Position numbers and translations under genes: made by a program. A stretch of 64,000 nt of DNA from Candidatus Zixiibacteriota bacterium. Its GTDB lineage: Bacteria > Zixibacteria > MSB-5A5 > GN15 > FEB-12. Each line of letters opens with the position of its first letter. Positions within the stretch are counted from its first letter, which is position 1. The notes beneath the pieces were generated by a model, which was given only the letters and a program-made list of their open reading frames with translations, made no database searches and was not told where the DNA came from. This document shows, piece by piece, positions 1-64,000 of the stretch. The DNA lies in NCBI GenBank assembly GCA_017999435.1, contig JAGNLV010000007.1, forward strand, positions 1 to 64,000, in the 5' to 3' direction.

Positions 1-394
1 GATTGTACCAAGCGGTATTACCGATCCCACCATGCGTATAAACGAAGACGCGTTCCTGCCAGGACGGAACCTTCTTTTATTGCTTTGCGGCGCTGCCTAC
101 GCTTACAGTGTACAAGCGGATGGCGTGGTAATAGGTTTGCTCAATCCTGAAGATTGTCTATTCCCGGATCAGACACTCGATTTTCTTCGTAAAACCGAAG
201 ACATGATCGAGACAGCCATGAAAAAGCGAATTGCAGTGCTCGCGCCTTTAATAGAGTTCACGAAGGCAGATATTCTGTCACTGGCAACAGCGCGTGGGTT
301 ACAAGATACGTATTCCTGCCACGCCGGGGGGAATGAGCCCTGCGGGAAATGCGTGGCATGTATTGAGATTGCAAATGCAAAGGAAAGGAGCTGA
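1..394 (+). CDS. QueC-like 7-deazaguanine synthase family protein (5' end cut by window edge)
   Basis: The reading frame is open to the left edge, so only the C-terminal part of the enzyme is present. Counting from the ATG at 32, a PGRN motif at residues 10-13 matches the QueC VPGRN segment. The four cysteines at 96, 104, 107 and 110 (CHAGGNEPCGKCVAC) match the QueC zinc site. QueC-family enzymes are ATP-dependent and turn 7-carboxy-7-deazaguanine into the amide or nitrile. No other queuosine gene is visible. Instead a TIR gene starts 3 nt after the stop, so this copy is more likely a defence-associated QueC relative (as in type IV CBASS or Qat) than the housekeeping gene. The ATP-binding SGGxDS motif would lie outside the window. 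Confidence 0.85.
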   Translation, partial: IVPSGITDPTMRINEDAFLPGRNLLLLLCGAAYAYSVQADGVVIGLLNPEDCLFPDQTLDFLRKTEDMIETAMKKRIAVLAPLIEFTKADILSLATARGLQDTYSCHAGGNEPCGKCVACIEIANAKERS

Positions 395-397
395 AAG

Positions 398-904
398 ATG
401 GGTGGAGGTGGCGGAGGCGGCCGCGGACTGACTCCCAGCGAGCTTCAACAGTTGGAGCAAAAGGCCAAAGAATCTCTGAAGACGAGTGGCGACACGAGTA
501 AATGCAACGTGTTCATTAGCTTTGCGGCCGAAGATTTGACAGACGTCAATATGCTTCGAGCGCAGGCAAAAAATGAAAATTCGGATATTGAATTCAACGA
601 CTGGTCATTGAAAAAGCCCTTCGACAGCAAGGATGCTGAATATGTAAAGCGAGGCATACGTGAGCGCATTCGGCAATGCTCGGTCACTGTCGTATACATA
701 TCCGAGAAGACTGCAGACAGCAAATGGGTTAATTGGGAAATCCGTGAGACAATTGCTTTGGGCAAAGGCGTGGTGGCTATGTATAAAGGCGATAGACCTC
801 CTTCTCGTTTGCCTAAGGCTATTTCCGAGAACAAGGTGCCTGTAGTACCTTGGAACCAAAAGGCATTGGCTGTAGCGATAAAGACTCAGGCGCAGAAAAA
901 GTAG
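398..904 (+). CDS. TIR-like domain protein with N-terminal oligo-glycine
   Basis: This 168-residue protein begins MGGGGGGGRG, has a short polar helix, then a TIR-like fold from about residue 36 in the style of Thoeris ThsB and MTH538/DUF1863. VFISF at 38-42 is the first TIR strand. The SKWVNWE segment ends in Glu114, the position of the NADase glutamate in this family. A strong ribosome site (AAAGGAG) sits 7 nt before the ATG, and the gene is tightly coupled to the QueC-like gene upstream. TIR proteins of this kind hydrolyse or cyclise NAD in anti-phage defence. The seven glycines use mixed codons (GGT, GGA, GGC), which argues for selection on the peptide. It could be the substrate of the QueC-like enzyme; that is inference. 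Confidence 0.85.
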   Translation: MGGGGGGGRGLTPSELQQLEQKAKESLKTSGDTSKCNVFISFAAEDLTDVNMLRAQAKNENSDIEFNDWSLKKPFDSKDAEYVKRGIRERIRQCSVTVVYISEKTADSKWVNWEIRETIALGKGVVAMYKGDRPPSRLPKAISENKVPVVPWNQKALAVAIKTQAQKK

Positions 905-944
905 TTAGCAGCGCTTTGAAGTAAGAAGGCGAACGTCAAAAGAT

Positions 945-1283
945 ATGATCCAGGATTTGGAACAGATTGAGTATCGCCGGGGTATGCTCGAAAAAGGCAT
1001 GAAACCTGACGATCTTCCAGCAAAAATATGGTGTGGAGCCAGAATTCCTGCGGTTGTACGCACCGCGATCAATACTGAGGGCTTGCTTAATCTCGGTGGC
1101 GTTTACGGGGACAAGAAGGCCGTCGATCCAGTGGAATACGACAACCTCAAGCTGGTCCTGACCGACGACACTGTCGAGATCACGGTTTTCAACCGCGGGA
1201 TCGCTCTCTTTATGTCTGACGACGAACGAATCCGTCGAATACACCGGGTGCTGTGCAAACTCGATGGAACGGGGAAAGATTGA
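945..1283 (+). CDS. hypothetical protein of the QueC-like/TIR cluster
   Basis: This 112-residue protein matches no family I recognise. It has no signal peptide or membrane segment, and is predicted to mix a charged N-terminal helix with strands in the second half (LKLVLTDDTVEITVF). Its stop codon overlaps the start of the next gene in a TGATG, which suggests translational coupling. It lies 40 nt after the TIR gene on the same strand, so it may belong to the same operon. The ribosome site is weak: only a distant AAGAAGG is visible. Confidence 0.55.
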   Translation: MIQDLEQIEYRRGMLEKGMKPDDLPAKIWCGARIPAVVRTAINTEGLLNLGGVYGDKKAVDPVEYDNLKLVLTDDTVEITVFNRGIALFMSDDERIRRIHRVLCKLDGTGKD

Positions 1284-1928
1284 TGGCGGGCTCAAGGGCA
1301 AGCGCGGAGAAGGTAACATGGTCAGGCCGTGTCATGGCTATTCAGCCTCGCATACGGCTCATACGTTCCTTTGATGAGCGGTCCCACAACTACTTGGGGT
1401 ATGTGCTTTGCATCGACGGAACTTGCGGCGGGGAGGCCGGCGAGTTCCTGATTGCGGTCGGTGAAGCTGCACACGAAAAACACCGTTTTCAGACAGGCAT
1501 GGAACTGAGCGGTTACTCCGTGTCGGTCGAAGACCCGCGCAAGGAGACGGCGGCGATCTACAAGACGAGCGGGCTCAAGGTCGTCAGGAATGCCGAGGGT
1601 GAAACTCCTGCCGGGCCGCCCTTTTGGAGTGCCTCCGAACCTGGCAACCTACCGCAGCCGTGGGCGTCGCCGTCTGGACGCCCGGACCTACGATATCAAA
1701 TGCACGACCTGCATCTGGGGCTGCCGGATGCCGGTGGAAATGATCATCGACCAGTGGAATCCGTCAAAGAAACAGTATCGGTTCGAAACCTTCTGTTACG
1801 GCCCCAAAAGCTGCCCCTTTTACCGGCCCGGGCCTGCGCGGAAAGTTCCGGGTCGAAAGGGTATGTCCTACACTGAAGAGGATTGGATCGACGAGGACGC
1901 CACTGCCCATCGGGGCCCGGATGATTGA
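1283..1928 (+). pseudogene. conserved hypothetical Cys-rich protein, frameshifted
   Basis: Two adjoining reading frames read as one protein. The first starts at the ATG at 1283, after GGGGAAAGA, and runs to about residue 114 (ending ...ETPAGPPF). The sense then continues one base later from about 1626 (GVPPNLATYRSRG...) and ends at 1928. The junction is at CCCTTTTGGAG, 1619-1629, so a small indel in the T or G run is the simplest cause. The C-terminal part carries several cysteines (CTTCIWGC, FCYGPKSC) that could bind a metal. I do not recognise the family. It may be a true pseudogene, an assembly error or, less likely, a +1 recoding site. Confidence 0.6.
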
Positions 1929-2751
1929 GGATGAGAAAGCCCGATGGTCAAAAAAACGGCAAAGCGGAAATTGGGTAATGCCGAATGAAATGGGTAACGA
2001 ATTGGGTAACGAGTCGGCCTGCGGAAAGAGGTTGATCTTTGCGACAGGTTTGCGACACAACTTGCGACAAACTCAAAACTCGACTTGCGACACCACCCTT
2101 TGGTAGGGTAAATGAGGAAGTGGAATTGCCAGGGCTTCCGGCACGCCGGGGGACACATGCTCTTTGATAGCTCATTGAATCACAACGGTTTCTGGTTAAC
2201 AGCCGGAGAACGAGAACGGTTATGAAAAGGGTTGCACATGGGGAGCTTTTCTATCCTTGGATCGAACTGCGTTTCCGAGTGCGGCGGTCCCGATCTCACG
2301 ACCATGCGCCGTAACCTCCAATTTGATAAAAAGTTAGCGTGATCCATTGGCAGGATTTGAGGCGTTCTTTGGAAGTCTCATTCGCTGCCCCCAAGGGAAG
2401 GGCCGCTGAAATCTCGGGAATTGCCCGGATGATCTGCAATAACGTGACTTAGATAAAGGGGCAGACTCAGATAGCACTTCTATCGAGCCGGTGGCGAGCA
2501 TATCGTCGTGAGCGGGGGCCATTTTACGGACTCCCCCTCCCCCACTATTCTGCCGCACTGATTGAACAACCGGAATCTGGGAGGCAACGTGGCGCGTGAC
2601 GGGATACCGGGATTGCACTCGTTTGAAGGCAGTCATCAAGATACCTCAAAAGAGGCTCAAGTCAAGTCGCACTATCGACCGCCCGCCGCAGGTGAACAAT
2701 CATCTCTGAAATGCAGCCTTCTGCCCCGTTAGATATGTGGACAGTGATTAG
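1929..2751. other. gene-poor stretch of the accessory island
   Basis: No convincing gene is visible on either strand. The base composition is lower in GC than the core part of the window. The first 170 bases hold short phased repeats, annotated separately. The rest looks like degraded or non-coding DNA before an IS21 remnant. Confidence 0.5.
1971..2092 (+). repeat. short phased direct repeats (GGGTAA x3, TTGCGACA x4)
   Basis: TGGGTAAyG-type units have their GGGTAA at 1973, 1992 and 2004. TTGCGACA is repeated exactly at 2039, 2050, 2062 and 2085, so the spacings are 11, 12 and 23 bases, close to whole helical turns. This resembles iterons or an operator array. It may instead be the 3' remnant of a gene with a repetitive tail. 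Confidence 0.5.
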
Positions 2752-3264
2752 AACGAAGATTCCGATTCCCTGAGGCCGCTCTCGGACTCGGGCGGGGAAG
2801 AAAGGCGAGATTATCATGAAGAGAATAGTCTTAACACTGCTGGTCGCTTCATCCGCGAACGGAGCGACGTCCTCATCCTGGGTCCCCCCGGCGTCGGCAA
2901 GTCGCACCTGGTCCAGGCGATCGGCCATCAGGCGGCCCGCATGGGCTTCACCGTCCTGTACCGCTCCATCTTCGATTGCCTAGGCGAACTGATCCCGGCC
3001 GAGAACTTCGGGGAGCGTGTCACCACCATGAACCGCTACCTCAAGGCGGACCTTCTGATCATCGACGAAATGGGCATCAAGAAGCTGCCCAAACAGTCCG
3101 GGGAGTACGTCTTCGAGATCGTCATGCGACGGCACGAACTGCGGTCCACCATCATGACCTCCAATCGGCCCCTGGACAACTGGGGCAAGCTGATCGGCGA
3201 TGTTCCCACCGCGGCCGCGATCCTCGATCGCCTGTTGCACCGGGCGGAGATCGCGGCATCATGA
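2752..3264 (+). pseudogene. istB: IstB-like ATPase remnant of an IS21-family element
   Basis: The frame is open from 2752 and shows the IstB AAA+ ATPase core. Walker A (GPPGVGKS) lies at about 2881-2904 and Walker B (LLIIDEMG) at about 3052-3075, followed by sensor-like TSNRP and the DRLLHRAEI segment. IstB is the helper ATPase of IS21 transposition. The usual N-terminal 80 or so residues are missing, the C-terminal tail ends early at a TGA, and no istA transposase is nearby. A potential ATG at 2941 would leave out Walker A. I read this as a decayed insertion-sequence fragment. Confidence 0.8.
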
Positions 3265-3429
3265 TACCGATGCCAGACAGAAAACCTGGCCGGTTTTCAC
3301 CCGGCCCGCAGACCGATTCTGCCCGTTGGTGCGGACCAGCGGAAAAGCCTCATCGCGCTGCTTGAGTGCAGCGGGATCACGGCCTGAAACACGCGCGGCT
3401 GCCCGCGCTTCAGCCGGCGTCGCAGATGT

Positions 3430-3921
3430 CTAGAACGACCAGTTCACGATGGGAAAGACGGGAAACTGGCCCCCCTGCTTGATAATGTTTACCAGGCCGA
3501 TCTGCAGGCCTCTCATAGTCACGGCATAGTTGACGAACCCCAGTTGCAGACCGCTAGCGTGGCCGGCATAGTTAACCATACCCCACTGGAACCCTTCGCA
3601 GGTACCCTTGGTGATGTTGACGGCCGTACTCTGCCAGCCGCTGAGGTCGGCATCGATCAAACCCACCAGCCCGAACTGGACGCCCTTTGAGATCCCGGCA
3701 GTGCAGTGACTGACCAGCCCCCAGTCCAGACCGCTGACGTACTGGTTCTTGCCGTAAAGCAGGCTGAGCCGCAGTCCGGCGATCGCTTTCTCTTCGGGGA
3801 CAATCTGAATCGGCGAGAAGAGAGAAAGCTGGATCGGTTTTTCCTGCGCCAGCAGCGGCTGGGCGACGAGGACGAGAGCAAGACACATCACCCCAAACAG
3901 GCTGCGATTCGTCTTCGACAT
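3430..3921 (-). CDS. LA_2272-type surface repeat protein
   Basis: This 163-residue protein starts at the ATG at 3921, behind GGAGGATC, with a clear signal peptide (MSKTNRSLFGVMCLALVLVA...). The mature part is built of short repeats in which an aromatic or hydrophobic residue, GL and a small residue alternate (GVQFGLVGL, GFQWGMVNY, GLQLGFVNY, GLQIGLVNI). This is the pattern of LA_2272/LA_2273 surface repeat proteins. It ends in an aromatic residue (NWSF), typical of outer-membrane beta structures. Its molecular role is unknown. It stands alone between two mobile-element remnants. Confidence 0.7.
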   Translation of the reverse strand: MSKTNRSLFGVMCLALVLVAQPLLAQEKPIQLSLFSPIQIVPEEKAIAGLRLSLLYGKNQYVSGLDWGLVSHCTAGISKGVQFGLVGLIDADLSGWQSTAVNITKGTCEGFQWGMVNYAGHASGLQLGFVNYAVTMRGLQIGLVNIIKQGGQFPVFPIVNWSF

Positions 3922-4279
3922 TTGATCCTCCAATCTGCTGAATGCCTCGGCGACGGACAACCTTGCTGCACATATACGCAATCGGGAGGGCATAGTCAAA
4001 CGAACTTGGATCCGCAGAGAGCCCGTCTTGCGCCAATGCTGTCACGTGCGGCGAGGGGCTGCCGAGGCCCCCGGATGGGAGAAAATGCTTCACTCGCAGT
4101 CCGGTCGGCGTGCACCCGAACGACTCTCAGCGGCGCCGATTCGGAGATCGCAGGGAAGGGGGTGTCGCCCAATATGCGATCAATGTGGCGGAGGGGTTGG
4201 GATTCTGTTGGCGGTGTCCTGGTATGTCGTTGCGTGCGAAGAAGGCACGCCGAAAGTTATTATATCGGATGCGATTAGG
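3922..4279. other. intergenic, nothing recognised
   Basis: The stretch lies between the surface-repeat gene and the left end of an IS3-family element. It should contain the promoter of the surface-repeat gene. I see no gene, RNA or clear hairpin in it. Confidence 0.4.
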
Positions 4280-6297
<2,018 letters not shown>

Positions 6298-6399
6298 AGC
6301 TTGATGTCGGCCAATAATATAGCGGGGGGCAGTCCGGCAATCAAGGTTGAAGATCGCGCCGGCCGCGGATGCGCGGCGCCTCCGCCCGGCACCCGCTGC

Positions 6400-6423
6400 G
6401 GCCGCCCCGGGGCCGGGGCGGCC
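6400..6423 (-). terminator. hairpin downstream of the aspartic protease gene
   Basis: A perfect 11-bp inverted repeat (GGCCGCCCCGG / CCGGGGCGGCC) with a 2-base centre begins 14 bases past the stop of the minus-strand gene. It is very stable but has no T-tract, so it may act in 3'-end protection or as a weak terminator. Confidence 0.55.
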
Positions 6424-6436
6424 GGCAATTGGACTG

Positions 6437-8299
6437 CTACTGGTAGAGGTCGCGCAGGGTCAGACGGACCTGAATCGGCCGGCCGTCGCGCTCGACGACC
6501 AGATCGTACGCCGTGCCGGGACCGGCCTGGAACAGGCGGCGCACCGCGACGACGCCGTCGAGATTCGAGATGTCGATGCCGTTGGCGCTGCGCAGGAGAT
6601 CCCCGACCTGCAGGCCGGACGTGGCGGCTGGCGTGCCGGGGGCGACGAACGAGACGGAAATGCGCTGATCGCGATTGTAGCGGACCTGCATGCCGCTGTT
6701 GTCGCGCGGAAAAGCGCGGTCAAAGTCCACGCCCTTCTCGACAATGAGCTGCTCGCGGCTGTAGTCGAGGAAAAGGACGAAGCGCCGGAAGAGGGAATTG
6801 CCGAGGTTGCCGGCGACGGTTCCTTCGGCGAAAGCGCCGGTGACCTCAGCGGCCGGGATGTCGATGATCTCGTCGCGCACCGTGAAGCCCGCGAAAGCGA
6901 GGGAATCGAAGCGGACCGCGCGCACGGGGAAAGACCCGCCGGCGCCGTAGGCGAGATGGTCGACGCCGGGCCGGTCGAGCAGCCCGTTGGCCCGGGCGTA
7001 CGGGTAGCCGAAGGACAGCCCGCCGGCGCCCAAATCCAGATACCAATTGCCCCGCAGCACACCGTCGACAATGACTTCCGGTTCAAAGCTTTTGCGCTGG
7101 GAGATCGGGAGATCAAGCACAACTCCGGGTCCAGCGTAGGCGAAATTCCCAGGCTCGTAGAAGGACAGTCTCTCGCCCGCGTAGTCGACTCTCGTGACCA
7201 CGCGCGAGAGGAAATCGTAGCCGAGAATGCCGGCGATCTCCAGTCCGAGCGCCTCCTGGAAGAACCAGTAGAGGTCGATGACGGCGACTTTCTGTTCGTC
7301 GACCAAAACGCGGTCGTCGATACTGAGCATCGGGACGGTCGTGAAGGTGACGTCGACGAGATTGCCCGCCCCTTTGCCGGTGATGTTCCCCTGCGTCTCG
7401 AGCCCGATTTCCTCGGCGAAGCGCTTCTCGACCACTGTCATCTCCGCGCCCGAGTCGAGGATCCAGAGACGCTCTTTGCCCTTGACCGTAACCGGCACGT
7501 AGATGTGATTTTCGATGAACCGGAACGGGATATCCTCGGCCCGGTCGCCGTCGGCGAAGCGCACGTCGGAGACGTCCTCGCTCGGCGGGTTGAACATTGC
7601 CGGTTCAATCGGCACATTCGCCTCGTACTTGGTCATCACGATGTTCTGGACCATGTTCACCGGGAGCGTGACCTGGCGCTGGGAGAACGGCATCTCGACG
7701 CCCGCGACTGTGCGGAAATCGTCGTAGACGGTGATCGTCTGCCCGCTTGCGGTGAGAGCCGCCGATTTCCGCTGGCGGAAGGAGGCGGTGTCGATATAGA
7801 GCCTCGTGGTGTCGAGCGAGAGAGTGTTGGTGATGGTGACGACGTAGCAGGCGGCGCCGGCGGCAGTGTCGAGGCCGTCATAGGTCACGGCGAACACCGC
7901 GCTGCCGCGGTCGAGGTGGGCGAACTCCGCCATGAGACTGTCGGCCTTCTCCTGGCCGACCGTCAGCTCGTCCCGGTGAATCTGCACTTTGCCGTTCTGG
8001 TCGACGGTCCAGGCGACCTCGCCGTTGTTCCCCTGGGTGATGGCAAGTGGTCCCAGTTCGACCTCGAGGCGCTGCAGTTCGGGGCGACGCTGCCACTGGC
8101 GAAACGGTCCGGCGAGGCCGGAGCCGACGATCTCGATCGTCCCCTCGGCGTAGCTGGTCTCATGGCTGCGGATGTTGTCGAGGCCGCCGGAGGCAGCGAC
8201 GCTGCGCTCCAGGATGGCGTAGGGATCAGTGAGGCCGGCCTGCGCGGCGCCGGCCGCGACGACAGCCGTCAGGGCGGCGACGGCAGCAACAATTCGCAT
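6437..8299 (-). CDS. secreted retropepsin-like aspartic protease with PDZ domain
   Basis: This 620-residue protein starts at the ATG at 8299 (GGAGGTG upstream) with a signal peptide ending near GAAQA. After an N-terminal lipoprotein-like beta domain, the first retropepsin lobe has the catalytic motif LDSGAEMTVV with Asp282. A second lobe has LDLGAGGLSF around Asp422, where the usual DT/SG is changed to DLG. A PDZ domain occupies roughly residues 530-620 (SGLQVGDLLRSANG). It is probably periplasmic. Whether one intact DSG gives an active dimer is uncertain. It may share a transcript with nothing else: terminator-like hairpins lie downstream of it and of the next gene up. Confidence 0.8.
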   Translation of the reverse strand: MRIVAAVAALTAVVAAGAAQAGLTDPYAILERSVAASGGLDNIRSHETSYAEGTIEIVGSGLAGPFRQWQRRPELQRLEVELGPLAITQGNNGEVAWTVDQNGKVQIHRDELTVGQEKADSLMAEFAHLDRGSAVFAVTYDGLDTAAGAACYVVTITNTLSLDTTRLYIDTASFRQRKSAALTASGQTITVYDDFRTVAGVEMPFSQRQVTLPVNMVQNIVMTKYEANVPIEPAMFNPPSEDVSDVRFADGDRAEDIPFRFIENHIYVPVTVKGKERLWILDSGAEMTVVEKRFAEEIGLETQGNITGKGAGNLVDVTFTTVPMLSIDDRVLVDEQKVAVIDLYWFFQEALGLEIAGILGYDFLSRVVTRVDYAGERLSFYEPGNFAYAGPGVVLDLPISQRKSFEPEVIVDGVLRGNWYLDLGAGGLSFGYPYARANGLLDRPGVDHLAYGAGGSFPVRAVRFDSLAFAGFTVRDEIIDIPAAEVTGAFAEGTVAGNLGNSLFRRFVLFLDYSREQLIVEKGVDFDRAFPRDNSGMQVRYNRDQRISVSFVAPGTPAATSGLQVGDLLRSANGIDISNLDGVVAVRRLFQAGPGTAYDLVVERDGRPIQVRLTLRDLYQ

Positions 8300-8389
8300 G
8301 AAGGCACCTCCATGATGAGTCGGTCGGTTTGTGCGTCTTGACCTGTCAGTACGGGAGAGCCGACGCTTTGTTCGGCCTCGCACCCACAA

Positions 8390-8413
8390 ATCCCCGGGCC
8401 GGGGCCCGGGGAT
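8390..8413 (-). terminator. hairpin downstream of the DUF3078 gene
   Basis: An 11-bp inverted repeat (ATCCCCGGGCC / GGCCCGGGGAT) lies 22 bases past the stop of the minus-strand gene. It has no strong T-tract. It would separate the DUF3078 gene from the protease gene. Confidence 0.5.
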
Positions 8414-8435
8414 GTGAAGGGATCGGGTTCGCGAA

Positions 8436-9338
8436 CTAGATCAGCTTGAACAGGAACCCGAGTCCCAGGGTCTCCTTGATCTGGGCCTTGTCGACGATCT
8501 CCTTGTCGTAGCGCAGATCGAAGAGGAAGCTCACGGCGATAATCTTGCTGACCTGGGCGGTGACGGCGTTTTCCCAGCGGACATCGACCGCTTTCCAGTC
8601 GTCGTCGGCGCCGAGCGCGTCGTCCTCCGAATTATACAGCGCCTTGAACAGCGTGAGCTTGCCCGTGTACTGCATCTTCTCGCTGAGCGTCAGCACGGCA
8701 TCGGTCACCGATTCCAGGCCGGCGTCGGAGACGGTGCGGGAGTCGGTGGCGAGGGTGACGGTGTCGGCAATGAAGCGGGTGATGATCTGACGGTAGGCGC
8801 CGCCCAGGCGCGTGGTGATGTGGTCGTTGCTCTTCTCATAGAACCGGTGGGCCAGTCCGGCCGACTCGGTCAGCTTGAGCGGCGACAGGTAGAGCTTCTT
8901 CTTCGCATTGGAGCCGTCGTAGAACTGCGACTCGAGGCGGAAAGCGGCGTAGGGATCGACGTACTGGTTGAGGAGGAAGCGGCCGACCGTTTCCCAGTCG
9001 ATCAGGTCGGTGGATTTCTTCGGCTTGGACCAATCCTTGGTCTCCTCGTCCTGAGTGGTCGTCTGCCCGAACGAGAGCTTGACCTGCGAGCGCAGGTTGA
9101 ACCACGGGTTGAGGTTGCGCTCGGCGAAACCGGCGGCGTTGCCGACCCAGCTGAACGCGCCGGCCTCTCCCCCGGTCCAGGAGTCGGAATAGGCGGTCTG
9201 CGTGGCGGTCAGGTCGACGGCGAGCGCGCGTTTCCAGATGAAGGTCGAGTCGACGGTCGCCTCCTGCGCCGCGACTGCGCCGGCTGCGCCGAGAACCATG
9301 GCGAGCGCGGCAATCGTGATCCGGGCGGTACGGGACAT
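8436..9338 (-). CDS. DUF3078 family outer-membrane/periplasmic protein
   Basis: This 300-residue protein starts at 9338 behind GGAGG, with a signal peptide (MSRTARITIAALAMVLG...AAQ). The segment YSDSWTGGEAGAFSWVGN is the characteristic start of the Bacteroidota-type DUF3078 domain. Alternating hydrophobic strands end in GLGFLFKLI, which suggests a beta-barrel or beta-rich envelope protein. The function is unknown. The spacing to the mscS stop upstream is 14 nt, so the two are probably co-transcribed. Confidence 0.75.
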   Translation of the reverse strand: MSRTARITIAALAMVLGAAGAVAAQEATVDSTFIWKRALAVDLTATQTAYSDSWTGGEAGAFSWVGNAAGFAERNLNPWFNLRSQVKLSFGQTTTQDEETKDWSKPKKSTDLIDWETVGRFLLNQYVDPYAAFRLESQFYDGSNAKKKLYLSPLKLTESAGLAHRFYEKSNDHITTRLGGAYRQIITRFIADTVTLATDSRTVSDAGLESVTDAVLTLSEKMQYTGKLTLFKALYNSEDDALGADDDWKAVDVRWENAVTAQVSKIIAVSFLFDLRYDKEIVDKAQIKETLGLGFLFKLI

Positions 9339-9352
9339 ACGGATAACCTCCG

Positions 9353-10168
9353 TCAGCTAACACGGGTTTGATGGACGTGAATATCGCGCTGCGGGTACGG
9401 GATCGTGACCCCCTGCTCGTCGAACCGCTCCTTGACCCGCTCGTGGACATCGAACAGCACCGGCCAGTAGTGTTCGGTGCGCACCCAGGGGCGGACGACA
9501 ATATTCACCGCGCTCTCGGCCAGCTGGCCGACGGCCACGGTCGGGGGCGGGTCTTTCAGGACGCGCGGGTCGGCCGCGAGGATCTCCTCGAGTGTCCGCT
9601 TGGCAAGCCGGAGGTCGTCGCGGTAGCCGACTGTGAACACCATGTCGATCCGCCGCGTGTCGTGGGCGGAGTAGTTGATGATGTTGCCGCCGGTGACGGC
9701 GCTGTTGGGCACCGTCACTTTCTTGTTGTCGGGCGTCCGGAGAACGGTGTGGAAGATGTGGATCTCCTCGACCGTACCGGCGACGCCGGCCGTCTCGACG
9801 TAGTCGCCGCCCTTGAAGGGGCGGAAGAGGATGAGCATGACGCCGGCGGCGAAGTTCGCCAGCGAGCCCTGCAGCGCGAGGCCGACGGCCAGACCGGCCG
9901 CGCCGATCAGGGCGATGAACGAGGTCGTCTGCACCCCGAGGCTGTTCATCGCCGCGAGGATGACGAAGACGAGGAGCATCACCTTGGTGACGGTCGCGAG
10001 GAACTTGACCAGCGCGGCATCCACCTGGGCGCGGGTCGTGATGCGGCGGACCGCCGCGGTGAGGAATTTCGTGAGCAGGTAGCCGACGATCAGGATGACG
10101 AGGGCGCCGATGATTTTCGTGCCGTAAATCGCGCCCCACTCAAGCAACCGGTCATTCACTCTATCCAT
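9353..10168 (-). CDS. mscS: small-conductance mechanosensitive channel, MscS family
   Basis: This 271-residue inner-membrane protein has three transmembrane helices and the typical pore-lining helix rich in Gly and Ala (LIGAAGLAVGLALQGSLANFA). A beta-domain follows with the family motif PFKGGDYVE and VPNSAVTGGNIINYS. It opens under membrane tension to release solutes on osmotic downshift. The start at 10168 (MDRVND) is preferred because GGAAAGGTG lies 6 nt before it; the upstream ATG at 10192 has no such site. It heads a likely two-gene transcript with the DUF3078 gene. Confidence 0.9.
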   Translation of the reverse strand: MDRVNDRLLEWGAIYGTKIIGALVILIVGYLLTKFLTAAVRRITTRAQVDAALVKFLATVTKVMLLVFVILAAMNSLGVQTTSFIALIGAAGLAVGLALQGSLANFAAGVMLILFRPFKGGDYVETAGVAGTVEEIHIFHTVLRTPDNKKVTVPNSAVTGGNIINYSAHDTRRIDMVFTVGYRDDLRLAKRTLEEILAADPRVLKDPPPTVAVGQLAESAVNIVVRPWVRTEHYWPVLFDVHERVKERFDEQGVTIPYPQRDIHVHQTRVS

Positions 10169-10339
10169 AACCCGCACCTTTCCGTTTCGCATTCCGAGGC
10201 TGCCGGGAAACTACCATGCGCCGTACGGCCTCGTCAAGCGTTTCCGGCGGCCCGCCGGTCCGGCGGGAAAATGACAGGAACCGTCGCCCGCGGGCGCGGT
10301 TGTACAGACGGAGACGATCAACCGCCCGGAGGATACCGC

Positions 10340-11491
10340 ATGAGACCGCTCACCGCGCACCGCACGACCGCCTCGCTCGTCACTCTGCTCGCCCCCCTTA
10401 TTCTCGCCTCCTGCTCGGAGGCCGGCCCGGCCGCCCGCGCTACTGCGCCGGACGGCGACCTGGGGAAAATCAGTCTGCCCCCCGGATTTTCGATCAGCTA
10501 CTACGCCGACCGGATGCCGGGGGCGCGGTCGATGCGGCTCGGGGACAATGGCACGCTCTTTGTCGGGACGCGCGGGGACAAGGTGTACGCGCTGCGCGAC
10601 GTCGACGGCGACTACCGGGCGGACTCGCTGTATGTGATCGCGACCGGGCTCGACATGCCCAACGGCGTGGCGTTCCGGGACGGCAGTCTGTATGTCGCCG
10701 AGGTGAGCCGGGTCATTCGCCTGGATGGGATCGAATCGCGCCTGAGCGATCCGCCGACGCCGGCAGTGGTCACCGATACATTTCCGAGCGACCGGGCGCA
10801 CGGGTGGAAGTTTATCGGTTTCGGCCCCGATGGCCGGTTGTACGTGCCGGTCGGGTTTCCGTGCAACGTGTGCGAGCCCGATGAGGACATCTGCGGGACG
10901 ATTGTACGGATGGATCCCGATGGGGGGCGGGCTGAAACCTTCGCGCGCGGCGTGCGCAACACGGTCGGGTTCGACTGGGAGCCGACCAGCGGCGTGCTCT
11001 GGTTTACCGACAATGGGCGGGACCGGATGGGCGACGACATCCCGCCGGACGAATTGAACCGGGCGCCCTCGGCCGGGATGCATTTCGGGTTCCCCTACTG
11101 CCATGCCGGGGACATCCCGGACCCGCAGTTCGGCCAGGGGGCGGACTGCGACACCTTCGCCGCGCCGGTGCGGAAACTCGGACCCCACGCGGCAGCCCTT
11201 GGCATGCGGTTCTACACCGGGGCGATGTTTCCGGAGAAGTATCGCGGCCAGATATTCATCGCCGAGCACGGCTCCTGGAACCGGAGCACACCGCTCGGGT
11301 ACCGGGTGATGCTGGTGACGCACGACGGCGAGGGGCACGCGACCTCGTACGAAGTGTTCGCGGAAGGGTGGCTGGAGGACAACGGGGCGCGGTGGGGGCG
11401 GCCAGTGGATGTGCTGGTGATGCCGGACGGATCGCTTTTGGTTTCGGACGACGAGGCCGGGGCGGTGTACAGGATCACGTATGGGAGGTGA
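10340..11491 (+). CDS. PQQ-dependent sugar dehydrogenase-like lipoprotein (sorbosone dehydrogenase family)
   Basis: This 383-residue protein starts at 10340 after CGGAGG. Its N-terminus ends in a lipobox (LILASC), so it is probably lipid-anchored in the envelope. The rest is a six-bladed beta-propeller of the soluble glucose/sorbosone dehydrogenase family: PPGFSISYYAD at the start, GPDGRLYVPVG, RNTVGFDWEP, LWFTDNGRD and ALGMRFYTG. The family oxidises sugars or aldoses using pyrroloquinoline quinone. The true substrate is unknown, and no PQQ biosynthesis genes are in the window. Confidence 0.85.
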   Translation: MRPLTAHRTTASLVTLLAPLILASCSEAGPAARATAPDGDLGKISLPPGFSISYYADRMPGARSMRLGDNGTLFVGTRGDKVYALRDVDGDYRADSLYVIATGLDMPNGVAFRDGSLYVAEVSRVIRLDGIESRLSDPPTPAVVTDTFPSDRAHGWKFIGFGPDGRLYVPVGFPCNVCEPDEDICGTIVRMDPDGGRAETFARGVRNTVGFDWEPTSGVLWFTDNGRDRMGDDIPPDELNRAPSAGMHFGFPYCHAGDIPDPQFGQGADCDTFAAPVRKLGPHAAALGMRFYTGAMFPEKYRGQIFIAEHGSWNRSTPLGYRVMLVTHDGEGHATSYEVFAEGWLEDNGARWGRPVDVLVMPDGSLLVSDDEAGAVYRITYGR

Positions 11492-11602
11492 GGGGATGCC
11501 GGCGCCCCAAGGGACCGGCGACCGCGGCGCTGTATCCTCCTTGCCGGGATGACGCGGGATTGCCACGCTGCCGCGCCCCGCCGCCCTCTCGAGAATCTCC
11601 CC

Positions 11603-12913
11603 TCAGTACGGGTAGAAGACAAAGAACAGCGCCGACATCACGGCGAGCACCCACATCCCCGGATGCACCTCGCGCACGCGGCCGGAGAACACTTTCATCA
11701 CCGGGTAAGTCACGAACCCGGCCGTGATCCCGATCCCGAGGTTGTAGGTGAAACTCATGAGCGCGATCACGACGAAGGCCGGGACCGCCTCGGAGAGATC
11801 ATCGAAATCAAGTTTCGTGATCGGCGAGAGCATGAGGAGGCCGACGATGATGAGCGCGGGGCCGTAGGCGGCGGGCGGCACGACGGTGAGAAAGGGCGCC
11901 AAGAAGAGCGCCAGCAGGAACAGAAGCGCAGTGAACACCGAGGCCAGGCCCGTGCGCGCGCCGCTCTGGATCCCGGTGGCCGACTCGATGAACGCGCCGG
12001 CCGTGCTCGTCCCCACCAGCGCCGCGAACACAGTCGCCAGCGCATCGCACAGCATCGGCTTCTCCATCTCCGGAAGGTTCCCCCGGTCATCGAGCAAGCC
12101 GGCTTTCAGCGACAGTCCGAGCAGGGTGCCCATCGTATCGACAAAGTCCATCACCAGTACGGTGAGAATGACCGAGAAGAAGCCCCAGGTGAGGGCCGCC
12201 CCGATATCGAGTTTCAAGAAGATCGGGCCGAGGCTCGGCGGCAGACTGACCCAGTCGGCGGGCCAGCGAATCTCCCCGAAGAGGAAGGCCAGAACGGTGG
12301 TGAGGAGAATGCCCATCAGCAGCGCCGCTTTGACGCGGCGCAGCATCATGACTGCGATGAGCACGAAGCCGACGATGGCCAGGAGAATCGAGGTCGTCCC
12401 GAAATCGCCGACATGGACCGGGGCGCCCTCGACGCCCAGGCCGACAATGCCGGTTTCGTTCAGTCCGATGAAAGTGAGAAAGAGCCCGATGCCGACCGCG
12501 AAACCGATTTTCAGGTTCTGCGGAATGGCGTTGGCGAGCCAGCTCCGTACGCCGAAAATCGTGATGAGAGTGAAAAGGAGGCCGCCGATAAAAATCGCCC
12601 CAAGCGCCGACTGCCACGAGTAGCCGAGCACCTGCACGACGGTGAAGGCAATGAATGCGTTCTCCCCCATGTAGGGGGCGATGGCAAAGGGACGGCGCGC
12701 ATACACGCCCATGAGAAGGGTGCCGAAAAAGGCGGTGAGGATGGTCGCCACCATGGAGGGGCCGAATGGAATCCCCGCCACCTCGAGGATCTTCGGGTTC
12801 ACAATGATGATGTACGACATGGTCATGAACGTGGTCGCCCCGCCGATCAGCTCGCGGCGGAAGGTGGCCCCGTGTTCTTCGAACTGGAAATAGCGTCGGA
12901 TGGCCTCAGTCAC
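11603..12913 (-). CDS. NCS2-family purine permease (AzgA-like)
   Basis: This 436-residue membrane protein has about twelve to fourteen helices. Family features include RRELIGGATTFMTMSYIIIVNP at the start and APYMGENAFIAFT in helix 3, then FGTTSILLA, GTSTAGAFIES and GIQSGARTGLASV. These fit the AzgA branch that takes up adenine, guanine or hypoxanthine with protons. The GTG at 12913 has GGGAGA 6 nt upstream and is preferred over the TTG at 12952. It is transcribed alone. Confidence 0.85.
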   Translation of the reverse strand: MTEAIRRYFQFEEHGATFRRELIGGATTFMTMSYIIIVNPKILEVAGIPFGPSMVATILTAFFGTLLMGVYARRPFAIAPYMGENAFIAFTVVQVLGYSWQSALGAIFIGGLLFTLITIFGVRSWLANAIPQNLKIGFAVGIGLFLTFIGLNETGIVGLGVEGAPVHVGDFGTTSILLAIVGFVLIAVMMLRRVKAALLMGILLTTVLAFLFGEIRWPADWVSLPPSLGPIFLKLDIGAALTWGFFSVILTVLVMDFVDTMGTLLGLSLKAGLLDDRGNLPEMEKPMLCDALATVFAALVGTSTAGAFIESATGIQSGARTGLASVFTALLFLLALFLAPFLTVVPPAAYGPALIIVGLLMLSPITKLDFDDLSEAVPAFVVIALMSFTYNLGIGITAGFVTYPVMKVFSGRVREVHPGMWVLAVMSALFFVFYPY

Positions 12914-13136
12914 GTCTGTTCTCCCACTCGGATTGACTGTTCCCTCGGTCAAGGTATAAAACGGAGACCAGCTTGTCGAGGAAAATGGAAAGCGGCGCCT
13001 CGCACGCAGCCGGGCGCCCGAGGCGGGTGCAGCCGGCCTGTGCGCACCGTCTCCGACGGCCAGGCCAAGACGGCGGACATGCAGGGAGGGCAGATCACAA
13101 CCCTCGTGGTCCCCATGTCTCTGCCATCCTCGGAGA

Positions 13137-13240
13137 CAATCCTCCGGATCCGCTGTAGGTCAGGACCCTTGTGGTCCTGACATTCTGGCCAACGACGCAG
13201 GCGGCCCCGTTAGGACCATAAAGACCCTGACCTGTAAAAC
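13137..13240 (+). repeat. hairpin-rich intergenic repeat, block 2 copy
   Basis: This copy includes a perfect hairpin, GTCAGGACC-CTTGT-GGTCCTGAC, at 13159-13181, followed by a second, weaker one (TAGGACCATAAAGACCCTGAC). The whole block recurs, with few differences, at about 15357-15466 on the other side of the low-GC secreted-protein gene. Confidence 0.75.
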
Positions 13241-13262
13241 GTATTTCGCCGGGAGTTTCTCA

Positions 13263-13386
13263 ACCGTGGCCCACCAATTATGGTGGGTTCATCTCGGGGG
13301 TGAACTAGTCAGATAGGTCGCACTTGGAGCCGGACACATAAGCTACAGACGTCCTCCGGATCTTGTGTAGGTCAGGACCCTTGTGG
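13263..13386 (+). repeat. hairpin-rich intergenic repeat, block 1 copy
   Basis: This copy contains the hairpin CCCACCA-attat-GGTGGG and runs through TCGGGGGTGAACTAGTCAG into a partial block 2 (CGGATCTTGTGTAGGTCAGG). It matches 15273-15396 almost base for base, at a constant offset of 2010. The two copies flank the gene at 13725-15161 as direct repeats. Confidence 0.8.
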
Positions 13387-13724
13387 TCTCCGACCGGTTA
13401 AATGGCAGTGATTTGTACCACGGCACGTTGCGTCGCAACACGCTTAACCGTATGGAGTTACGTATTTTTATGGTTTTGTGTCGGGTCGTATCCGACCCGG
13501 TGGTTTTGGTCGGTCGATGGGCACAAAACGGACACAACATCCTTATTGGCTCGCCATTGTTTCAATGCATAGACACTCTGACACGCATGGCTTTCTCCTG
13601 CTTCCAAGAAAATGTCAGCGTAACTGGGTCTTAGCAGAAAGCCCCTCCGTGTTTAACTTTAGCTGAACCGCTGCAAAGGTCAGGCCCGCCCAAATGCCCG
13701 GCCCTGATTGAATCGATATGCTGG

Positions 13725-15161
13725 TTACCTGGTCAACAGCATCTTCTTCGACTGCACAAAATCGCCGGCAATGAGGCGACAGAAGTATAATCCAGAAGCT
13801 ACTTGGCCTCCGTCTTGATCTATCCCGTCCCACACTACCGCGTAGACCCCGGCCGGCCGGTCCTCGTCCACGAGCGTTCGCACGCGCTGCCCCAGAATAT
13901 TGAAGATGTCCATGTTGACATGGGTACTGGCCGGCAACGAAAACTCAATCCTTGTGCTTGGGTTAAATGGATTGGGATAGTTTTGGGACAATGCATATAT
14001 AGGCGCAGTAATGGCCCTATCCTCGGCAATGTCGGACTCTGTGTCTTCTTTCAGTTTCGCGATATAAAAGGTATGCGATTGAAGTAATCTGCCACCGACA
14101 TATATGTACCCGCTGTCATCCTGATGAATGAACTCACCTGTTGAGTTTTCTGACAAGACTAGACTGCTTAAGAAGAGTGAATCTCCGTCCGAATCGATTT
14201 TGCCTACGAGTGTGTGTGGGGCCGGCCCGCGGCTCCCGGTAATATACGTTGACTCATTACGACCTTCACAGATATCAAGAACCGTCAAATAGCCGTCCTG
14301 ATCCAGATCAGATGACCATAGAACAGTTCCGTTTTCATCAACCTTGTAGGAGAAGACCGGTCCGAAATCAGGCGTGGCAGTCAGAATGTATTCGCCCCCC
14401 TCGTCTCTGTAAATATCGGCGCTCGCATCAAATACCTCGCCATCGCTAAATGGAAAAACCTTTCCCCAGACTTCATCTCCTAAAGGATCAACCCTGACGA
14501 CCACGAGTGAATCGTATTTCTGGTCAGCTGTGGACAAATACCCGACAGCAATCGCGCCTCCATCAGAAGTCGGCGCGACCGCAACGCCAGCGTCATAAAA
14601 ATCCCCGCCAAAATAACGGATCCAGAGTGAATCACCATTTGAATCGGTCTTGAGAACGAACATATCCGATTCGGATACCCCCGTGACGACTGTTCCGCTG
14701 TCGGCCGTTTCAGCTATACCGTACCCATACGCGTATTCGGTTTCGGCCAAATATGTCCTTTCCCAAATCACATCTCCTCCCGGCGTCATTTTATGGAGCC
14801 GGATGCGGCCCCAATTGCCCTCGAACTGGACAATACTCATAGCCATCAAATCACTACTGCTCATTTCTATGATGCCGACACCGACGTCATGAGTCAACTC
14901 ATCGCCCACGGTCTTGGACCAGGCTGTATCTCCATCCTTGCCGATCTTCACAATGAACAATTGCCCTTCAGGTCCGACGGGCTGAACACATCCGATTAGG
15001 ACGAAGCTGTTGTCGGACGTATGGACACCATCATTTAGCACATACCAGTCATCGGGGGTTTGTCTGAAATCGTAGACCCTGGACCAGACACTATCTAGTC
15101 CCTGGGAGCACACGCTTCCGCCAAGCCCAAGAAGATACAACAACATAAGAGGATATCTCAT
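13725..15161 (-). CDS. secreted beta-propeller-like protein with T9SS/FlgD-type C-terminal domain
   Basis: This 478-residue protein starts at 15161 behind GGAGGATC, with a signal peptide (MRYPLMLLYLLGLGG). The central part repeats units of the form DGGAIAVGY...VRVDPLGDEVW (about 50-60 residues each), the delta-60/propeller pattern. The last 90 residues start SQNYPNPFNPSTRIEFSLP and end GLYFCRLIAGDFVQSKKMLLTR, a type IX secretion or FlgD-Ig-like sorting tail. It is therefore exported and probably surface-attached. Its base composition is visibly poorer in GC than its neighbours, and it lies between direct repeats, which suggests acquisition. Ligand unknown. Confidence 0.8.
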   Translation of the reverse strand: MRYPLMLLYLLGLGGSVCSQGLDSVWSRVYDFRQTPDDWYVLNDGVHTSDNSFVLIGCVQPVGPEGQLFIVKIGKDGDTAWSKTVGDELTHDVGVGIIEMSSSDLMAMSIVQFEGNWGRIRLHKMTPGGDVIWERTYLAETEYAYGYGIAETADSGTVVTGVSESDMFVLKTDSNGDSLWIRYFGGDFYDAGVAVAPTSDGGAIAVGYLSTADQKYDSLVVVRVDPLGDEVWGKVFPFSDGEVFDASADIYRDEGGEYILTATPDFGPVFSYKVDENGTVLWSSDLDQDGYLTVLDICEGRNESTYITGSRGPAPHTLVGKIDSDGDSLFLSSLVLSENSTGEFIHQDDSGYIYVGGRLLQSHTFYIAKLKEDTESDIAEDRAITAPIYALSQNYPNPFNPSTRIEFSLPASTHVNMDIFNILGQRVRTLVDEDRPAGVYAVVWDGIDQDGGQVASGLYFCRLIAGDFVQSKKMLLTR

Positions 15162-15272
15162 GGTAGATCCTCCAGTATTAGATCAATCATCAGCACATAA
15201 CCGGCTCACAAAGTGCCTGTCAACAAGATAGATGACCGCGCCCTATCGTGATAGTGACGCTCTGTTTGTCGG

Positions 15273-15466
15273 ACCGTGGCCCACCATTTATGGTGGGTTC
15301 ATCTCGGGGGTGAACTAGTCAGATAGGTGACACTTGGAGCCGGACACATAAGCAACGGACGTCCTCTGGATCTTGTGTAGGTCAGGACCCTTGTGGACCT
15401 GACATTCTTGCCAACGACGCAAACGGCGCCGTCAGGACCATAAAGACCCTGACCTACAAAACGCCA
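15273..15466 (+). repeat. hairpin-rich intergenic repeat, complete copy (blocks 1 and 2)
   Basis: Block 1 with hairpin CCCACCA-tttat-GGTGGG (15281-15298) runs directly into block 2, with the GTCAGG...CCTGAC hairpins. On the far side of the 13725-15161 gene the same blocks are found as 13263-13386 and 13137-13240, in the reverse order. Most of the 402-base gap before the next gene is this repeat. Confidence 0.8.
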
Positions 15467-15563
15467 TCGCGCGGTTCGCCGGAAGAACGCCCGGTGTCGC
15501 CAGTGGACGCCGGGCGTTGGACGAACTCACAACCGCTGCTTTAAGCACACTCCCGCGGCTGCC

Positions 15564-17849
15564 TCAGGGACAGAGGGGAAGCGGATCACCGCCGCGGAAC
15601 ATGAAATTGACCATGCGCGTGATATCGGCCACGTTCAACTGCCCGCCCGGGTCGCCGTCGACATTCGCCTCCAGCAGGCACGGCGGCGTGGGACCGGCGC
15701 GGAAGAGATAATTGACCAGGAAAATGAGATCGGAGATGTTCGGTGTTTCGACGTCATCATCGTTGATGTTTCCGCGCCGCTCCTGACAGCACCCGGAATT
15801 GATGCCGTAGAGTTTGGCCACGAAACCATCGGATCCCCCGGCGTTGTAGGTCGGATCCCAGGCGTTGCCGACGGGGAGGTCGGTCGAGGAGGTCTGGCCG
15901 GCGAACACGACGCTGCCGGCTTGATCGACCACCGCCGCAGCGATGAGATCGATCTGCGAGCCGCCGTAGTAGGTGCTGAAGACCAGGCCGTCCCTTTCGT
16001 TGAGTCGCGCCACGAAACCGTCGATGTTCGTGTTCGCGCTGTCAAACGGGTGGAGCAGCGGGAGATTGGTCGAGAAGGTCGGCCCGACGATAAAGATGTT
16101 GCCGTCGGCATCGGCCGCGGTTCCCACCGCGCCTTCATAGGAGGAACCTCCAAAGAAGGTGCTGTAGTCGAGATCGGCGAGATCGGGGCTGAGAACGCTG
16201 ATGGTGGCGTCGCCGTTGTCGTTGTACGAGGGGTCGAAGGCATCGGGGGACACGGGGAAATCGGCTGAGCCGGACATGCCGGCCACCGCCACCCGCCCGT
16301 CGGCCATCAGGTTGATCGAGCAATCGTCGGTCTCCGGGCCGGTGCCTCCGAGAAAGGTCGAATAGCTGAGGGAGCCAAGACCGCCGCTGAAGGCCAGTTT
16401 GGCCACCCACATGTCGCCGTTGCCGTTGTAGCTCACGTCATAGGCGCCGGCGGTGACCGGAAACAGCGGGGATTCGGTCAGGCCGCTGATATAAACCCCG
16501 TAGGAGACTGGAGCCGCATCGCGGCCCTCATCGGCGAAGTTGCCGCCGAGGTAGGTTGAGAATGACAGCGGCTTTCCGGCCGGCGGGAATAGCGAGACAA
16601 ACGCATCGTAAGCGCCGTTGAGGGTGGCGTCGATGGCGTTGACTTTGGGAAAACCGGGGGATTCGGTCCGGCCGGTCAGCCATATGAGGCCGTTCGGGCC
16701 GACCGCGACCGCCTCCGCTTTCTCATTCTCAAGTCCGCCGAGGTAGGTGGCGAAAACGATGCTTCCGCCTCCGGCCGCCAGCTTGACGAGAAAGACATCG
16801 GCCTCGCCGTTCTGCACGCTGTCGTAGGCGGCTTTGACCGGGAAATCAGTCGACTGGGTGGCGCCGGTCACATAAATGTTGCCGTCGAGATCGATCGACA
16901 CGCTGGTCGCCTCGTCATCGAGGCTGCCGCCAATAAATGTGGCCGTCAGGAGCGCGCCGCCGTTGGCGGCAAACCGGGCAACGAAGATGTCCAGGCCCGA
17001 GTTATAGGTCGGGTCCATGGCCCCGAGCGTGGGGAAGTTGGCCGAACTGGTCTGCCCCACCACGCAGATGCTGCCGTCAGGCTCGACGGCCAGGTCGGTC
17101 GCGAGGTCGGCTTCACTCCCGCCAAGGTACGTGCTGTACTTGAGGATCGGGTCAATCACGAGGCCGAAAGCCGGGGCGGGACCGGCCTCCACGGAGAATC
17201 CGACCGTCGTCGGACCCAGGAGCACAAACCGGCAGTCGAGGCGATGGCGGGACCCGCCGGCGTTCGCCCAAACCACCGGGGCGGACTCGCGCAGAGTATC
17301 CTGCCCGACCATCACCAGCAGATCGCCCGAATCGCAAATCGCCAGGGTATCCGCGCCCTCGTAGGCCATCCGGATCGTCCCGGGATCGGCCCCGCCGGCG
17401 AGGATCAGATCGTACTCCAGGCGCCCGTCCCGCAAGTACCAGGCGGCGTCGATACCGGGGTAAATCTGCTCCAGGGTGACCCGGCCGAAAGCGCCGGCAT
17501 CGGCGACCCAGGCATCGGGACGGGAACCGTACAGGAAATTGACCGCAAACCCGGCCGGTTCGGAGGGGGACATGACCGGCGCCGGCCGGGCATCGAGGAA
17601 CCGCGCCCGGACCAGTTCGCGGGCACCGCGCAGTCCGTACACGACGCCGCCCGGGGTCAGCCAGGCGGTGAGATCGCCGACCTTTGCCCGGAAGTGGACC
17701 TCCGGACTCCACTGGCCATGGTTGGAAACGAACGCAGGTGGGACATGGAACGAGGGGCTGGCCACCGTGGAAACGGGGGCGGAAAGGACGGTTGAGCCGA
17801 AGAGAAGATACACGCCGGCTACGACGAGGGAGGCCACCGACTTGCACAT
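15564..17849 (-). CDS. secreted DUF7948/SBBP-repeat protein with C-terminal dockerin pair
   Basis: This 761-residue protein has a signal peptide, then a DUF7948-like N-terminal domain (FVSNHGQWSPEVHF, about residues 38-240). Eight or so SBBP beta-propeller repeats follow, with the signature YSTYLGGSxxD and DGNIYVTGATQSTDFP. The last 70 residues are two dockerin-like calcium-binding repeats, each ending in a Y/MFRxGxxP segment, and the protein stops at FRGGDPLPLCP. It is probably an extracellular binding or adhesion protein. The start at 17849 has only a weak upstream GGGGTAG. It shares the C-terminal motif with the metalloprotease upstream. Confidence 0.85.
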   Translation of the reverse strand: MCKSVASLVVAGVYLLFGSTVLSAPVSTVASPSFHVPPAFVSNHGQWSPEVHFRAKVGDLTAWLTPGGVVYGLRGARELVRARFLDARPAPVMSPSEPAGFAVNFLYGSRPDAWVADAGAFGRVTLEQIYPGIDAAWYLRDGRLEYDLILAGGADPGTIRMAYEGADTLAICDSGDLLVMVGQDTLRESAPVVWANAGGSRHRLDCRFVLLGPTTVGFSVEAGPAPAFGLVIDPILKYSTYLGGSEADLATDLAVEPDGSICVVGQTSSANFPTLGAMDPTYNSGLDIFVARFAANGGALLTATFIGGSLDDEATSVSIDLDGNIYVTGATQSTDFPVKAAYDSVQNGEADVFLVKLAAGGGSIVFATYLGGLENEKAEAVAVGPNGLIWLTGRTESPGFPKVNAIDATLNGAYDAFVSLFPPAGKPLSFSTYLGGNFADEGRDAAPVSYGVYISGLTESPLFPVTAGAYDVSYNGNGDMWVAKLAFSGGLGSLSYSTFLGGTGPETDDCSINLMADGRVAVAGMSGSADFPVSPDAFDPSYNDNGDATISVLSPDLADLDYSTFFGGSSYEGAVGTAADADGNIFIVGPTFSTNLPLLHPFDSANTNIDGFVARLNERDGLVFSTYYGGSQIDLIAAAVVDQAGSVVFAGQTSSTDLPVGNAWDPTYNAGGSDGFVAKLYGINSGCCQERRGNINDDDVETPNISDLIFLVNYLFRAGPTPPCLLEANVDGDPGGQLNVADITRMVNFMFRGGDPLPLCP

Positions 17850-18041
17850 AGGTACACTACCCCACTGGCAAAGAACGTTAGTATTAAACTGACCAGGGAC
17901 TACGGATCGGTTAGCGATTAGATGCTGCGGTATTCCTCAAAATAGGGTACCCCTAATATATCGGCTTTTCCGATTCTGTCAATGAGATTCGCACATGGGA
18001 CGGGCAGACAGTGCGTCGGACGGTGCCCGCGGCGAAAAGAA

Positions 18042-18068
18042 ACGGCCCCCCGGCAACCGGGGGGCCGT
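18042..18068 (-). terminator. intrinsic terminator of the metalloprotease gene
   Basis: A perfect 12-bp stem (ACGGCCCCCCGG / CCGGGGGGCCGT) with a CAA loop lies 24 bases past the minus-strand stop. On that strand it is followed by TTCTTTTCG, a T-rich tract. This is a convincing rho-independent terminator. Confidence 0.8.
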
Positions 18069-18092
18069 CGAGCTCGCGCGGCCGCCTCTCCC

Positions 18093-21000
18093 CTACGGGC
18101 AGGCGACCGGGGGCGGACCGCCCCGGAACAGGTAGTTGATCAACAGGGTAAGATCCGAGACCTTGATCGACCCGTCGCCGTTGGTGTCGCCGTGGTCGAG
18201 GCAGGCCGGGGCGGGGCCGCCCCGGAACAGGTAGTTGACCAGACCGGTCAGGTCGGAGACCTTCACGGAGCCGTCGTCATTGAAGTCCCCGCGAAGTACG
18301 CAGCAGCCGCCGCCCTGGTAGCAGCCGACGTGGCCGGCGAACCACACCCGCGCCTGGTCCACCACCACCGGGAGGGTCCGGGGCGCCGACCCGAGCGTGG
18401 TCGCCAGGACGGAGTAGATGTCGATGGTGTCGCCGGGCGCAACCGAGGCGGCGTTGTAGTAGGTCATCAGGATGAACTGATCAGTGTAGGACGTCAGAGC
18501 GGAGTAGCCGGGCTGCTGCATGAGCGTCCAGACCTCGCTGGGAACAAGATTGCCGGTCGGATAGATGTAGACGGAATTGGCCTGGGTGATCGCTCCGTAG
18601 GGCACGGCGGCGGGGTCGATGCAGAGACTGTCGACCACCGTCCCCAGCAGCGCGACTCCGCCCTGCCGCAGGGAGTTGTCCTCGCAGCCGGACCCGCTCC
18701 CCTGCAGGTAGATCAGGTTGCGGACAGCATCGATCCCCCCGGCGTTGCCGCTGCCTGGGATGTCCCAGTCCATGAACTCGCCGATGGCGACGCCGGTGTG
18801 GACGGCCCCGTCGGCCGAATACACGCGGAGCCGCTGGATCACGAACTGGGCGGTGTCGGGCTGCCGCGGCGCATACCAGATTTTCTGCAGGCCGATCGTC
18901 CCGTCGGCCGTGGTCACGTTGGCTGAGCGGAAGACCTGGAAGGCGCCGGAGTCGATCGTCGGGACCGAGAGCTTGCCCGCCGGGTCGTTCTTGAAACCGT
19001 TGTCGCCGTAGAGCGACGAGGCGGCGATCGTGGCCGGGCCGCTCTGGTAGGCGATCACCGGCGATCCGTCGTAGAGGTAGATCCACTCGCAGTCGCCGGC
19101 GTCGTAGTAATCGAGGGTGGCGCCCCCCGTGCCCTCGCGCGCGAAGTTCCCCGTGCTTCCGATGATCAACTGCGTGGACTGGGTGGCGACGGTGTCGTAG
19201 ACCAGCAGTTCGCAGGCATCGCCGACGCCGTTGCCGTTCAGATCCTCCTGCCCGGGATTGTAGTTGAGCGGGCAGTTGTCGACCGAGGCGCAGAGGTCGT
19301 CGCCGTCGGGATCGTTGATCGGGTCGTTTGGGCAGAGATCGCAGAGGTTGCCGACAAAGTCGAAGTCGTCATCGGCCTGGTCGGCGTTGGCCAGCGCGGG
19401 GCAGTTGTCGCAGGCATCGCCGCGCCCATCGCCGTCGGAGTCGGCCTGCGCGGGATCGTACTCGGCGGGACAATCGTCGCAGAGGTCGCCATGAGTGTCG
19501 TTATCCACATCGCGCTGGTCGGGATTCACGGTCGCCAGGCAGTTGTCGCAGGCGTCGCCCGCGCCGTCGCCGTCGCCATCGGTCTGCGCCGGATTGGGAT
19601 GTGTCGGGCAGTTGTCGTTGACATTGGGGACGCCGTCGCCGTCAAGGTCGCCCGCCTCGCAGACATCGAGCACGCGGTTGCCGTTGACGTCGTGCGGCGA
19701 GGCGGGCAGGAAGTCGAGACCCGAGACCTGGTCGACAGCGCTCGTGCCGCGCACAAAGCGGCGGTAGTACTTACCGAGATCGGGGAAATACTCGAACACG
19801 GCGCCCTCGGCGCCGATGAAGAGGTGGCCGTTCGGGCCGATGCGGAGCCCCCACGGCAAGCTGAGGCCGAACTCATCGGTGAACTCCCGGACAAACGCGC
19901 CGGTCGTGCCGTCGTATTCAAGCACCTGGTTGGTGTTGTAGGACGACACGACCAGGTTGCCGTTGGGGAGGAAGGCCATGCCGCGCGGGCCGGAGAGACC
20001 GCCGCTGCCGGGCGAAACGAACAGCCCGAGAGAGGCGCCGGTCGCGGCCAGGAAGCGGTAGACGCCGTTGTCGGAGCTGTTGACCAGCAGGGAAGCGCCG
20101 TCGGGGCTGAATACCATGCCGCGCGGCTGCGTCACCCCGCCGCCGCCGGGAGCGACGAGGTTGCCGAGGAAGGCTCCGGTGCTGCGGTTGTAGCGGCGGA
20201 CGGCGGCGTTGGTCAGGTCGAGCACGAGCAGTTCGCCGGACGGCGGAATGAGCAGGCCGGAGGGCTGCCCGAGTCCGCCGCTGCCGGCGGCGATGAAGAC
20301 GCTGAGCGTGCCGCTGCCGACCGCGTGCCGATACACCTGACCGTCGGTCGCCGCCACCCACATGTAGCTGCCGGCCGGGTCGGCCAGCACGTCGTTGGCC
20401 GTGGCAACAGACGGGTAGCTGCCCACGGTCACGCCGCTGGCCTCGTGGAATTCGGCGATCCCCGTGAGCACACGGTCGCCCGTGAACACGTTGAACTGGC
20501 GGCCCATGTCCATCCAGTCGGGGACGAAGTTCCCATTGCAGTCCTGGCACTGGTCGAGCACGCGGTTGCGATCGAGATCGAGAGCCAGGTTGGCCTGGAT
20601 CTGGCTGTAATCGAGTTGGCCGTTGTTGTCGCAGTCGGGGTCGCAGGCGTCGGGCCGGAAATTCCCGTCGGCATCGGCCGCCAGCAGAGCCCACGTCTCG
20701 TACCGGTCGGGCAACCCGTTGCTGTTGCAGTCGGCCTCGCAGGCGTCGAGAATGCCGTTGCCGTCGACATCGGGAGCCCCGCCGGCGATCTCCAGCGGGT
20801 CGAGAGTCCCGTTGCCGTTGCAGTCCTGGCACTCATCGCGAATACCGTCGCTGTTGACGTCCAGGCTCGACCCGGCGGCGATGTCGGCGTCGTCGGGAAC
20901 CCCGTTGCCGTTGCAGTCGAAGCCGTGGCAGCCGGCGGCATAGGTGACGGAGCGGATGATCCCGACCACCCGGCGGTGAAAACGCAGGTCGATATTGCGC

Positions 21001-22193
21001 TGGTATCCCTGGAAAGTGTGGCAGTAGCTCATCATGGTGCTCACCGACGGCGTGCCGTTGCCGCAGTCGTCGATGTGCGGGTTGTACTGGTCGTCGTGCG
21101 TGTGGTACGTGCCGCAGTTGTGGCCCATTTCGTGGGGGAATACATTGATGTCCCAGTTGCCGTTGTCGGGGTAGGTGACGGGGGCCGTGAAGCTGCCGTT
21201 GAGCAGGGCGTCGATTCCGTAGGCGTTGCCGTTGCAGGTATTCGAGATGAAGGACACGCCGCCGTAGGGCGTGTCCCGCCGCCCGGAAAACATGTGAATG
21301 ATGTTGAACGGCGAGGGGTCTTCGTTCACCTGCCAGTAGTCGCGGAATCCGTAGAGATCCTGGGGGGAGAAGGGTTCGCCGCCGGACGGCCAGAGGCGGG
21401 CGAAACGCAGCCACAGGCGCAGGTCGAGGTCGCGCACGTAGATGGCGCTCGCCGCGCCGGCCAGCTGCACGATGTAGTCGCGCGCCTCCACGGCGCTGCC
21501 GAACATGTTGACATAGGCCTGGTCGGCGTCAATCGCCAGATACAGCAGTTTCGGTCCGGCCGACGTCTTGAGCGCCGCTTCCTTGACCATCTCCAGATCG
21601 TCGTCGAACGCGCTCCCCGGTTCCGTGCCGCAGAAGGGCACTTCGAGTTCGCCGATGCCGGCGGCCTCGCGGATGGTCACCGTGCGATCGCCCGATTTCA
21701 GGGAGGCGGACGGCGTCGCCAGCAGATAGCGCGTCCCCGCCGCGTCGATGAAACCGTTGATCATGCCGCTCCCGGAGACGGCGAGGAAAGCCGAGGAGTA
21801 CTCATCGCCGGCGATCCGGCCGCGGTAGAGGAGGACGTCGGACGGGGGCAGGTCGGCGCCGCCGCCGGGGCCCGCGATAACGAACCGGGCGTCCGGCGCC
21901 ACGACGTCGAAGCGCTCCAGTTCCAGCAGCGCCGCCTCGCCGGTCGGCAGCGGAACCTCGAGCCGCTGAGGGCCGGCGGCTCCGGCCAGCGCGGCGTGGA
22001 GACCCGGCGCCGACTCGGCCTGCAACTGCCGCGCCTCGGCGTCGGTCGTTCGAACGCTGAAGGGGCGGTGAATATCGCCGATCGGCGGGGCGGTCTCGGC
22101 GGAGGCAAGGCCCGGGATCAGGAGCAGTCCCGCGGCCAGCGCCGACAGCAACGCATGCCGACGGCGGAGTCGGGCGCGAACACGGCCTTTCAT
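18093..22193 (-). CDS. large secreted M12-like metalloprotease with thrombospondin-3 and dockerin repeats
   Basis: This 1366-residue protein has a signal peptide (to about residue 32), a prodomain-like region, then a reprolysin-like zinc protease. HEMGHNCGTYH at about residues 354-364 gives the three zinc histidines and catalytic Glu, and TMMSYCH is the Met-turn. After it come EF-hand-like DCNGNGxPD repeats, a propeller-like region (about 590-830), and thrombospondin type 3 repeats rich in DGDGxGDACDNCP (about 860-990). A further beta domain follows. Two dockerin repeats end the protein at NYLFRGGPPPVACP. It is probably an extracellular, calcium-stabilised protease. ATG at 22193 follows GGATGGTG; monocistronic. 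Confidence 0.9.
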   Translation of the reverse strand: MKGRVRARLRRRHALLSALAAGLLLIPGLASAETAPPIGDIHRPFSVRTTDAEARQLQAESAPGLHAALAGAAGPQRLEVPLPTGEAALLELERFDVVAPDARFVIAGPGGGADLPPSDVLLYRGRIAGDEYSSAFLAVSGSGMINGFIDAAGTRYLLATPSASLKSGDRTVTIREAAGIGELEVPFCGTEPGSAFDDDLEMVKEAALKTSAGPKLLYLAIDADQAYVNMFGSAVEARDYIVQLAGAASAIYVRDLDLRLWLRFARLWPSGGEPFSPQDLYGFRDYWQVNEDPSPFNIIHMFSGRRDTPYGGVSFISNTCNGNAYGIDALLNGSFTAPVTYPDNGNWDINVFPHEMGHNCGTYHTHDDQYNPHIDDCGNGTPSVSTMMSYCHTFQGYQRNIDLRFHRRVVGIIRSVTYAAGCHGFDCNGNGVPDDADIAAGSSLDVNSDGIRDECQDCNGNGTLDPLEIAGGAPDVDGNGILDACEADCNSNGLPDRYETWALLAADADGNFRPDACDPDCDNNGQLDYSQIQANLALDLDRNRVLDQCQDCNGNFVPDWMDMGRQFNVFTGDRVLTGIAEFHEASGVTVGSYPSVATANDVLADPAGSYMWVAATDGQVYRHAVGSGTLSVFIAAGSGGLGQPSGLLIPPSGELLVLDLTNAAVRRYNRSTGAFLGNLVAPGGGGVTQPRGMVFSPDGASLLVNSSDNGVYRFLAATGASLGLFVSPGSGGLSGPRGMAFLPNGNLVVSSYNTNQVLEYDGTTGAFVREFTDEFGLSLPWGLRIGPNGHLFIGAEGAVFEYFPDLGKYYRRFVRGTSAVDQVSGLDFLPASPHDVNGNRVLDVCEAGDLDGDGVPNVNDNCPTHPNPAQTDGDGDGAGDACDNCLATVNPDQRDVDNDTHGDLCDDCPAEYDPAQADSDGDGRGDACDNCPALANADQADDDFDFVGNLCDLCPNDPINDPDGDDLCASVDNCPLNYNPGQEDLNGNGVGDACELLVYDTVATQSTQLIIGSTGNFAREGTGGATLDYYDAGDCEWIYLYDGSPVIAYQSGPATIAASSLYGDNGFKNDPAGKLSVPTIDSGAFQVFRSANVTTADGTIGLQKIWYAPRQPDTAQFVIQRLRVYSADGAVHTGVAIGEFMDWDIPGSGNAGGIDAVRNLIYLQGSGSGCEDNSLRQGGVALLGTVVDSLCIDPAAVPYGAITQANSVYIYPTGNLVPSEVWTLMQQPGYSALTSYTDQFILMTYYNAASVAPGDTIDIYSVLATTLGSAPRTLPVVVDQARVWFAGHVGCYQGGGCCVLRGDFNDDGSVKVSDLTGLVNYLFRGGPAPACLDHGDTNGDGSIKVSDLTLLINYLFRGGPPPVACP

Positions 22194-22368
22194 GGCACCA
22201 TCCTTTCCATACTTATCGTCGCTTTATTCTTTTCATTCGATGGACGCGGACACGGACTAGAGACGGTACTCCCGGCGGTCGGGGAGGCGAGCCTGGCCCC
22301 GGGGCGGGGTCGATAGGAACCTCTACATGTACAAGTATAGTCTCATCTCCCCCGTCCGTCAACGACAA

Positions 22369-22959
22369 TCACGGGCGGCGGGCCGGCGGACCCGCCCACT
22401 CGCGCGCGAGCAGCCCGTAGACGGCCACATCGTACCAGCGGCGCCGGAGGCGGCAGTCCTTGCGCCGGGTCCCCTCGTACCGGAACCCGACTTTCTCCAG
22501 CAATCTGGCAGAGCCGACGTTGGGGGCCAGGACGAGGGCGGTGAGGCGGTGGAGGCGGAGGTCGCGGAAGGCGAACCGGGCGGCCAGCCCAAGCGCCTCC
22601 TCCATATAGCCGCGCCGCCACATGGTCTTCGCAAGCCAGTAGCCGACTTCTGCCCGGCGGTCGGTCCAATCCACATCTTTCAGCCCGATCATACCGATAA
22701 TTTCCCCCGAGTCGGGATGCTCGATACCAAAGCTGTACCCGGCGGCATCGCTCGCCAGCTGCTTCGCCAACCGCACCCACTGCAGGGCGTGGGCGGAGGT
22801 ATAGGGGTGGGGAAGGTTCGGCACCCACCGGGCAACCGAGGGGTCGTTGGCATAGCGGGCGATGGCGCGGATATCGGCCGGGCGTACCGGCCGGAGGTTG
22901 ATGAGAGCGCCCTGAAGGGAGGGGATCTTAGTGATACTGTCGGGGGCGGTTGTTATCAT
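22369..22959 (-). CDS. GNAT N-acetyltransferase, RimJ/RimL type
   Basis: This 196-residue protein has the RimJ-type opening (LINLRPVRPADIRAIARYANDPSVARW) and later GYWLAKTMWRRGYMEEALGL, where the acetyl-CoA phosphate loop lies. The segment ends ...NVGSARLLEKVGFRYEG, typical of this branch. Such enzymes acetylate protein N-termini or small amines with acetyl-CoA; the substrate cannot be told. Its ATG overlaps the stop of the upstream GNAT gene in an ATGA, so the two are translationally coupled and probably arose as a tandem duplication. Confidence 0.85.
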   Translation of the reverse strand: MITTAPDSITKIPSLQGALINLRPVRPADIRAIARYANDPSVARWVPNLPHPYTSAHALQWVRLAKQLASDAAGYSFGIEHPDSGEIIGMIGLKDVDWTDRRAEVGYWLAKTMWRRGYMEEALGLAARFAFRDLRLHRLTALVLAPNVGSARLLEKVGFRYEGTRRKDCRLRRRWYDVAVYGLLAREWAGPPARRP

Positions 22960-23543
22960 ACGCGGCGGCGCTGCGGGGCAAATTCCTCCCCCAGGAGACC
23001 ATAGGTGTACATATCCAACCAGGCGCGCCCCCGGCGGCGCGCGTCGCGCCGTACCACCTCGCGGGAGAAGCCGGCTTTTTCGAGCAGGGCCGTGGAAGGG
23101 CGGTTGGTTTCGACGACGCTGGCCCAGACGCGGTGAAGGCGGAGCCGGCGAAAAGCAAATCCGAGGAGCAGGCGGAGCGCATCTTCGGTGAGACCGCTCC
23201 GCCAGAACGGCCGTGCCAGCCAGTAGAAGATCTCGCCGTTGCGGTCATGCCAGTTCACCCCATGCAGAGCTATCATCCCGAGCAAATCGTCGGTTCTGCA
23301 ATCGGCGATCGCGAAAAAGAAGCCGGTCCGGTCCCCGACACCTGCGACGGCGATCCGAACCCACATCCGGGCGGTCCCCAATGTGAACGGTCGCTCAAGC
23401 AGTTCGAGACGGCGGGATAGCTCAGGATCCTGGAGCCACCGGCATATGGCCAAGGCGTCATCATGGCGCAGAGGCCGAAGGCGCACCCGCTCCCCATCGA
23501 GAGTGGGCAACACGCGGGGAACTGCAGAACGACGGGCGATCAT
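22956..23543 (-). CDS. GNAT N-acetyltransferase, RimJ/RimL type
   Basis: This 195-residue protein starts at the ATG at 23543, since the longer frame begins only with a TTG. The layout is that of its downstream neighbour: VRLRPLRHDDALAICRWLQDPE, then FYWLARPFWRSGLTEDALRLL and RPSTALLEKAGFSRE. It is thus a paralogue in the same ATGA-coupled pair. It transfers acetyl from acetyl-CoA; the acceptor is unknown. No strong ribosome site is visible before the start. Confidence 0.8.
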   Translation of the reverse strand: MIARRSAVPRVLPTLDGERVRLRPLRHDDALAICRWLQDPELSRRLELLERPFTLGTARMWVRIAVAGVGDRTGFFFAIADCRTDDLLGMIALHGVNWHDRNGEIFYWLARPFWRSGLTEDALRLLLGFAFRRLRLHRVWASVVETNRPSTALLEKAGFSREVVRRDARRRGRAWLDMYTYGLLGEEFAPQRRRV

Positions 23544-23663
23544 CGTATGTCCGTCAGGCGCATGTGGTTTCACCTTGCAACTCCGGCCGGGACGTCGAAG
23601 CAAGCCGGTTGGTCTCGATTGTCAGTAGCAACGCCACCGGCGGCACGGGGGTGCGTCCCTTTT

Positions 23664-24149
23664 TCATCGCTGCGCCAGCTCCGCCAGTTTCGCGGCGACT
23701 TTCTCAGCATGGCCGGTCGCTTTCACGTTAGGCCAAGCGTAGGCGATGCGGCCGCCCGGATCGATCAGATAGGTGGAGCGAATCACCCCGACCGTCGCCT
23801 TGCCGTACATCATCTTCTCGCCGAAGGCGCCGTACATCTGCAGCACCTTCTTCTCGGGATCCGAAAGGAGGGTGACCTTCAGGTTGTGTTTCTCCACGAA
23901 CCGCGCATGGCTCTCGACCGAATCGGGCGAGACGCCGAGCACGACGGCATTGAGCTTGTCCAACCGGCTCAGATTATCGGTGAAGTCGCAGGCTTCGGTC
24001 GTACATCCCGGCGTATCGTCCTTGGGGTAGAAGTAGAGGACCACCCATTTCCCCTCGTAATCCGAGAGCCGAGCTGTATCGCCCTGCTGGTTGGGCAGGG
24101 CGAAGGCCGGGGCTTTCCTGCCGACTGTCACCGCGCTTGATACCGCCAT
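23664..24149 (-). CDS. bcp: thioredoxin-dependent peroxiredoxin (Bcp/PrxQ)
   Basis: This 161-residue cytoplasmic protein has the Bcp pattern. KWVVLYFYPKDDTPGCTTEAC holds the peroxidatic Cys (PGCTTE) and, five residues on, the resolving Cys (EACDF) used by PrxQ-type enzymes. VIRSTYLIDPGG follows. It reduces hydrogen and organic peroxides with electrons from thioredoxin. The ATG at 24149 has GGAG 8 nt upstream. Length and motifs are normal. It is not obviously in an operon. Confidence 0.93.
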   Translation of the reverse strand: MAVSSAVTVGRKAPAFALPNQQGDTARLSDYEGKWVVLYFYPKDDTPGCTTEACDFTDNLSRLDKLNAVVLGVSPDSVESHARFVEKHNLKVTLLSDPEKKVLQMYGAFGEKMMYGKATVGVIRSTYLIDPGGRIAYAWPNVKATGHAEKVAAKLAELAQR

Positions 24150-24262
24150 GGTGAAAACTCCTTATTGAAGAAAGCTCCTTATTCGGCGATCAATGAGTAC
24201 AACCGCCGCGAAGCCACCTTTGCTCCCGGGCGGATCGGGCGAGCGCTCTGCCGCCAGCGCCG

Positions 24263-24715
24263 TCACCGAGGTTCTTTCAGCCTTTCGAGCGTTTTCTGCA
24301 GGCGGCGCGCCCGGGTCTCCGGCTTTTTGGCCTGCGCGATCCACTCGACGTACTCGCGGCGGTGGGTATAGCTGAGTTTGTCCCAAACGGTTTTGGCCGT
24401 GGGATCGCCGGCCAGGGCTTCCTTCAAGTCCGCCGGCGGAGTAACGGCGCGGGGTTCAGTATCGAGTGCGATTCGGAGCTTGAACCGGTCTCCCGGCGCA
24501 ATGCCGGCCGCGTCACGGTTGGATTTATTAACCGGAATCCAGTAGCAGCCGCCCATGGAGAAAACGGTCGTGCGGAATGAATACCGGTTGATCGTGGCGA
24601 CCACGGGCGCCCGAACTTTGCCGAATTGCGCTTTCGGGTCGAACGGCAGCGTGATTCCGCAGCCGCTGGTGGCGTCATCCTGGACCAATTCGGCCCGGCA
24701 GGTGACCGGTTTCAT
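24263..24715 (-). CDS. YdeI/OmpD-associated (OmdA) family protein with DUF1905 domain
   Basis: This 150-residue protein starts at the ATG at 24715 (AAGGGG upstream). The N-terminal half is a small beta-barrel of the DUF1905 type (RAPVVATINRYSFRTTVFSMGGCYWIPVN...GDRFKLRIALD). The C-terminal half is the YdeI/OmdA helical motif (LKEALAGDPTAKTVWDKLSYTHRREYVEWIAQAK, then TRARRLQKTLERL). Members are linked to bacteriocin or antimicrobial-peptide protection, but the molecular function is unclear. Confidence 0.8.
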   Translation of the reverse strand: MKPVTCRAELVQDDATSGCGITLPFDPKAQFGKVRAPVVATINRYSFRTTVFSMGGCYWIPVNKSNRDAAGIAPGDRFKLRIALDTEPRAVTPPADLKEALAGDPTAKTVWDKLSYTHRREYVEWIAQAKKPETRARRLQKTLERLKEPR

Positions 24716-24873
24716 AGCGACCCCTTGGTTGCAGGTGCGGTTCAGTATACGCCGTTTGTCGCGGCGGGGCAAGTTGTCAATTGCGCCGGCCTGATTCGGC
24801 TGGCCTTTTTCCCGCGCGCGTGCTATACTGGCCGGCAAAGTTCGGCCCCAAAGCCGTGTAGAGGAAGCATTGC

Positions 24874-25626
24874 ATGTCTCATCCGCCGTTCACCGTGGCC
24901 ACGCTCCGCGACTGTCCCGGCTTGGAATCGGAAATCAACCGGCTGGCATCGGACTTGTGGCCGAAATTCATGCTCCGGGATCCGGTCGTCGAGGACAACT
25001 GGCGCCTGCTCTACGAACGCTACCCGGAATACCAGCTCTTCCTGCTCGACGGCGAAGATCGGCGGGTGATCGCGGTCGGCAATTCCTGCCCCCTGCCATG
25101 GGAGGGAAAACCGGCCGAGCTTCCGGACACCGGGATCGACTGGATACTCACGGAGCTGGCGGCGCGGGCGACGTTTGCACCAAAGAACCAGTTCGCCCTG
25201 CAGATCATGGTCGACCGTGCGCAGCTCGGGCATGGCCTGAGCGGACAGGTGGTGGCGGCCATGGCGGCGATCGGGCGGGCCCGCGGCTGCCGTAACCTGT
25301 TCGCCCCGGTGCGGCCCAACCGCAAAGGCGACTACCCGCTGATCCCCATGGAGCATTACATCCGGTGGACGCGCGATGACGGACTGCCGTTCGATCCGTG
25401 GATGCGTGTGCACGCCCGCCTGGGCGCGGAGATCGTGGGCGTCTGCGCGCGCTCGATGTACATCCCCGGCTCGATCGCCCAGTGGGAAGCGTGGACGGGG
25501 CTGACCTTCCCCGGTTCCGGCGAGTACGTTGTCCCCGGCGGGCTGGCGCCGGTCCGGGTGGACCGCGAGCGGGACCGGGCCGAGTACCTTGAGCCGAATG
25601 TCTGGATGCGCCACCGGCTTACCTGA
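24874..25626 (+). CDS. GNAT-like acetyltransferase
   Basis: This 250-residue protein starts at 24874 after GAGGAAG. The order of segments (FTVATLRDCPGLESEINRLASDLWPKFM, then QIMVDRAQLGHGLSGQVVAAM) is that of a GNAT-fold domain with a relaxed acetyl-CoA loop. NLFAPVRPNRKGDYPLIPMEHYIRW follows. It is longer than a simple GNAT and has an extra C-terminal part. The substrate is unknown. Its gene ends 18 nt from a convergent decarboxylase gene. Confidence 0.7.
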   Translation: MSHPPFTVATLRDCPGLESEINRLASDLWPKFMLRDPVVEDNWRLLYERYPEYQLFLLDGEDRRVIAVGNSCPLPWEGKPAELPDTGIDWILTELAARATFAPKNQFALQIMVDRAQLGHGLSGQVVAAMAAIGRARGCRNLFAPVRPNRKGDYPLIPMEHYIRWTRDDGLPFDPWMRVHARLGAEIVGVCARSMYIPGSIAQWEAWTGLTFPGSGEYVVPGGLAPVRVDRERDRAEYLEPNVWMRHRLT

Positions 25627-25644
25627 GGGAGCGCCGGCGGCCCG

Positions 25645-27153
25645 CTACCGGCGGAGTGTCTTTTCGCGCCGCGCCGCGTCCGCCGCGCGCCCGACCCGCA
25701 CGACGATTTCCGGGAGCGCCTCGATGTCCTCGCGCGTGGTGCGAAAATTCACCACGCAGGCGCGCAGCGCATAGACGCCCTCGATCATCGCCGGCGAGAG
25801 GAAGGCCTCTCCCCCGCGCTCAATGCGCTCAAGGATATTTTCGTTCAGTTCATTCAGGTACTCCCGGGCCTCCTCCCCGCCGCCGGCCCGCAGGTCCGCC
25901 GGCACGTAGCGAAAAGTGGCGATGCTAAGATCGCAGGTGAAACGCTCCAGGTCCGGATACGCGGCGAGATGCGCGAAGAGGTGGCGGGCGAGGGCGATGT
26001 CGTCGCGGATCATCTGCACATAGCCCGCCCGACCGACCTGGCGGAGGGCCAGCCAGACTTTGAGCGCGCGGAAACCGCGGGAATTCTGCAGGCCGTAGTC
26101 GAAGTAGTTGATCGCTTCCTCCTCGAAATGGTAGTACGGCGGGTGGTAGGAGAAGGCGTGGCGCAGCTTCTCGGCATCCCTCACCAGCGCGCAGCCGGCC
26201 TCCAGCGGCGCATAGAGCCACTTGTGCGGATCGATCGCGAGCGAATCGGCCAGGGCGAGGCTGTGCAGATCCTCGGACGCTTCCGGGAGCGCGGCCGCGA
26301 ACCCGCCGTAGGCGCCGTCGACATGGAACCACAGCCCCTGGTCGCGGCCGAACGCAGCGAGGTCGCGGAGCGGGTCGACCGCCCCGGTGCTCACCGTCCC
26401 CGCCGAGCCCACGACCGCCAGCGGAAAGTGTCCCTCGGCCCGGTCGGTCCGCACCCGCGCCTCAAGGCGGGCGAGATCCATCCGCCGGAAACGGTCGACC
26501 GGGATCCAGGCGATCGCCTCGGTGCCGAATCCGAACAGGTCGGCGGCCTTCTGCAGCCAGGTGTGCGTCTCGGAGGAGGCGTAGATGATCATGCGCCGGC
26601 CCCCGCGCATCCCCTCCTCGCGCACGGCCCAGGGCGCGCGCGCGGCGCGGGCGGCGAGGATGCCGATGAAGTTGGCGGCGTTGCCGCCGCTGGTGAGCAG
26701 GCCGCCGCAGTCGGCGGGGTACCCGACCAGTTCGGCGATCCAGCGGACGGTCTGGGCCTCGATCTCGGAGGCCATCGGCGACAGTTTCCACCCGCCGACA
26801 TTCGGATTCACCGCCGCCGCGAGCAGGTCGGCGAGCGCGCCGATCGGCGCGGGCGAGGAGGTGATGTATCCCCAGAAGCGGGGGTGGCCGTTGAACAGAG
26901 AGTGCTCAAACAACAGGTCGGCGGCGTCGGCCAGCAGCGCGGCCGGGTCGGATCCCTGATCGGGCAGCGGGCGGTCGGCGCCGAGGCGCTCGCGGATGCG
27001 GCCCGGCGCCGCCTCGGGCGTCACCGGACGGGTGCGCAGCGAGGCGAACAGCCCGGCAAGGCGGTCCACGAGGTCGCGGCCGAGCGCCCGGAATTCCTCC
27101 GGCGACAGATCGATCGGCGTATGGCGGGCGGCAGTGCGGTCATTGCTGTTCAC
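25645..27153 (-). CDS. PLP-dependent group II decarboxylase (aromatic-L-amino-acid decarboxylase-like)
   Basis: This roughly 500-residue cytoplasmic enzyme reads with a GTG start at 27153 (GGGAGAG 6 nt before). PLP signatures are the HVDGAYGGFAA segment, whose Asp contacts the pyridine nitrogen, and SLAIDPHKW with the Schiff-base Lys. The opening TPEAAPGRIRERLG and FNGHPRFWGYITSSPAPIGALADLLAAAVN agree with the aromatic-amino-acid decarboxylase/tyrosine decarboxylase group. The exact amino acid cannot be told from sequence. The next gene down-sequence on the same strand (PIG-L) is 36 nt upstream, so the two may be co-transcribed. Confidence 0.88.
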   Translation of the reverse strand: MNSNDRTAARHTPIDLSPEEFRALGRDLVDRLAGLFASLRTRPVTPEAAPGRIRERLGADRPLPDQGSDPAALLADAADLLFEHSLFNGHPRFWGYITSSPAPIGALADLLAAAVNPNVGGWKLSPMASEIEAQTVRWIAELVGYPADCGGLLTSGGNAANFIGILAARAARAPWAVREEGMRGGRRMIIYASSETHTWLQKAADLFGFGTEAIAWIPVDRFRRMDLARLEARVRTDRAEGHFPLAVVGSAGTVSTGAVDPLRDLAAFGRDQGLWFHVDGAYGGFAAALPEASEDLHSLALADSLAIDPHKWLYAPLEAGCALVRDAEKLRHAFSYHPPYYHFEEEAINYFDYGLQNSRGFRALKVWLALRQVGRAGYVQMIRDDIALARHLFAHLAAYPDLERFTCDLSIATFRYVPADLRAGGGEEAREYLNELNENILERIERGGEAFLSPAMIEGVYALRACVVNFRTTREDIEALPEIVVRVGRAADAARREKTLRR

Positions 27154-27189
27154 GGGTCTCTCCCAGGTAGCGGACGTTTCGGGTGTCGG

Positions 27190-28002
27190 TCAGCGCAGTC
27201 CCTCGAACAAGTCGGTCTCGCGCTTCCGGCCGCCGTTAACGAGGCTGAAAGCGCGGTAGAATTCCTGCGTGCCCCAGAGGGAGCGGTGGTACTCGGGGGG
27301 CAGGTCGGCCAGCTTGGTGTAGATCGCCAGCTGGGTCTCGTGGCAGGAGATGGCCTCCCACGCGACCGCCCAGTAGGCGGCGGTGTCGACGACCGTGGTG
27401 ATCGCCCAGTCGGGCCAGGGAGTCGCCCGGCGCTCAACCCCGTCGACCGTCGTCGCGAGCTGCTTGAACGCCGCCTGATACGCATCCCACTTGGCCCTGG
27501 TCCAGGCCAGGTAGTACAGCTTGGCGACTGCGTGGGGAGGCGCGCCGGGAGCGGGGAAGGCCGGATCGGCGGCGGCGACGATGGCGGCGGTGGTGAACTG
27601 CGAAATCGCAATGTGGTCCGGGTGGCCGTAGGCGCCGTCGGGCGCGAACGTCACCACCACCTGCGGGTTCAGCCGCCGCAGGTGGCCGACGATCCGGGCG
27701 ATCGCCTCGGCCGGTTCGGCCCGGTCGAGGTCGCCGTCGACATAGTCCAGGAAGTGGACCTCCCGGACGCCCAGAACGCGGGCCGCCGCGCGGAGCTCTC
27801 CCTCGCGCGCGCGGGCCACGACCGGCATCGGCGGGCGGGCCTCGCCGCGGAGATCACGAAACCGGCCGCGCTCGCCCCGGGTGGCGGTGATGAGAAAGGT
27901 TTCAACCCCCTCGCGGGCGTAGCGGGCGAAGGCTCCGCCCATGCCGAGCGATTCGTCGTCCGGGTGCGCCAGGATGCCCATGAGTCGCAGCGTGTCCGCC
28001 AC
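27190..28002 (-). CDS. PIG-L family deacetylase
   Basis: This 270-residue protein has the LmbE/PIG-L zinc motif AHPDDESLGMGG close to the N-terminus (His and Asp ligands). PDGAYGHPDHIAISQ, with the third ligand, follows later. The family removes acetyl groups from N-acetylglucosamine conjugates such as GlcNAc-Ins or chitobiose-like substrates, so a role in thiol or glycan metabolism is possible. The GTG at 28002 or the ATG at 27981 could be the start. It lies just upstream of the PLP decarboxylase. Confidence 0.85.
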   Translation of the reverse strand: MADTLRLMGILAHPDDESLGMGGAFARYAREGVETFLITATRGERGRFRDLRGEARPPMPVVARAREGELRAAARVLGVREVHFLDYVDGDLDRAEPAEAIARIVGHLRRLNPQVVVTFAPDGAYGHPDHIAISQFTTAAIVAAADPAFPAPGAPPHAVAKLYYLAWTRAKWDAYQAAFKQLATTVDGVERRATPWPDWAITTVVDTAAYWAVAWEAISCHETQLAIYTKLADLPPEYHRSLWGTQEFYRAFSLVNGGRKRETDLFEGLR

Positions 28003-28164
28003 CGTGGTCGCGGTCTCCTCTCTGCCCCTGCCGGCCGCCGGCAGGATAATAGACCAACTTAGTCTATTAGATACGCCGGCACAAGAGGATTGTTGCGGTC
28101 CGCGCCGAATTCATGGCTCCCGGCCGCGGCTGCGCACGGCGCGTTGGCGGGGCGGCCCTCCCGT

Positions 28165-28746
28165 TCAGCCCTCGCGCGGCTCCCATCCCCCGGCGCCGGA
28201 AGGGAACATGTCCCAGATGTGCCAGACCGCGCAGTAGTCGTCGCCCGGGCCGAAGTAATCGAAAGCGGTGCGCACGATGGTCCCGTCGGGCCGCCGGACG
28301 AAGGCGGAGATCCCCGGCCAGGGGGAACCCTTCTCGTCGGCCATCTTCATGTCGACGAGGAACTCGGCGCCGGTCGACCAGAGGTCGAACTGCCACCCGC
28401 GGGAGGCGGCGAACGCCTGCTGGATTTCGGGCGGATCCGGCGACACGAGGACGAGAGACGCCCGGCCGGCCAGGTGCGGGACGAGACCGTTGAGGCCGTC
28501 CGCCCAGAGCGTGCAGTACCGGCAGGCGCGTCCCATGTTGTGTATGATGATGAGCTCGTCCCGGTCCCCGAAGAGGTCGGCGAGGGTGATGCGGATTCCG
28601 CGCGGACCCGCAAAGACGTACTCGCGGCCAATCACCTCCTCCGGCACGGTTTTCCGCAACTCGCGCACCTGGCGCCGGAGTTCGAGGAGTTGATGGCGCA
28701 AATCCTCGATACGCCGGCGGGTGGTCGCTGAATCGGTCGCAAACAT
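28165..28746 (-). CDS. DUF899 family thioredoxin-fold protein
   Basis: This 193-residue protein starts at 28746 behind GGAGG. After a basic coiled helix come LIIIHNMGRACRYCTLWADG, holding a CxxC, and DYFGPGDDYCAVWHIWDMFP, both typical of DUF899. The fold is that of thioredoxin/AhpC, and a redox role is plausible but unproven. It is divergent from the cytochrome gene at 28986. Confidence 0.8.
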   Translation of the reverse strand: MFATDSATTRRRIEDLRHQLLELRRQVRELRKTVPEEVIGREYVFAGPRGIRITLADLFGDRDELIIIHNMGRACRYCTLWADGLNGLVPHLAGRASLVLVSPDPPEIQQAFAASRGWQFDLWSTGAEFLVDMKMADEKGSPWPGISAFVRRPDGTIVRTAFDYFGPGDDYCAVWHIWDMFPSGAGGWEPREG

Positions 28747-28985
28747 CTCGGCCTCCTGACTGGTAGTAGTGAGGCCGAACCGCGTGATCACAGGCCGGTC
28801 CGTGCATTTCGCAACGTGGGGTCGCACTCGCCTGAGAGCGCCTGTCAGTGAACGCGGCGACACGCGGTTCACACCGCACCCTGCATGCTATAATGTACGG
28901 GCCGGCGCGGCGATTATCCAAGGGAAATTCGCCCGCGGGCAACAAATCGCTTGGCCGGCGCGGCCACCCTCCGCATTATGAAAGC

Positions 28986-30500
28986 ATGTCGCGCCCGGCC
29001 CCCACGATCAGCTTACCCGCACGGACCGCCCACGCGCTGGCCATCGCGCTGTTCATCCTCTTGGCGGCGACCGGCTTGCGCATCGCCGTCGTCAACGGCG
29101 CGGAGTGGCTGTCACCCGAGGTCCGCGCGCTCATCGACCGGCTTACCCCGACCGGCAACATCTACCGCCTCCACCTTTTCGCCGGCGTGCTCTTGGCCGC
29201 CACCGGCATCTTCTATTGCGCCTATCTCCTGTTCACCGGCGAGCACCGCCGGCTGACCGATCTCTTCCACAGGTCCGAATATTCGTTCACGCGGAAGCTG
29301 ACATACCTGTCCATGCTGGTCCTCGCCGCCGCCGCACTCCTCACCGGCACAAGCCTCGCGGCCGGTCTCTACTCCGGCGGCCCCGGCTACCTGTTCAACA
29401 GCTTCGTGCACCAGTGGAGCTTCCGGCTCCTCGTCCTCTTCGCGGCGCTGCACACGCTGGAGGTTTCTCTGTCGCTGCGCGGGCGGGTCGCCTGCATGTT
29501 TTCCGGGAAGCCCTTGGTCGGCGCGGTGAGGTGGCCCGCGCTGGCAATCGCCGCCGCCGTCGCCGTGGCCGGCGGGACCGCGCTCCACGTCTCCCTCGGC
29601 CGGCCGCCGACGCTCGCCTGCCGGGCTGCGGGCAGCCCGATCGTGATCGACGGTTACCTGGGGGAGGGCGAGTGGGCCGGTGCAGATTCGGCCATCGTCC
29701 AAACCCAGGGCGGCGCCAACTTCCTCTATGCGGCTGCGCCGGTGACGGTCAAGACTGCGCGCGACCGCCAGCGCATCTTCTTCCTCCTGCGCTGGCCCGA
29801 CGACACCCGCTCACTCAACCGCCACCTCGTCAAGACGGACACCGGATGGATCCCGGAGCGGTCGGTTTTCACCGGCCCGTACGGCGAGGACATCTTCTTC
29901 GAGGACCAGGCGGCGCTCTATTTCAGCCGCTCGGGAGGGTGTGCCTCGACCTGCCACGTCGGCCGCGCGAGCCGCCCCGGACGGCATTTCACCGGCGGCG
30001 ACACGGCCGACGTGTGGGTGTGGATGGCGGTGAGCACCAACCCGACGGCAGAGGCGGACGACCGCTACTGGGCGGCCCCGGCCGGGGAGAGCGGCGACGG
30101 GCGGTTCTTCGACAACCTCGCCGCCGGCGGCTATCGCGACAACCTCGACAGCATCCTCCGCTTCCCCTACTTCGTCCCCACCCACCGCCTCTTCCGCGAC
30201 TGGCTGCTCTACGGGACACCGGGGTACGAGGCCTACGACCATCGGGCCGACACCTTTCCGCTCGGGCACCGCATTCCGGCGGTGCTCGTGGCGCCGTCAA
30301 CCGGCGACCGGGGCGACATCGAGGCGCGGGGCGTGTGGCGCGAGGGCGTGTGGACGGTCGAGCTGTCGCGCCTGCTGGCGACCGGATCGCCGACCGATAT
30401 CGGTTTTCAGAGCGAACTCTATCTCGGCATCGCCGTCTTCGACAACGCCGAGAAGAAGCATGCCGGCCACCTGAGGCCGCTGCGGCTGGTGATGGAGTAG
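28986..30500 (+). CDS. cytochrome b-type membrane domain fused to ethylbenzene-dehydrogenase-like heme domain
   Basis: This 504-residue protein has four to five membrane helices in the first 215 residues (for example RTAHALAIALFILLAATGLRI, YRLHLFAGVLLAATGIF and FVHQWSFRLLVLFAALH). Its histidines are suited to bis-His heme b. The rest is an extracytoplasmic beta domain of the ethylbenzene-dehydrogenase gamma-subunit type (ACRAAGSPIVIDGYLGEGEW). It includes a CASTCH sequence at about residue 320 that may bind heme c. It probably passes electrons between the quinone pool and a periplasmic acceptor. No partner subunits are adjacent. The ATG at 28986 is the first that fits the hydrophobic start. 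Confidence 0.8.
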   Translation: MSRPAPTISLPARTAHALAIALFILLAATGLRIAVVNGAEWLSPEVRALIDRLTPTGNIYRLHLFAGVLLAATGIFYCAYLLFTGEHRRLTDLFHRSEYSFTRKLTYLSMLVLAAAALLTGTSLAAGLYSGGPGYLFNSFVHQWSFRLLVLFAALHTLEVSLSLRGRVACMFSGKPLVGAVRWPALAIAAAVAVAGGTALHVSLGRPPTLACRAAGSPIVIDGYLGEGEWAGADSAIVQTQGGANFLYAAAPVTVKTARDRQRIFFLLRWPDDTRSLNRHLVKTDTGWIPERSVFTGPYGEDIFFEDQAALYFSRSGGCASTCHVGRASRPGRHFTGGDTADVWVWMAVSTNPTAEADDRYWAAPAGESGDGRFFDNLAAGGYRDNLDSILRFPYFVPTHRLFRDWLLYGTPGYEAYDHRADTFPLGHRIPAVLVAPSTGDRGDIEARGVWREGVWTVELSRLLATGSPTDIGFQSELYLGIAVFDNAEKKHAGHLRPLRLVME

Positions 30501-30510
30501 GCGGCTTGGG

Positions 30511-31104
30511 TCAGCGCCGGGTGAGGCGGACGATGGCGCGTGATTTCGACGGCCGCGCGACCTCGACAAACCCCGCCCGCTCGAAAGCCTGAATCAGCCC
30601 GGTGTACACAAACGGCGGCGGCTGGTGCTTCGCGCGGCCACGGTAGTCGTAGGGATACCCCTCGACGATACGGGCGCCCCGCGCGCAAGCGAACGCCGCG
30701 GCGGCGCGGATCAGCTCGGTCGACACGTTCCGCCGCCGGTAGCCCTTGTCCACGAAGAGGCACACGATCGACCAGACCGGCTGGGTGTCGATCGGCTTGA
30801 GCGTGCGCGCCGCCGTTAGCCGGACATACTCCTCCCGGGGCGCCACCGCGCACCAGCCGACCGGCCGCTCGCCGTCGTAGGCGAGAATGCCCGGTTCCGT
30901 TCCCGCCCGGACGAGTTTCTGCATGGCCCGGCGGTTGCCCTCCCCCTTGCCGATCGAGAATGCGAGGCGGAACAGCCGCCAGTACATGCACCAGCATCCG
31001 CCGCAGGCGCCACGCACGCCGAAGAGGGCCTCAAAATCACCCCATCGCTCCGGAGTGAGCGGGTGAAACGTGAGAGCGGATTGTCCCATCGGTGGTTTAC
31101 TCAC
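30511..31104 (-). CDS. GNAT N-acetyltransferase
   Basis: This 197-residue protein has VRGACGGCWCMYWRL near residue 30, a signature found in one uncharacterised GNAT subgroup. SIVCLFVDKGYRRRNVSTELIRAAAAFA follows, containing the acetyl-CoA loop (GYRRRNVS). The C-terminus has a short basic tail. The GTG at 31104 follows GGTGA; the ATG five codons later is an alternative. Substrate unknown. Confidence 0.8.
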   Translation of the reverse strand: MSKPPMGQSALTFHPLTPERWGDFEALFGVRGACGGCWCMYWRLFRLAFSIGKGEGNRRAMQKLVRAGTEPGILAYDGERPVGWCAVAPREEYVRLTAARTLKPIDTQPVWSIVCLFVDKGYRRRNVSTELIRAAAAFACARGARIVEGYPYDYRGRAKHQPPPFVYTGLIQAFERAGFVEVARPSKSRAIVRLTRR

Positions 31105-31244
31105 AGGTCACCATTCACGACCGCCGGGACCGCCGCAGTCCCGGCCGGAGAATGCTTTCGTCCGCGCCCGCAAGTCGATTTCCCGATGCTCCGACGCACC
31201 CGGTCGCGGCGCTCGGCCCGGCGACGGGGTTCTCCCCCTCCGCC

Positions 31245-31541
31245 TCACAACTCATTGGCCAGTTCCACCAGGCGGGCGTAGGGGATCGCCAGGACGCTCT
31301 TGGCCTGGAACGCCCCCTTGTCCATGCTGATCATCGAGACCTTCATCGCCGTCTCTTCGTCGGGCGCCTCGTAGATGTCGACGAAATCATAGTCGCCGAG
31401 GAGCGCGTAGTGGGAGAGGAATTTCACGTCCGGGCACTTCTCCTTGACCTCGTGGAGCCACGCCCGCCCGAGCGACTGCCGCTCGCGCATCCGCTTGCCG
31501 TCCGACGGCGCGAGCTTGGTGAACAGAAAGAACGTTTTCAT
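31245..31541 (-). CDS. GYD domain protein
   Basis: This 98-residue protein starts at 31541 after GGAGGA. ALLGDYDFVDIYEAPDEETAMKVS carries the GYD-type motif (LGDYDFV), and the protein has the length of a single dimeric alpha-beta (ferredoxin-like) unit. Functions of this family are not known. It lies downstream of a GNAT gene on the same strand. Confidence 0.82.
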   Translation of the reverse strand: MKTFFLFTKLAPSDGKRMRERQSLGRAWLHEVKEKCPDVKFLSHYALLGDYDFVDIYEAPDEETAMKVSMISMDKGAFQAKSVLAIPYARLVELANEL

Positions 31542-31673
31542 GGAGTCCTCCTTCGCAATCGAGATGCGGCCGGATTCCCGCCGCCGCACCGTCCGTCCGC
31601 CGGCGATCCCGCGGGCAACCGGCGTCCGTAGTATACGCACCCGGCGGGCCGCTGTAAAGAGCCCCTGGCCGGG

Positions 31674-32153
31674 TCAGAGAACCAGCTCGAACTCGATCTC
31701 GTCCCGGATCGGAATCCCGTAGGCGCCGAGGAGCGGGATGCTCGGTTTGAGCCGACGCGACTCCGTGATGGCTCCGACATGCACATGGGCGATCACCAAC
31801 CCCCGCCGGTGGTAGAAGCGAATCGCATCGAGGTTGTCGTTGGTCGTGATCAACCAGACGCGGGTGCACCCACGCGCGCGGGCGAGAGCGACCGCGCGGT
31901 CCATCAGGGCCGTGCCGATGCCCCGGAACTTCTCGAACGCGTCGAGCGTCACGACCTCGCACTGCGTCCCGGCGATCTGGAAAGTGAGCAGACCGATCCG
32001 CCTCCCCCGCTCGTCGGCCGCATACAGCCCCTCGGTTTCCTCCGGGCAGACCTTGCGCCCGCGGGTGACGACAAAATCGGCCCCCCAGGAGCGGAAAACC
32101 TCCTCCACCCAGGGGCGGTCGCTTTCGGCCACCGGATTGATTGTTATCCCCAT
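31674..32153 (-). CDS. GNAT N-acetyltransferase
   Basis: This 159-residue single-domain GNAT has the loop FEKFRGIGTALMDRAVALARARG (Q/RxxGxG/A pattern). TRVWLITTNDNLDAIRFYHRRGL follows, motif B of the family. The ATG at 32153 is at the family's usual N-terminus (MGITINPVAESDRPWVEEVF). It is 15 nt downstream of the methyltransferase stop, so both are probably on one transcript. Confidence 0.88.
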   Translation of the reverse strand: MGITINPVAESDRPWVEEVFRSWGADFVVTRGRKVCPEETEGLYAADERGRRIGLLTFQIAGTQCEVVTLDAFEKFRGIGTALMDRAVALARARGCTRVWLITTNDNLDAIRFYHRRGLVIAHVHVGAITESRRLKPSIPLLGAYGIPIRDEIEFELVL

Positions 32154-32168
32154 GCGCTCCTCGCTGGA

Positions 32169-32918
32169 CTAGAGCTTTCTCCCGATCAACAGCCATCCCG
32201 GCTGGCCATCGTCACGCACCGGGTAGTCGCGGCGCGCGACCGCGAACCCGGCCTGCGCCATCAGCGATTCCCAGGTTCGGAGCGGAAACAGCCCGAACAG
32301 GTGCCGGTCCTGCTCAATCTGCACCTTCCCGCCGCGGCGAATAATATACGTGAACACCGTCTCGGTCTGCGTGTCGGACGGGTCGGGATCCCATTGGTAC
32401 TCGACATAGGTGAACGACCCGCCGTCGAACGGCCGCGTCTCGCAGGCGATCGACCCGTCGACGAACGTCTCGGCCACGTAGTCCGGGGAGGTGACGAACA
32501 CCCCGCCGGTGCCCAGATGGGCGGCGGCGGTGGCGAACGCGGCGCGCAGATCGTCCCCGCTCAGCATGTACGCAATCGCATCGTGGATCACCACGGCATC
32601 GAACGTCCGCCCCAGCCGCACCGTGCGCATGTCTCCAAGGAAGTGCTCCACCCCCGGGTTGAGGCGGCGCGAGTGCGCCAGCATAGGCTCGGAGAGGTCG
32701 ACCGCCACGGCATCGAATTCGCCGGTCAGGTGCGACAGGTTGTGCCCACCGCCGACGCCGAGCTCGAGCAGGCAGCGGCGGCCGGGGCCGAGGTTTTCGC
32801 GAAGGGCGGCCTTCCAGTGGGCGGCCTCGGCGACGTACTCCGCGGGCGGACTCATGAGCGGCCAGAGCCAGGCCAGGTCGCCATAGAGCCGATGGAGGGG
32901 GATGGCGTCGCTCTGCAT
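32169..32918 (-). CDS. class I SAM-dependent methyltransferase
   Basis: This 249-residue protein has the SAM-binding motif I LLELGVGGGHNLSHL, the acidic end of strand 2 (VAVDLSEPML), and motif II-like FDAVVIHDAIAYM. The ATG at 32918 has GGGAGCAC before it. The acceptor is unknown; the domain matches small-molecule methyltransferases. It precedes a GNAT gene by 15 nt on the same strand. Confidence 0.85.
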   Translation of the reverse strand: MQSDAIPLHRLYGDLAWLWPLMSPPAEYVAEAAHWKAALRENLGPGRRCLLELGVGGGHNLSHLTGEFDAVAVDLSEPMLAHSRRLNPGVEHFLGDMRTVRLGRTFDAVVIHDAIAYMLSGDDLRAAFATAAAHLGTGGVFVTSPDYVAETFVDGSIACETRPFDGGSFTYVEYQWDPDPSDTQTETVFTYIIRRGGKVQIEQDRHLFGLFPLRTWESLMAQAGFAVARRDYPVRDDGQPGWLLIGRKL

Positions 32919-33178
32919 TAGTGCTCCCTTGACAAGTTCGCAGCCTCCGGTTTCCCCGCAATGTAACAGACCCCGTTTCCGCAGGGAAGCAGGATGGCGC
33001 AATGACTCCTGACTTCGTTGATGGCGGTTGTCGTCGCGACGGCGGCTTTGCACACGGAGGAGAGCACCCCTGCGCGGGAGAGGATCCAGAGGGGTGCGGC
33101 GCAGCAGCGCCGCCGGGTCGCGGCATCGCGCGGCGCCGGGTGCACGGCCCGGCGCCGGCGGCAATTCGAACGCGCCCC

Positions 33179-33964
33179 TCAGTGTCCCGTGAACATCGGC
33201 TTGCGTTTCTCCAGGAAGGCCTCGCACCCCTCGTTCTTGTCCCCGGTCGCGCACATCTGGCCGAAACTCACTTTCTCCAGGTCGCACCCGACCGACATGG
33301 AGACATCGAGCCCGCGGTTGACGCACTCTTTCGCGGCCGCGATCGCCATCGGCGCTTTCGCGCAGATCAACTCGACGATTGCCTGCACGCGGGCGGTCAA
33401 TTCGGCCGCCGGAACCACCTCCTGGACGAGCCCGATTCGCTTGGCCTCGTCGGCCGCGATCATCTCTCCGGTGAGGATCATCTTCAGCGCCGTGCCGCGC
33501 CCGACCAGTCGGGGGAGCCGCTGGGTGCCGCCGAATCCGGGGATGATGCCGAGGTTGACCTCGGGCTGGCCGAACTTGGCCTTGTCGGAGGCGATCCGAA
33601 TGTCGCAGGCCATGGCCAGCTCGCACCCGCCGCCGAGCGCGAACCCGTTGACCATGGCGATCACCGGCCTGGGAAAATTCTGGATCGTCTTCATCAAGTA
33701 CAGGCCCCGGGCCGAGTAGTCGGTGCCCGTGCGAAGGTCGGTTTCAGCGAGCTCGGTGATATCGGCGCCGGCGACAAATGCTTTCTCACCCGTTCCGGTG
33801 ACCACGACCACCCGCACCTCGTCGTCGGTCCAATAGAAACTGAACAGCTGCTGCAGTTCATCGATAGTCTCGCGGTTGAGCGCGTTGAGCGCCCGCTCCC
33901 GGTTGATGGTCACCCAGAGACAGCCCGCGTCTTTCCTGACGATGATGTTCTTGTACTCGGTCAT
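33179..33964 (-). CDS. enoyl-CoA hydratase/isomerase family protein (crotonase, Crt-like)
   Basis: This 261-residue protein has the crotonase oxyanion-hole segments AFVAGADITEL and NGFALGGGCELAMACD. The catalytic Glu lies in GQPEVNLGIIPGFGGTQRL. The position of the second Glu of rat mitochondrial hydratase is a Lys (TALKMILTG), as I recall it is in clostridial Crt. The C-terminal EAFLEKRKPMFTGH is typical of Crt proteins. It most likely hydrates short-chain enoyl-CoA (crotonyl-CoA). It could pair metabolically with the nearby acyl-CoA dehydrogenase. Confidence 0.85.
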   Translation of the reverse strand: MTEYKNIIVRKDAGCLWVTINRERALNALNRETIDELQQLFSFYWTDDEVRVVVVTGTGEKAFVAGADITELAETDLRTGTDYSARGLYLMKTIQNFPRPVIAMVNGFALGGGCELAMACDIRIASDKAKFGQPEVNLGIIPGFGGTQRLPRLVGRGTALKMILTGEMIAADEAKRIGLVQEVVPAAELTARVQAIVELICAKAPMAIAAAKECVNRGLDVSMSVGCDLEKVSFGQMCATGDKNEGCEAFLEKRKPMFTGH

Positions 33965-34066
33965 ACAGAAAGTCCTTACGCTATCGTTAAGAGTATCGTA
34001 CGGAGTCCGCTTGTCGTCATCTCCACGTTTTCCGGGCGCCGCGCCTGGCGGTGGCGCGCCTCCGCG

Positions 34067-34543
34067 CTACCCCGCCGGGCGCTCCATGCGCAGCCCCTCG
34101 CCGTCCGGTCCGCTGCCCACCAGCTCAAACCCGGCTTTCAGGTAACAGCCGAGCACCGTTTCGTCGCCGTGGTGAAAATTCAGCACCACCCGGCGCACGC
34201 GGGGATGGTGTGCGGCCCGCTCGACGAGCAGCCGCAGCATGAGAGTGCCGTAGCCGCGGCCACGCCGCGCCGGGTCGACCAGCAGGTGCCCGATCTCGGC
34301 CGCCTGCTCGAGGGGACGGTCCCAGATCTCCGCGTAGGCGACCGGCCGGCGGTCGGCCAGCAGGAGGTACGAGGCCGCGTCGGCTTTCTGCCACGACGCC
34401 AACAGATCCTCGGCCGGCGGCCAGGTGTCGTCACCGCACAGGTACTGCAGCGTCTCCCCGGAGTCGATCCACGACATGACCTTTTCCGCGTCCTCGGGTC
34501 GGAAGGGGACAAGGTCGGCCTTGACACGTGCTGGTTCCGTCAC
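34067..34543 (-). CDS. GNAT N-acetyltransferase
   Basis: This 158-residue protein reads from the GTG at 34543 (GAAGGA 6 nt before). AEIGHLLVDPARRGRGYGTLMLRLLVERA is the acetyl-CoA binding motif A (RRGRGYG). ETVLGCYLKAGFELVG is motif B. The gene is divergent from the acyl-CoA dehydrogenase gene at 34780. The long frame upstream of the GTG has no family similarity, so the shorter start is used. Confidence 0.82.
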   Translation of the reverse strand: MTEPARVKADLVPFRPEDAEKVMSWIDSGETLQYLCGDDTWPPAEDLLASWQKADAASYLLLADRRPVAYAEIWDRPLEQAAEIGHLLVDPARRGRGYGTLMLRLLVERAAHHPRVRRVVLNFHHGDETVLGCYLKAGFELVGSGPDGEGLRMERPAG

Positions 34544-34779
34544 TGCTGGTCCTTCGCGCTTCGTTTTCCCCCGGCAGAGGGTGCGGCAATATACGCGAAA
34601 AGGGCGGGTCCGGCAACGGGCGGTCGATGCGGGCTGATCCGACCCATTTTGTCCGATCCAAACGCCAAAGAGCGCCGCGATTCCGGGCACAAACCGCCCG
34701 CCCCCCCGGTTTGACAGGGGAACCCGGACTGCGTATATATCCGGAGCGGAACCACCAACTTCAAGGAGAACCCGGCCCG

Positions 34780-35982
34780 ATGATCGATTTCAGCCTGACC
34801 GACAAGCAGTTGGCTGTGCGCGACATGGCCCGCGAACTCGCCCGCCGCGTTGTCGCCCCCACCATCACCGAGTACGACCGCAGGCAGCAGATGAACCCCG
34901 AGGTGCTCCCCGCCATGCGAGAGGCCAACCTCCTGGGCTTCTGCATCCCCGAGGAGTACGGCGGGCTGGGAACCGACTACATCTCTCTCGGCCTGGCCTC
35001 GGAGGAGCTCGAGTACGCCGACACCTCGGCGCGCGTCATCCTCTCGGTTCACATCGGCCTGTTCTCGCTGCCCGTTCTGACCTGGGCCAACGAGGCGCAG
35101 AAGCGGAAGTACCTAGTTCCGGCGGCCCGGGGGGAGAAGATCGCGACTTTCGGCCTGACCGAACCGGCTGCCGGGTCGGATGCGGTGGGGATCCAGTCGA
35201 CGGCGGTCAGGCGCGGCGACCACTATGTCCTGAACGGCGAGAAGATGTGGATATCGCTGGCCGACGTGGCCGACCAGTTCCTCGTGTTCGCCTGGACGGA
35301 TCTGGACAAAAAGCGCGCGCGGGACCATTCCGGCCTCTCGGCGTTCATCGTCGAACGCGGCTGGGAGGGCGTTTCGACCGGCTCGCTCCACGGCAAGCTC
35401 GGGGTCCGCGCCGGCAACACCGGGTACCTCGCGTTCGCGGATGTCAGAGTCCCCGCCGAGAACCTGGTGTACGGAGAGGGGCAGGGGTTCAAGATCGCGA
35501 TGTTCTGTCTCGATCAGGGGCGCTACACGGTGGCGGCCGGATCGTGCGGGCTGATACGCGCCTGCCGCGATGCGAGCGTCGCCTACGCCCTCGACCGGCG
35601 CACGTTCGAGCAGCCCATCGGCGAGCACCAGCTGGTCAAGCAGATGATCGCCAACATGGAGGCCGGCTACGAGTACTGCACCTATCTCTGGATGAAAGCG
35701 GGCTGGCTGAAAAACCGGGGGGTACGCTCGACCAAAGCGACCTCGCTGGCCAAGTGGATCGCCTGCCGCGAGGCGGAGGCGGCGGCGGCGAACGCCGTGC
35801 AGGTCTTCGGCGCGTACGGCTTCTCCGATGAGTACCCGGTGGAACGGTTCTACCGGAACGCGAAAGGGGCGTCCATTTACGAGGGCACGCGCGAGATCCA
35901 CACCCTCATGCAGGCCGACTACGCCCTCGGTTTCCGGTCCGACAAACAGCTCGAGCGGGATCTGCCGGAGGCGGAGCAGTAG
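34780..35982 (+). CDS. acyl-CoA dehydrogenase
   Basis: This 400-residue flavoenzyme has the full family layout: DFSLTDKQLAVRDMARELA at the start, then ATFGLTEPAAGSDAVGIQSTA, the FAD/substrate loop. FEQPIGEHQLVKQMIANM and QVFGAYGFSDEYPVERFYRNAK follow. IYEGTREIHTLMQADYAL holds the catalytic Glu (of YEGT). It oxidises acyl-CoA to the 2-enoyl-CoA and passes electrons to an electron-transfer flavoprotein. ATG at 34780 follows AAGGAG. An etfB gene lies far away at 50868, and no etfA is in the window. Substrate chain length cannot be set by eye. Confidence 0.92.
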   Translation: MIDFSLTDKQLAVRDMARELARRVVAPTITEYDRRQQMNPEVLPAMREANLLGFCIPEEYGGLGTDYISLGLASEELEYADTSARVILSVHIGLFSLPVLTWANEAQKRKYLVPAARGEKIATFGLTEPAAGSDAVGIQSTAVRRGDHYVLNGEKMWISLADVADQFLVFAWTDLDKKRARDHSGLSAFIVERGWEGVSTGSLHGKLGVRAGNTGYLAFADVRVPAENLVYGEGQGFKIAMFCLDQGRYTVAAGSCGLIRACRDASVAYALDRRTFEQPIGEHQLVKQMIANMEAGYEYCTYLWMKAGWLKNRGVRSTKATSLAKWIACREAEAAAANAVQVFGAYGFSDEYPVERFYRNAKGASIYEGTREIHTLMQADYALGFRSDKQLERDLPEAEQ

Positions 35983-36103
35983 GGGGGATGCACACCCGGT
36001 GAAGTCCTCCGGCGGGCCGGCCTGTTGAAGTACGCCGCATCTGTAAGTTGTTGTCGTTCGAGAGCATACGACGGCGGCTCGGCTGTGGGTTCCGGCCTCA
36101 GGT

Positions 36104-36568
36104 TCATTCCTTCAAAGCACCGTCGTGCCTGCCCTGCCTGATCATCTCCTGACAACAAGCATATATAGCATCGTAGACTATCCACTCAGCAGTGTTGATT
36201 TCGCGATCATCCTCGAATCCGAGATGGCGGAATCCTTCGGCGATTGCACTCAACCCGGGTCCCTCCGGCTGATTCCACAATTGATTATCTGTGTCCGCAC
36301 CATTGACAATCTTACCGAGTAGCGTGAGGGCAGGATCGTCTGTGAGTCTGTACTTTTTGAGGATCGCTTCAAATGAACATTCCCGGCCATGATGGCCTGG
36401 TTCGACGCCAGGGATGTCGAACGCAATGGCATTCTGTTTCTTCGCTTCCGCCACTGCCTGATTTGCCGGGACGAAGATGAACTCGGCATTCCTGTCGACG
36501 AACCTGTTGATGAGCCACGGACAGGCGACGCGGTCAACTTTGACTTTGGAACGGGTTATCCATTTCAT
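36104..36568 (-). CDS. ChrB C-terminal-domain protein (chromate-resistance-like)
   Basis: This 154-residue protein is the free-standing C-terminal domain of ChrB: MKWITRSKVKVDRVACPWLINRFVDRNAEFIFVP, then FDIPGVEPGHHGRECSFEAIL and DTAEWIVYDA-like helices. The N-terminal regulatory domain of full ChrB is absent. In chromate operons ChrB senses or assists resistance by the ChrA pump. No chrA is nearby; a His-tailed EamA transporter is encoded divergently, starting 151 bases away. ATG at 36568 follows GGAGAT. The region is visibly lower in GC than its neighbours. Confidence 0.85.
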   Translation of the reverse strand: MKWITRSKVKVDRVACPWLINRFVDRNAEFIFVPANQAVAEAKKQNAIAFDIPGVEPGHHGRECSFEAILKKYRLTDDPALTLLGKIVNGADTDNQLWNQPEGPGLSAIAEGFRHLGFEDDREINTAEWIVYDAIYACCQEMIRQGRHDGALKE

Positions 36569-36719
36569 CTCAATCTCCTTCCGGCCTTCGATGCATTATT
36601 CGATACAGCGCTCATCCCCTTCTAATCGGGAGTGTTGAATTGCGACAATCATGGAGCCGGCCGAAGCATGATCAGGACTTTCTTGAAACAGCATTCGAAA
36701 GAAGGCATCTTATTGCAGG

Positions 36720-37745
36720 ATGTCCTACGTGTTTCTTGCCCTTCTTTCGGCCGCTCTGTTTGGAGCGGCGACTCCGTTCAGCAAGGCGTTGCTCTCAACT
36801 CTTGATGCCTTTCAGCTGGCTGGGTTACTGTACCTGGGCGCCGCCATTGGAGCATCGGGGCTGGCTTTCGGAAAGCGGCCCTACACGCTGCCATGGCGAA
36901 TGGACCGGAGAAACCAATTCCGATTGGCCGGCGCTGTGTTCTTTGGGGGTGTGCTGGCTCCAGTTCTCCTATTGTTTGGACTTAAAGCTGCGTCAGCGGC
37001 GTCGGTGTCGCTTTGGTTACCGCTCGAACTTGTGGCAACCGCTGTCCTTGGTACTCTCCTGTTTCGCGATCATCTGGGACGGTTTGGGTGGTTTGGCATG
37101 GTTGGTGTGCTGCTTGCCGGAACACTATTGTCTATTGGCGAAAAGAGCGCCGGAGTAGTCGCCGGGTTGCTGATCATGGGAGCTTGTCTCGGTTGGGGAT
37201 TCGACAACAATTTCACTTCCCTCATCGATGGTATTACGCCTGCCCAGAGCACGTTTTGGAAGGGGATCGTGGCTGGTACGGTCAACCTCGGCATTGGGCT
37301 CGTGTCGAGCGAATACGCCGCGACTGCGGCTACGACTGCCGCCGCGCTCGGCGTAGGAATCGTCTGTTACGGCGCAAGCATTGTCCTTTACATCACATCC
37401 GCGCAGAACATCGGAGCAACGCGTGGCCAAATGTTCTTCGCGGCAAATCCGTTCTTCGGCGTGATTCTCTCGGTCATCATGCTCAATGATGAAATAACTG
37501 TCGTTCATGTTGCTGCCGGATTGCTTCTGGCTCTGTCGTTATTGCTGCTATTTCGGGAGCAGCACGCCCACGAACACGAGCACGAGGCACTGGACCACGA
37601 GCACAGCCACAGTCACGACGACGGACATCATGAACACGTGCATGAGAGCATCATATCGGGTCGGCACACGCATAAGCACCTGCACAAACCTGTGGTGCAC
37701 CGGCTTCCGCATTGGCCGGACTTGCACCATCGGCATCAGCACTGA
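36720..37745 (+). CDS. EamA/DMT-family transporter with His-rich C-terminal tail
   Basis: This 341-residue protein has ten hydrophobic segments forming two EamA repeats (for example ALLSAALFGAATPFSKALL and LGAAIGASGLAFG, then GACLGWGFDNNFTSLIDGI). The last 60 or so residues are cytosolic or periplasmic and hold about 22 histidines in HEHEH/HSHSH runs, a metal-binding tail seen in metal exporters. EamA proteins export metabolites or drugs; the tail makes a divalent-metal role likely here. It is divergent from the ChrB-like gene, and both may share one promoter region (36569-36719). Confidence 0.85.
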   Translation: MSYVFLALLSAALFGAATPFSKALLSTLDAFQLAGLLYLGAAIGASGLAFGKRPYTLPWRMDRRNQFRLAGAVFFGGVLAPVLLLFGLKAASAASVSLWLPLELVATAVLGTLLFRDHLGRFGWFGMVGVLLAGTLLSIGEKSAGVVAGLLIMGACLGWGFDNNFTSLIDGITPAQSTFWKGIVAGTVNLGIGLVSSEYAATAATTAAALGVGIVCYGASIVLYITSAQNIGATRGQMFFAANPFFGVILSVIMLNDEITVVHVAAGLLLALSLLLLFREQHAHEHEHEALDHEHSHSHDDGHHEHVHESIISGRHTHKHLHKPVVHRLPHWPDLHHRHQH

Positions 37746-38117
37746 ACCACGTCGCTCAGGATTGAGTCCAGGCAGGTTCGGTCGGCGAACCCCAAGTGAT
37801 TACTTTCCAGCGAGTGTCGTTGGTTCTGCCATAGTGTAATCGGATCCGAAAGCTGACGGTCACCAACGTTTACGGAGAGTGGGGTCGGGGCCGCCGTGTC
37901 GCCGTTCGCCCGTCAGTACTTTCCGACATCGGGGCCTTGACTCGGTAGGACCCCCGACACCAAGCAGAGGTCCGGCTCTCGCCGAATCAGACTCAACGGT
38001 CAGGTCTACAGCACCGAAGTGGGACCCGCCCGGCGAGACCGGGGGGCCGTTATGACCAGTTGAGAAAGCGTTCAAGGTGACTCCCCATCGCAGCCCCCCT
38101 TCCCCGCCAACAGAAAC
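37746..38117. other. intergenic, no gene seen
   Basis: About 370 bases lie between the convergent ends of the EamA transporter gene and glmS. I find no coding frame with a plausible start and family and no tRNA-like fold. It is the right-hand edge of the lower-GC ChrB/EamA patch. Confidence 0.4.
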
Positions 38118-38143
38118 GGCGGTCCGCCGGTGCGGGCCGCCGT
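38118..38143 (-). terminator. hairpin downstream of glmS
   Basis: An 11-bp stem with one G-T pair (CGGCGGTCCGC / GCGGGCCGCCG) and a 4-base loop lies 22 bases past the minus-strand stop of glmS. No T-tract follows, so termination strength is uncertain. Confidence 0.55.
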
Positions 38144-38165
38144 CGACACTCATGTGCGAAACGGT

Positions 38166-40001
<1,836 letters not shown>

Positions 40002-40007
40002 AGGCTC

Positions 40008-41375
40008 TTACCTCGGCTCGCGAAAATATCCCATCACCCGGTCTGCCAGGTGTTCAGTCCTGTCCTTGCTTTCCGTTTCTACAATCAGGCGGAAAATCGG
40101 CTCAGTATTCGAGGTGCGGATCTGGACCCATCCGCCCGAGAAATCCACTCGCAATCCGTCCTGTCGATCGATGGCAAATTCCCCGAGCAGTCCCGGCGCC
40201 TCCCGCTCAAACCGGGCGAGCCGCGCAGAGAAGTCGGCGGGTACGGTCCCCTTGTCCTTTCTAGTATAATAGGTCGGAAGGGAATCGGCAAGACTTGAAA
40301 ACTCCACGTTTGCCTCGGCGAGACGGGACAGCACCAGGGCAGCCGCCATGAGGGCGTCCCGGCCGGCATGGAACGACGGCAAAATCACTCCCCCGTTCCC
40401 CTCGCCTCCGACCAGCGCCCGTTTCGCCCGCATGAGCTCGACGACATTCGCTTCGCCCACTTTCGCATAGTACACCGCTGCGCCCCGGTCGCGGGCGACC
40501 CGTTCGGTTACTTTCGAGGTTGACAAATTGATGACGACCGGGCCCTTTTTCCGGGTCAGGACCTGCTGAACCGAAAGAGCCAGAGTCAGTTCCTCGCCGA
40601 TCGGGCGTCCCCGCTCATCGACCAGCGCCAGCCGGTCAGCATCGGGGTCGCAAGCCATTCCTATGTCCGCCTTATGCTTACGGACCATAAGGCTGAGCTG
40701 CCGCAAATTCTTGGGAATCGGCTCCGGTTCATGGACAAAGTCGCCGTCCCCCTTGCAGTTAACCTCGACCACCCCGGCCCCCAGCTTTCGCAGCAGGGCG
40801 GGCAGTGCCGTCGAGCCTGCACCATTAATAGCGTCCACCACCACCCGGAACTTCCGGCGCCGAACCGCCGCCCGATTCACGAATGGTACCGCCAGAGTCT
40901 TCTGGATGTGCCAGTCGATCCAACCCTCCTGCCGGTCGATTGACCCCAGGCGGTCATACGGCCGGTAGCCGAAACGCCCCGACCGGAAAAGCTCGTCGAG
41001 TTCCCGGAACTGGGCCGGGGTGATGAACTCGCCGGTCCGGTTGAAAAACTTCAGCGCGTTCCACGGCGACGGGTTGTGGGAGGCGGTGATGCAGATGCCG
41101 CCGGCCGCTTTCGACTCCTTGACCGCGATCTCCACGGTCGGCGTCGGGACCACCCCGATCTCGATGACGTCGATCCCGACCGAGGCCAGGCCGGCGACCA
41201 CGGCGCGCATGAGCAATTCGCCCGAGGGCCGGCTATCGCGGCCGATTACCACCTTGCCGCGCGTGAGAAAGGTGCCGAAAGCCGCGCCGTACGACGCCGC
41301 GAGCACCGGATTGAGTCCGGAACCGACAATACCGCGGATCCCGGAGGTGGAGGTGATGAGAGTTTGCTCCGTCAT
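40008..41375 (-). CDS. glmM: phosphoglucosamine mutase (GlmM)
   Basis: This 455-residue protein of the alpha-D-phosphohexomutase family has ITASHNPSPWNALKFF holding the phospho-serine. The metal motif is CDPDADRLALVDE, the sugar loop GGEGNGGVI, and the C-terminal phosphate-binding segment RTSNTEPIFR. It converts glucosamine-6-phosphate to glucosamine-1-phosphate. Lying 6 nt upstream of glmS makes GlmM the natural reading, although phosphomannomutase or phosphoglucomutase activity cannot be excluded from sequence alone. Confidence 0.85.
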   Translation of the reverse strand: MTEQTLITSTSGIRGIVGSGLNPVLAASYGAAFGTFLTRGKVVIGRDSRPSGELLMRAVVAGLASVGIDVIEIGVVPTPTVEIAVKESKAAGGICITASHNPSPWNALKFFNRTGEFITPAQFRELDELFRSGRFGYRPYDRLGSIDRQEGWIDWHIQKTLAVPFVNRAAVRRRKFRVVVDAINGAGSTALPALLRKLGAGVVEVNCKGDGDFVHEPEPIPKNLRQLSLMVRKHKADIGMACDPDADRLALVDERGRPIGEELTLALSVQQVLTRKKGPVVINLSTSKVTERVARDRGAAVYYAKVGEANVVELMRAKRALVGGEGNGGVILPSFHAGRDALMAAALVLSRLAEANVEFSSLADSLPTYYTRKDKGTVPADFSARLARFEREAPGLLGEFAIDRQDGLRVDFSGGWVQIRTSNTEPIFRLIVETESKDRTEHLADRVMGYFREPR

Positions 41376-41502
41376 GACTCCTGCCGAAATTTGCTGTCGC
41401 GCACGTTCCTGTGAGAGGCCAATCTACAGCGCAACCACGGGCAACACAAGAACAGAACCGGGCGGCCGGATGTTCCTCGGCGGGTGGTCACGGACGTCCG
41501 CA

Positions 41503-42072
41503 TCAGTCGCTCAGCCAAGCCTTCACCTGTGCGGGATCCACCGGCATCCGGGCATCGGTTCGAATATGCCGGATTAACCGGTCGGGCCCGACCACCGCCA
41601 GCAGCGGGAACCCCTCGACGCCGTACCGCTGCATCGCCACAGCCCCGGTATCGGCGTAGGCCGGGAACGTCCAGCCGTAGCGCCGGTGAAAAGCCGGCAG
41701 GTGAGCCGCAGCGGTGGTGGGGCCGATGAGCAGCACCTGCGTGTCGGCCAGGATCTTCCGGTCAATGAGATCCTGAATCCTCCTGATCATTTGCTCGCAG
41801 GGCGGGCAGTCGAGGTAGGCGAAGACGATCACCGCGCCGTCGGAACCAATCGCCTGTCCGCTCGACAGCCCCCGGCCGGCGCTGTCGACCAGCGGGATCT
41901 CGGGGAAGGCCTCCCCGACCGCGAGGCTGAGCTTGGGCAGCAGGTCGCCCGGAGCGGGCTTTTCGACCACGCTGCGGGTCGCCGTGCCGATATAGATGCC
42001 GAAGAGCGAGGCGAGGCCGATGAGGCCGGCCGCGACCGGCAGGCGAAGCAGTCGGAGCGGGGAGGCGGGCAT
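41503..42072 (-). CDS. membrane-anchored thioredoxin-fold protein (TlpA/redoxin-like)
   Basis: This 189-residue protein reads from the ATG at 42072 with one N-terminal hydrophobic anchor (AAGLIGLASLFGIYIG). A redoxin-like domain follows with the active-site CPPC in FAYLDCPPCEQMIRRIQ. Later the segment VEGFPLLAVVGPD carries the cis-Pro loop (GFP). It probably acts in the periplasm in thiol-disulfide exchange. The ribosome site is weak. It lies 104 nt downstream of a secreted peptide with eight cysteines, which could be its substrate; that is inference. Confidence 0.75.
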   Translation of the reverse strand: MPASPLRLLRLPVAAGLIGLASLFGIYIGTATRSVVEKPAPGDLLPKLSLAVGEAFPEIPLVDSAGRGLSSGQAIGSDGAVIVFAYLDCPPCEQMIRRIQDLIDRKILADTQVLLIGPTTAAAHLPAFHRRYGWTFPAYADTGAVAMQRYGVEGFPLLAVVGPDRLIRHIRTDARMPVDPAQVKAWLSD

Positions 42073-42176
42073 GGTGGGCGAGCGCTTTCGGGATCGTTCC
42101 TGAGCGCGCCGCCGGCGGTCGCCCGCCGGCGGCGTTTCACAACCGCTAGATTCCGAGTGCGAAGGCGAACAGACGC

Positions 42177-42398
42177 CTAGCACTCATAGATCTGCGTACA
42201 CTGAATCTCTTCCGTCGGGAAGCAGAAGTACACGCCGTTGAACAGGCAGCACTTCATCGGATTGCCTTCACAGGTGCAGTAGTAGTAGCAGCTCGTGCCG
42301 CCACCGCCGCCGCCCTTCGCCGCAACCTGGCCGCTCGCGAAACCGAACACCATCGCCACCGCGAACACCAGCAGGGCCGTAACGAACAGCTTGCGCAT
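42177..42398 (-). CDS. small secreted cysteine-rich peptide
   Basis: This 73-residue peptide starts at 42398 behind GGAGGTGA. Residues 1-27 are a signal peptide (MRKLFVTALLVFAVAMVFGF...), with probable cleavage near QVAA. The mature part has a run of six glycines (29-34) and eight cysteines at 37, 41, 43, 50, 51, 59, 67 and 73, giving four possible disulfides. I know no matching family. It is encoded between a dockerin-containing Cys-rich protein and a thioredoxin-fold gene, all on one strand. It could be a structural, signalling or toxic peptide. Confidence 0.7.
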   Translation of the reverse strand: MRKLFVTALLVFAVAMVFGFASGQVAAKGGGGGGTSCYYYCTCEGNPMKCCLFNGVYFCFPTEEIQCTQIYEC

Positions 42399-42489
42399 TG
42401 ATTCACCTCCTTCCTTGGACTGTTGTGCGCCTCCAAGAAAGAAGGAGTCTGTGGGTCCGTCAAGCACTTTTTTGCGCGCCGGCCGCGGA

Positions 42490-43470
42490 TCACTCGGCCG
42501 ACCGGCCGGGTATGGTCACGGTGTCGGTTCCGATCGCAGCGCACAGCACCGGATAGGTGCACACCCCGATGAGCGTGACCGCGTAGTCGCCCGGCTCGAG
42601 ATCGTTGACCACGGTGAGCAGATTGTACGTGCACAGGCAGTCGCAGGCGGAGAGCGTGTCCCACTCAATCACGGTGATCGCGCCCCCGTTGACGAAGACG
42701 TCGGTGAGGAAAGCGGGGCAGCAGTTGGCCTGCGCGTTCAAGTGCCGGACGCGCAGATCCTTGCCGACCACCTCCAGCGACATCGTCTCCGGCCCGCCGA
42801 TCACGAGCGTGTCCGCGCCGACCGTATCCCCTTCCAGGCCGACCAGCGTGACCGCATACTCGCCCGGCTCGGCGGCCGCGAAGCCGGGGAGGATCGCCTC
42901 GAGGTTGAAGTAGCACATGCACGGGCAGGGGAAGAAAGAGGTGTCGGCCTCCTGGACCGTGACCGAGCGGCCGTCGATCTCAAACGTCGCCGCATACCCC
43001 AGACAGCACTGGTAGTATGCATTGACATGGTGGACGTGGAGATCCCTCCCGACCAGCTCGACAAACATGTACTCCGCGGAGTCGTCGGGAGCCACGGTCA
43101 GACACCCCGAGGAACGGACCGCGGGATTCGGCTGGCCGCCGGCCGTCGACGTCCAGGCTTCGACGCAGCCGTCGCCCATCGCCGGGGTGAACGTGGCCGG
43201 GCACTCGAGGGCGGGGCCGCCCCGGAACAGGTAGGACACCAACCAGGTGAGGTCGGCCACGGTGACGCCGTAGTCCCCGTTGACGTCGGCCGGACGGAAA
43301 TACGGCTGCTCGGGAATTCCCCGGAAGAGGTAGTTGACGGCACCGGTGACGTCCGCGACGCTCACGGAGCCGTCGCCGTTCACGTCCCCGCACACGTCCC
43401 CTGATGATACCGCCGCGAGCGGGCAGACGGCCAGCGCCGCGACCCAGACGAAAAGTGATGCGCGATGCAT
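42490..43470 (-). CDS. secreted dockerin-repeat protein with duplicated Cys-rich domain
   Basis: This 326-residue protein starts at 43470 after GAGGTT, with a signal peptide (MHRASLFVWVAALAVCPLAAV). Unlike its relatives it carries its two dockerin repeats near the N-terminus (GDVNGDGSVSVADVTGAVNY... and ADVNGDYGVTVADLTWLVSY...). Two copies of an 80-residue domain follow with the pattern CC...CxCxC (QCCLGY...CPCMCYFNL, then NCCPAFL...CDCLCTYNL), about 90 residues apart. Each ends in GEYAVTL/GDYAVTL. It is probably exported; the role of the Cys domains is unknown. Confidence 0.75.
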   Translation of the reverse strand: MHRASLFVWVAALAVCPLAAVSSGDVCGDVNGDGSVSVADVTGAVNYLFRGIPEQPYFRPADVNGDYGVTVADLTWLVSYLFRGGPALECPATFTPAMGDGCVEAWTSTAGGQPNPAVRSSGCLTVAPDDSAEYMFVELVGRDLHVHHVNAYYQCCLGYAATFEIDGRSVTVQEADTSFFPCPCMCYFNLEAILPGFAAAEPGEYAVTLVGLEGDTVGADTLVIGGPETMSLEVVGKDLRVRHLNAQANCCPAFLTDVFVNGGAITVIEWDTLSACDCLCTYNLLTVVNDLEPGDYAVTLIGVCTYPVLCAAIGTDTVTIPGRSAE

Positions 43471-43607
43471 ATCAACCTCGCTCAAGTAGGGGTCGAAAGA
43501 GCGTTCCGAATGGTCGAAGGAGTCCGGGCATGAAGCGAGAATAATATACGCGCCGCCCCACATTTGAGCAAACACTCATCTGCCGCGGCGTGGGCGGGAC
43601 ACGATAA

Positions 43608-44411
43608 CTATCTGCCCGACAGGACCTTGAGCATCGATGCGTGGAGCCGCGGGTTGGCCGCGAGGATGGACCGGTCGGTGATTGCGAACGGCCGGCCGTC
43701 GGTCCGGGTCACCTTCCCCCCCGCCTCTTCGATGAAGAGCACGGCGGCGGCGGTGTCCCACGGGTGCAGATCGAGTTCCCAGAATCCGTCGATCCGTCCG
43801 GCCGCCAGCCAGCAGAGGTCGATCGCCGCCGATCCGGGCCGCCGCACTCCCTGGGCGCGCTTCACCATGCGCGCGAAGTAGCCGAGGTTGTTGCGCCGGG
43901 CGGTGGCCACGTTGTAGCCGAACCCGGTCGCCAAAAGGGCGCGCTGCAGGTCGATCTCGCGGGCCACCCGAAGGCGGGTGCGGTTGCAGTACGCCCCCTG
44001 CCCGCGCGCCCCCCGGAACATCTCGTCCCGTTCGGGATCGTACACCGCGCCGGCGGCCGGGAGCCCCCGGAACTGCAGCGCGATCGAGACGCAGTAGATC
44101 GGGAAACCGTGGGCGTAGTTGACGGTGCCGTCGAGCGGATCGACCACCCACTGGAACTCGGCGGCGGCGCCTGTCCCGGATCCCTCTTCGGCCAGGAGCG
44201 CGTGTCCCGGGAACGCGCGGCGGAGGCGCGCGGTGATGAGACGTTCGGATTTGACATCCGCCTCGGTGACCGGGTCGATGCGGCCCTTGTAGCGGACGCG
44301 GTGGGCGGCGTGGAAGCGCTTCTTGAGCAGCTCCCCGGCGAGGCGCGCGGTGTCTTCGGCAAAGCGCTGAAAACGGCTCAGGTCGCGGGCCGACAGTTCC
44401 ATGGTCCTCAC
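43608..44411 (-). CDS. inositol monophosphatase family protein
   Basis: This 267-residue protein has the metal-binding motifs of the family: DPVTEADVKSERLI, then LLAEEGSG and WVVDPLDGTVNYAHGFP, and near the end ELDLHPWDTAAAVLFIEEAGG. Members hydrolyse inositol-1-phosphate, fructose-1,6-bisphosphate or 3'-phosphoadenosine phosphates with Mg2+; which one cannot be told here. The GTG at 44411 overlaps the stop of the upstream ABC gene (GTGA), so translation is coupled. An ATG at 44402 is the alternative. Confidence 0.9.
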   Translation of the reverse strand: MRTMELSARDLSRFQRFAEDTARLAGELLKKRFHAAHRVRYKGRIDPVTEADVKSERLITARLRRAFPGHALLAEEGSGTGAAAEFQWVVDPLDGTVNYAHGFPIYCVSIALQFRGLPAAGAVYDPERDEMFRGARGQGAYCNRTRLRVAREIDLQRALLATGFGYNVATARRNNLGYFARMVKRAQGVRRPGSAAIDLCWLAAGRIDGFWELDLHPWDTAAAVLFIEEAGGKVTRTDGRPFAITDRSILAANPRLHASMLKVLSGR

Positions 44412-46222
44412 TTGGCGGCCGCCTGCCGGTTGACCGGCGCCGCGGCGGTTCTCCGGTACTGCATCTCGTACAAGGTACGATAGATCCCCCCCCGGCTCAA
44501 GAGCTCTTCATGCCGCCCCATCTCGCGCAGGCGGCCGTGGTGGAGCACCAGAATCTTGTCGGCCTTCTCGATAGTCGAGAGCCGGTGGGCGATGACAATC
44601 GAGGTCCGCCCGGCGAGCAGCTCCTCGAGCGCCTGCTGGATGAGGTGCTCCGTCTCGGTGTCCACCGAACTGGTGGCCTCGTCCAGGATGAGGATCCCCG
44701 GATCGAACGCCAGCGCCCGGGCGAACGACAGCAGCTGCTTCTGCCCGGTCGAAAGCGTCGCCCCCCGCTCCTTCACCTCGGTGCGGATTCCGTCGGGAAG
44801 GTGCTTCAAAAAGCGGTCGAATCCGACGCGCGAGAGCGCCTGGCGGACCTGTTCGTCGCCGATGCCCTCGTTGCGCAGCCGGACGTTGCCGGCATAGTCG
44901 CCGGAGAAGAGGAACACGTCCTGCAGCACCAGCCCGAGGTGCGAGCGCAGCTCTCTGAGGGCGAGATCGCGGATCTCGACGCCGTCGAGCCGAATCGATC
45001 CCTTCTGATAGTCGTAGAAGCGGAAGAGCACGTTCACGAGCGAAGTTTTGCCGGCCCCGGTGGCCCCGACCACCGCCACCCGCTCGCCCGGCTCGACCGA
45101 GAACGTGAGGTCGCGAAGCACCCAGTCTTCGTCCTCGTAAGCGAACCAGAGGTTCTCGACCTCGATGCGCCCGCGGAAGGCGGCGATCGCCCGCGGCCGC
45201 GGCGGGTCGGAAATCTCCGGCGCCGTGTCCAGGAGTCTGAAAATGCGCTCCGACGACGCCATCGACGACTGCAGCACGTTGTACTTTTCCGAGAGATCGC
45301 GGATCGGCTGGTAGAACCGCTCGACCAGCCAGATGAAGGCGGTGAGTTCGCCGAACGTCATGGCGCCGCCGATGATCCGCACGCCCCCGAAGTAGAGGAC
45401 GAGCGCGAGCGACACGGCGCCGATGATCTCGACCGCCGGGTAGAACAGCGCGTAGTAGATCACCGAGCGCAGGTGCGCACCCTGGAGGTCGAGGTTGATG
45501 GCGCCGAACTCGCGGTAGGCGCGTTCTTCCTGCGTGAACAACTGCACGACCGCCATGCCGGTCACGTGCTCCTGGACGAAGGCGTTGATGCGCGCGAGTT
45601 TCAGGCGCACCTGGCGGTAGGCCTCGCGCGCCCGCGCCCGGAACACAAAGGTCGCCCCCACCAGCACCGGCACCACGAGGAAGGTGATCAGCGCGAGCTG
45701 CCAGTTGAGGTAGAGCATGTAGACGACGATGAGGAGGATCATAAAGAGGTCGCCGATCACCGCCACCACCGCCGTGCCGAACAGCTCGTTGAGCGTGTTG
45801 ACGTCGTTGGTGACCCGCGTCACCAGCCGCCCCACCGGGTTGCGGTCGAAATAGCGCAGGTGCAGGCGCTGGAGGTGCTCGAACACCTGCATCCGCAGGT
45901 CGTGCTGCACCTTCTGCCCCAGCCGCACGGTCGTCATGATCTGCCCCCAGGAGAAAAACAAAATCCCGCAGACGGCGGCGAGATAGACCAGCGCGACCGC
46001 GTGGAACCCATCCGCCCGGCCGGCCTTGATGTAGCTGTCGATCCCCCACTTGGTGATGGAGGCCAGCGAAATCTGCGCGGCCGCGGCCAGGAGGATGAAC
46101 AGGATGGCGCCGGCCGTGAGCTCGCGGTAGGGCCGCATGTAGGTCAGGAGGCGGCGCATGAGGCGCGCGTCGTACGCCTTCCCGAGCGCCTCTTCCTCGT
46201 GGTAGTCCCGGGCGCCGCTCAC
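44408..46222 (-). CDS. ABC exporter half-transporter, consensus Walker B subunit
   Basis: This 604-residue protein has six membrane helices (residues about 20-330), then a nucleotide-binding domain. Walker A is VGATGAGKTSLVN, Walker B GILILDEATSSVD with the catalytic Glu, and the H-loop IVIAHRLST. The signature is altered to LSTGQKQLLSFA (usually LSGGQ). The GTG at 46222 overlaps the partner gene's stop. Together with the next subunit it should form a heterodimer of the TM287/288 or BmrCD type, exporting a drug or lipid. The substrate is unknown. Confidence 0.9.
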   Translation of the reverse strand: MSGARDYHEEEALGKAYDARLMRRLLTYMRPYRELTAGAILFILLAAAAQISLASITKWGIDSYIKAGRADGFHAVALVYLAAVCGILFFSWGQIMTTVRLGQKVQHDLRMQVFEHLQRLHLRYFDRNPVGRLVTRVTNDVNTLNELFGTAVVAVIGDLFMILLIVVYMLYLNWQLALITFLVVPVLVGATFVFRARAREAYRQVRLKLARINAFVQEHVTGMAVVQLFTQEERAYREFGAINLDLQGAHLRSVIYYALFYPAVEIIGAVSLALVLYFGGVRIIGGAMTFGELTAFIWLVERFYQPIRDLSEKYNVLQSSMASSERIFRLLDTAPEISDPPRPRAIAAFRGRIEVENLWFAYEDEDWVLRDLTFSVEPGERVAVVGATGAGKTSLVNVLFRFYDYQKGSIRLDGVEIRDLALRELRSHLGLVLQDVFLFSGDYAGNVRLRNEGIGDEQVRQALSRVGFDRFLKHLPDGIRTEVKERGATLSTGQKQLLSFARALAFDPGILILDEATSSVDTETEHLIQQALEELLAGRTSIVIAHRLSTIEKADKILVLHHGRLREMGRHEELLSRGGIYRTLYEMQYRRTAAAPVNRQAAAK

Positions 46223-47988
46223 AGCGCCTCCAGTTCTTTTTCCAGCAGCTGCGACCTGTAGAGCTGGGCATAGAAGCCGTTGCGCGCCATGAGCGCCTCG
46301 TGGTCGCCGCGCTCAATGATCCGGCCGTCGTCGAAACACACAATTTGGTCCGCATCCTTGACCGACGACACCCGGTGCGAGATCACGATCGCCGTCCGCG
46401 CCGTCAGTACCTCCTTGATGCGCTGACTGATCTCGTGCTCGGTCTCGGTGTCGACCGCGCTGGTCGCGTCGTCGAGGATGATGATCCGGGGATCGACCAC
46501 GATCGCGCGGGCGATGGCGGTGCGCTGCTTCTGGCCCCCGGAGAGCGTGATGCCGCGCTCGCCCACCATCGTCTCGTACCCCTGGGGGAATTCGGCGACA
46601 TCCTTGTCGAGGGCGGCGATCCGGGCGGCCTGCTGCACCGCGGCCAGGCCGGCCTCGGGACGGCCGAACCGGATGTTCGCCGCGATGGAGTCGGAAAACA
46701 GGAACGGCTCCTGGGTGGCGAAACCGATTTGCCGCCGCAGCTCGCGCAGCGGCCAGTCGTTCACGTCGACGCCGTCGATGAAGAGCATGCCACGCTCGAC
46801 CGGGTGGAGGCGGGCGATGAGATTCACCAACGTCGTCTTGCCCGAACCGGTGAGGCCGAGGAGCCCGACTGTCTGCCCCGGTTCAATCATCAGATTGACC
46901 CCGTCGAGCACCGGCCGGCCGTTGTAGCTGAAACGCAGGTTGCGGCACTCGATGCGCCCCGCCATCGGCCCGGCCGCGGCCCGACCCCCGCCCTCCGGGA
47001 CCTCGGGCTCCGTGTGGAGCAGCCGGTTGACCCGGGCCAGCGAGGCCAACCCCCGCTGGTAGAGCGAGACGACCCAGCCGATGGCGATCACGGGCCAGGT
47101 CATAAGCGCCAGGTAGCCGAAAAAGGTGATGACGGTGCCGAGCGTTTCGGTCCCGTTGATCACTCTCAGGCCCCCCATGTAGAAAACCGTGAGGTAGGAG
47201 AGGGCGGCGATGAGGCGCATGAGGGGGGCGAAAATCCCCTGCACTTTGGCGAGGCTGATGTTCAGGCCGATGTAGGTTTCGGAGACGGCGCGGAAGTTCT
47301 CGATCTCGCGCTCCTCCTGGCCGTACGCCTTGACTACCCGCATGCCGGCGAGATTCTCCTGCGCCGCCGCCGTGAGCACGCCGAAGTGGTCCTGGATTTT
47401 CGCGTTGCGCTTGTGGATGACCGAGCCGATCCGGTGCACGCCGAAGGGCAGCACGAGCAGCGGCAGCAGCGCCCACAGGGTGAGCGAGGGGGAGATGGTG
47501 AGCATCATGACCAGCCCGATGAGCAGGCTCACGGCCGCGTCGGCCGTGTACATCACCCCCGGACCGGCCATCATCCGGATCGCCTCCAGGTCGTTCGTCA
47601 TCGCCGCCATTACATCCCCGGTCCGCGTGCCGTGATAGTACGAGGGGGTCAGGCGGAGTAGGTGGGAGAACATCTCGCCGCGCAGGTCGGTCTCGATGTA
47701 GCGCGAGGCCCAGATGACAGTGCGGCGCATGAGGAACATGAAGACCCCCGACGCGGCCGTCAGCCCGACCAAAATGAGCACCCGCCGCCCGGCGTAGCCC
47801 GCGCCCCGGCCCTGCTCGAGCCCGTCGATGATCTGCCCCACCAGCCGCGGCGTGTACATCATCAGGCCGGAGGACAATACGGTCACCGCTAAACCGGCGA
47901 GGAAATACCAGCGGTACGTGCGGAAGTATTTCGTGACGGTGGCGAGCTGCCGGGGCGGGGTGTTCGCTTGTGTTGCCGTCGTGTTCAT
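46219..47988 (-). CDS. ABC exporter half-transporter, degenerate Walker B subunit
   Basis: This 589-residue protein has six membrane helices, then Walker A LGLTGSGKTTLVN, the normal signature LSGGQKQRTAIA, and Walker B RIIILDDATSAVD. Asp stands there in place of the catalytic Glu. Its partner has the changed signature, so one of the two ATP sites is predicted to be non-hydrolytic, the usual state in heterodimeric exporters. The start at 47988 is an ATG; the stop overlaps the partner start by 4 nt. Operon: this gene, its partner, then the inositol-phosphatase-like gene. Confidence 0.9.
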   Translation of the reverse strand: MNTTATQANTPPRQLATVTKYFRTYRWYFLAGLAVTVLSSGLMMYTPRLVGQIIDGLEQGRGAGYAGRRVLILVGLTAASGVFMFLMRRTVIWASRYIETDLRGEMFSHLLRLTPSYYHGTRTGDVMAAMTNDLEAIRMMAGPGVMYTADAAVSLLIGLVMMLTISPSLTLWALLPLLVLPFGVHRIGSVIHKRNAKIQDHFGVLTAAAQENLAGMRVVKAYGQEEREIENFRAVSETYIGLNISLAKVQGIFAPLMRLIAALSYLTVFYMGGLRVINGTETLGTVITFFGYLALMTWPVIAIGWVVSLYQRGLASLARVNRLLHTEPEVPEGGGRAAAGPMAGRIECRNLRFSYNGRPVLDGVNLMIEPGQTVGLLGLTGSGKTTLVNLIARLHPVERGMLFIDGVDVNDWPLRELRRQIGFATQEPFLFSDSIAANIRFGRPEAGLAAVQQAARIAALDKDVAEFPQGYETMVGERGITLSGGQKQRTAIARAIVVDPRIIILDDATSAVDTETEHEISQRIKEVLTARTAIVISHRVSSVKDADQIVCFDDGRIIERGDHEALMARNGFYAQLYRSQLLEKELEAL

Positions 47989-48050
47989 TCCCTACCAATG
48001 CCGGAACTGCCGACCGTCGGCAGCCGAACCTCTTATAACACCGGCCGGAG

Positions 48051-50315
48051 CTAATAGTTCAGAATGTTCGCAAACAGGTGAATGGCGTCGATATCCAGCC
48101 GGGCAATCATGTCCAGGAGGGGCAGGCCGCAGTAGATGATCTGTCCCTCGCCGATCCGCGAGACCGACAAAAGCGCGGCGCCGCTCGGGGCGACATAGAC
48201 CCGCTCGGCCGGCGCCACCACCGCCGCCGCCACGTCCTGCTTCCGGTAAAACGACGAGAGCAGGTTGGTCTCGACAATCGGGTACGGTTTGGAGAGTAAG
48301 TTGGCGTCGGGGATGCGGTTGATGATGTCGTTGCGGTCGACCAGCTCCACGTCGGGCACGAACCGCACCGGGAGAACATCCTGAGGCCAGTCAACGGGCT
48401 GGCCGAAAATCACCAGCGACCCGCCGTTGCGGACGAAATCCTCGAATCGATCCTTCATGGCCGCGAACGACGGATAGGCGCGAAACGCACCCGAACCGAC
48501 CAGGATCACGTCGTACGCCTCCAGCGGAGCCGTCGCCAGCCCTCGGTCGGTGAGCGGGCGGAAAGCCGCGTCCGTCATTCCCAGCACGTCTTCGAGCCGC
48601 CCGGTCGTATCGGGCAGGAACGCCACCTGGGTCTTGTCGTCGACGTGGCAGGAGGCGATCCGCACGAGCGCGGTGTCGGCCGCCACCACGTTGTCGCGAT
48701 AGGCCAAAGATATCACCTGCTGCTGGAGGCCGAGTTCAAACAGCTTCGAAATCGAAAACGGAATGCGCACCGTCTCCCGCAGCGATCCTTTCCGGAGCGA
48801 GATTTCCTGCCGATAGGCCCCGGCGAACAGCCCGCGCGGCGTTTCCAGATTGACCTTGACTGTCCCCGCAAACTCGCGCGGTTTCTGAATGACCACCCGC
48901 AGAGTCAGCGGCGCCACCACCCGGTCGATGTCGAGGTCCGCGACCGGCGGCACGAAGCAGAAGTCGGGCTCAAACCGCACATCGAGGTCCGCCCGCTCCC
49001 CGACCGGGATCGCGCTCCGCACGGTCAGGGGGTTCGAGCCGAACGCGATCTCGGCCGTGAACACGAGCGAATCGGGACGGCCAGCCTCGAGGTAGCGGGG
49101 GTCGATTTCCACCAGGTACTCCCGTGCGAACGTCTGGTGCGGAGCTACCGTGCGGGCGGCCGTGTCGAGCGTCACCGCCGCCGTGTCCCAATAGGGGTGG
49201 AACCGGACGTTGCTGAAACGGACTTCCTGCGGCCCGTCGGCCGACAGGCTCGCCCGAAATTTCAGCCGCGGACCGTCGGGGGAGTCGCGGACCGTGATGC
49301 CGCCGTCCCAGTGCACCCCGACCGACCGGAGGGCAAGCTCCTCGGTCTGCGCGAGCAGCTCCGCGAAGTAGACACGCAGATCCACCTGCGCGTCGTACAG
49401 CGGATCGCCCGCCGCCGCCGCAACCAGATCGCTCAGGGCGCGGTATCCCTCGACTATGGCGGCGGCCCGCTCCCGGCCGGAGGCGCTCAGGGCGGCATTC
49501 AGACTCGCCAGGTACTGCCGGCCCAGACGCAGCAGCGTCGTCTTCTTCGGTCCGTCGGCGACCAGCTCTTCAAGGACGGCTAGGAGGCGGTTCCCCGGCA
49601 CGCCGGCCAGGAAATTGACTTCGGCAGTCCGGCTGCCGACCCGGCCGACCACCTGGCGGTATCGGACCAGTTGCGGCTCGGCGGCTGCGCGCGCCCGGTA
49701 ATCCCGCCCCAGGAGCTGCGGGATTTCGCCTGCGAGACGATCGGCGTAGCGGACCGCCAGCTCGCGGCGGCTCAGGAAAACCGCGGCCGCCGAATCGAGC
49801 GCCTCATTGGGATCGGTCACCTGCTCGTAGATCTTCAGCACGTTGAAGCGGCGGTCGGCCGAGGGTTCGGCCGCGAGGATCCGCTCCCGGAGGGCGTTGT
49901 AACCCCCCTGGCCCCGCAAGGCCTCGAACAGAACGATGTCCGGGTACCGCTCGGAAAACAGCATCGCCGTCGCCGAATCCATCGCCTCCCGGTCCCCCGG
50001 CGGCAGCAGGAGTGTGTGCACGTAGAGCTCGCGCTCGGGAAGGCCGGCGGCGGCCGTGCGATAGCTGGAGCGCTCGTCCAGGAGCACCACGTCGATCCGG
50101 CATCCGTGCTCGTCGTTGAGATAGTACAACGTCGGCCAGTCGATGCGCTCCGGGTCGTCGGACACATAGAGGACGCGCACGTCGCTGAGAACGTAACCGG
50201 CCGGATCGGCGGCGCGGGCCGCGGGCGGCACCGCGATCGCCGCCAGCGCCGACACTGCCGCGGAGAGAAACGCCCGCCGCAGGCACGCCCCCGACATGAA
50301 CCGTAGGGTGGTCAT
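48051..50315 (-). CDS. large secreted protein of unknown function
   Basis: This 754-residue protein reads from the ATG at 50315 with a signal peptide ending near PAARA. The first 250 residues resemble a PIG-L/glutamine-amidotransferase-like alpha-beta domain (ADPAGYVLSDVRVLYVSDD, ELYVHTLLLPPGD). The middle is beta-rich (about 300-600; FTAEIAFGSNPLTVR, NLETPRGLFAGAYRQE). The last 150 residues again look like a GATase1-like fold (YDVILVGSGAFRAYP, FVRNGGSLVIFGQP). I see no catalytic triad. It may act in the periplasm or outside the cell. Confidence 0.6.
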   Translation of the reverse strand: MTTLRFMSGACLRRAFLSAAVSALAAIAVPPAARAADPAGYVLSDVRVLYVSDDPERIDWPTLYYLNDEHGCRIDVVLLDERSSYRTAAAGLPERELYVHTLLLPPGDREAMDSATAMLFSERYPDIVLFEALRGQGGYNALRERILAAEPSADRRFNVLKIYEQVTDPNEALDSAAAVFLSRRELAVRYADRLAGEIPQLLGRDYRARAAAEPQLVRYRQVVGRVGSRTAEVNFLAGVPGNRLLAVLEELVADGPKKTTLLRLGRQYLASLNAALSASGRERAAAIVEGYRALSDLVAAAAGDPLYDAQVDLRVYFAELLAQTEELALRSVGVHWDGGITVRDSPDGPRLKFRASLSADGPQEVRFSNVRFHPYWDTAAVTLDTAARTVAPHQTFAREYLVEIDPRYLEAGRPDSLVFTAEIAFGSNPLTVRSAIPVGERADLDVRFEPDFCFVPPVADLDIDRVVAPLTLRVVIQKPREFAGTVKVNLETPRGLFAGAYRQEISLRKGSLRETVRIPFSISKLFELGLQQQVISLAYRDNVVAADTALVRIASCHVDDKTQVAFLPDTTGRLEDVLGMTDAAFRPLTDRGLATAPLEAYDVILVGSGAFRAYPSFAAMKDRFEDFVRNGGSLVIFGQPVDWPQDVLPVRFVPDVELVDRNDIINRIPDANLLSKPYPIVETNLLSSFYRKQDVAAAVVAPAERVYVAPSGAALLSVSRIGEGQIIYCGLPLLDMIARLDIDAIHLFANILNY

Positions 50316-50383
50316 CGCCCGGAATATACTAGCCGCCGGCCGGGGCCTGTCAAATTTCAAATGCAGGCCGCCTCCCTGTCCGC

Positions 50384-50749
50384 TCAGCGTATTATCGTCT
50401 CATCCTCCGGCCGCCATGCCGGATCGACGAGACAGAGGAAGGTGAGCGGTTCCGCGCCGGGGTTCTCGATCCACTGGACCGTCGCCGGCGGGACTTCGAT
50501 CGTATCGCCCGGCTCCACCAGCGCCAGCTCCTCGCCGACATACAGGATCCCCTTCCCCCCGAGGATATGGTAGACCTCGTCGGTGGTGAGGACGTGCGCC
50601 GCGGTGCGTTCCCCCGGCGGCACGGTCCCATGGGCCAGCGAGTAGCGGCCCTCGAACGGGTACGGGCGGTCGGGGTGGACCAGTTCCCGGAGCCGGGCGC
50701 CGTCACCGGCAGTGGTTTCCGGACAGTCGAGCAGTTTATGAATGCGCAT
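50384..50749 (-). CDS. cupin domain protein
   Basis: This 121-residue single cupin has motif 1 GTVPPGERTAAHVLTTDEVYHILGG, with a metal-type His/Glu set, and motif 2 LVEPGDTIEVPPATVQWIENPG. The fold serves many roles from sugar isomerases to regulators, and none can be picked here. The ATG at 50749 follows GGAAGAC. Its stop is near the start of the next minus-strand gene, but an RNA link is not evident. Confidence 0.85.
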   Translation of the reverse strand: MRIHKLLDCPETTAGDGARLRELVHPDRPYPFEGRYSLAHGTVPPGERTAAHVLTTDEVYHILGGKGILYVGEELALVEPGDTIEVPPATVQWIENPGAEPLTFLCLVDPAWRPEDETIIR

Positions 50750-50867
50750 GCCGTCTTCCTTAGGCTGCGGCGGGGCCGGCCGCCTCGGACAGACCCCTTC
50801 CAGGTTCTCATGAAAGAGCCGCCAGGCGCGCGCCTGACGGCGGTCGATTTTCGGAGTCGGCGTCGAC

Positions 50868-51653
50868 TTACAGAATCTGGTTGTCGCGGAGTTTCCGGAA
50901 AAGCCTCTCGGCGATCTCCTCCGGCGTCTCCCCGTCGATCCTCTCCCCCTTGGGGCGCGGGGGCGGCGGCGCCACTTTCATCGTCGCGGTCGCCGAGTGG
51001 GCCCCCACCGTCGCGGGATCGATACCGAGGTCGGCGGCGTTCCAGGCCGCGACCTCCTTCTTCTTGGCCGCCATTTTCCCTTTCAGCGACGGCAGGCGGG
51101 GCTCGTTGATCTCCTTGACGACTGAGAGGACGGCCGGGAGAGCCAGCTCCACGACATCGTAGCCGTCTTCGGTGGTTCGTTCGACGACGATCTTGCCGCC
51201 GTCGACGCTCTGCACTTTCTTCACGAACATGGCCTGCGGCAGGTCCAGGAGCGCGGCCACGGCGCCGGGGACCTGGGCGGAATCGGAATCAATCGCCTGC
51301 TTGCCCGCGAGAATGAGGGTGAAGCGGCCGAGCTTCTTCAGCCCGGCAGCGAGAATTCGGGCTACCGCCTGCGGGTCGGACCCCTCGAAGGCGGGATCGG
51401 ACAGCAGGTAGGCCTCGTCGACGCCGAGCGCCAGACAATTGCGCAGCGCCGCATCGGCCCGCTCGGTCCCCACCGTCATGACCGCCACCGTCCCCCCGTG
51501 CTTCTCCTTCAACCGCAGACCCTCTTCTACGGCGTACTCATCGAACGGGTTGACCGTCCCCGGTCCCTGCGGCAATTCCACCTTGTTGGCGCTCTCGTTG
51601 ACCCTGATGAGGGCGATTTCGGGTACTTGCTTGATCAGGCAGACGATGTCCAT
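50868..51653 (-). CDS. etfB: electron transfer flavoprotein beta subunit
   Basis: This 261-residue protein has the EtfB/FixA layout: MDIVCLIKQVPEI at the start, VNPFDEYAVEEGLRLKEK, AGKQAIDSDSAQVPGAVAALL (AMP/FAD-binding loop), and LPAVLSVVKEINEPRLPSLKGKMAAKKK. It carries electrons, with EtfA, from acyl-CoA dehydrogenases to the quinone pool. No etfA is adjacent on either side, which is unusual. ATG at 51653 follows GGAG. An acyl-CoA dehydrogenase lies 15 kb away at 34780. Confidence 0.93.
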   Translation of the reverse strand: MDIVCLIKQVPEIALIRVNESANKVELPQGPGTVNPFDEYAVEEGLRLKEKHGGTVAVMTVGTERADAALRNCLALGVDEAYLLSDPAFEGSDPQAVARILAAGLKKLGRFTLILAGKQAIDSDSAQVPGAVAALLDLPQAMFVKKVQSVDGGKIVVERTTEDGYDVVELALPAVLSVVKEINEPRLPSLKGKMAAKKKEVAAWNAADLGIDPATVGAHSATATMKVAPPPPRPKGERIDGETPEEIAERLFRKLRDNQIL

Positions 51654-51740
51654 GTTGACTCCACTTTGCCTAGCTTCACGGGTCTTCCTCAGAGTCGAAT
51701 ATCATGGCTGGGGGACGAAAAGTCAAGGGCGGGGGAGGCA

Positions 51741-51772
51741 GGAAAAAGCCCGCTCCGGGGCGGGCTTTTTCC
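51741..51772 (-). terminator. intrinsic terminator after the SANT-like gene
   Basis: A near-perfect stem (GGAAAAAGCCCGC / GCGGGCTTTTTCC) with a short GC loop lies 18 bases past the minus-strand stop. The A and T runs on each side make it work in either direction, so it also insulates etfB. Confidence 0.85.
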
Positions 51773-51790
51773 GGTACTGGTAAGGGAGGT

Positions 51791-52078
51791 CTAGCGGCGG
51801 CGGGCGGTCTTCCGCCCCGCGGTCCTGGCCGCCCCGCCGCGCCGTCCGGCGACAGTGCGCCGCCGGGCCGCGGCCGATTTCCTCAGCTTCAAGGTCCGGA
51901 TCTTGGCTTTCACCGACGCGAGCGAGCGGCCGAGACGCCGCCCGACCTCGTGGGCCGTGGTCTCCTTGTAGAGCCGCACGAGTTCCTGGACCTCTCCCTG
52001 CGTCCAAGCCTTCGCCCCCGGCCGCACGGCGCGGCGCGCGGCTGTTTTCTTCCTTGTTGCCTTGGTAGCCTTGCGCAT
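51791..52078 (-). CDS. small basic Myb/SANT-like DNA-binding protein
   Basis: This 95-residue protein starts at 52078 behind GGAGGG. Residues 24-66 form a three-helix Myb/SANT-like unit (AWTQGEVQELVRLYKETTAHEVGRRLG, then SLASVKAKI). It is flanked by a Lys/Arg-rich N-terminal arm (residues 1-23) and an Arg-rich C-terminal tail (67-95) that resemble histone H1-type tails. It probably binds DNA, perhaps as a nucleoid or regulatory protein. I cannot name a family. It is monocistronic, with a terminator downstream. Confidence 0.75.
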   Translation of the reverse strand: MRKATKATRKKTAARRAVRPGAKAWTQGEVQELVRLYKETTAHEVGRRLGRSLASVKAKIRTLKLRKSAAARRRTVAGRRGGAARTAGRKTARRR

Positions 52079-52206
52079 GGCTGTACCCTCCTGTTAAGGT
52101 TGTGGTTCCGCAGTCAACACGGCGATGACCATAGCTATGCTCGCCCGTTGCTCCCTCGTCCTCCGAGAACCCTTATTAGTATTACGCACCAAGCCGCGGA
52201 TCGCGC

Positions 52207-52260
52207 AAAAAAAACTCCCCGGCCCCCCGGCCCGCGGCGAAGGAACCCTCCTCCGGGGAC
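52207..52260 (-). terminator. terminator downstream of rnc
   Basis: TCCCCGG at about 52216 pairs with CCGGGGA at about 52253, with a 30-base interior that can also fold. On the minus strand the stem is followed by eight Ts. It would end the fab-rnc transcript. Confidence 0.65.
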
Positions 52261-52286
52261 CGTTCCCGACGGCGCCGGCGTTCCGT

Positions 52287-53039
52287 TCAGTCGGCGGCGC
52301 GGCGGACGTGGAGGAGCGCCGCCTCGGCGGCGCGCTGCTCCGCTTCCTTCTTCGAGTGCCCGGAACCGGATCCGATCGTCTGCCCGTTGAGCGTCACCTC
52401 GACCCTGAACACCTTCTCGTGGTCGGGACCGGTTTCGGCGACCACGTCGTACTGCGGCATCCCCTGCCCCCGGCTCTGCACCAGTTCGAGCAGCTCCCCC
52501 TTGAAGTTCTGGCGGGAGGCGTCGGTCGCGATGACCGGCTCCCGGGTGTAGACGAGGCGGATGACGACGTCGCGGGCGGCCTCGAACCCGCCGTCGAGAA
52601 AGACCGCCCCGATGATCGACTCCACGGCGTCGGAGACGATCGAGGCCCGCTCGCGGCCCCCCGAGCGGTCCTCCTCCGGGGCCAGGAGCAGATGGCGGTT
52701 GAGACCGGTGCTGACGCCGATTTCGGCGAGGGTCGCCTCGCTGACGAGGAGCGCCTTGCGCTTGGTCAGTTCCCCCTCGCGGAGATCCGGGTTGTCCTGG
52801 TAGAGCCGCTCGGCGATGACGAGGCCGAGGACGGAATCGCCGAGGAATTCGAGCCGTTCATTGGACAGGTGGTACTGGTCGGCCGCGTGGGCGAACGACC
52901 GATGGGTGAGCGCCAGCTCGAGGACAGCCGGGCAGCGGAAGTGGTAGCCGATGAGCTGCTGCACGGCGGCCGGAGCGGCGGCGCGCCGCTGCGCCTGGCT
53001 GGGAGAGAAAAATCGTCTGAGGCGGTCCCAAACACCCAT
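52287..53039 (-). CDS. rnc: ribonuclease III
   Basis: This 250-residue enzyme has the RNase III signature NERLEFLGDSVLG (residues about 65-77), the second acidic site DAVESIIGAVFLDGG, and a C-terminal double-stranded RNA-binding domain (NFKGELLELVQSRG...GSGHSKKEAEQRAAEAALLH). It cuts double-stranded RNA in rRNA precursors and mRNAs. Its ATG overlaps the fabF stop as TGATG, so it is the last gene of the fab operon, a common arrangement. Length is normal. Confidence 0.95.
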   Translation of the reverse strand: MGVWDRLRRFFSPSQAQRRAAAPAAVQQLIGYHFRCPAVLELALTHRSFAHAADQYHLSNERLEFLGDSVLGLVIAERLYQDNPDLREGELTKRKALLVSEATLAEIGVSTGLNRHLLLAPEEDRSGGRERASIVSDAVESIIGAVFLDGGFEAARDVVIRLVYTREPVIATDASRQNFKGELLELVQSRGQGMPQYDVVAETGPDHEKVFRVEVTLNGQTIGSGSGHSKKEAEQRAAEAALLHVRRAAD

Positions 53040-54289
53040 CACGCAGAGCCGTTGACTGTTCCGACCACCAGCGACACGTTGTGTCCGCCGAAGCCGAAGG
53101 AGTTGGACAGGGCGTGGCGGATCGTCACCGCCCGCTTGCCCTCCCGGACGTAATCAAGATCGCACTCGGGATCCGGCGTGTCGATGTTGATCGTCGGATG
53201 CACGACGCTATCCCGGAGGGATAGCACGCACGCCGCCACTTCGAGCGCGCCGGCCGCCCCGAGGAGGTGGCCGGTCATGGACTTGGTCGAGTTGCACGGG
53301 ATCTCGTAGGCGCGCGGGCCGAGGACCTCCTTGATCGCGCGCGTCTCCGCCGTATCCCCCAGGATCGTCGCCGTCCCGTGCGTGTTCACGTAGTCGATCT
53401 GCTCGGGCGCCAGCCCGGCGTCGCGGAGGGCCATGGCCATGGCCCGGCGCGCCCCGAGGCCCTCGGGGTGCGGCGCGGTCATGTGGTGGGCGTCGCCGCT
53501 CATTCCCGCCCCGAGCAGTTCGGCGTAGATGCGGACGCCGCGCGCCCGGGCGTGATCGAGCGACTCGAGCACGAGGATGGCCGCCCCCTCGCCCATCACA
53601 AAGCCGTCGCGCTCCGCGTCAAACGGCCGCGAGGCGCGCTCCGGCTCATCGTTCCGGACCGACAGCGCCTTGGCCTGGCAGAAACCGGCCAGCGCCGTCC
53701 GCGTGATCGTCGCTTCGGCCCCGCCCGTGACCATCACGTCGGCCTCGTCGCGCTGGATGATGCGGAAAGCATCGGCGATCGCGTGGGCCGACGAGGCGCA
53801 GGCGGAGACGGTGGCGTAGTTCGGTCCGCGGAAGCCGTACCGAATCGACACCAGCCCGGCGCACATGTCGATGATCATCATCGGGATGAAGAACGGCGAC
53901 ACCTTGGCCGGCCCGCCGGTCTCCTCCATGAGGGAGTGCTGCCGCTCGAACGTGCTGATGCCGCCGATGCCGGAGCCGATGACGACGCCGATCCGGTCGG
54001 GGTCGAGCCGCCCGTCCTTCAGCCCGGCGTCAACCAGCGCCATGTCGCTGGCGGCCACGGCGTACTGCTCCGAGAGGTCCATCCGGCGCGCCTCTTTCTT
54101 CTCCAGGTAGAGCTCCGGATTGAAGTCCTTGACCTCGGCGGCGATCTGGGTCGGGAACGGCTCCGGGTCGAACCGCGTGATCCGCCCCGCCCCCGATTTC
54201 CCGGCCAGGAGCGACTGCCAGAACGCCTCGAGCGTATTCCCGTTCGGGGAGACGACCCCCATGCCCGTCACGACAACACGTTTCTTCAT
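53039..54289 (-). CDS. fabF: 3-oxoacyl-ACP synthase II
   Basis: This 416-residue condensing enzyme has the Cys-His-His triad. The nucleophile Cys lies in TVSACASSAHAIADA, and the two histidines are in NTHGTATILGDTAE and KSMTGHLLGAAGALE. It elongates acyl-ACP with malonyl-ACP in fatty acid synthesis. The start MKKRVVVTGMGVVSPNG at 54289 is standard. It follows acpP and is coupled to rnc. Confidence 0.96.
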   Translation of the reverse strand: MKKRVVVTGMGVVSPNGNTLEAFWQSLLAGKSGAGRITRFDPEPFPTQIAAEVKDFNPELYLEKKEARRMDLSEQYAVAASDMALVDAGLKDGRLDPDRIGVVIGSGIGGISTFERQHSLMEETGGPAKVSPFFIPMMIIDMCAGLVSIRYGFRGPNYATVSACASSAHAIADAFRIIQRDEADVMVTGGAEATITRTALAGFCQAKALSVRNDEPERASRPFDAERDGFVMGEGAAILVLESLDHARARGVRIYAELLGAGMSGDAHHMTAPHPEGLGARRAMAMALRDAGLAPEQIDYVNTHGTATILGDTAETRAIKEVLGPRAYEIPCNSTKSMTGHLLGAAGALEVAACVLSLRDSVVHPTINIDTPDPECDLDYVREGKRAVTIRHALSNSFGFGGHNVSLVVGTVNGSA

Positions 54290-54330
54290 AGTTGAGGTTC
54301 CGTTCCTTCCGTGAACGGCCTGCCCGCCGC

Positions 54331-54579
54331 CTACTTGGCCTTCGGGCTGTGCTCCGCGATATAGGTGATGGCGTCGCCTACCGAGACGATCTTCTCGGCA
54401 TCTTCATCCGGTATCTCAATCGAGAATTCCTCTTCCAACGCCATCACCAACTCGATCGTGTCGAGCGAATCCGCGCCGAGGTCGTCGACGAACTTGGCTT
54501 TCTCAGTCACCTGGGAAGCTTCGACGCCGAGTTGCTCGACGATGATTTCCTTCACCCGATCTTCCAGTTCTGCGGCCAT
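54331..54579 (-). CDS. acpP: acyl carrier protein
   Basis: This 82-residue acidic protein starts at 54579 behind GAGGTG. The phosphopantetheine Ser is in [21 protein letters not shown], and the rest is the usual four-helix bundle. It carries growing acyl chains for FabD, FabF, FabG and FabH encoded around it, and supplies acyl-ACP to PlsX. Confidence 0.97.
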
Positions 54580-54623
54580 AGTAGCACCTCTTCCTGAGTA
54601 TGGTTGTATGTCTTCAGTCCAGT

Positions 54624-55358
54624 TCACATGGCCATGCCGCCGTCGACGGCGATCACGTGGCCGGTGATGTAGGCGGCCGCGTCGGACGCCAGGAACATCA
54701 CGGCGGCGGCGACATCGTCGGGCGTGCCGGCCCGCTTGATCACGCTGCGCTCCAAAAACCGGGCGCGCGCTTCTTCCGGCAGCACCCGGGTCATGTCCGT
54801 TTCAATGAACCCGGGTGCGACGGCGTTGACGGTAATGCCGCGCGCCCCCAGTTCTTTGGCCGCGGATTTCGTCAATCCGAGCAGTCCGGCTTTCGACGCC
54901 GCGTAGTTGGTCTGACCGGCGTTGCCAAACAATCCGACCACGGAGCTGACGTTAATGATGCGCCCGGAGCGCTGCTTCATCATCACCTTCGCGGCCGATT
55001 TCGTGACAAGAAAAGCGCCTTTCAGATTGATGTCAAGCACCATGTCCCAGTCTTTTTCGTCCATCCGCACCAGGAGCGTGTCGCGGGTCACGCCGGCGTT
55101 GTTGACCACCACGTCCACGGAACCGAACCGCTCCTGTGCGGCCGCGATCAGGGCTTCGGCGTCGGCGCTGCTGGTCACGTCGGCCCGCACGCCGATGGCC
55201 TCGCCCGGCATGGCGGCGGCCGCGGCCGCCAGCGCGGCGTCATCGACGTCGCTGATCACCACGCGGGCGCCGGCGCGGGCGAACCGCTCGGCGATCGCCC
55301 GCCCGATGCCGCGGGCGGAACCGGTGACCACGACCGTCTTGCCGCTAAAATCCATCAT
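54624..55358 (-). CDS. fabG: 3-oxoacyl-ACP reductase
   Basis: This 244-residue short-chain dehydrogenase has [15 protein letters not shown] near the start (nucleotide-binding GxxxGIG). The catalytic Ser lies in [11 protein letters not shown] and YAASK holds the Tyr and Lys, followed by the loop GFIETDMT typical of FabG. It reduces 3-oxoacyl-ACP with NADPH. The ATG-ATG start has GGGAGGCGG upstream. It sits between fabD and acpP in the usual order. Confidence 0.95.
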
Positions 55359-55370
55359 CTTCCGCCTCCC

Positions 55371-56306
55371 TCAGGGGCGCTGCAGCGCGCCCAGCGCCTC
55401 GATGTCGGCCAGGGTGTCGAGATTGACCGACGTCGTCAGGTTCATGTCACGTCTTGCCAGTCCGGTGAGCACTTTGCCCGGACCGATCTCATACACGGTC
55501 GTCACGCCCTCCGCCGCCAGGCAGGCCATCGTCTGCGCCCACTTCACCGGCGCGGTCACCTGCTCGATGAGCAGGCGGCGAATCGTTGCACCGTCAGTCG
55601 CCGGCTCGGCGGTCACGTTGGCGATCACGGCGCGGGCGGGAGCGGCGATCGCCAGATCGGCGAGATACGTCCGCAGTCCCTCGCGGGCCGGCTCCATGAG
55701 CGGCGAGTGGAAAGCGCCGCCCACCTCGAGCAGCATCGCCCGCTTGGCGCCCGCGCTTTTGGCCAGCTCGATCGCCTTCTCCACTCCCGGCCGGGACCCC
55801 GAGACGGCGATCTGGATTCCCGAGTTGTAATTGGCGGGCACGACCACGCCCGCGGCGGCGGCCTCGCGGCAGACCTGCTCGACCTGCGCGGCGCTCAGCC
55901 CCATCACGGCGGCCATGGTTCCCGGCTGCTGGCGGCAGGCCTCCTCCATCAGGTGGGCGCGCCGCACGACGGCGCGGATGGCCTGCTCGAACGTCAGGGC
56001 GCCGGTGACCGCCAGGGCCCCGTACTCGCCGAGCGAATGCCCGGCGGCGTAATCGAACGCCGGCCGGCCGTCCCCCAGCACCGTCAGCGCCGCCAGCGAG
56101 TGCAGCAGGATCGCCGGCTGGGTGAACCGGGTGCGCCTGAGATCCTCGGCCGGCCCCTCGAACGAGAGGCGGGCGATATCGAACTGCATGGCGTCGGCCG
56201 CCAGCTCATACAGGCGGCGCACGTCGGCCGAGGCCTCATACAAATCCCGGCCCATCCCGACGTACTGCGAGGCCTGGCCCGGAAAGAACAACGCTGTCTT
56301 GCTCAT
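55371..56306 (-). CDS. fabD: malonyl-CoA:ACP transacylase
   Basis: This 311-residue protein has the opening MSKTALFFPGQASQYVGMG, the nucleophile in AGHSLGEYGALAV, and EVGGAFHSPLMEP with the catalytic His. It ends EIGPGKVLTGLARR. It loads malonyl groups onto ACP. The ATG at 56306 lies 2 nt past the fabH stop and follows GAGGTGG. Confidence 0.95.
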   Translation of the reverse strand: MSKTALFFPGQASQYVGMGRDLYEASADVRRLYELAADAMQFDIARLSFEGPAEDLRRTRFTQPAILLHSLAALTVLGDGRPAFDYAAGHSLGEYGALAVTGALTFEQAIRAVVRRAHLMEEACRQQPGTMAAVMGLSAAQVEQVCREAAAAGVVVPANYNSGIQIAVSGSRPGVEKAIELAKSAGAKRAMLLEVGGAFHSPLMEPAREGLRTYLADLAIAAPARAVIANVTAEPATDGATIRRLLIEQVTAPVKWAQTMACLAAEGVTTVYEIGPGKVLTGLARRDMNLTTSVNLDTLADIEALGALQRP

Positions 56307-56308
56307 AC

Positions 56309-57295
56309 TCACCACCTCACGAGAGCGGAGCCCCAGATCAGGCCGCCGCCGAAAGCGACAAGGAGGATGTGGTCGCCGGGGTGCAACATCCCCGCGCGGT
56401 TCGCCTCGTCCAGGGCCAGCGGCACCGAGGCCGCCGAGGTGTTGCCGTAGCGGTCTATGTTCAGGTACACCCGGTCCATGGATACCTTCATCCGCTTGGC
56501 CAGGGCCTCGATGATCCGAATGTTGGCCTGGTGGGGGACGATGAGCGCGATATCGTTCGAGTCGATGCCCGCGTCGGCCACCACCCGCTCGGCGGCGTTC
56601 GCCATCTCCCGCACCGCCACCTTGAACACCTCCGAACCGTTCATCACCAGCTTGTCCGAACCGTCGAACGGGAACTCCGGCGTGTAGGGGAAGGCCGTGC
56701 CGCCGACTTTCTGCCACAGCAACTGGCTGTACCGGCCGTCGGAGCGCATGAACGACGCGAGCAGGCCGCGCCCGCTGTCGTCGCCGGTGACCACGGCCGC
56801 CCCGGCCGCATCGCCGAAGAGGATGCAGGTGCCGCGGTCGTTCCAGTTGGTGATGGAGGAGAGCTTTTCGGCGCCGACGACCAGGGCATTTGTGTGCTGG
56901 CCGGAGGAGATGAAGGAGGAGGCGATCGTGAGTCCGCTGATGAACCCGGTGCAGGCGGCCGCGATGTCGAAGGCGACGGCATTCACCAAGCCGAGCCGCT
57001 CCTGCACGAGGCAGGCCGTCGCCGGCACCCGGTAATCGGGCGTCACCGTGCCGATTATCACCAGGTCGATCTGGTCGGGGGCCAGATCCGACATCGCCAG
57101 CGCCGCGCGTGCGGCCTCCGTCGCCATTTCCGACGTCGCCGTGCCGTTCGCCGCAATCCGGCGCTCCCGGATTCCCGTGCGGGTGACGATCCACTCGTCG
57201 GAGGTGTCGATGGTCTTTTCGAACTCAGCGTTCGTCAGGCGCCGAGGCGGTACATACGACCCAGTCCCGATTATCCTTGCTTTTATTTGCCCCAT
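56309..57295 (-). CDS. fabH: 3-oxoacyl-ACP synthase III
   Basis: This 328-residue protein has the KASIII triad. Cys lies in DIAAACTGFISGL, His in IVPHQANIRIIEAL, and Asn in DRYGNTSAASVPLAL. It primes fatty acid synthesis from acetyl-CoA or branched acyl-CoA and malonyl-ACP. The ATG at 57295 gives the expected N-terminus (GQIKARIIGTGSYVPP). This start lies 71 nt inside the plsX 3' end, in another frame, so the genes overlap. Confidence 0.95.
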   Translation of the reverse strand: MGQIKARIIGTGSYVPPRRLTNAEFEKTIDTSDEWIVTRTGIRERRIAANGTATSEMATEAARAALAMSDLAPDQIDLVIIGTVTPDYRVPATACLVQERLGLVNAVAFDIAAACTGFISGLTIASSFISSGQHTNALVVGAEKLSSITNWNDRGTCILFGDAAGAAVVTGDDSGRGLLASFMRSDGRYSQLLWQKVGGTAFPYTPEFPFDGSDKLVMNGSEVFKVAVREMANAAERVVADAGIDSNDIALIVPHQANIRIIEALAKRMKVSMDRVYLNIDRYGNTSAASVPLALDEANRAGMLHPGDHILLVAFGGGLIWGSALVRW

Positions 57296-58322
57296 TCGTG
57301 TTTCCCAGTTGATTCGTGAGTAGTTCTTCGTGGATGCGCTCCCGGATTCCCTTGGCGGCCATCTCGTAGGCGGCGAGGACGGCGTTCTGGATGGCGAGCG
57401 AACTGGACGAGCCGTGGCAGATGATTACGGTGCCGTCGACGCCCAGGAGCGGTGCGCCGCCCGACTGCGCGTAGTCGAACTGCTTGGCCATGCGGCGCAA
57501 AAACGGCAGAAGCAGGAAGGCGCCGATGCGGGAGAAAATGTTGGTCTGGATCTGGCGCTGCACGGCCTTGGCGAGCATCGGCTGCACCGACTCCGCGAAC
57601 TTGAGCAGGATGTTCCCGGTAAACCCGTCCGTCACCCCTACGTCGACCGTCCCCGACAGAATGTCCCGACCCTCGATGTTCCCGACGAAGTTGATGTGCG
57701 AGGCCGCCAGCAGCTTGCGGGCCGAGAACACCAGGTCGTTCCCCTTACTCCGCTCCTCGCCGATCGAGATGAGGCCGACACGCGGGGCCTCAAGGTTGAA
57801 CATGATGCTCGAGTAGATGCTGCCCATGACCGCGAACTGCGACAGGTGGGTCGGCTTGCAGTCGACATTCGCGCCGCAGTCGAGCAGCACGAGCGGCCGG
57901 CCGGTGGAGGTCGGAAACATGGTCGTGATGGCGGGGCGCATCACGCCCTCGATGCGGCCCAGCGTTAACAGTGCGGTCGCCATCACCGCCCCGGTGTTGC
58001 CCGGCGACACGAACGCATCGGCCCGTCGCTCGCGGACTTCCCGGAGGCCGACCGCCACCGAGCTGTCGCGCATGCGGGCGCCATCGGTGGCCGCGATGGT
58101 CATGGGAACTTCGGTCTCGGCGTGGAGAACCCCGACCGCGGGGGGGACGTTGACCGTGCCGGCGAGGACGCGATCGATGGTCGGGCGGTGGCCGACGAGC
58201 ACGACGCGCGCGGCCGGACCGATCAGGCGGGCGGCCTCGATCCCGCCGGCAATGATCCCCTCGGGGCCATGGTCTGCTCCCATGACGTCCAGCAGAATCG
58301 TGTGTGCGCTATCGGTCGCCAT
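57225..58322 (-). CDS. plsX: phosphate acyltransferase PlsX
   Basis: This 365-residue protein has the PlsX N-terminus ILLDVMGADHGPEGIIAGG, then SPGNTGAVMATALLTLGRIEGV, LLDCGANVDCKPTHLSQFAVMG, and VGVTDGFTGNILLKFAES. It makes acyl-phosphate from acyl-ACP for phospholipid synthesis. Its natural end is near EELLTNQLG; about 25 further residues run over the fabH start. The ATG at 58322 follows the rpmF gene in the usual rpmF-plsX-fabH order. Confidence 0.95.
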   Translation of the reverse strand: MATDSAHTILLDVMGADHGPEGIIAGGIEAARLIGPAARVVLVGHRPTIDRVLAGTVNVPPAVGVLHAETEVPMTIAATDGARMRDSSVAVGLREVRERRADAFVSPGNTGAVMATALLTLGRIEGVMRPAITTMFPTSTGRPLVLLDCGANVDCKPTHLSQFAVMGSIYSSIMFNLEAPRVGLISIGEERSKGNDLVFSARKLLAASHINFVGNIEGRDILSGTVDVGVTDGFTGNILLKFAESVQPMLAKAVQRQIQTNIFSRIGAFLLLPFLRRMAKQFDYAQSGGAPLLGVDGTVIICHGSSSSLAIQNAVLAAYEMAAKGIRERIHEELLTNQLGNTNGANKSKDNRDWVVCTASAPDER

Positions 58323-58373
58323 CGACTCGACTCGTTGCCGGCGCGGCCGCGCGCCGGCGACATCCGCAGCGTA

Positions 58374-58556
58374 TTACGCTTCTTTCGGCTGAATGATCGG
58401 GCGGCCGTTGTAGTATCCGCAGTGCGTGCACACGTGGTGCGGAAGCCGCGGCTGGTGGCAGTGCGGGCACTCGCTCACGTTCGGCGCGCTCAACTTCCAG
58501 TGCGTGCGGCGCTTGCGGCCGCGCGTGCGGGAGTGTCGTCTCTTGGGAAGTGGCAT
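58374..58556 (-). CDS. rpmF: 50S ribosomal protein L32
   Basis: This 60-residue basic protein starts at 58556 behind GAGGAAA. MPLPKRRHSRTRGRKRRTHW is the standard L32 N-terminus, and CPHCHQPRLPHHVCTHCGYY is its four-Cys zinc ribbon. It is part of the large ribosomal subunit. The yceD-rpmF-plsX order is the common bacterial one. Confidence 0.97.
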   Translation of the reverse strand: MPLPKRRHSRTRGRKRRTHWKLSAPNVSECPHCHQPRLPHHVCTHCGYYNGRPIIQPKEA

Positions 58557-58569
58557 CTCGTTTCCTCTG

Positions 58570-59094
58570 TCAATCGCTCTCGCCGCGCAGGTCTCTGAGC
58601 TTGTTCCAGCGCGGGTCGACGTCATCGAACGCACAGTCGCAGGTCTGTTCGTTCCGGTTTATTTTGCACTTCGGGCAGAGCCCCTTGCAGTCCTCGCGGC
58701 ACAGCGGCGTCATGGGCAAAGCCACAATGACCGCCTGCCGGACCGGCTCGCCGAGGTCCACCTCGAGCGACCGCCCTTCGTAGAACACATACTCCTCGTC
58801 GTCCTCGGCCTCGGCGTGGGCCTCGACCCAGGTATCGTACGAGCACACGATGAAATCGGTCTCTCCATGCAGTTGCTCCTCAAACCGGACCAGACAGCGG
58901 GAGCACTCGACCCCAACCTCGGCCGCGACCTGCCCCTGGCAGAAGAACTCCTCGCCGGACTTCTGAATATCCAGGTCAACCGTGACGCGGCCGACCTCAA
59001 CAACACCCGGGTAGTCTACGGGCAAGGTCCCCGGCTCGGCCTCTAAACAGACATGGGCGGGAAAAGTTTCGAAATCCCGCAGTACCAATTTCAT
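58570..59094 (-). CDS. yceD: YceD (DUF177) family protein
   Basis: This 174-residue protein has FFCQGQVAAEVGVECSRCLVRFE, with the conserved C..C of DUF177, then LCREDCKGLCPKCKINRNEQTC at the C-terminus. The family is encoded upstream of rpmF across bacteria and is linked to 23S rRNA levels. The mechanism is unclear. Here it heads the rpmF-plsX-fab run, starting 125 nt after atpC. Confidence 0.9.
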   Translation of the reverse strand: MKLVLRDFETFPAHVCLEAEPGTLPVDYPGVVEVGRVTVDLDIQKSGEEFFCQGQVAAEVGVECSRCLVRFEEQLHGETDFIVCSYDTWVEAHAEAEDDEEYVFYEGRSLEVDLGEPVRQAVIVALPMTPLCREDCKGLCPKCKINRNEQTCDCAFDDVDPRWNKLRDLRGESD

Positions 59095-59218
59095 AGCCTT
59101 GTAGTGTACAGGACCGGAGCCCCCAAGTCAAGGGAGAAAACGTCGGCCTAACCGACCGCTGTACTTGGCCTTACCGCGTCGGTCGGGCCCCGCCCCCTGG
59201 CCTCCCGCCGCCGGCCGC

Positions 59219-59626
59219 TCAGCGCCGCGCCTCGTAGACGCGGATTCGGTTGCGCGCCCGCTCGATCGCGTCCGGCAGGCCGCCGAGGTCGGTCCCCGGC
59301 TTCGCCTGCGCCGCCGCCAGCGCCTGCTGGTTCCGCTCAAGAGCCGCCCGCGCCCGGGCGATGTCGATCTCCTCCGCCCATTCCACCGCGTCCGCCAGCA
59401 GCGTCGCCGTGTTGTGCGACACCTCGAGGAACCCCCCCGACACCGCCATCACCCGCACCTTGTCGGCGGCGTCCCGGAACTCGATCTTCCCCGGCTTGAG
59501 GGCGGTGATCAGCGGGGCGTGGTCGGAGAGGATGCCGAGGTACCCCTCGCTCCCCGGCACCACCAGCGACCGGATTTCGGCCTCGAAAAAGACTTTCTCG
59601 GGCGTGACTATCGAGAGTGTGAACAT
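59219..59626 (-). CDS. atpC: ATP synthase epsilon subunit
   Basis: This 135-residue F1 subunit has the N-terminal beta-sandwich ([30 protein letters not shown]) and [13 protein letters not shown], typical of epsilon. The C-terminal helical hairpin ([20 protein letters not shown]...) can inhibit the enzyme. It follows atpD by 13 nt. ATG at 59626. Confidence 0.95.
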
Positions 59627-59639
59627 CGTCCCCGCCGCT

Positions 59640-61067
<1,428 letters not shown>

Positions 61068-61102
61068 TCACATCATTCTCTTCGCGTGAATCCGCCCCGG
61101 CC

Positions 61103-61969
61103 TCATCCTTTCAGCGCCTCCGCCCCCGAGACCACTTCGAGCAGTTCTTTGGTGATCTGGGCCTGCCGCGCCTTGTTGTAGTCGAGGGTGAGCCGGTCGA
61201 TCATCTCCCCGGCGTTTTTCGTCGCCGCGTTCATGGCGATCATCCGGCTGCCCAGCTCGCTCGCGAACGACTCCACGAGGGCGGTGACGAACATCGTCGT
61301 CGCGTAGCTCGGCATGAGCGCCGCGTAGATGTGCTCGGCATCCGGCTCGAAGATGTAGTCGGCGCCGCCCGGCGCCGCCGCCCCGACCGCCGGCGGCCGG
61401 ATGGGGAGATAGCTCTGCAGCGTGATCCGGTACTTGCTGAGCGAGAGAAACCGGGTGTAGAGCAGGTCAATGCGGTCGGTCTCGCCGCTCACAAAGCGGT
61501 GGGTGAGGAAGCCGACAATGTCGCGCGCCTTGCCGTAATCGAGCGTCGTGTTGAAACCGGGGTGCGCCCCGACCACCGCCTGCGGGCGGCGGCGGAAATA
61601 GTCGTACCCCTTCTTGCCGATGACGACCAGTTCGGTCGCGACCGCCGTGTGGTCGCGGAGCCAGGCGAGCGTGTCGCGGATGATGTTGGCGTTGTAGGAG
61701 CCGCAGAAGCCGCGGTCGCCCGTGAAAAGCACGAGCGTCCTCTTCCTGACCGGGCGCTCCTCGAAATACGGGTGGACAATCTCGTTACTCGATCCCGCCG
61801 CCAGGTGGGCCAGCATCTCTTCCAACTTGTCGGCGTACGGCCGGGTCTGTTCGACCTTCTGCTGGGCCCGCCGGAGCTTCGCCGCGGCCACCATCTCCAT
61901 CGCCCCCGTGATGCGCCGGGTCGAGCGGACGGAGCGGATTCTCTTCTTGACGTCGCGCAGTGTGGGCAT
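61103..61969 (-). CDS. atpG: ATP synthase gamma subunit
   Basis: This 288-residue central-shaft subunit starts PTLRDVKKRIRSVRSTRRITGAMEMVAAAKLRRAQ and ends YNKARQAQITKELLEVVSGAEAL, the coiled-coil ends of gamma. The middle has the conserved FTGDRGFCGSYNANI. It rotates inside the alpha-beta ring. It starts 6 nt after the atpA stop. Confidence 0.97.
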   Translation of the reverse strand: MPTLRDVKKRIRSVRSTRRITGAMEMVAAAKLRRAQQKVEQTRPYADKLEEMLAHLAAGSSNEIVHPYFEERPVRKRTLVLFTGDRGFCGSYNANIIRDTLAWLRDHTAVATELVVIGKKGYDYFRRRPQAVVGAHPGFNTTLDYGKARDIVGFLTHRFVSGETDRIDLLYTRFLSLSKYRITLQSYLPIRPPAVGAAAPGGADYIFEPDAEHIYAALMPSYATTMFVTALVESFASELGSRMIAMNAATKNAGEMIDRLTLDYNKARQAQITKELLEVVSGAEALKG

Positions 61970-61975
61970 GCGTCG

Positions 61976-63538
<1,563 letters not shown>

Positions 63539-63634
63539 CTTCGTACTCCTGTCTTAACCGCACCGCCATCGCCGCATCCGGGCGGGGCCGCGCCGCCGCC
63601 CCGCGCGCGTCGCATGGGGCGGCGCCTGCGGCGG

Positions 63635-64000
63635 TCAGTTCACTTTCACCTTCAAAAGCTGCTCCTCGATCAGCCCCAGCCCGTGCCGGATCGAGCCGTC
63701 GATAATCTCGTTGTGCAAAATGACGATCAGGCCGCCGAGGATGGCCGGATCGATCCGCACCTCCAGCCGGATCTGCAGGCCCGTCTTGGCCGACAGCCGG
63801 CCGACCAGGTTCTCCCGCTCCGGGCCGGACAGCGGCACGGCCGAGATCACCCGGGCCCGCCCGATCCCCTTGGCCTTCTCCACCCGCTCGACGAACTCGT
63901 CGATGATCTCGACCAGGTAGTTTATGCGGTGCTTGCCGACCAGCACGACGAGGAACTCGACAAACAGCCGTTGCAGCCGGCTGCCGAACACCGTCCTGAG
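63635..64000 (-). CDS. atpH: ATP synthase delta subunit (partial, runs off right edge)
   Basis: The frame is open to the right edge, so the N-terminal part is missing. The visible C-terminal 120 or so residues (VFGSRLQRLFVEFLVVLVGKHRINYL, VISAVPLSGPERENLV, RVDPAILGGLIVILHNEIIDGSIRHGL-like segment) are the delta/OSCP C-terminal domain, which links F1 to the peripheral stalk. It precedes atpA in the usual order. Confidence 0.93.
   Translation of the reverse strand, partial: LRTVFGSRLQRLFVEFLVVLVGKHRINYLVEIIDEFVERVEKAKGIGRARVISAVPLSGPERENLVGRLSAKTGLQIRLEVRIDPAILGGLIVILHNEIIDGSIRHGLGLIEEQLLKVKVN

What the first reader, a model, noticed from the sequence alone, without database searches (positions are those of the whole stretch)
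1..904. QueC-like enzyme next to a TIR protein with an N-terminal oligo-glycine: candidate nucleobase-conjugation defence module
A QueC-family gene with an intact zinc site is followed 3 nt later by a TIR gene whose product starts MGGGGGGGRG. QueC relatives are part of type IV CBASS and Qat defence. As I recall recent work, in type IV CBASS a 7-deazaguanine base is attached to the N-terminus of a partner protein. A poly-Gly N-terminus on the neighbouring TIR suggests the TIR may be the acceptor, and that modification could switch its NADase. I know of no described system with exactly this pair. The glycine codons vary, so this is not a simple microsatellite.
Basis: partly seen in the sequence, partly recalled or inferred. 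Interest (0 to 1): 0.9.

Follow-up and report, generated by a model that had tools for sequence, protein, structure and literature searches.

The report
TIR immune operon with QueC-like conjugase
The gene pair belongs to a conserved, apparently undescribed bacterial immune operon in which a QueC-like enzyme probably attaches a modified guanine base to the glycine start of a TIR signalling protein, extending a very recently discovered protein modification to the TIR family of immune proteins.

Summary
In detail: a QueC-family gene (window 2-394, cut by the contig end), a 3-nt gap, then a TIR gene (398-904) starting MGGGGGGGRG. It is not a chance neighbour pair. A scan with the TIR core found the same pair in more than 50 genomes of at least nine bacterial phyla plus archaea, in one gene order: TGT-like, OGG-like, QueC-like, TIR. 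The TIR starts M-G-G in 56 of 57 loci, against 3 of 50 other TIR ORFs. A type IV CBASS CD-NTase read here starts the same way (MGGSGGG), and there the QueC-like Cap9 conjugates a 7-deazaguanine base to that glycine (literature). The TIR-linked QueCs form their own clade, fail NCBI's cut-off for canonical QueC, and share Cap9-type motifs; the TGT-like protein matches Cap10 best. No CD-NTase was found. Best reading: the Cap9/Cap10/OGG set of type IV CBASS acting on a TIR instead of a CD-NTase, usually with SLATT membrane effectors nearby. Conjugation, TIR switching and phage defence are inferred, not shown. In this genome the upstream genes are not seen and no clear CDG synthase (QueE) was found. 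No description was found in the papers held, but key surveys were not available.

The parts
2..394 (+). QueC-like (Cap9-like) ligase, 5' end cut off by the contig edge
   Evidence: Pfam QueC 2e-24; PADLOC QueC 1.8e-16; 79% identical to the complete L019 QueC
161..172 (+). FPDQ motif (canonical QueC YPDC, Cap9 YxDC)
   Evidence: 56 of 57 TIR-operon QueCs have FPDQ, none of 12 reference QueCs
308..363 (+). TYSC...CxxCxxC zinc site, C[HE]x6CxxCxxC spacing as in Cap9
   Evidence: 57/57 TIR-operon QueCs and both Cap9 references, no canonical or cluster-4 reference
383..390 (+). likely ribosome-binding site of the TIR gene, inside the end of QueC
   Evidence: AAAGGAG-type sequence before the ATG; GGAG-type site at the same place in many homologues
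398..904 (+). TIR protein, ThsB-like, 168 aa
   Evidence: Pfam ThsB_TIR 1.1e-23; model matches Bacillus cereus TIR 8fz9 and ThsB structures
398..427 (+). N-terminal glycine tail MGGGGGGGRG, proposed conjugation site (Gly2 after Met removal)
   Evidence: Gly2 in 37/38 and Gly3 in 38/38 aligned homologues; tail residues 2-10 have pLDDT below 50 in the model
725..739 (+). WVNWE, holding the presumed catalytic glutamate of the TIR (E114)
   Evidence: W110, V111, W113 and E114 invariant in 38 homologues; catalytic role inferred from knowledge of TIR NADases

Best explanation
The pair is the 3' part of a conserved immune operon (TGT/Cap10-like, OGG-like, QueC/Cap9-like, TIR) in which the TIR takes the place that the CD-NTase has in type IV CBASS. 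Proposed working: (1) Met is removed from MGG..., exposing Gly2; (2) the QueC-like enzyme uses ATP to activate 7-carboxy-7-deazaguanine (CDG) and joins it to the Gly2 amine, as Cap9 does; (3) the Cap10-like TGT, often fused to a second TIR domain, binds or reads the modified N-terminus; (4) this licenses or restrains the TIR, whose NAD-derived signal or NADase activity acts on infection, with SLATT two-helix membrane proteins as the likely effectors. Shown by sequence: gene order, conserved MGG start, Cap9-like and Cap10-like identity, conserved TIR glutamate. Inferred: steps 1 to 4 as chemistry, and the defence role.
For: Conserved TGT-OGG-QueC-TIR order in more than 50 loci of many phyla. 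MGG start in 56/57 loci versus 3/50 control TIR ORFs, Fisher p 2e-24 on ORFs (sequences are related, so the p value is only indicative). Gly codons vary at invariant Gly2 and Gly3. A type IV CBASS CD-NTase (L080) starts MGGSGGGFF, like the TIR of L032, MGGSGGGFK. TIR-linked QueCs form one clade (99/97) and share TYSC and C[HE]x6CxxCxxC with Cap9; a complete relative scores below NCBI's QueC equivalog cut-off (116.8 versus 150.3). Its model matches the Cap9-CdnD structure 9NTO (TM 0.78/0.85, rmsd 2.3). TGT: best PDB sequence match Cap10 9NTN at 6e-8, PADLOC TGT 1.8e-22, shared DSGxYE and FDGLxW. SLATT effectors in 37 of 57 loci, and a SLATT-like gene beside the CD-NTase in L080. QueC and TIR distances correlate at r 0.87.
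Against: No biochemical or phage data. FPDQ differs from the YPDC/YxDC of canonical QueC and Cap9 (Tyr to Phe, Cys to Gln), so the base or the reaction may differ. The Cap9 sister relation is weakly supported (81/46). In this genome the TGT and OGG partners were not found and no clear QueE was found, so the supply of CDG is uncertain here. One of 57 TIRs starts MAGS (L023). The window QueC is truncated by the contig end, so its ATP loop cannot be seen.
Confidence: 0.74

Rival explanations
1. The QueC-like enzyme modifies the TIR N-terminus, but with another small molecule or bond than 7-amido-7-deazaguanine.
For: FPDQ replaces the YPDC/YxDC base-recognition motif in 56/57. Many operons add a PfkB-like kinase. 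For QatC, changed base-recognition residues led its authors to suggest a distinct modification (PMC13279940).
Against: The Asp of the base-recognition Tyr/Asp pair is kept, unlike QatC; Cap10-like TGT proteins, whose relative binds the 7-deazaguanine-modified N-terminus, are kept throughout.
Confidence: 0.15
2. The QueC and TGT proteins act on tRNA or DNA (or make preQ0), and the TIR is a separate effector whose glycine tail is a flexible linker.
For: QueC, TGT and OGG families are nucleic-acid enzymes by origin.
Against: A plain linker would not need a fixed M-G-G start; the motif is absent from nearly all other TIRs and present in a type IV CBASS CD-NTase. A complete member fails the canonical QueC cut-off and these QueCs form a separate clade.
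Confidence: 0.08
3. Type IV CBASS in which the TIR is the effector and the CD-NTase is elsewhere or has been missed.
For: Shared Cap9/Cap10-like set and SLATT effectors.
Against: No CD-NTase matched the L080 profile in any TIR locus, and none is listed by Pfam or PADLOC among 28 neighbours in the part of the lists shown. The TIR sits beside QueC and itself carries the acceptor-type N-terminus.
Confidence: 0.03

Closest known systems
Type IV CBASS (CD-NTase, Cap9, Cap10, OGG-like protein)
   Same: QueC-like and TGT-like enzymes beside a partner with an MGG N-terminus; SLATT-type effector; OGG-like gene (the OGG link to type IV CBASS is from memory)
   Different: No CD-NTase; the acceptor candidate is a TIR; FPDQ instead of YxDC; TGT often fused to a TIR; PfkB and TPR-S genes added in many loci
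qatABCD (QatB-QatC)
   Same: QueC-family enzyme with an adjacent protein whose N-terminal glycine motif (MGTS) is essential (PMC13279940)
   Different: QatC is about 400 aa with extensions and a remodelled active site; QatB is helical, not a TIR; no TGT or OGG
Thoeris (ThsB TIR)
   Same: The TIR belongs to the ThsB-like Pfam family and fold
   Different: No nucleobase conjugation of ThsB is known to me; no ThsA identified here; partners are QueC, TGT, OGG and SLATT proteins

Membership tests
Type IV CBASS | CD-NTase gene in the operon | tested here: not met
   The L080 CD-NTase profile hits only L080 at E up to 1e-3; none seen in Pfam/PADLOC scans of 28 neighbours, of which only the first 25 families were displayed. 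The profile rests on one sequence.
Type IV CBASS | Cap9-like QueC | tested here: met
   TYSC and C[HE]x6CxxCxxC shared with Cap9 only; structure match 9NTO; sister placement to Cap9 weak (81/46)
Type IV CBASS | Cap10-like TGT | tested here: met
   In relatives. Not observable in the window, whose contig ends inside QueC; not found in the rest of the assembly
Type IV CBASS | partner N-terminal glycine carries 7-amido-7-deazaguanine | not testable with these tools
   Motif present in 56/57 loci; modification needs mass spectrometry
Canonical QueC | NCBIfam equivalog cut-off (TIGR00364, 150.3 bits) | tested here: not met
   116.8 bits for the complete relative in L019; the truncated window copy was not tested
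Canonical QueC | YPDC motif | tested here: not met
   FPDQ in the window and in 56 of 57 TIR-operon QueCs
Qat | QatC long form with C(x)19CGxCxxRR and adjacent QatB | tested here: not met
   197-aa QueC with PADLOC QatC at 0.041 only; partner is a TIR
Thoeris | ThsB-like TIR | tested here: met
   Pfam ThsB_TIR 1.1e-23, PADLOC ThsB 3e-19
Thoeris | ThsA effector (SIR2-SLOG or macro) | tested here: inconclusive
   Not seen in the annotated or scanned neighbours shown; SLATT proteins are

The most novel reading that the evidence does not exclude
A widespread, undescribed class of immune operon in which a TIR enzyme is controlled by conjugation of a 7-deazaguanine base to its N-terminal glycine, making nucleobase-protein conjugation a general switch used on CD-NTases, QatB, TIRs and (from the side finding) HIRAN-like proteins of PfkB-QueC loci.
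Probability: 0.6. Interest if true: 0.92.

Novelty: new variant of a known kind. Interest (0 to 1): 0.87.

Why it matters
N-terminal deazaguanylation was reported in 2025 for one immune system and is suspected in a second. A conserved TIR operon with the same enzymes and the same acceptor motif would show that the modification is a general control device in immunity, link it to the TIR enzymes shared with plants and animals, and make the open question of what the modification does testable on a small enzyme with a simple NAD assay.

Tried and rejected
Chance adjacency: rejected by conserved order in more than 50 loci. Microsatellite: rejected, Gly codons vary. Ordinary queuosine operon: rejected by the clade, the motifs and the NCBIfam cut-off. 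CD-NTase elsewhere in the locus: not found. Missing left half of the operon in the same assembly: not found with QueC, TGT or OGG queries. QueE in the host: TIGR03365 and an archaeal QueE gave only weak matches, probably other radical-SAM proteins. In one search the canonical TGT row was taken from a wrong reading frame, so only the Cap10 comparison is used. A read-through QueC-TIR fusion model was not attempted, because it would tie down the very N-terminus in question. Burroughs and Aravind's surveys and the full text of the deazaguanylation paper were not available.

Full report
Observation. The QueC-like ORF (2-394) and the TIR ORF (398-904) are exactly as described. The window starts at base 1 of contig C7, so the QueC is cut by the assembly, not by a mutation; what remains aligns to profile positions 89-202 of 210 of Pfam QueC. 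The TIR is a ThsB-type TIR. The QueC-TIR stretch has 49% G+C against 65% for window 5001-64000, and no other of 132 genomes of the phylum has this QueC at E below 1e-40, so it was probably acquired laterally.

Relatives. tblastn on plasmids found the TIR at 53% identity in rhizobia; in the four loci opened it follows a gene annotated 7-cyano-7-deazaguanine synthase, inside an operon PfkB, TIR-TGT fusion, DNA lyase, QueC, TIR. The small TIRs there start MGGGGGGDG, MGGGSSGS and MGGGGGGN. A scan of 84,980 species genomes with TIR-core patterns gave 54 loci. ORF profiles show TGT, OGG, QueC, TIR in this order and on one strand in nearly all loci with enough flank; L032 lacks OGG, and L033, L064 and L066 are cut by contig ends. 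By record titles and tree labels they come from Pseudomonadota, Acidobacteriota, Methylomirabilota, Latescibacterota, Nitrospirota, Bacteroidota, Bacillota, Myxococcota, Thermodesulfobacteriota, Minisyncoccota and uncultured archaea. Many are MAGs, but isolates such as several Pseudomonas, Ruegeria and Sinorhizobium are included. The nearest relatives of the window (L019-L022, L025, L031) have a free TGT of about 325 aa; the proteobacterial, Nitrospira and L048 types have a protein of TIR-TGT fusion length.

The glycine start. Starts were chosen only by nearness to the QueC stop. In 56 of 57 loci with QueC the TIR begins M-G-G; L023 begins MAGSGGG; the TIR of L071 is frameshifted but its start reads MGGGSSGS. 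Among 50 other TIR ORFs scored with the same permissive test, three have a start followed by GG: L011, a family member whose contig begins at the TIR start; a frameshift fragment of L071; and L072, a distant relative beside a diverged TGT-like ORF. In 38 aligned homologues Gly2 is present in 37 and Gly3 in 38, then Gly or Ser. The tail is predicted with very low confidence (probably disordered), followed by a helix and the TIR fold. The presumed catalytic glutamate E114 is invariant.

Identity of the enzymes. In a maximum-likelihood tree the 57 TIR-operon QueCs form one group (99/97) apart from canonical QueC and cluster-4 QueC, with Cap9 as weakly supported sister (81/46). TYSC (53/57) and C[HE]x6CxxCxxC (57/57) are shared with the two Cap9 references and none of the canonical ones; FPDQ (56/57) is private to the group. 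The complete relative in L019 scores below NCBI's canonical QueC cut-off and its model matches QueC 2PG3 and the Cap9-CdnD complex 9NTO. The TGT-like protein has Cap10 as its best PDB sequence match, matches PADLOC's TGT, and shares DSGxYE and FDGLxW with the Cap10-position protein of L080. The OGG-like protein is Pfam Ogg-HhH at 1e-24.

Comparison with the known. In type IV CBASS, Cap9 joins CDG to the N-terminal Gly of the CD-NTase, whose motif is MGGS, and Cap10 binds the modified N-terminus (PMC11996544, PMC13279940). The Pseudanabaena type IV CBASS locus L080 has QueC, Cap10-like, CD-NTase (MGGSGGGFFSNSD) and a weakly SLATT-like gene. The TIR operons have the same enzyme set and acceptor motif with a TIR in place of the CD-NTase, and SLATT_1/SLATT_3-type proteins in 37 of 57 loci. 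By the CD-NTase criterion they are not CBASS; in how they work they are probably close to type IV CBASS. A 2026 survey of the QueC family lists Cap9 and QatC as its anti-phage members and does not mention TIR. Searches for papers on QueC with TIR found nothing relevant. Surveys not held in the library could contain it.

Limits. No modification, TIR activity or defence was measured. The change from YPDC to FPDQ leaves the exact base open. In this particular genome the upstream genes are not in the assembly and QueE was not clearly found, so the module here may be incomplete or fed differently; the general case rests on the relatives.

Noticed in passing
L081-L083 and L090-L093 (plasmids; cluster-4 QueC with PfkB): Upstream of PfkB lies a short protein with a conserved MSG[SPG] Gly/Ser-rich start (MGGGSGG in the longer, weakly HIRAN-like protein of L083). 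This suggests another N-terminal acceptor, although PMC13329287 reads this cluster as purine salvage.
   Followed up: partly
L011 / L073 1-3327: In an IMG/VR contig the same TIR (83% identical, MGGGGGGGRG) is followed by an MGHT-starting 261-aa protein and a QatC-like protein (PADLOC QatC 1.1e-50), so two QueC-type systems may adjoin.
   Followed up: partly
L012:3274-4674 and relatives: Cap10-like TGT domains are fused to an N-terminal TIR domain in rhizobia, and proteins of similar length occur in Pseudomonas, Nitrospira and L048.
   Followed up: partly
L072:1260-2569: A distant MGGG-starting TIR (36% identity) sits beside a very diverged TGT-like ORF (Pfam TGT E 0.007), with no QueC detected on the 4.2-kb contig.
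   Followed up: partly
G000:C1:599439-600641: The host has three PTPS/QueD-family domains in one 447-aa open frame and a canonical TGT (C1:315881-316960), but no other QueC and no clear QueE.
   Followed up: partly
window 2821-3264: IstB-like ATPase gene remnant near the TIR, judged by eye from the sequence; the region 905-4000 has lower G+C than the rest of the window.
   Followed up: no
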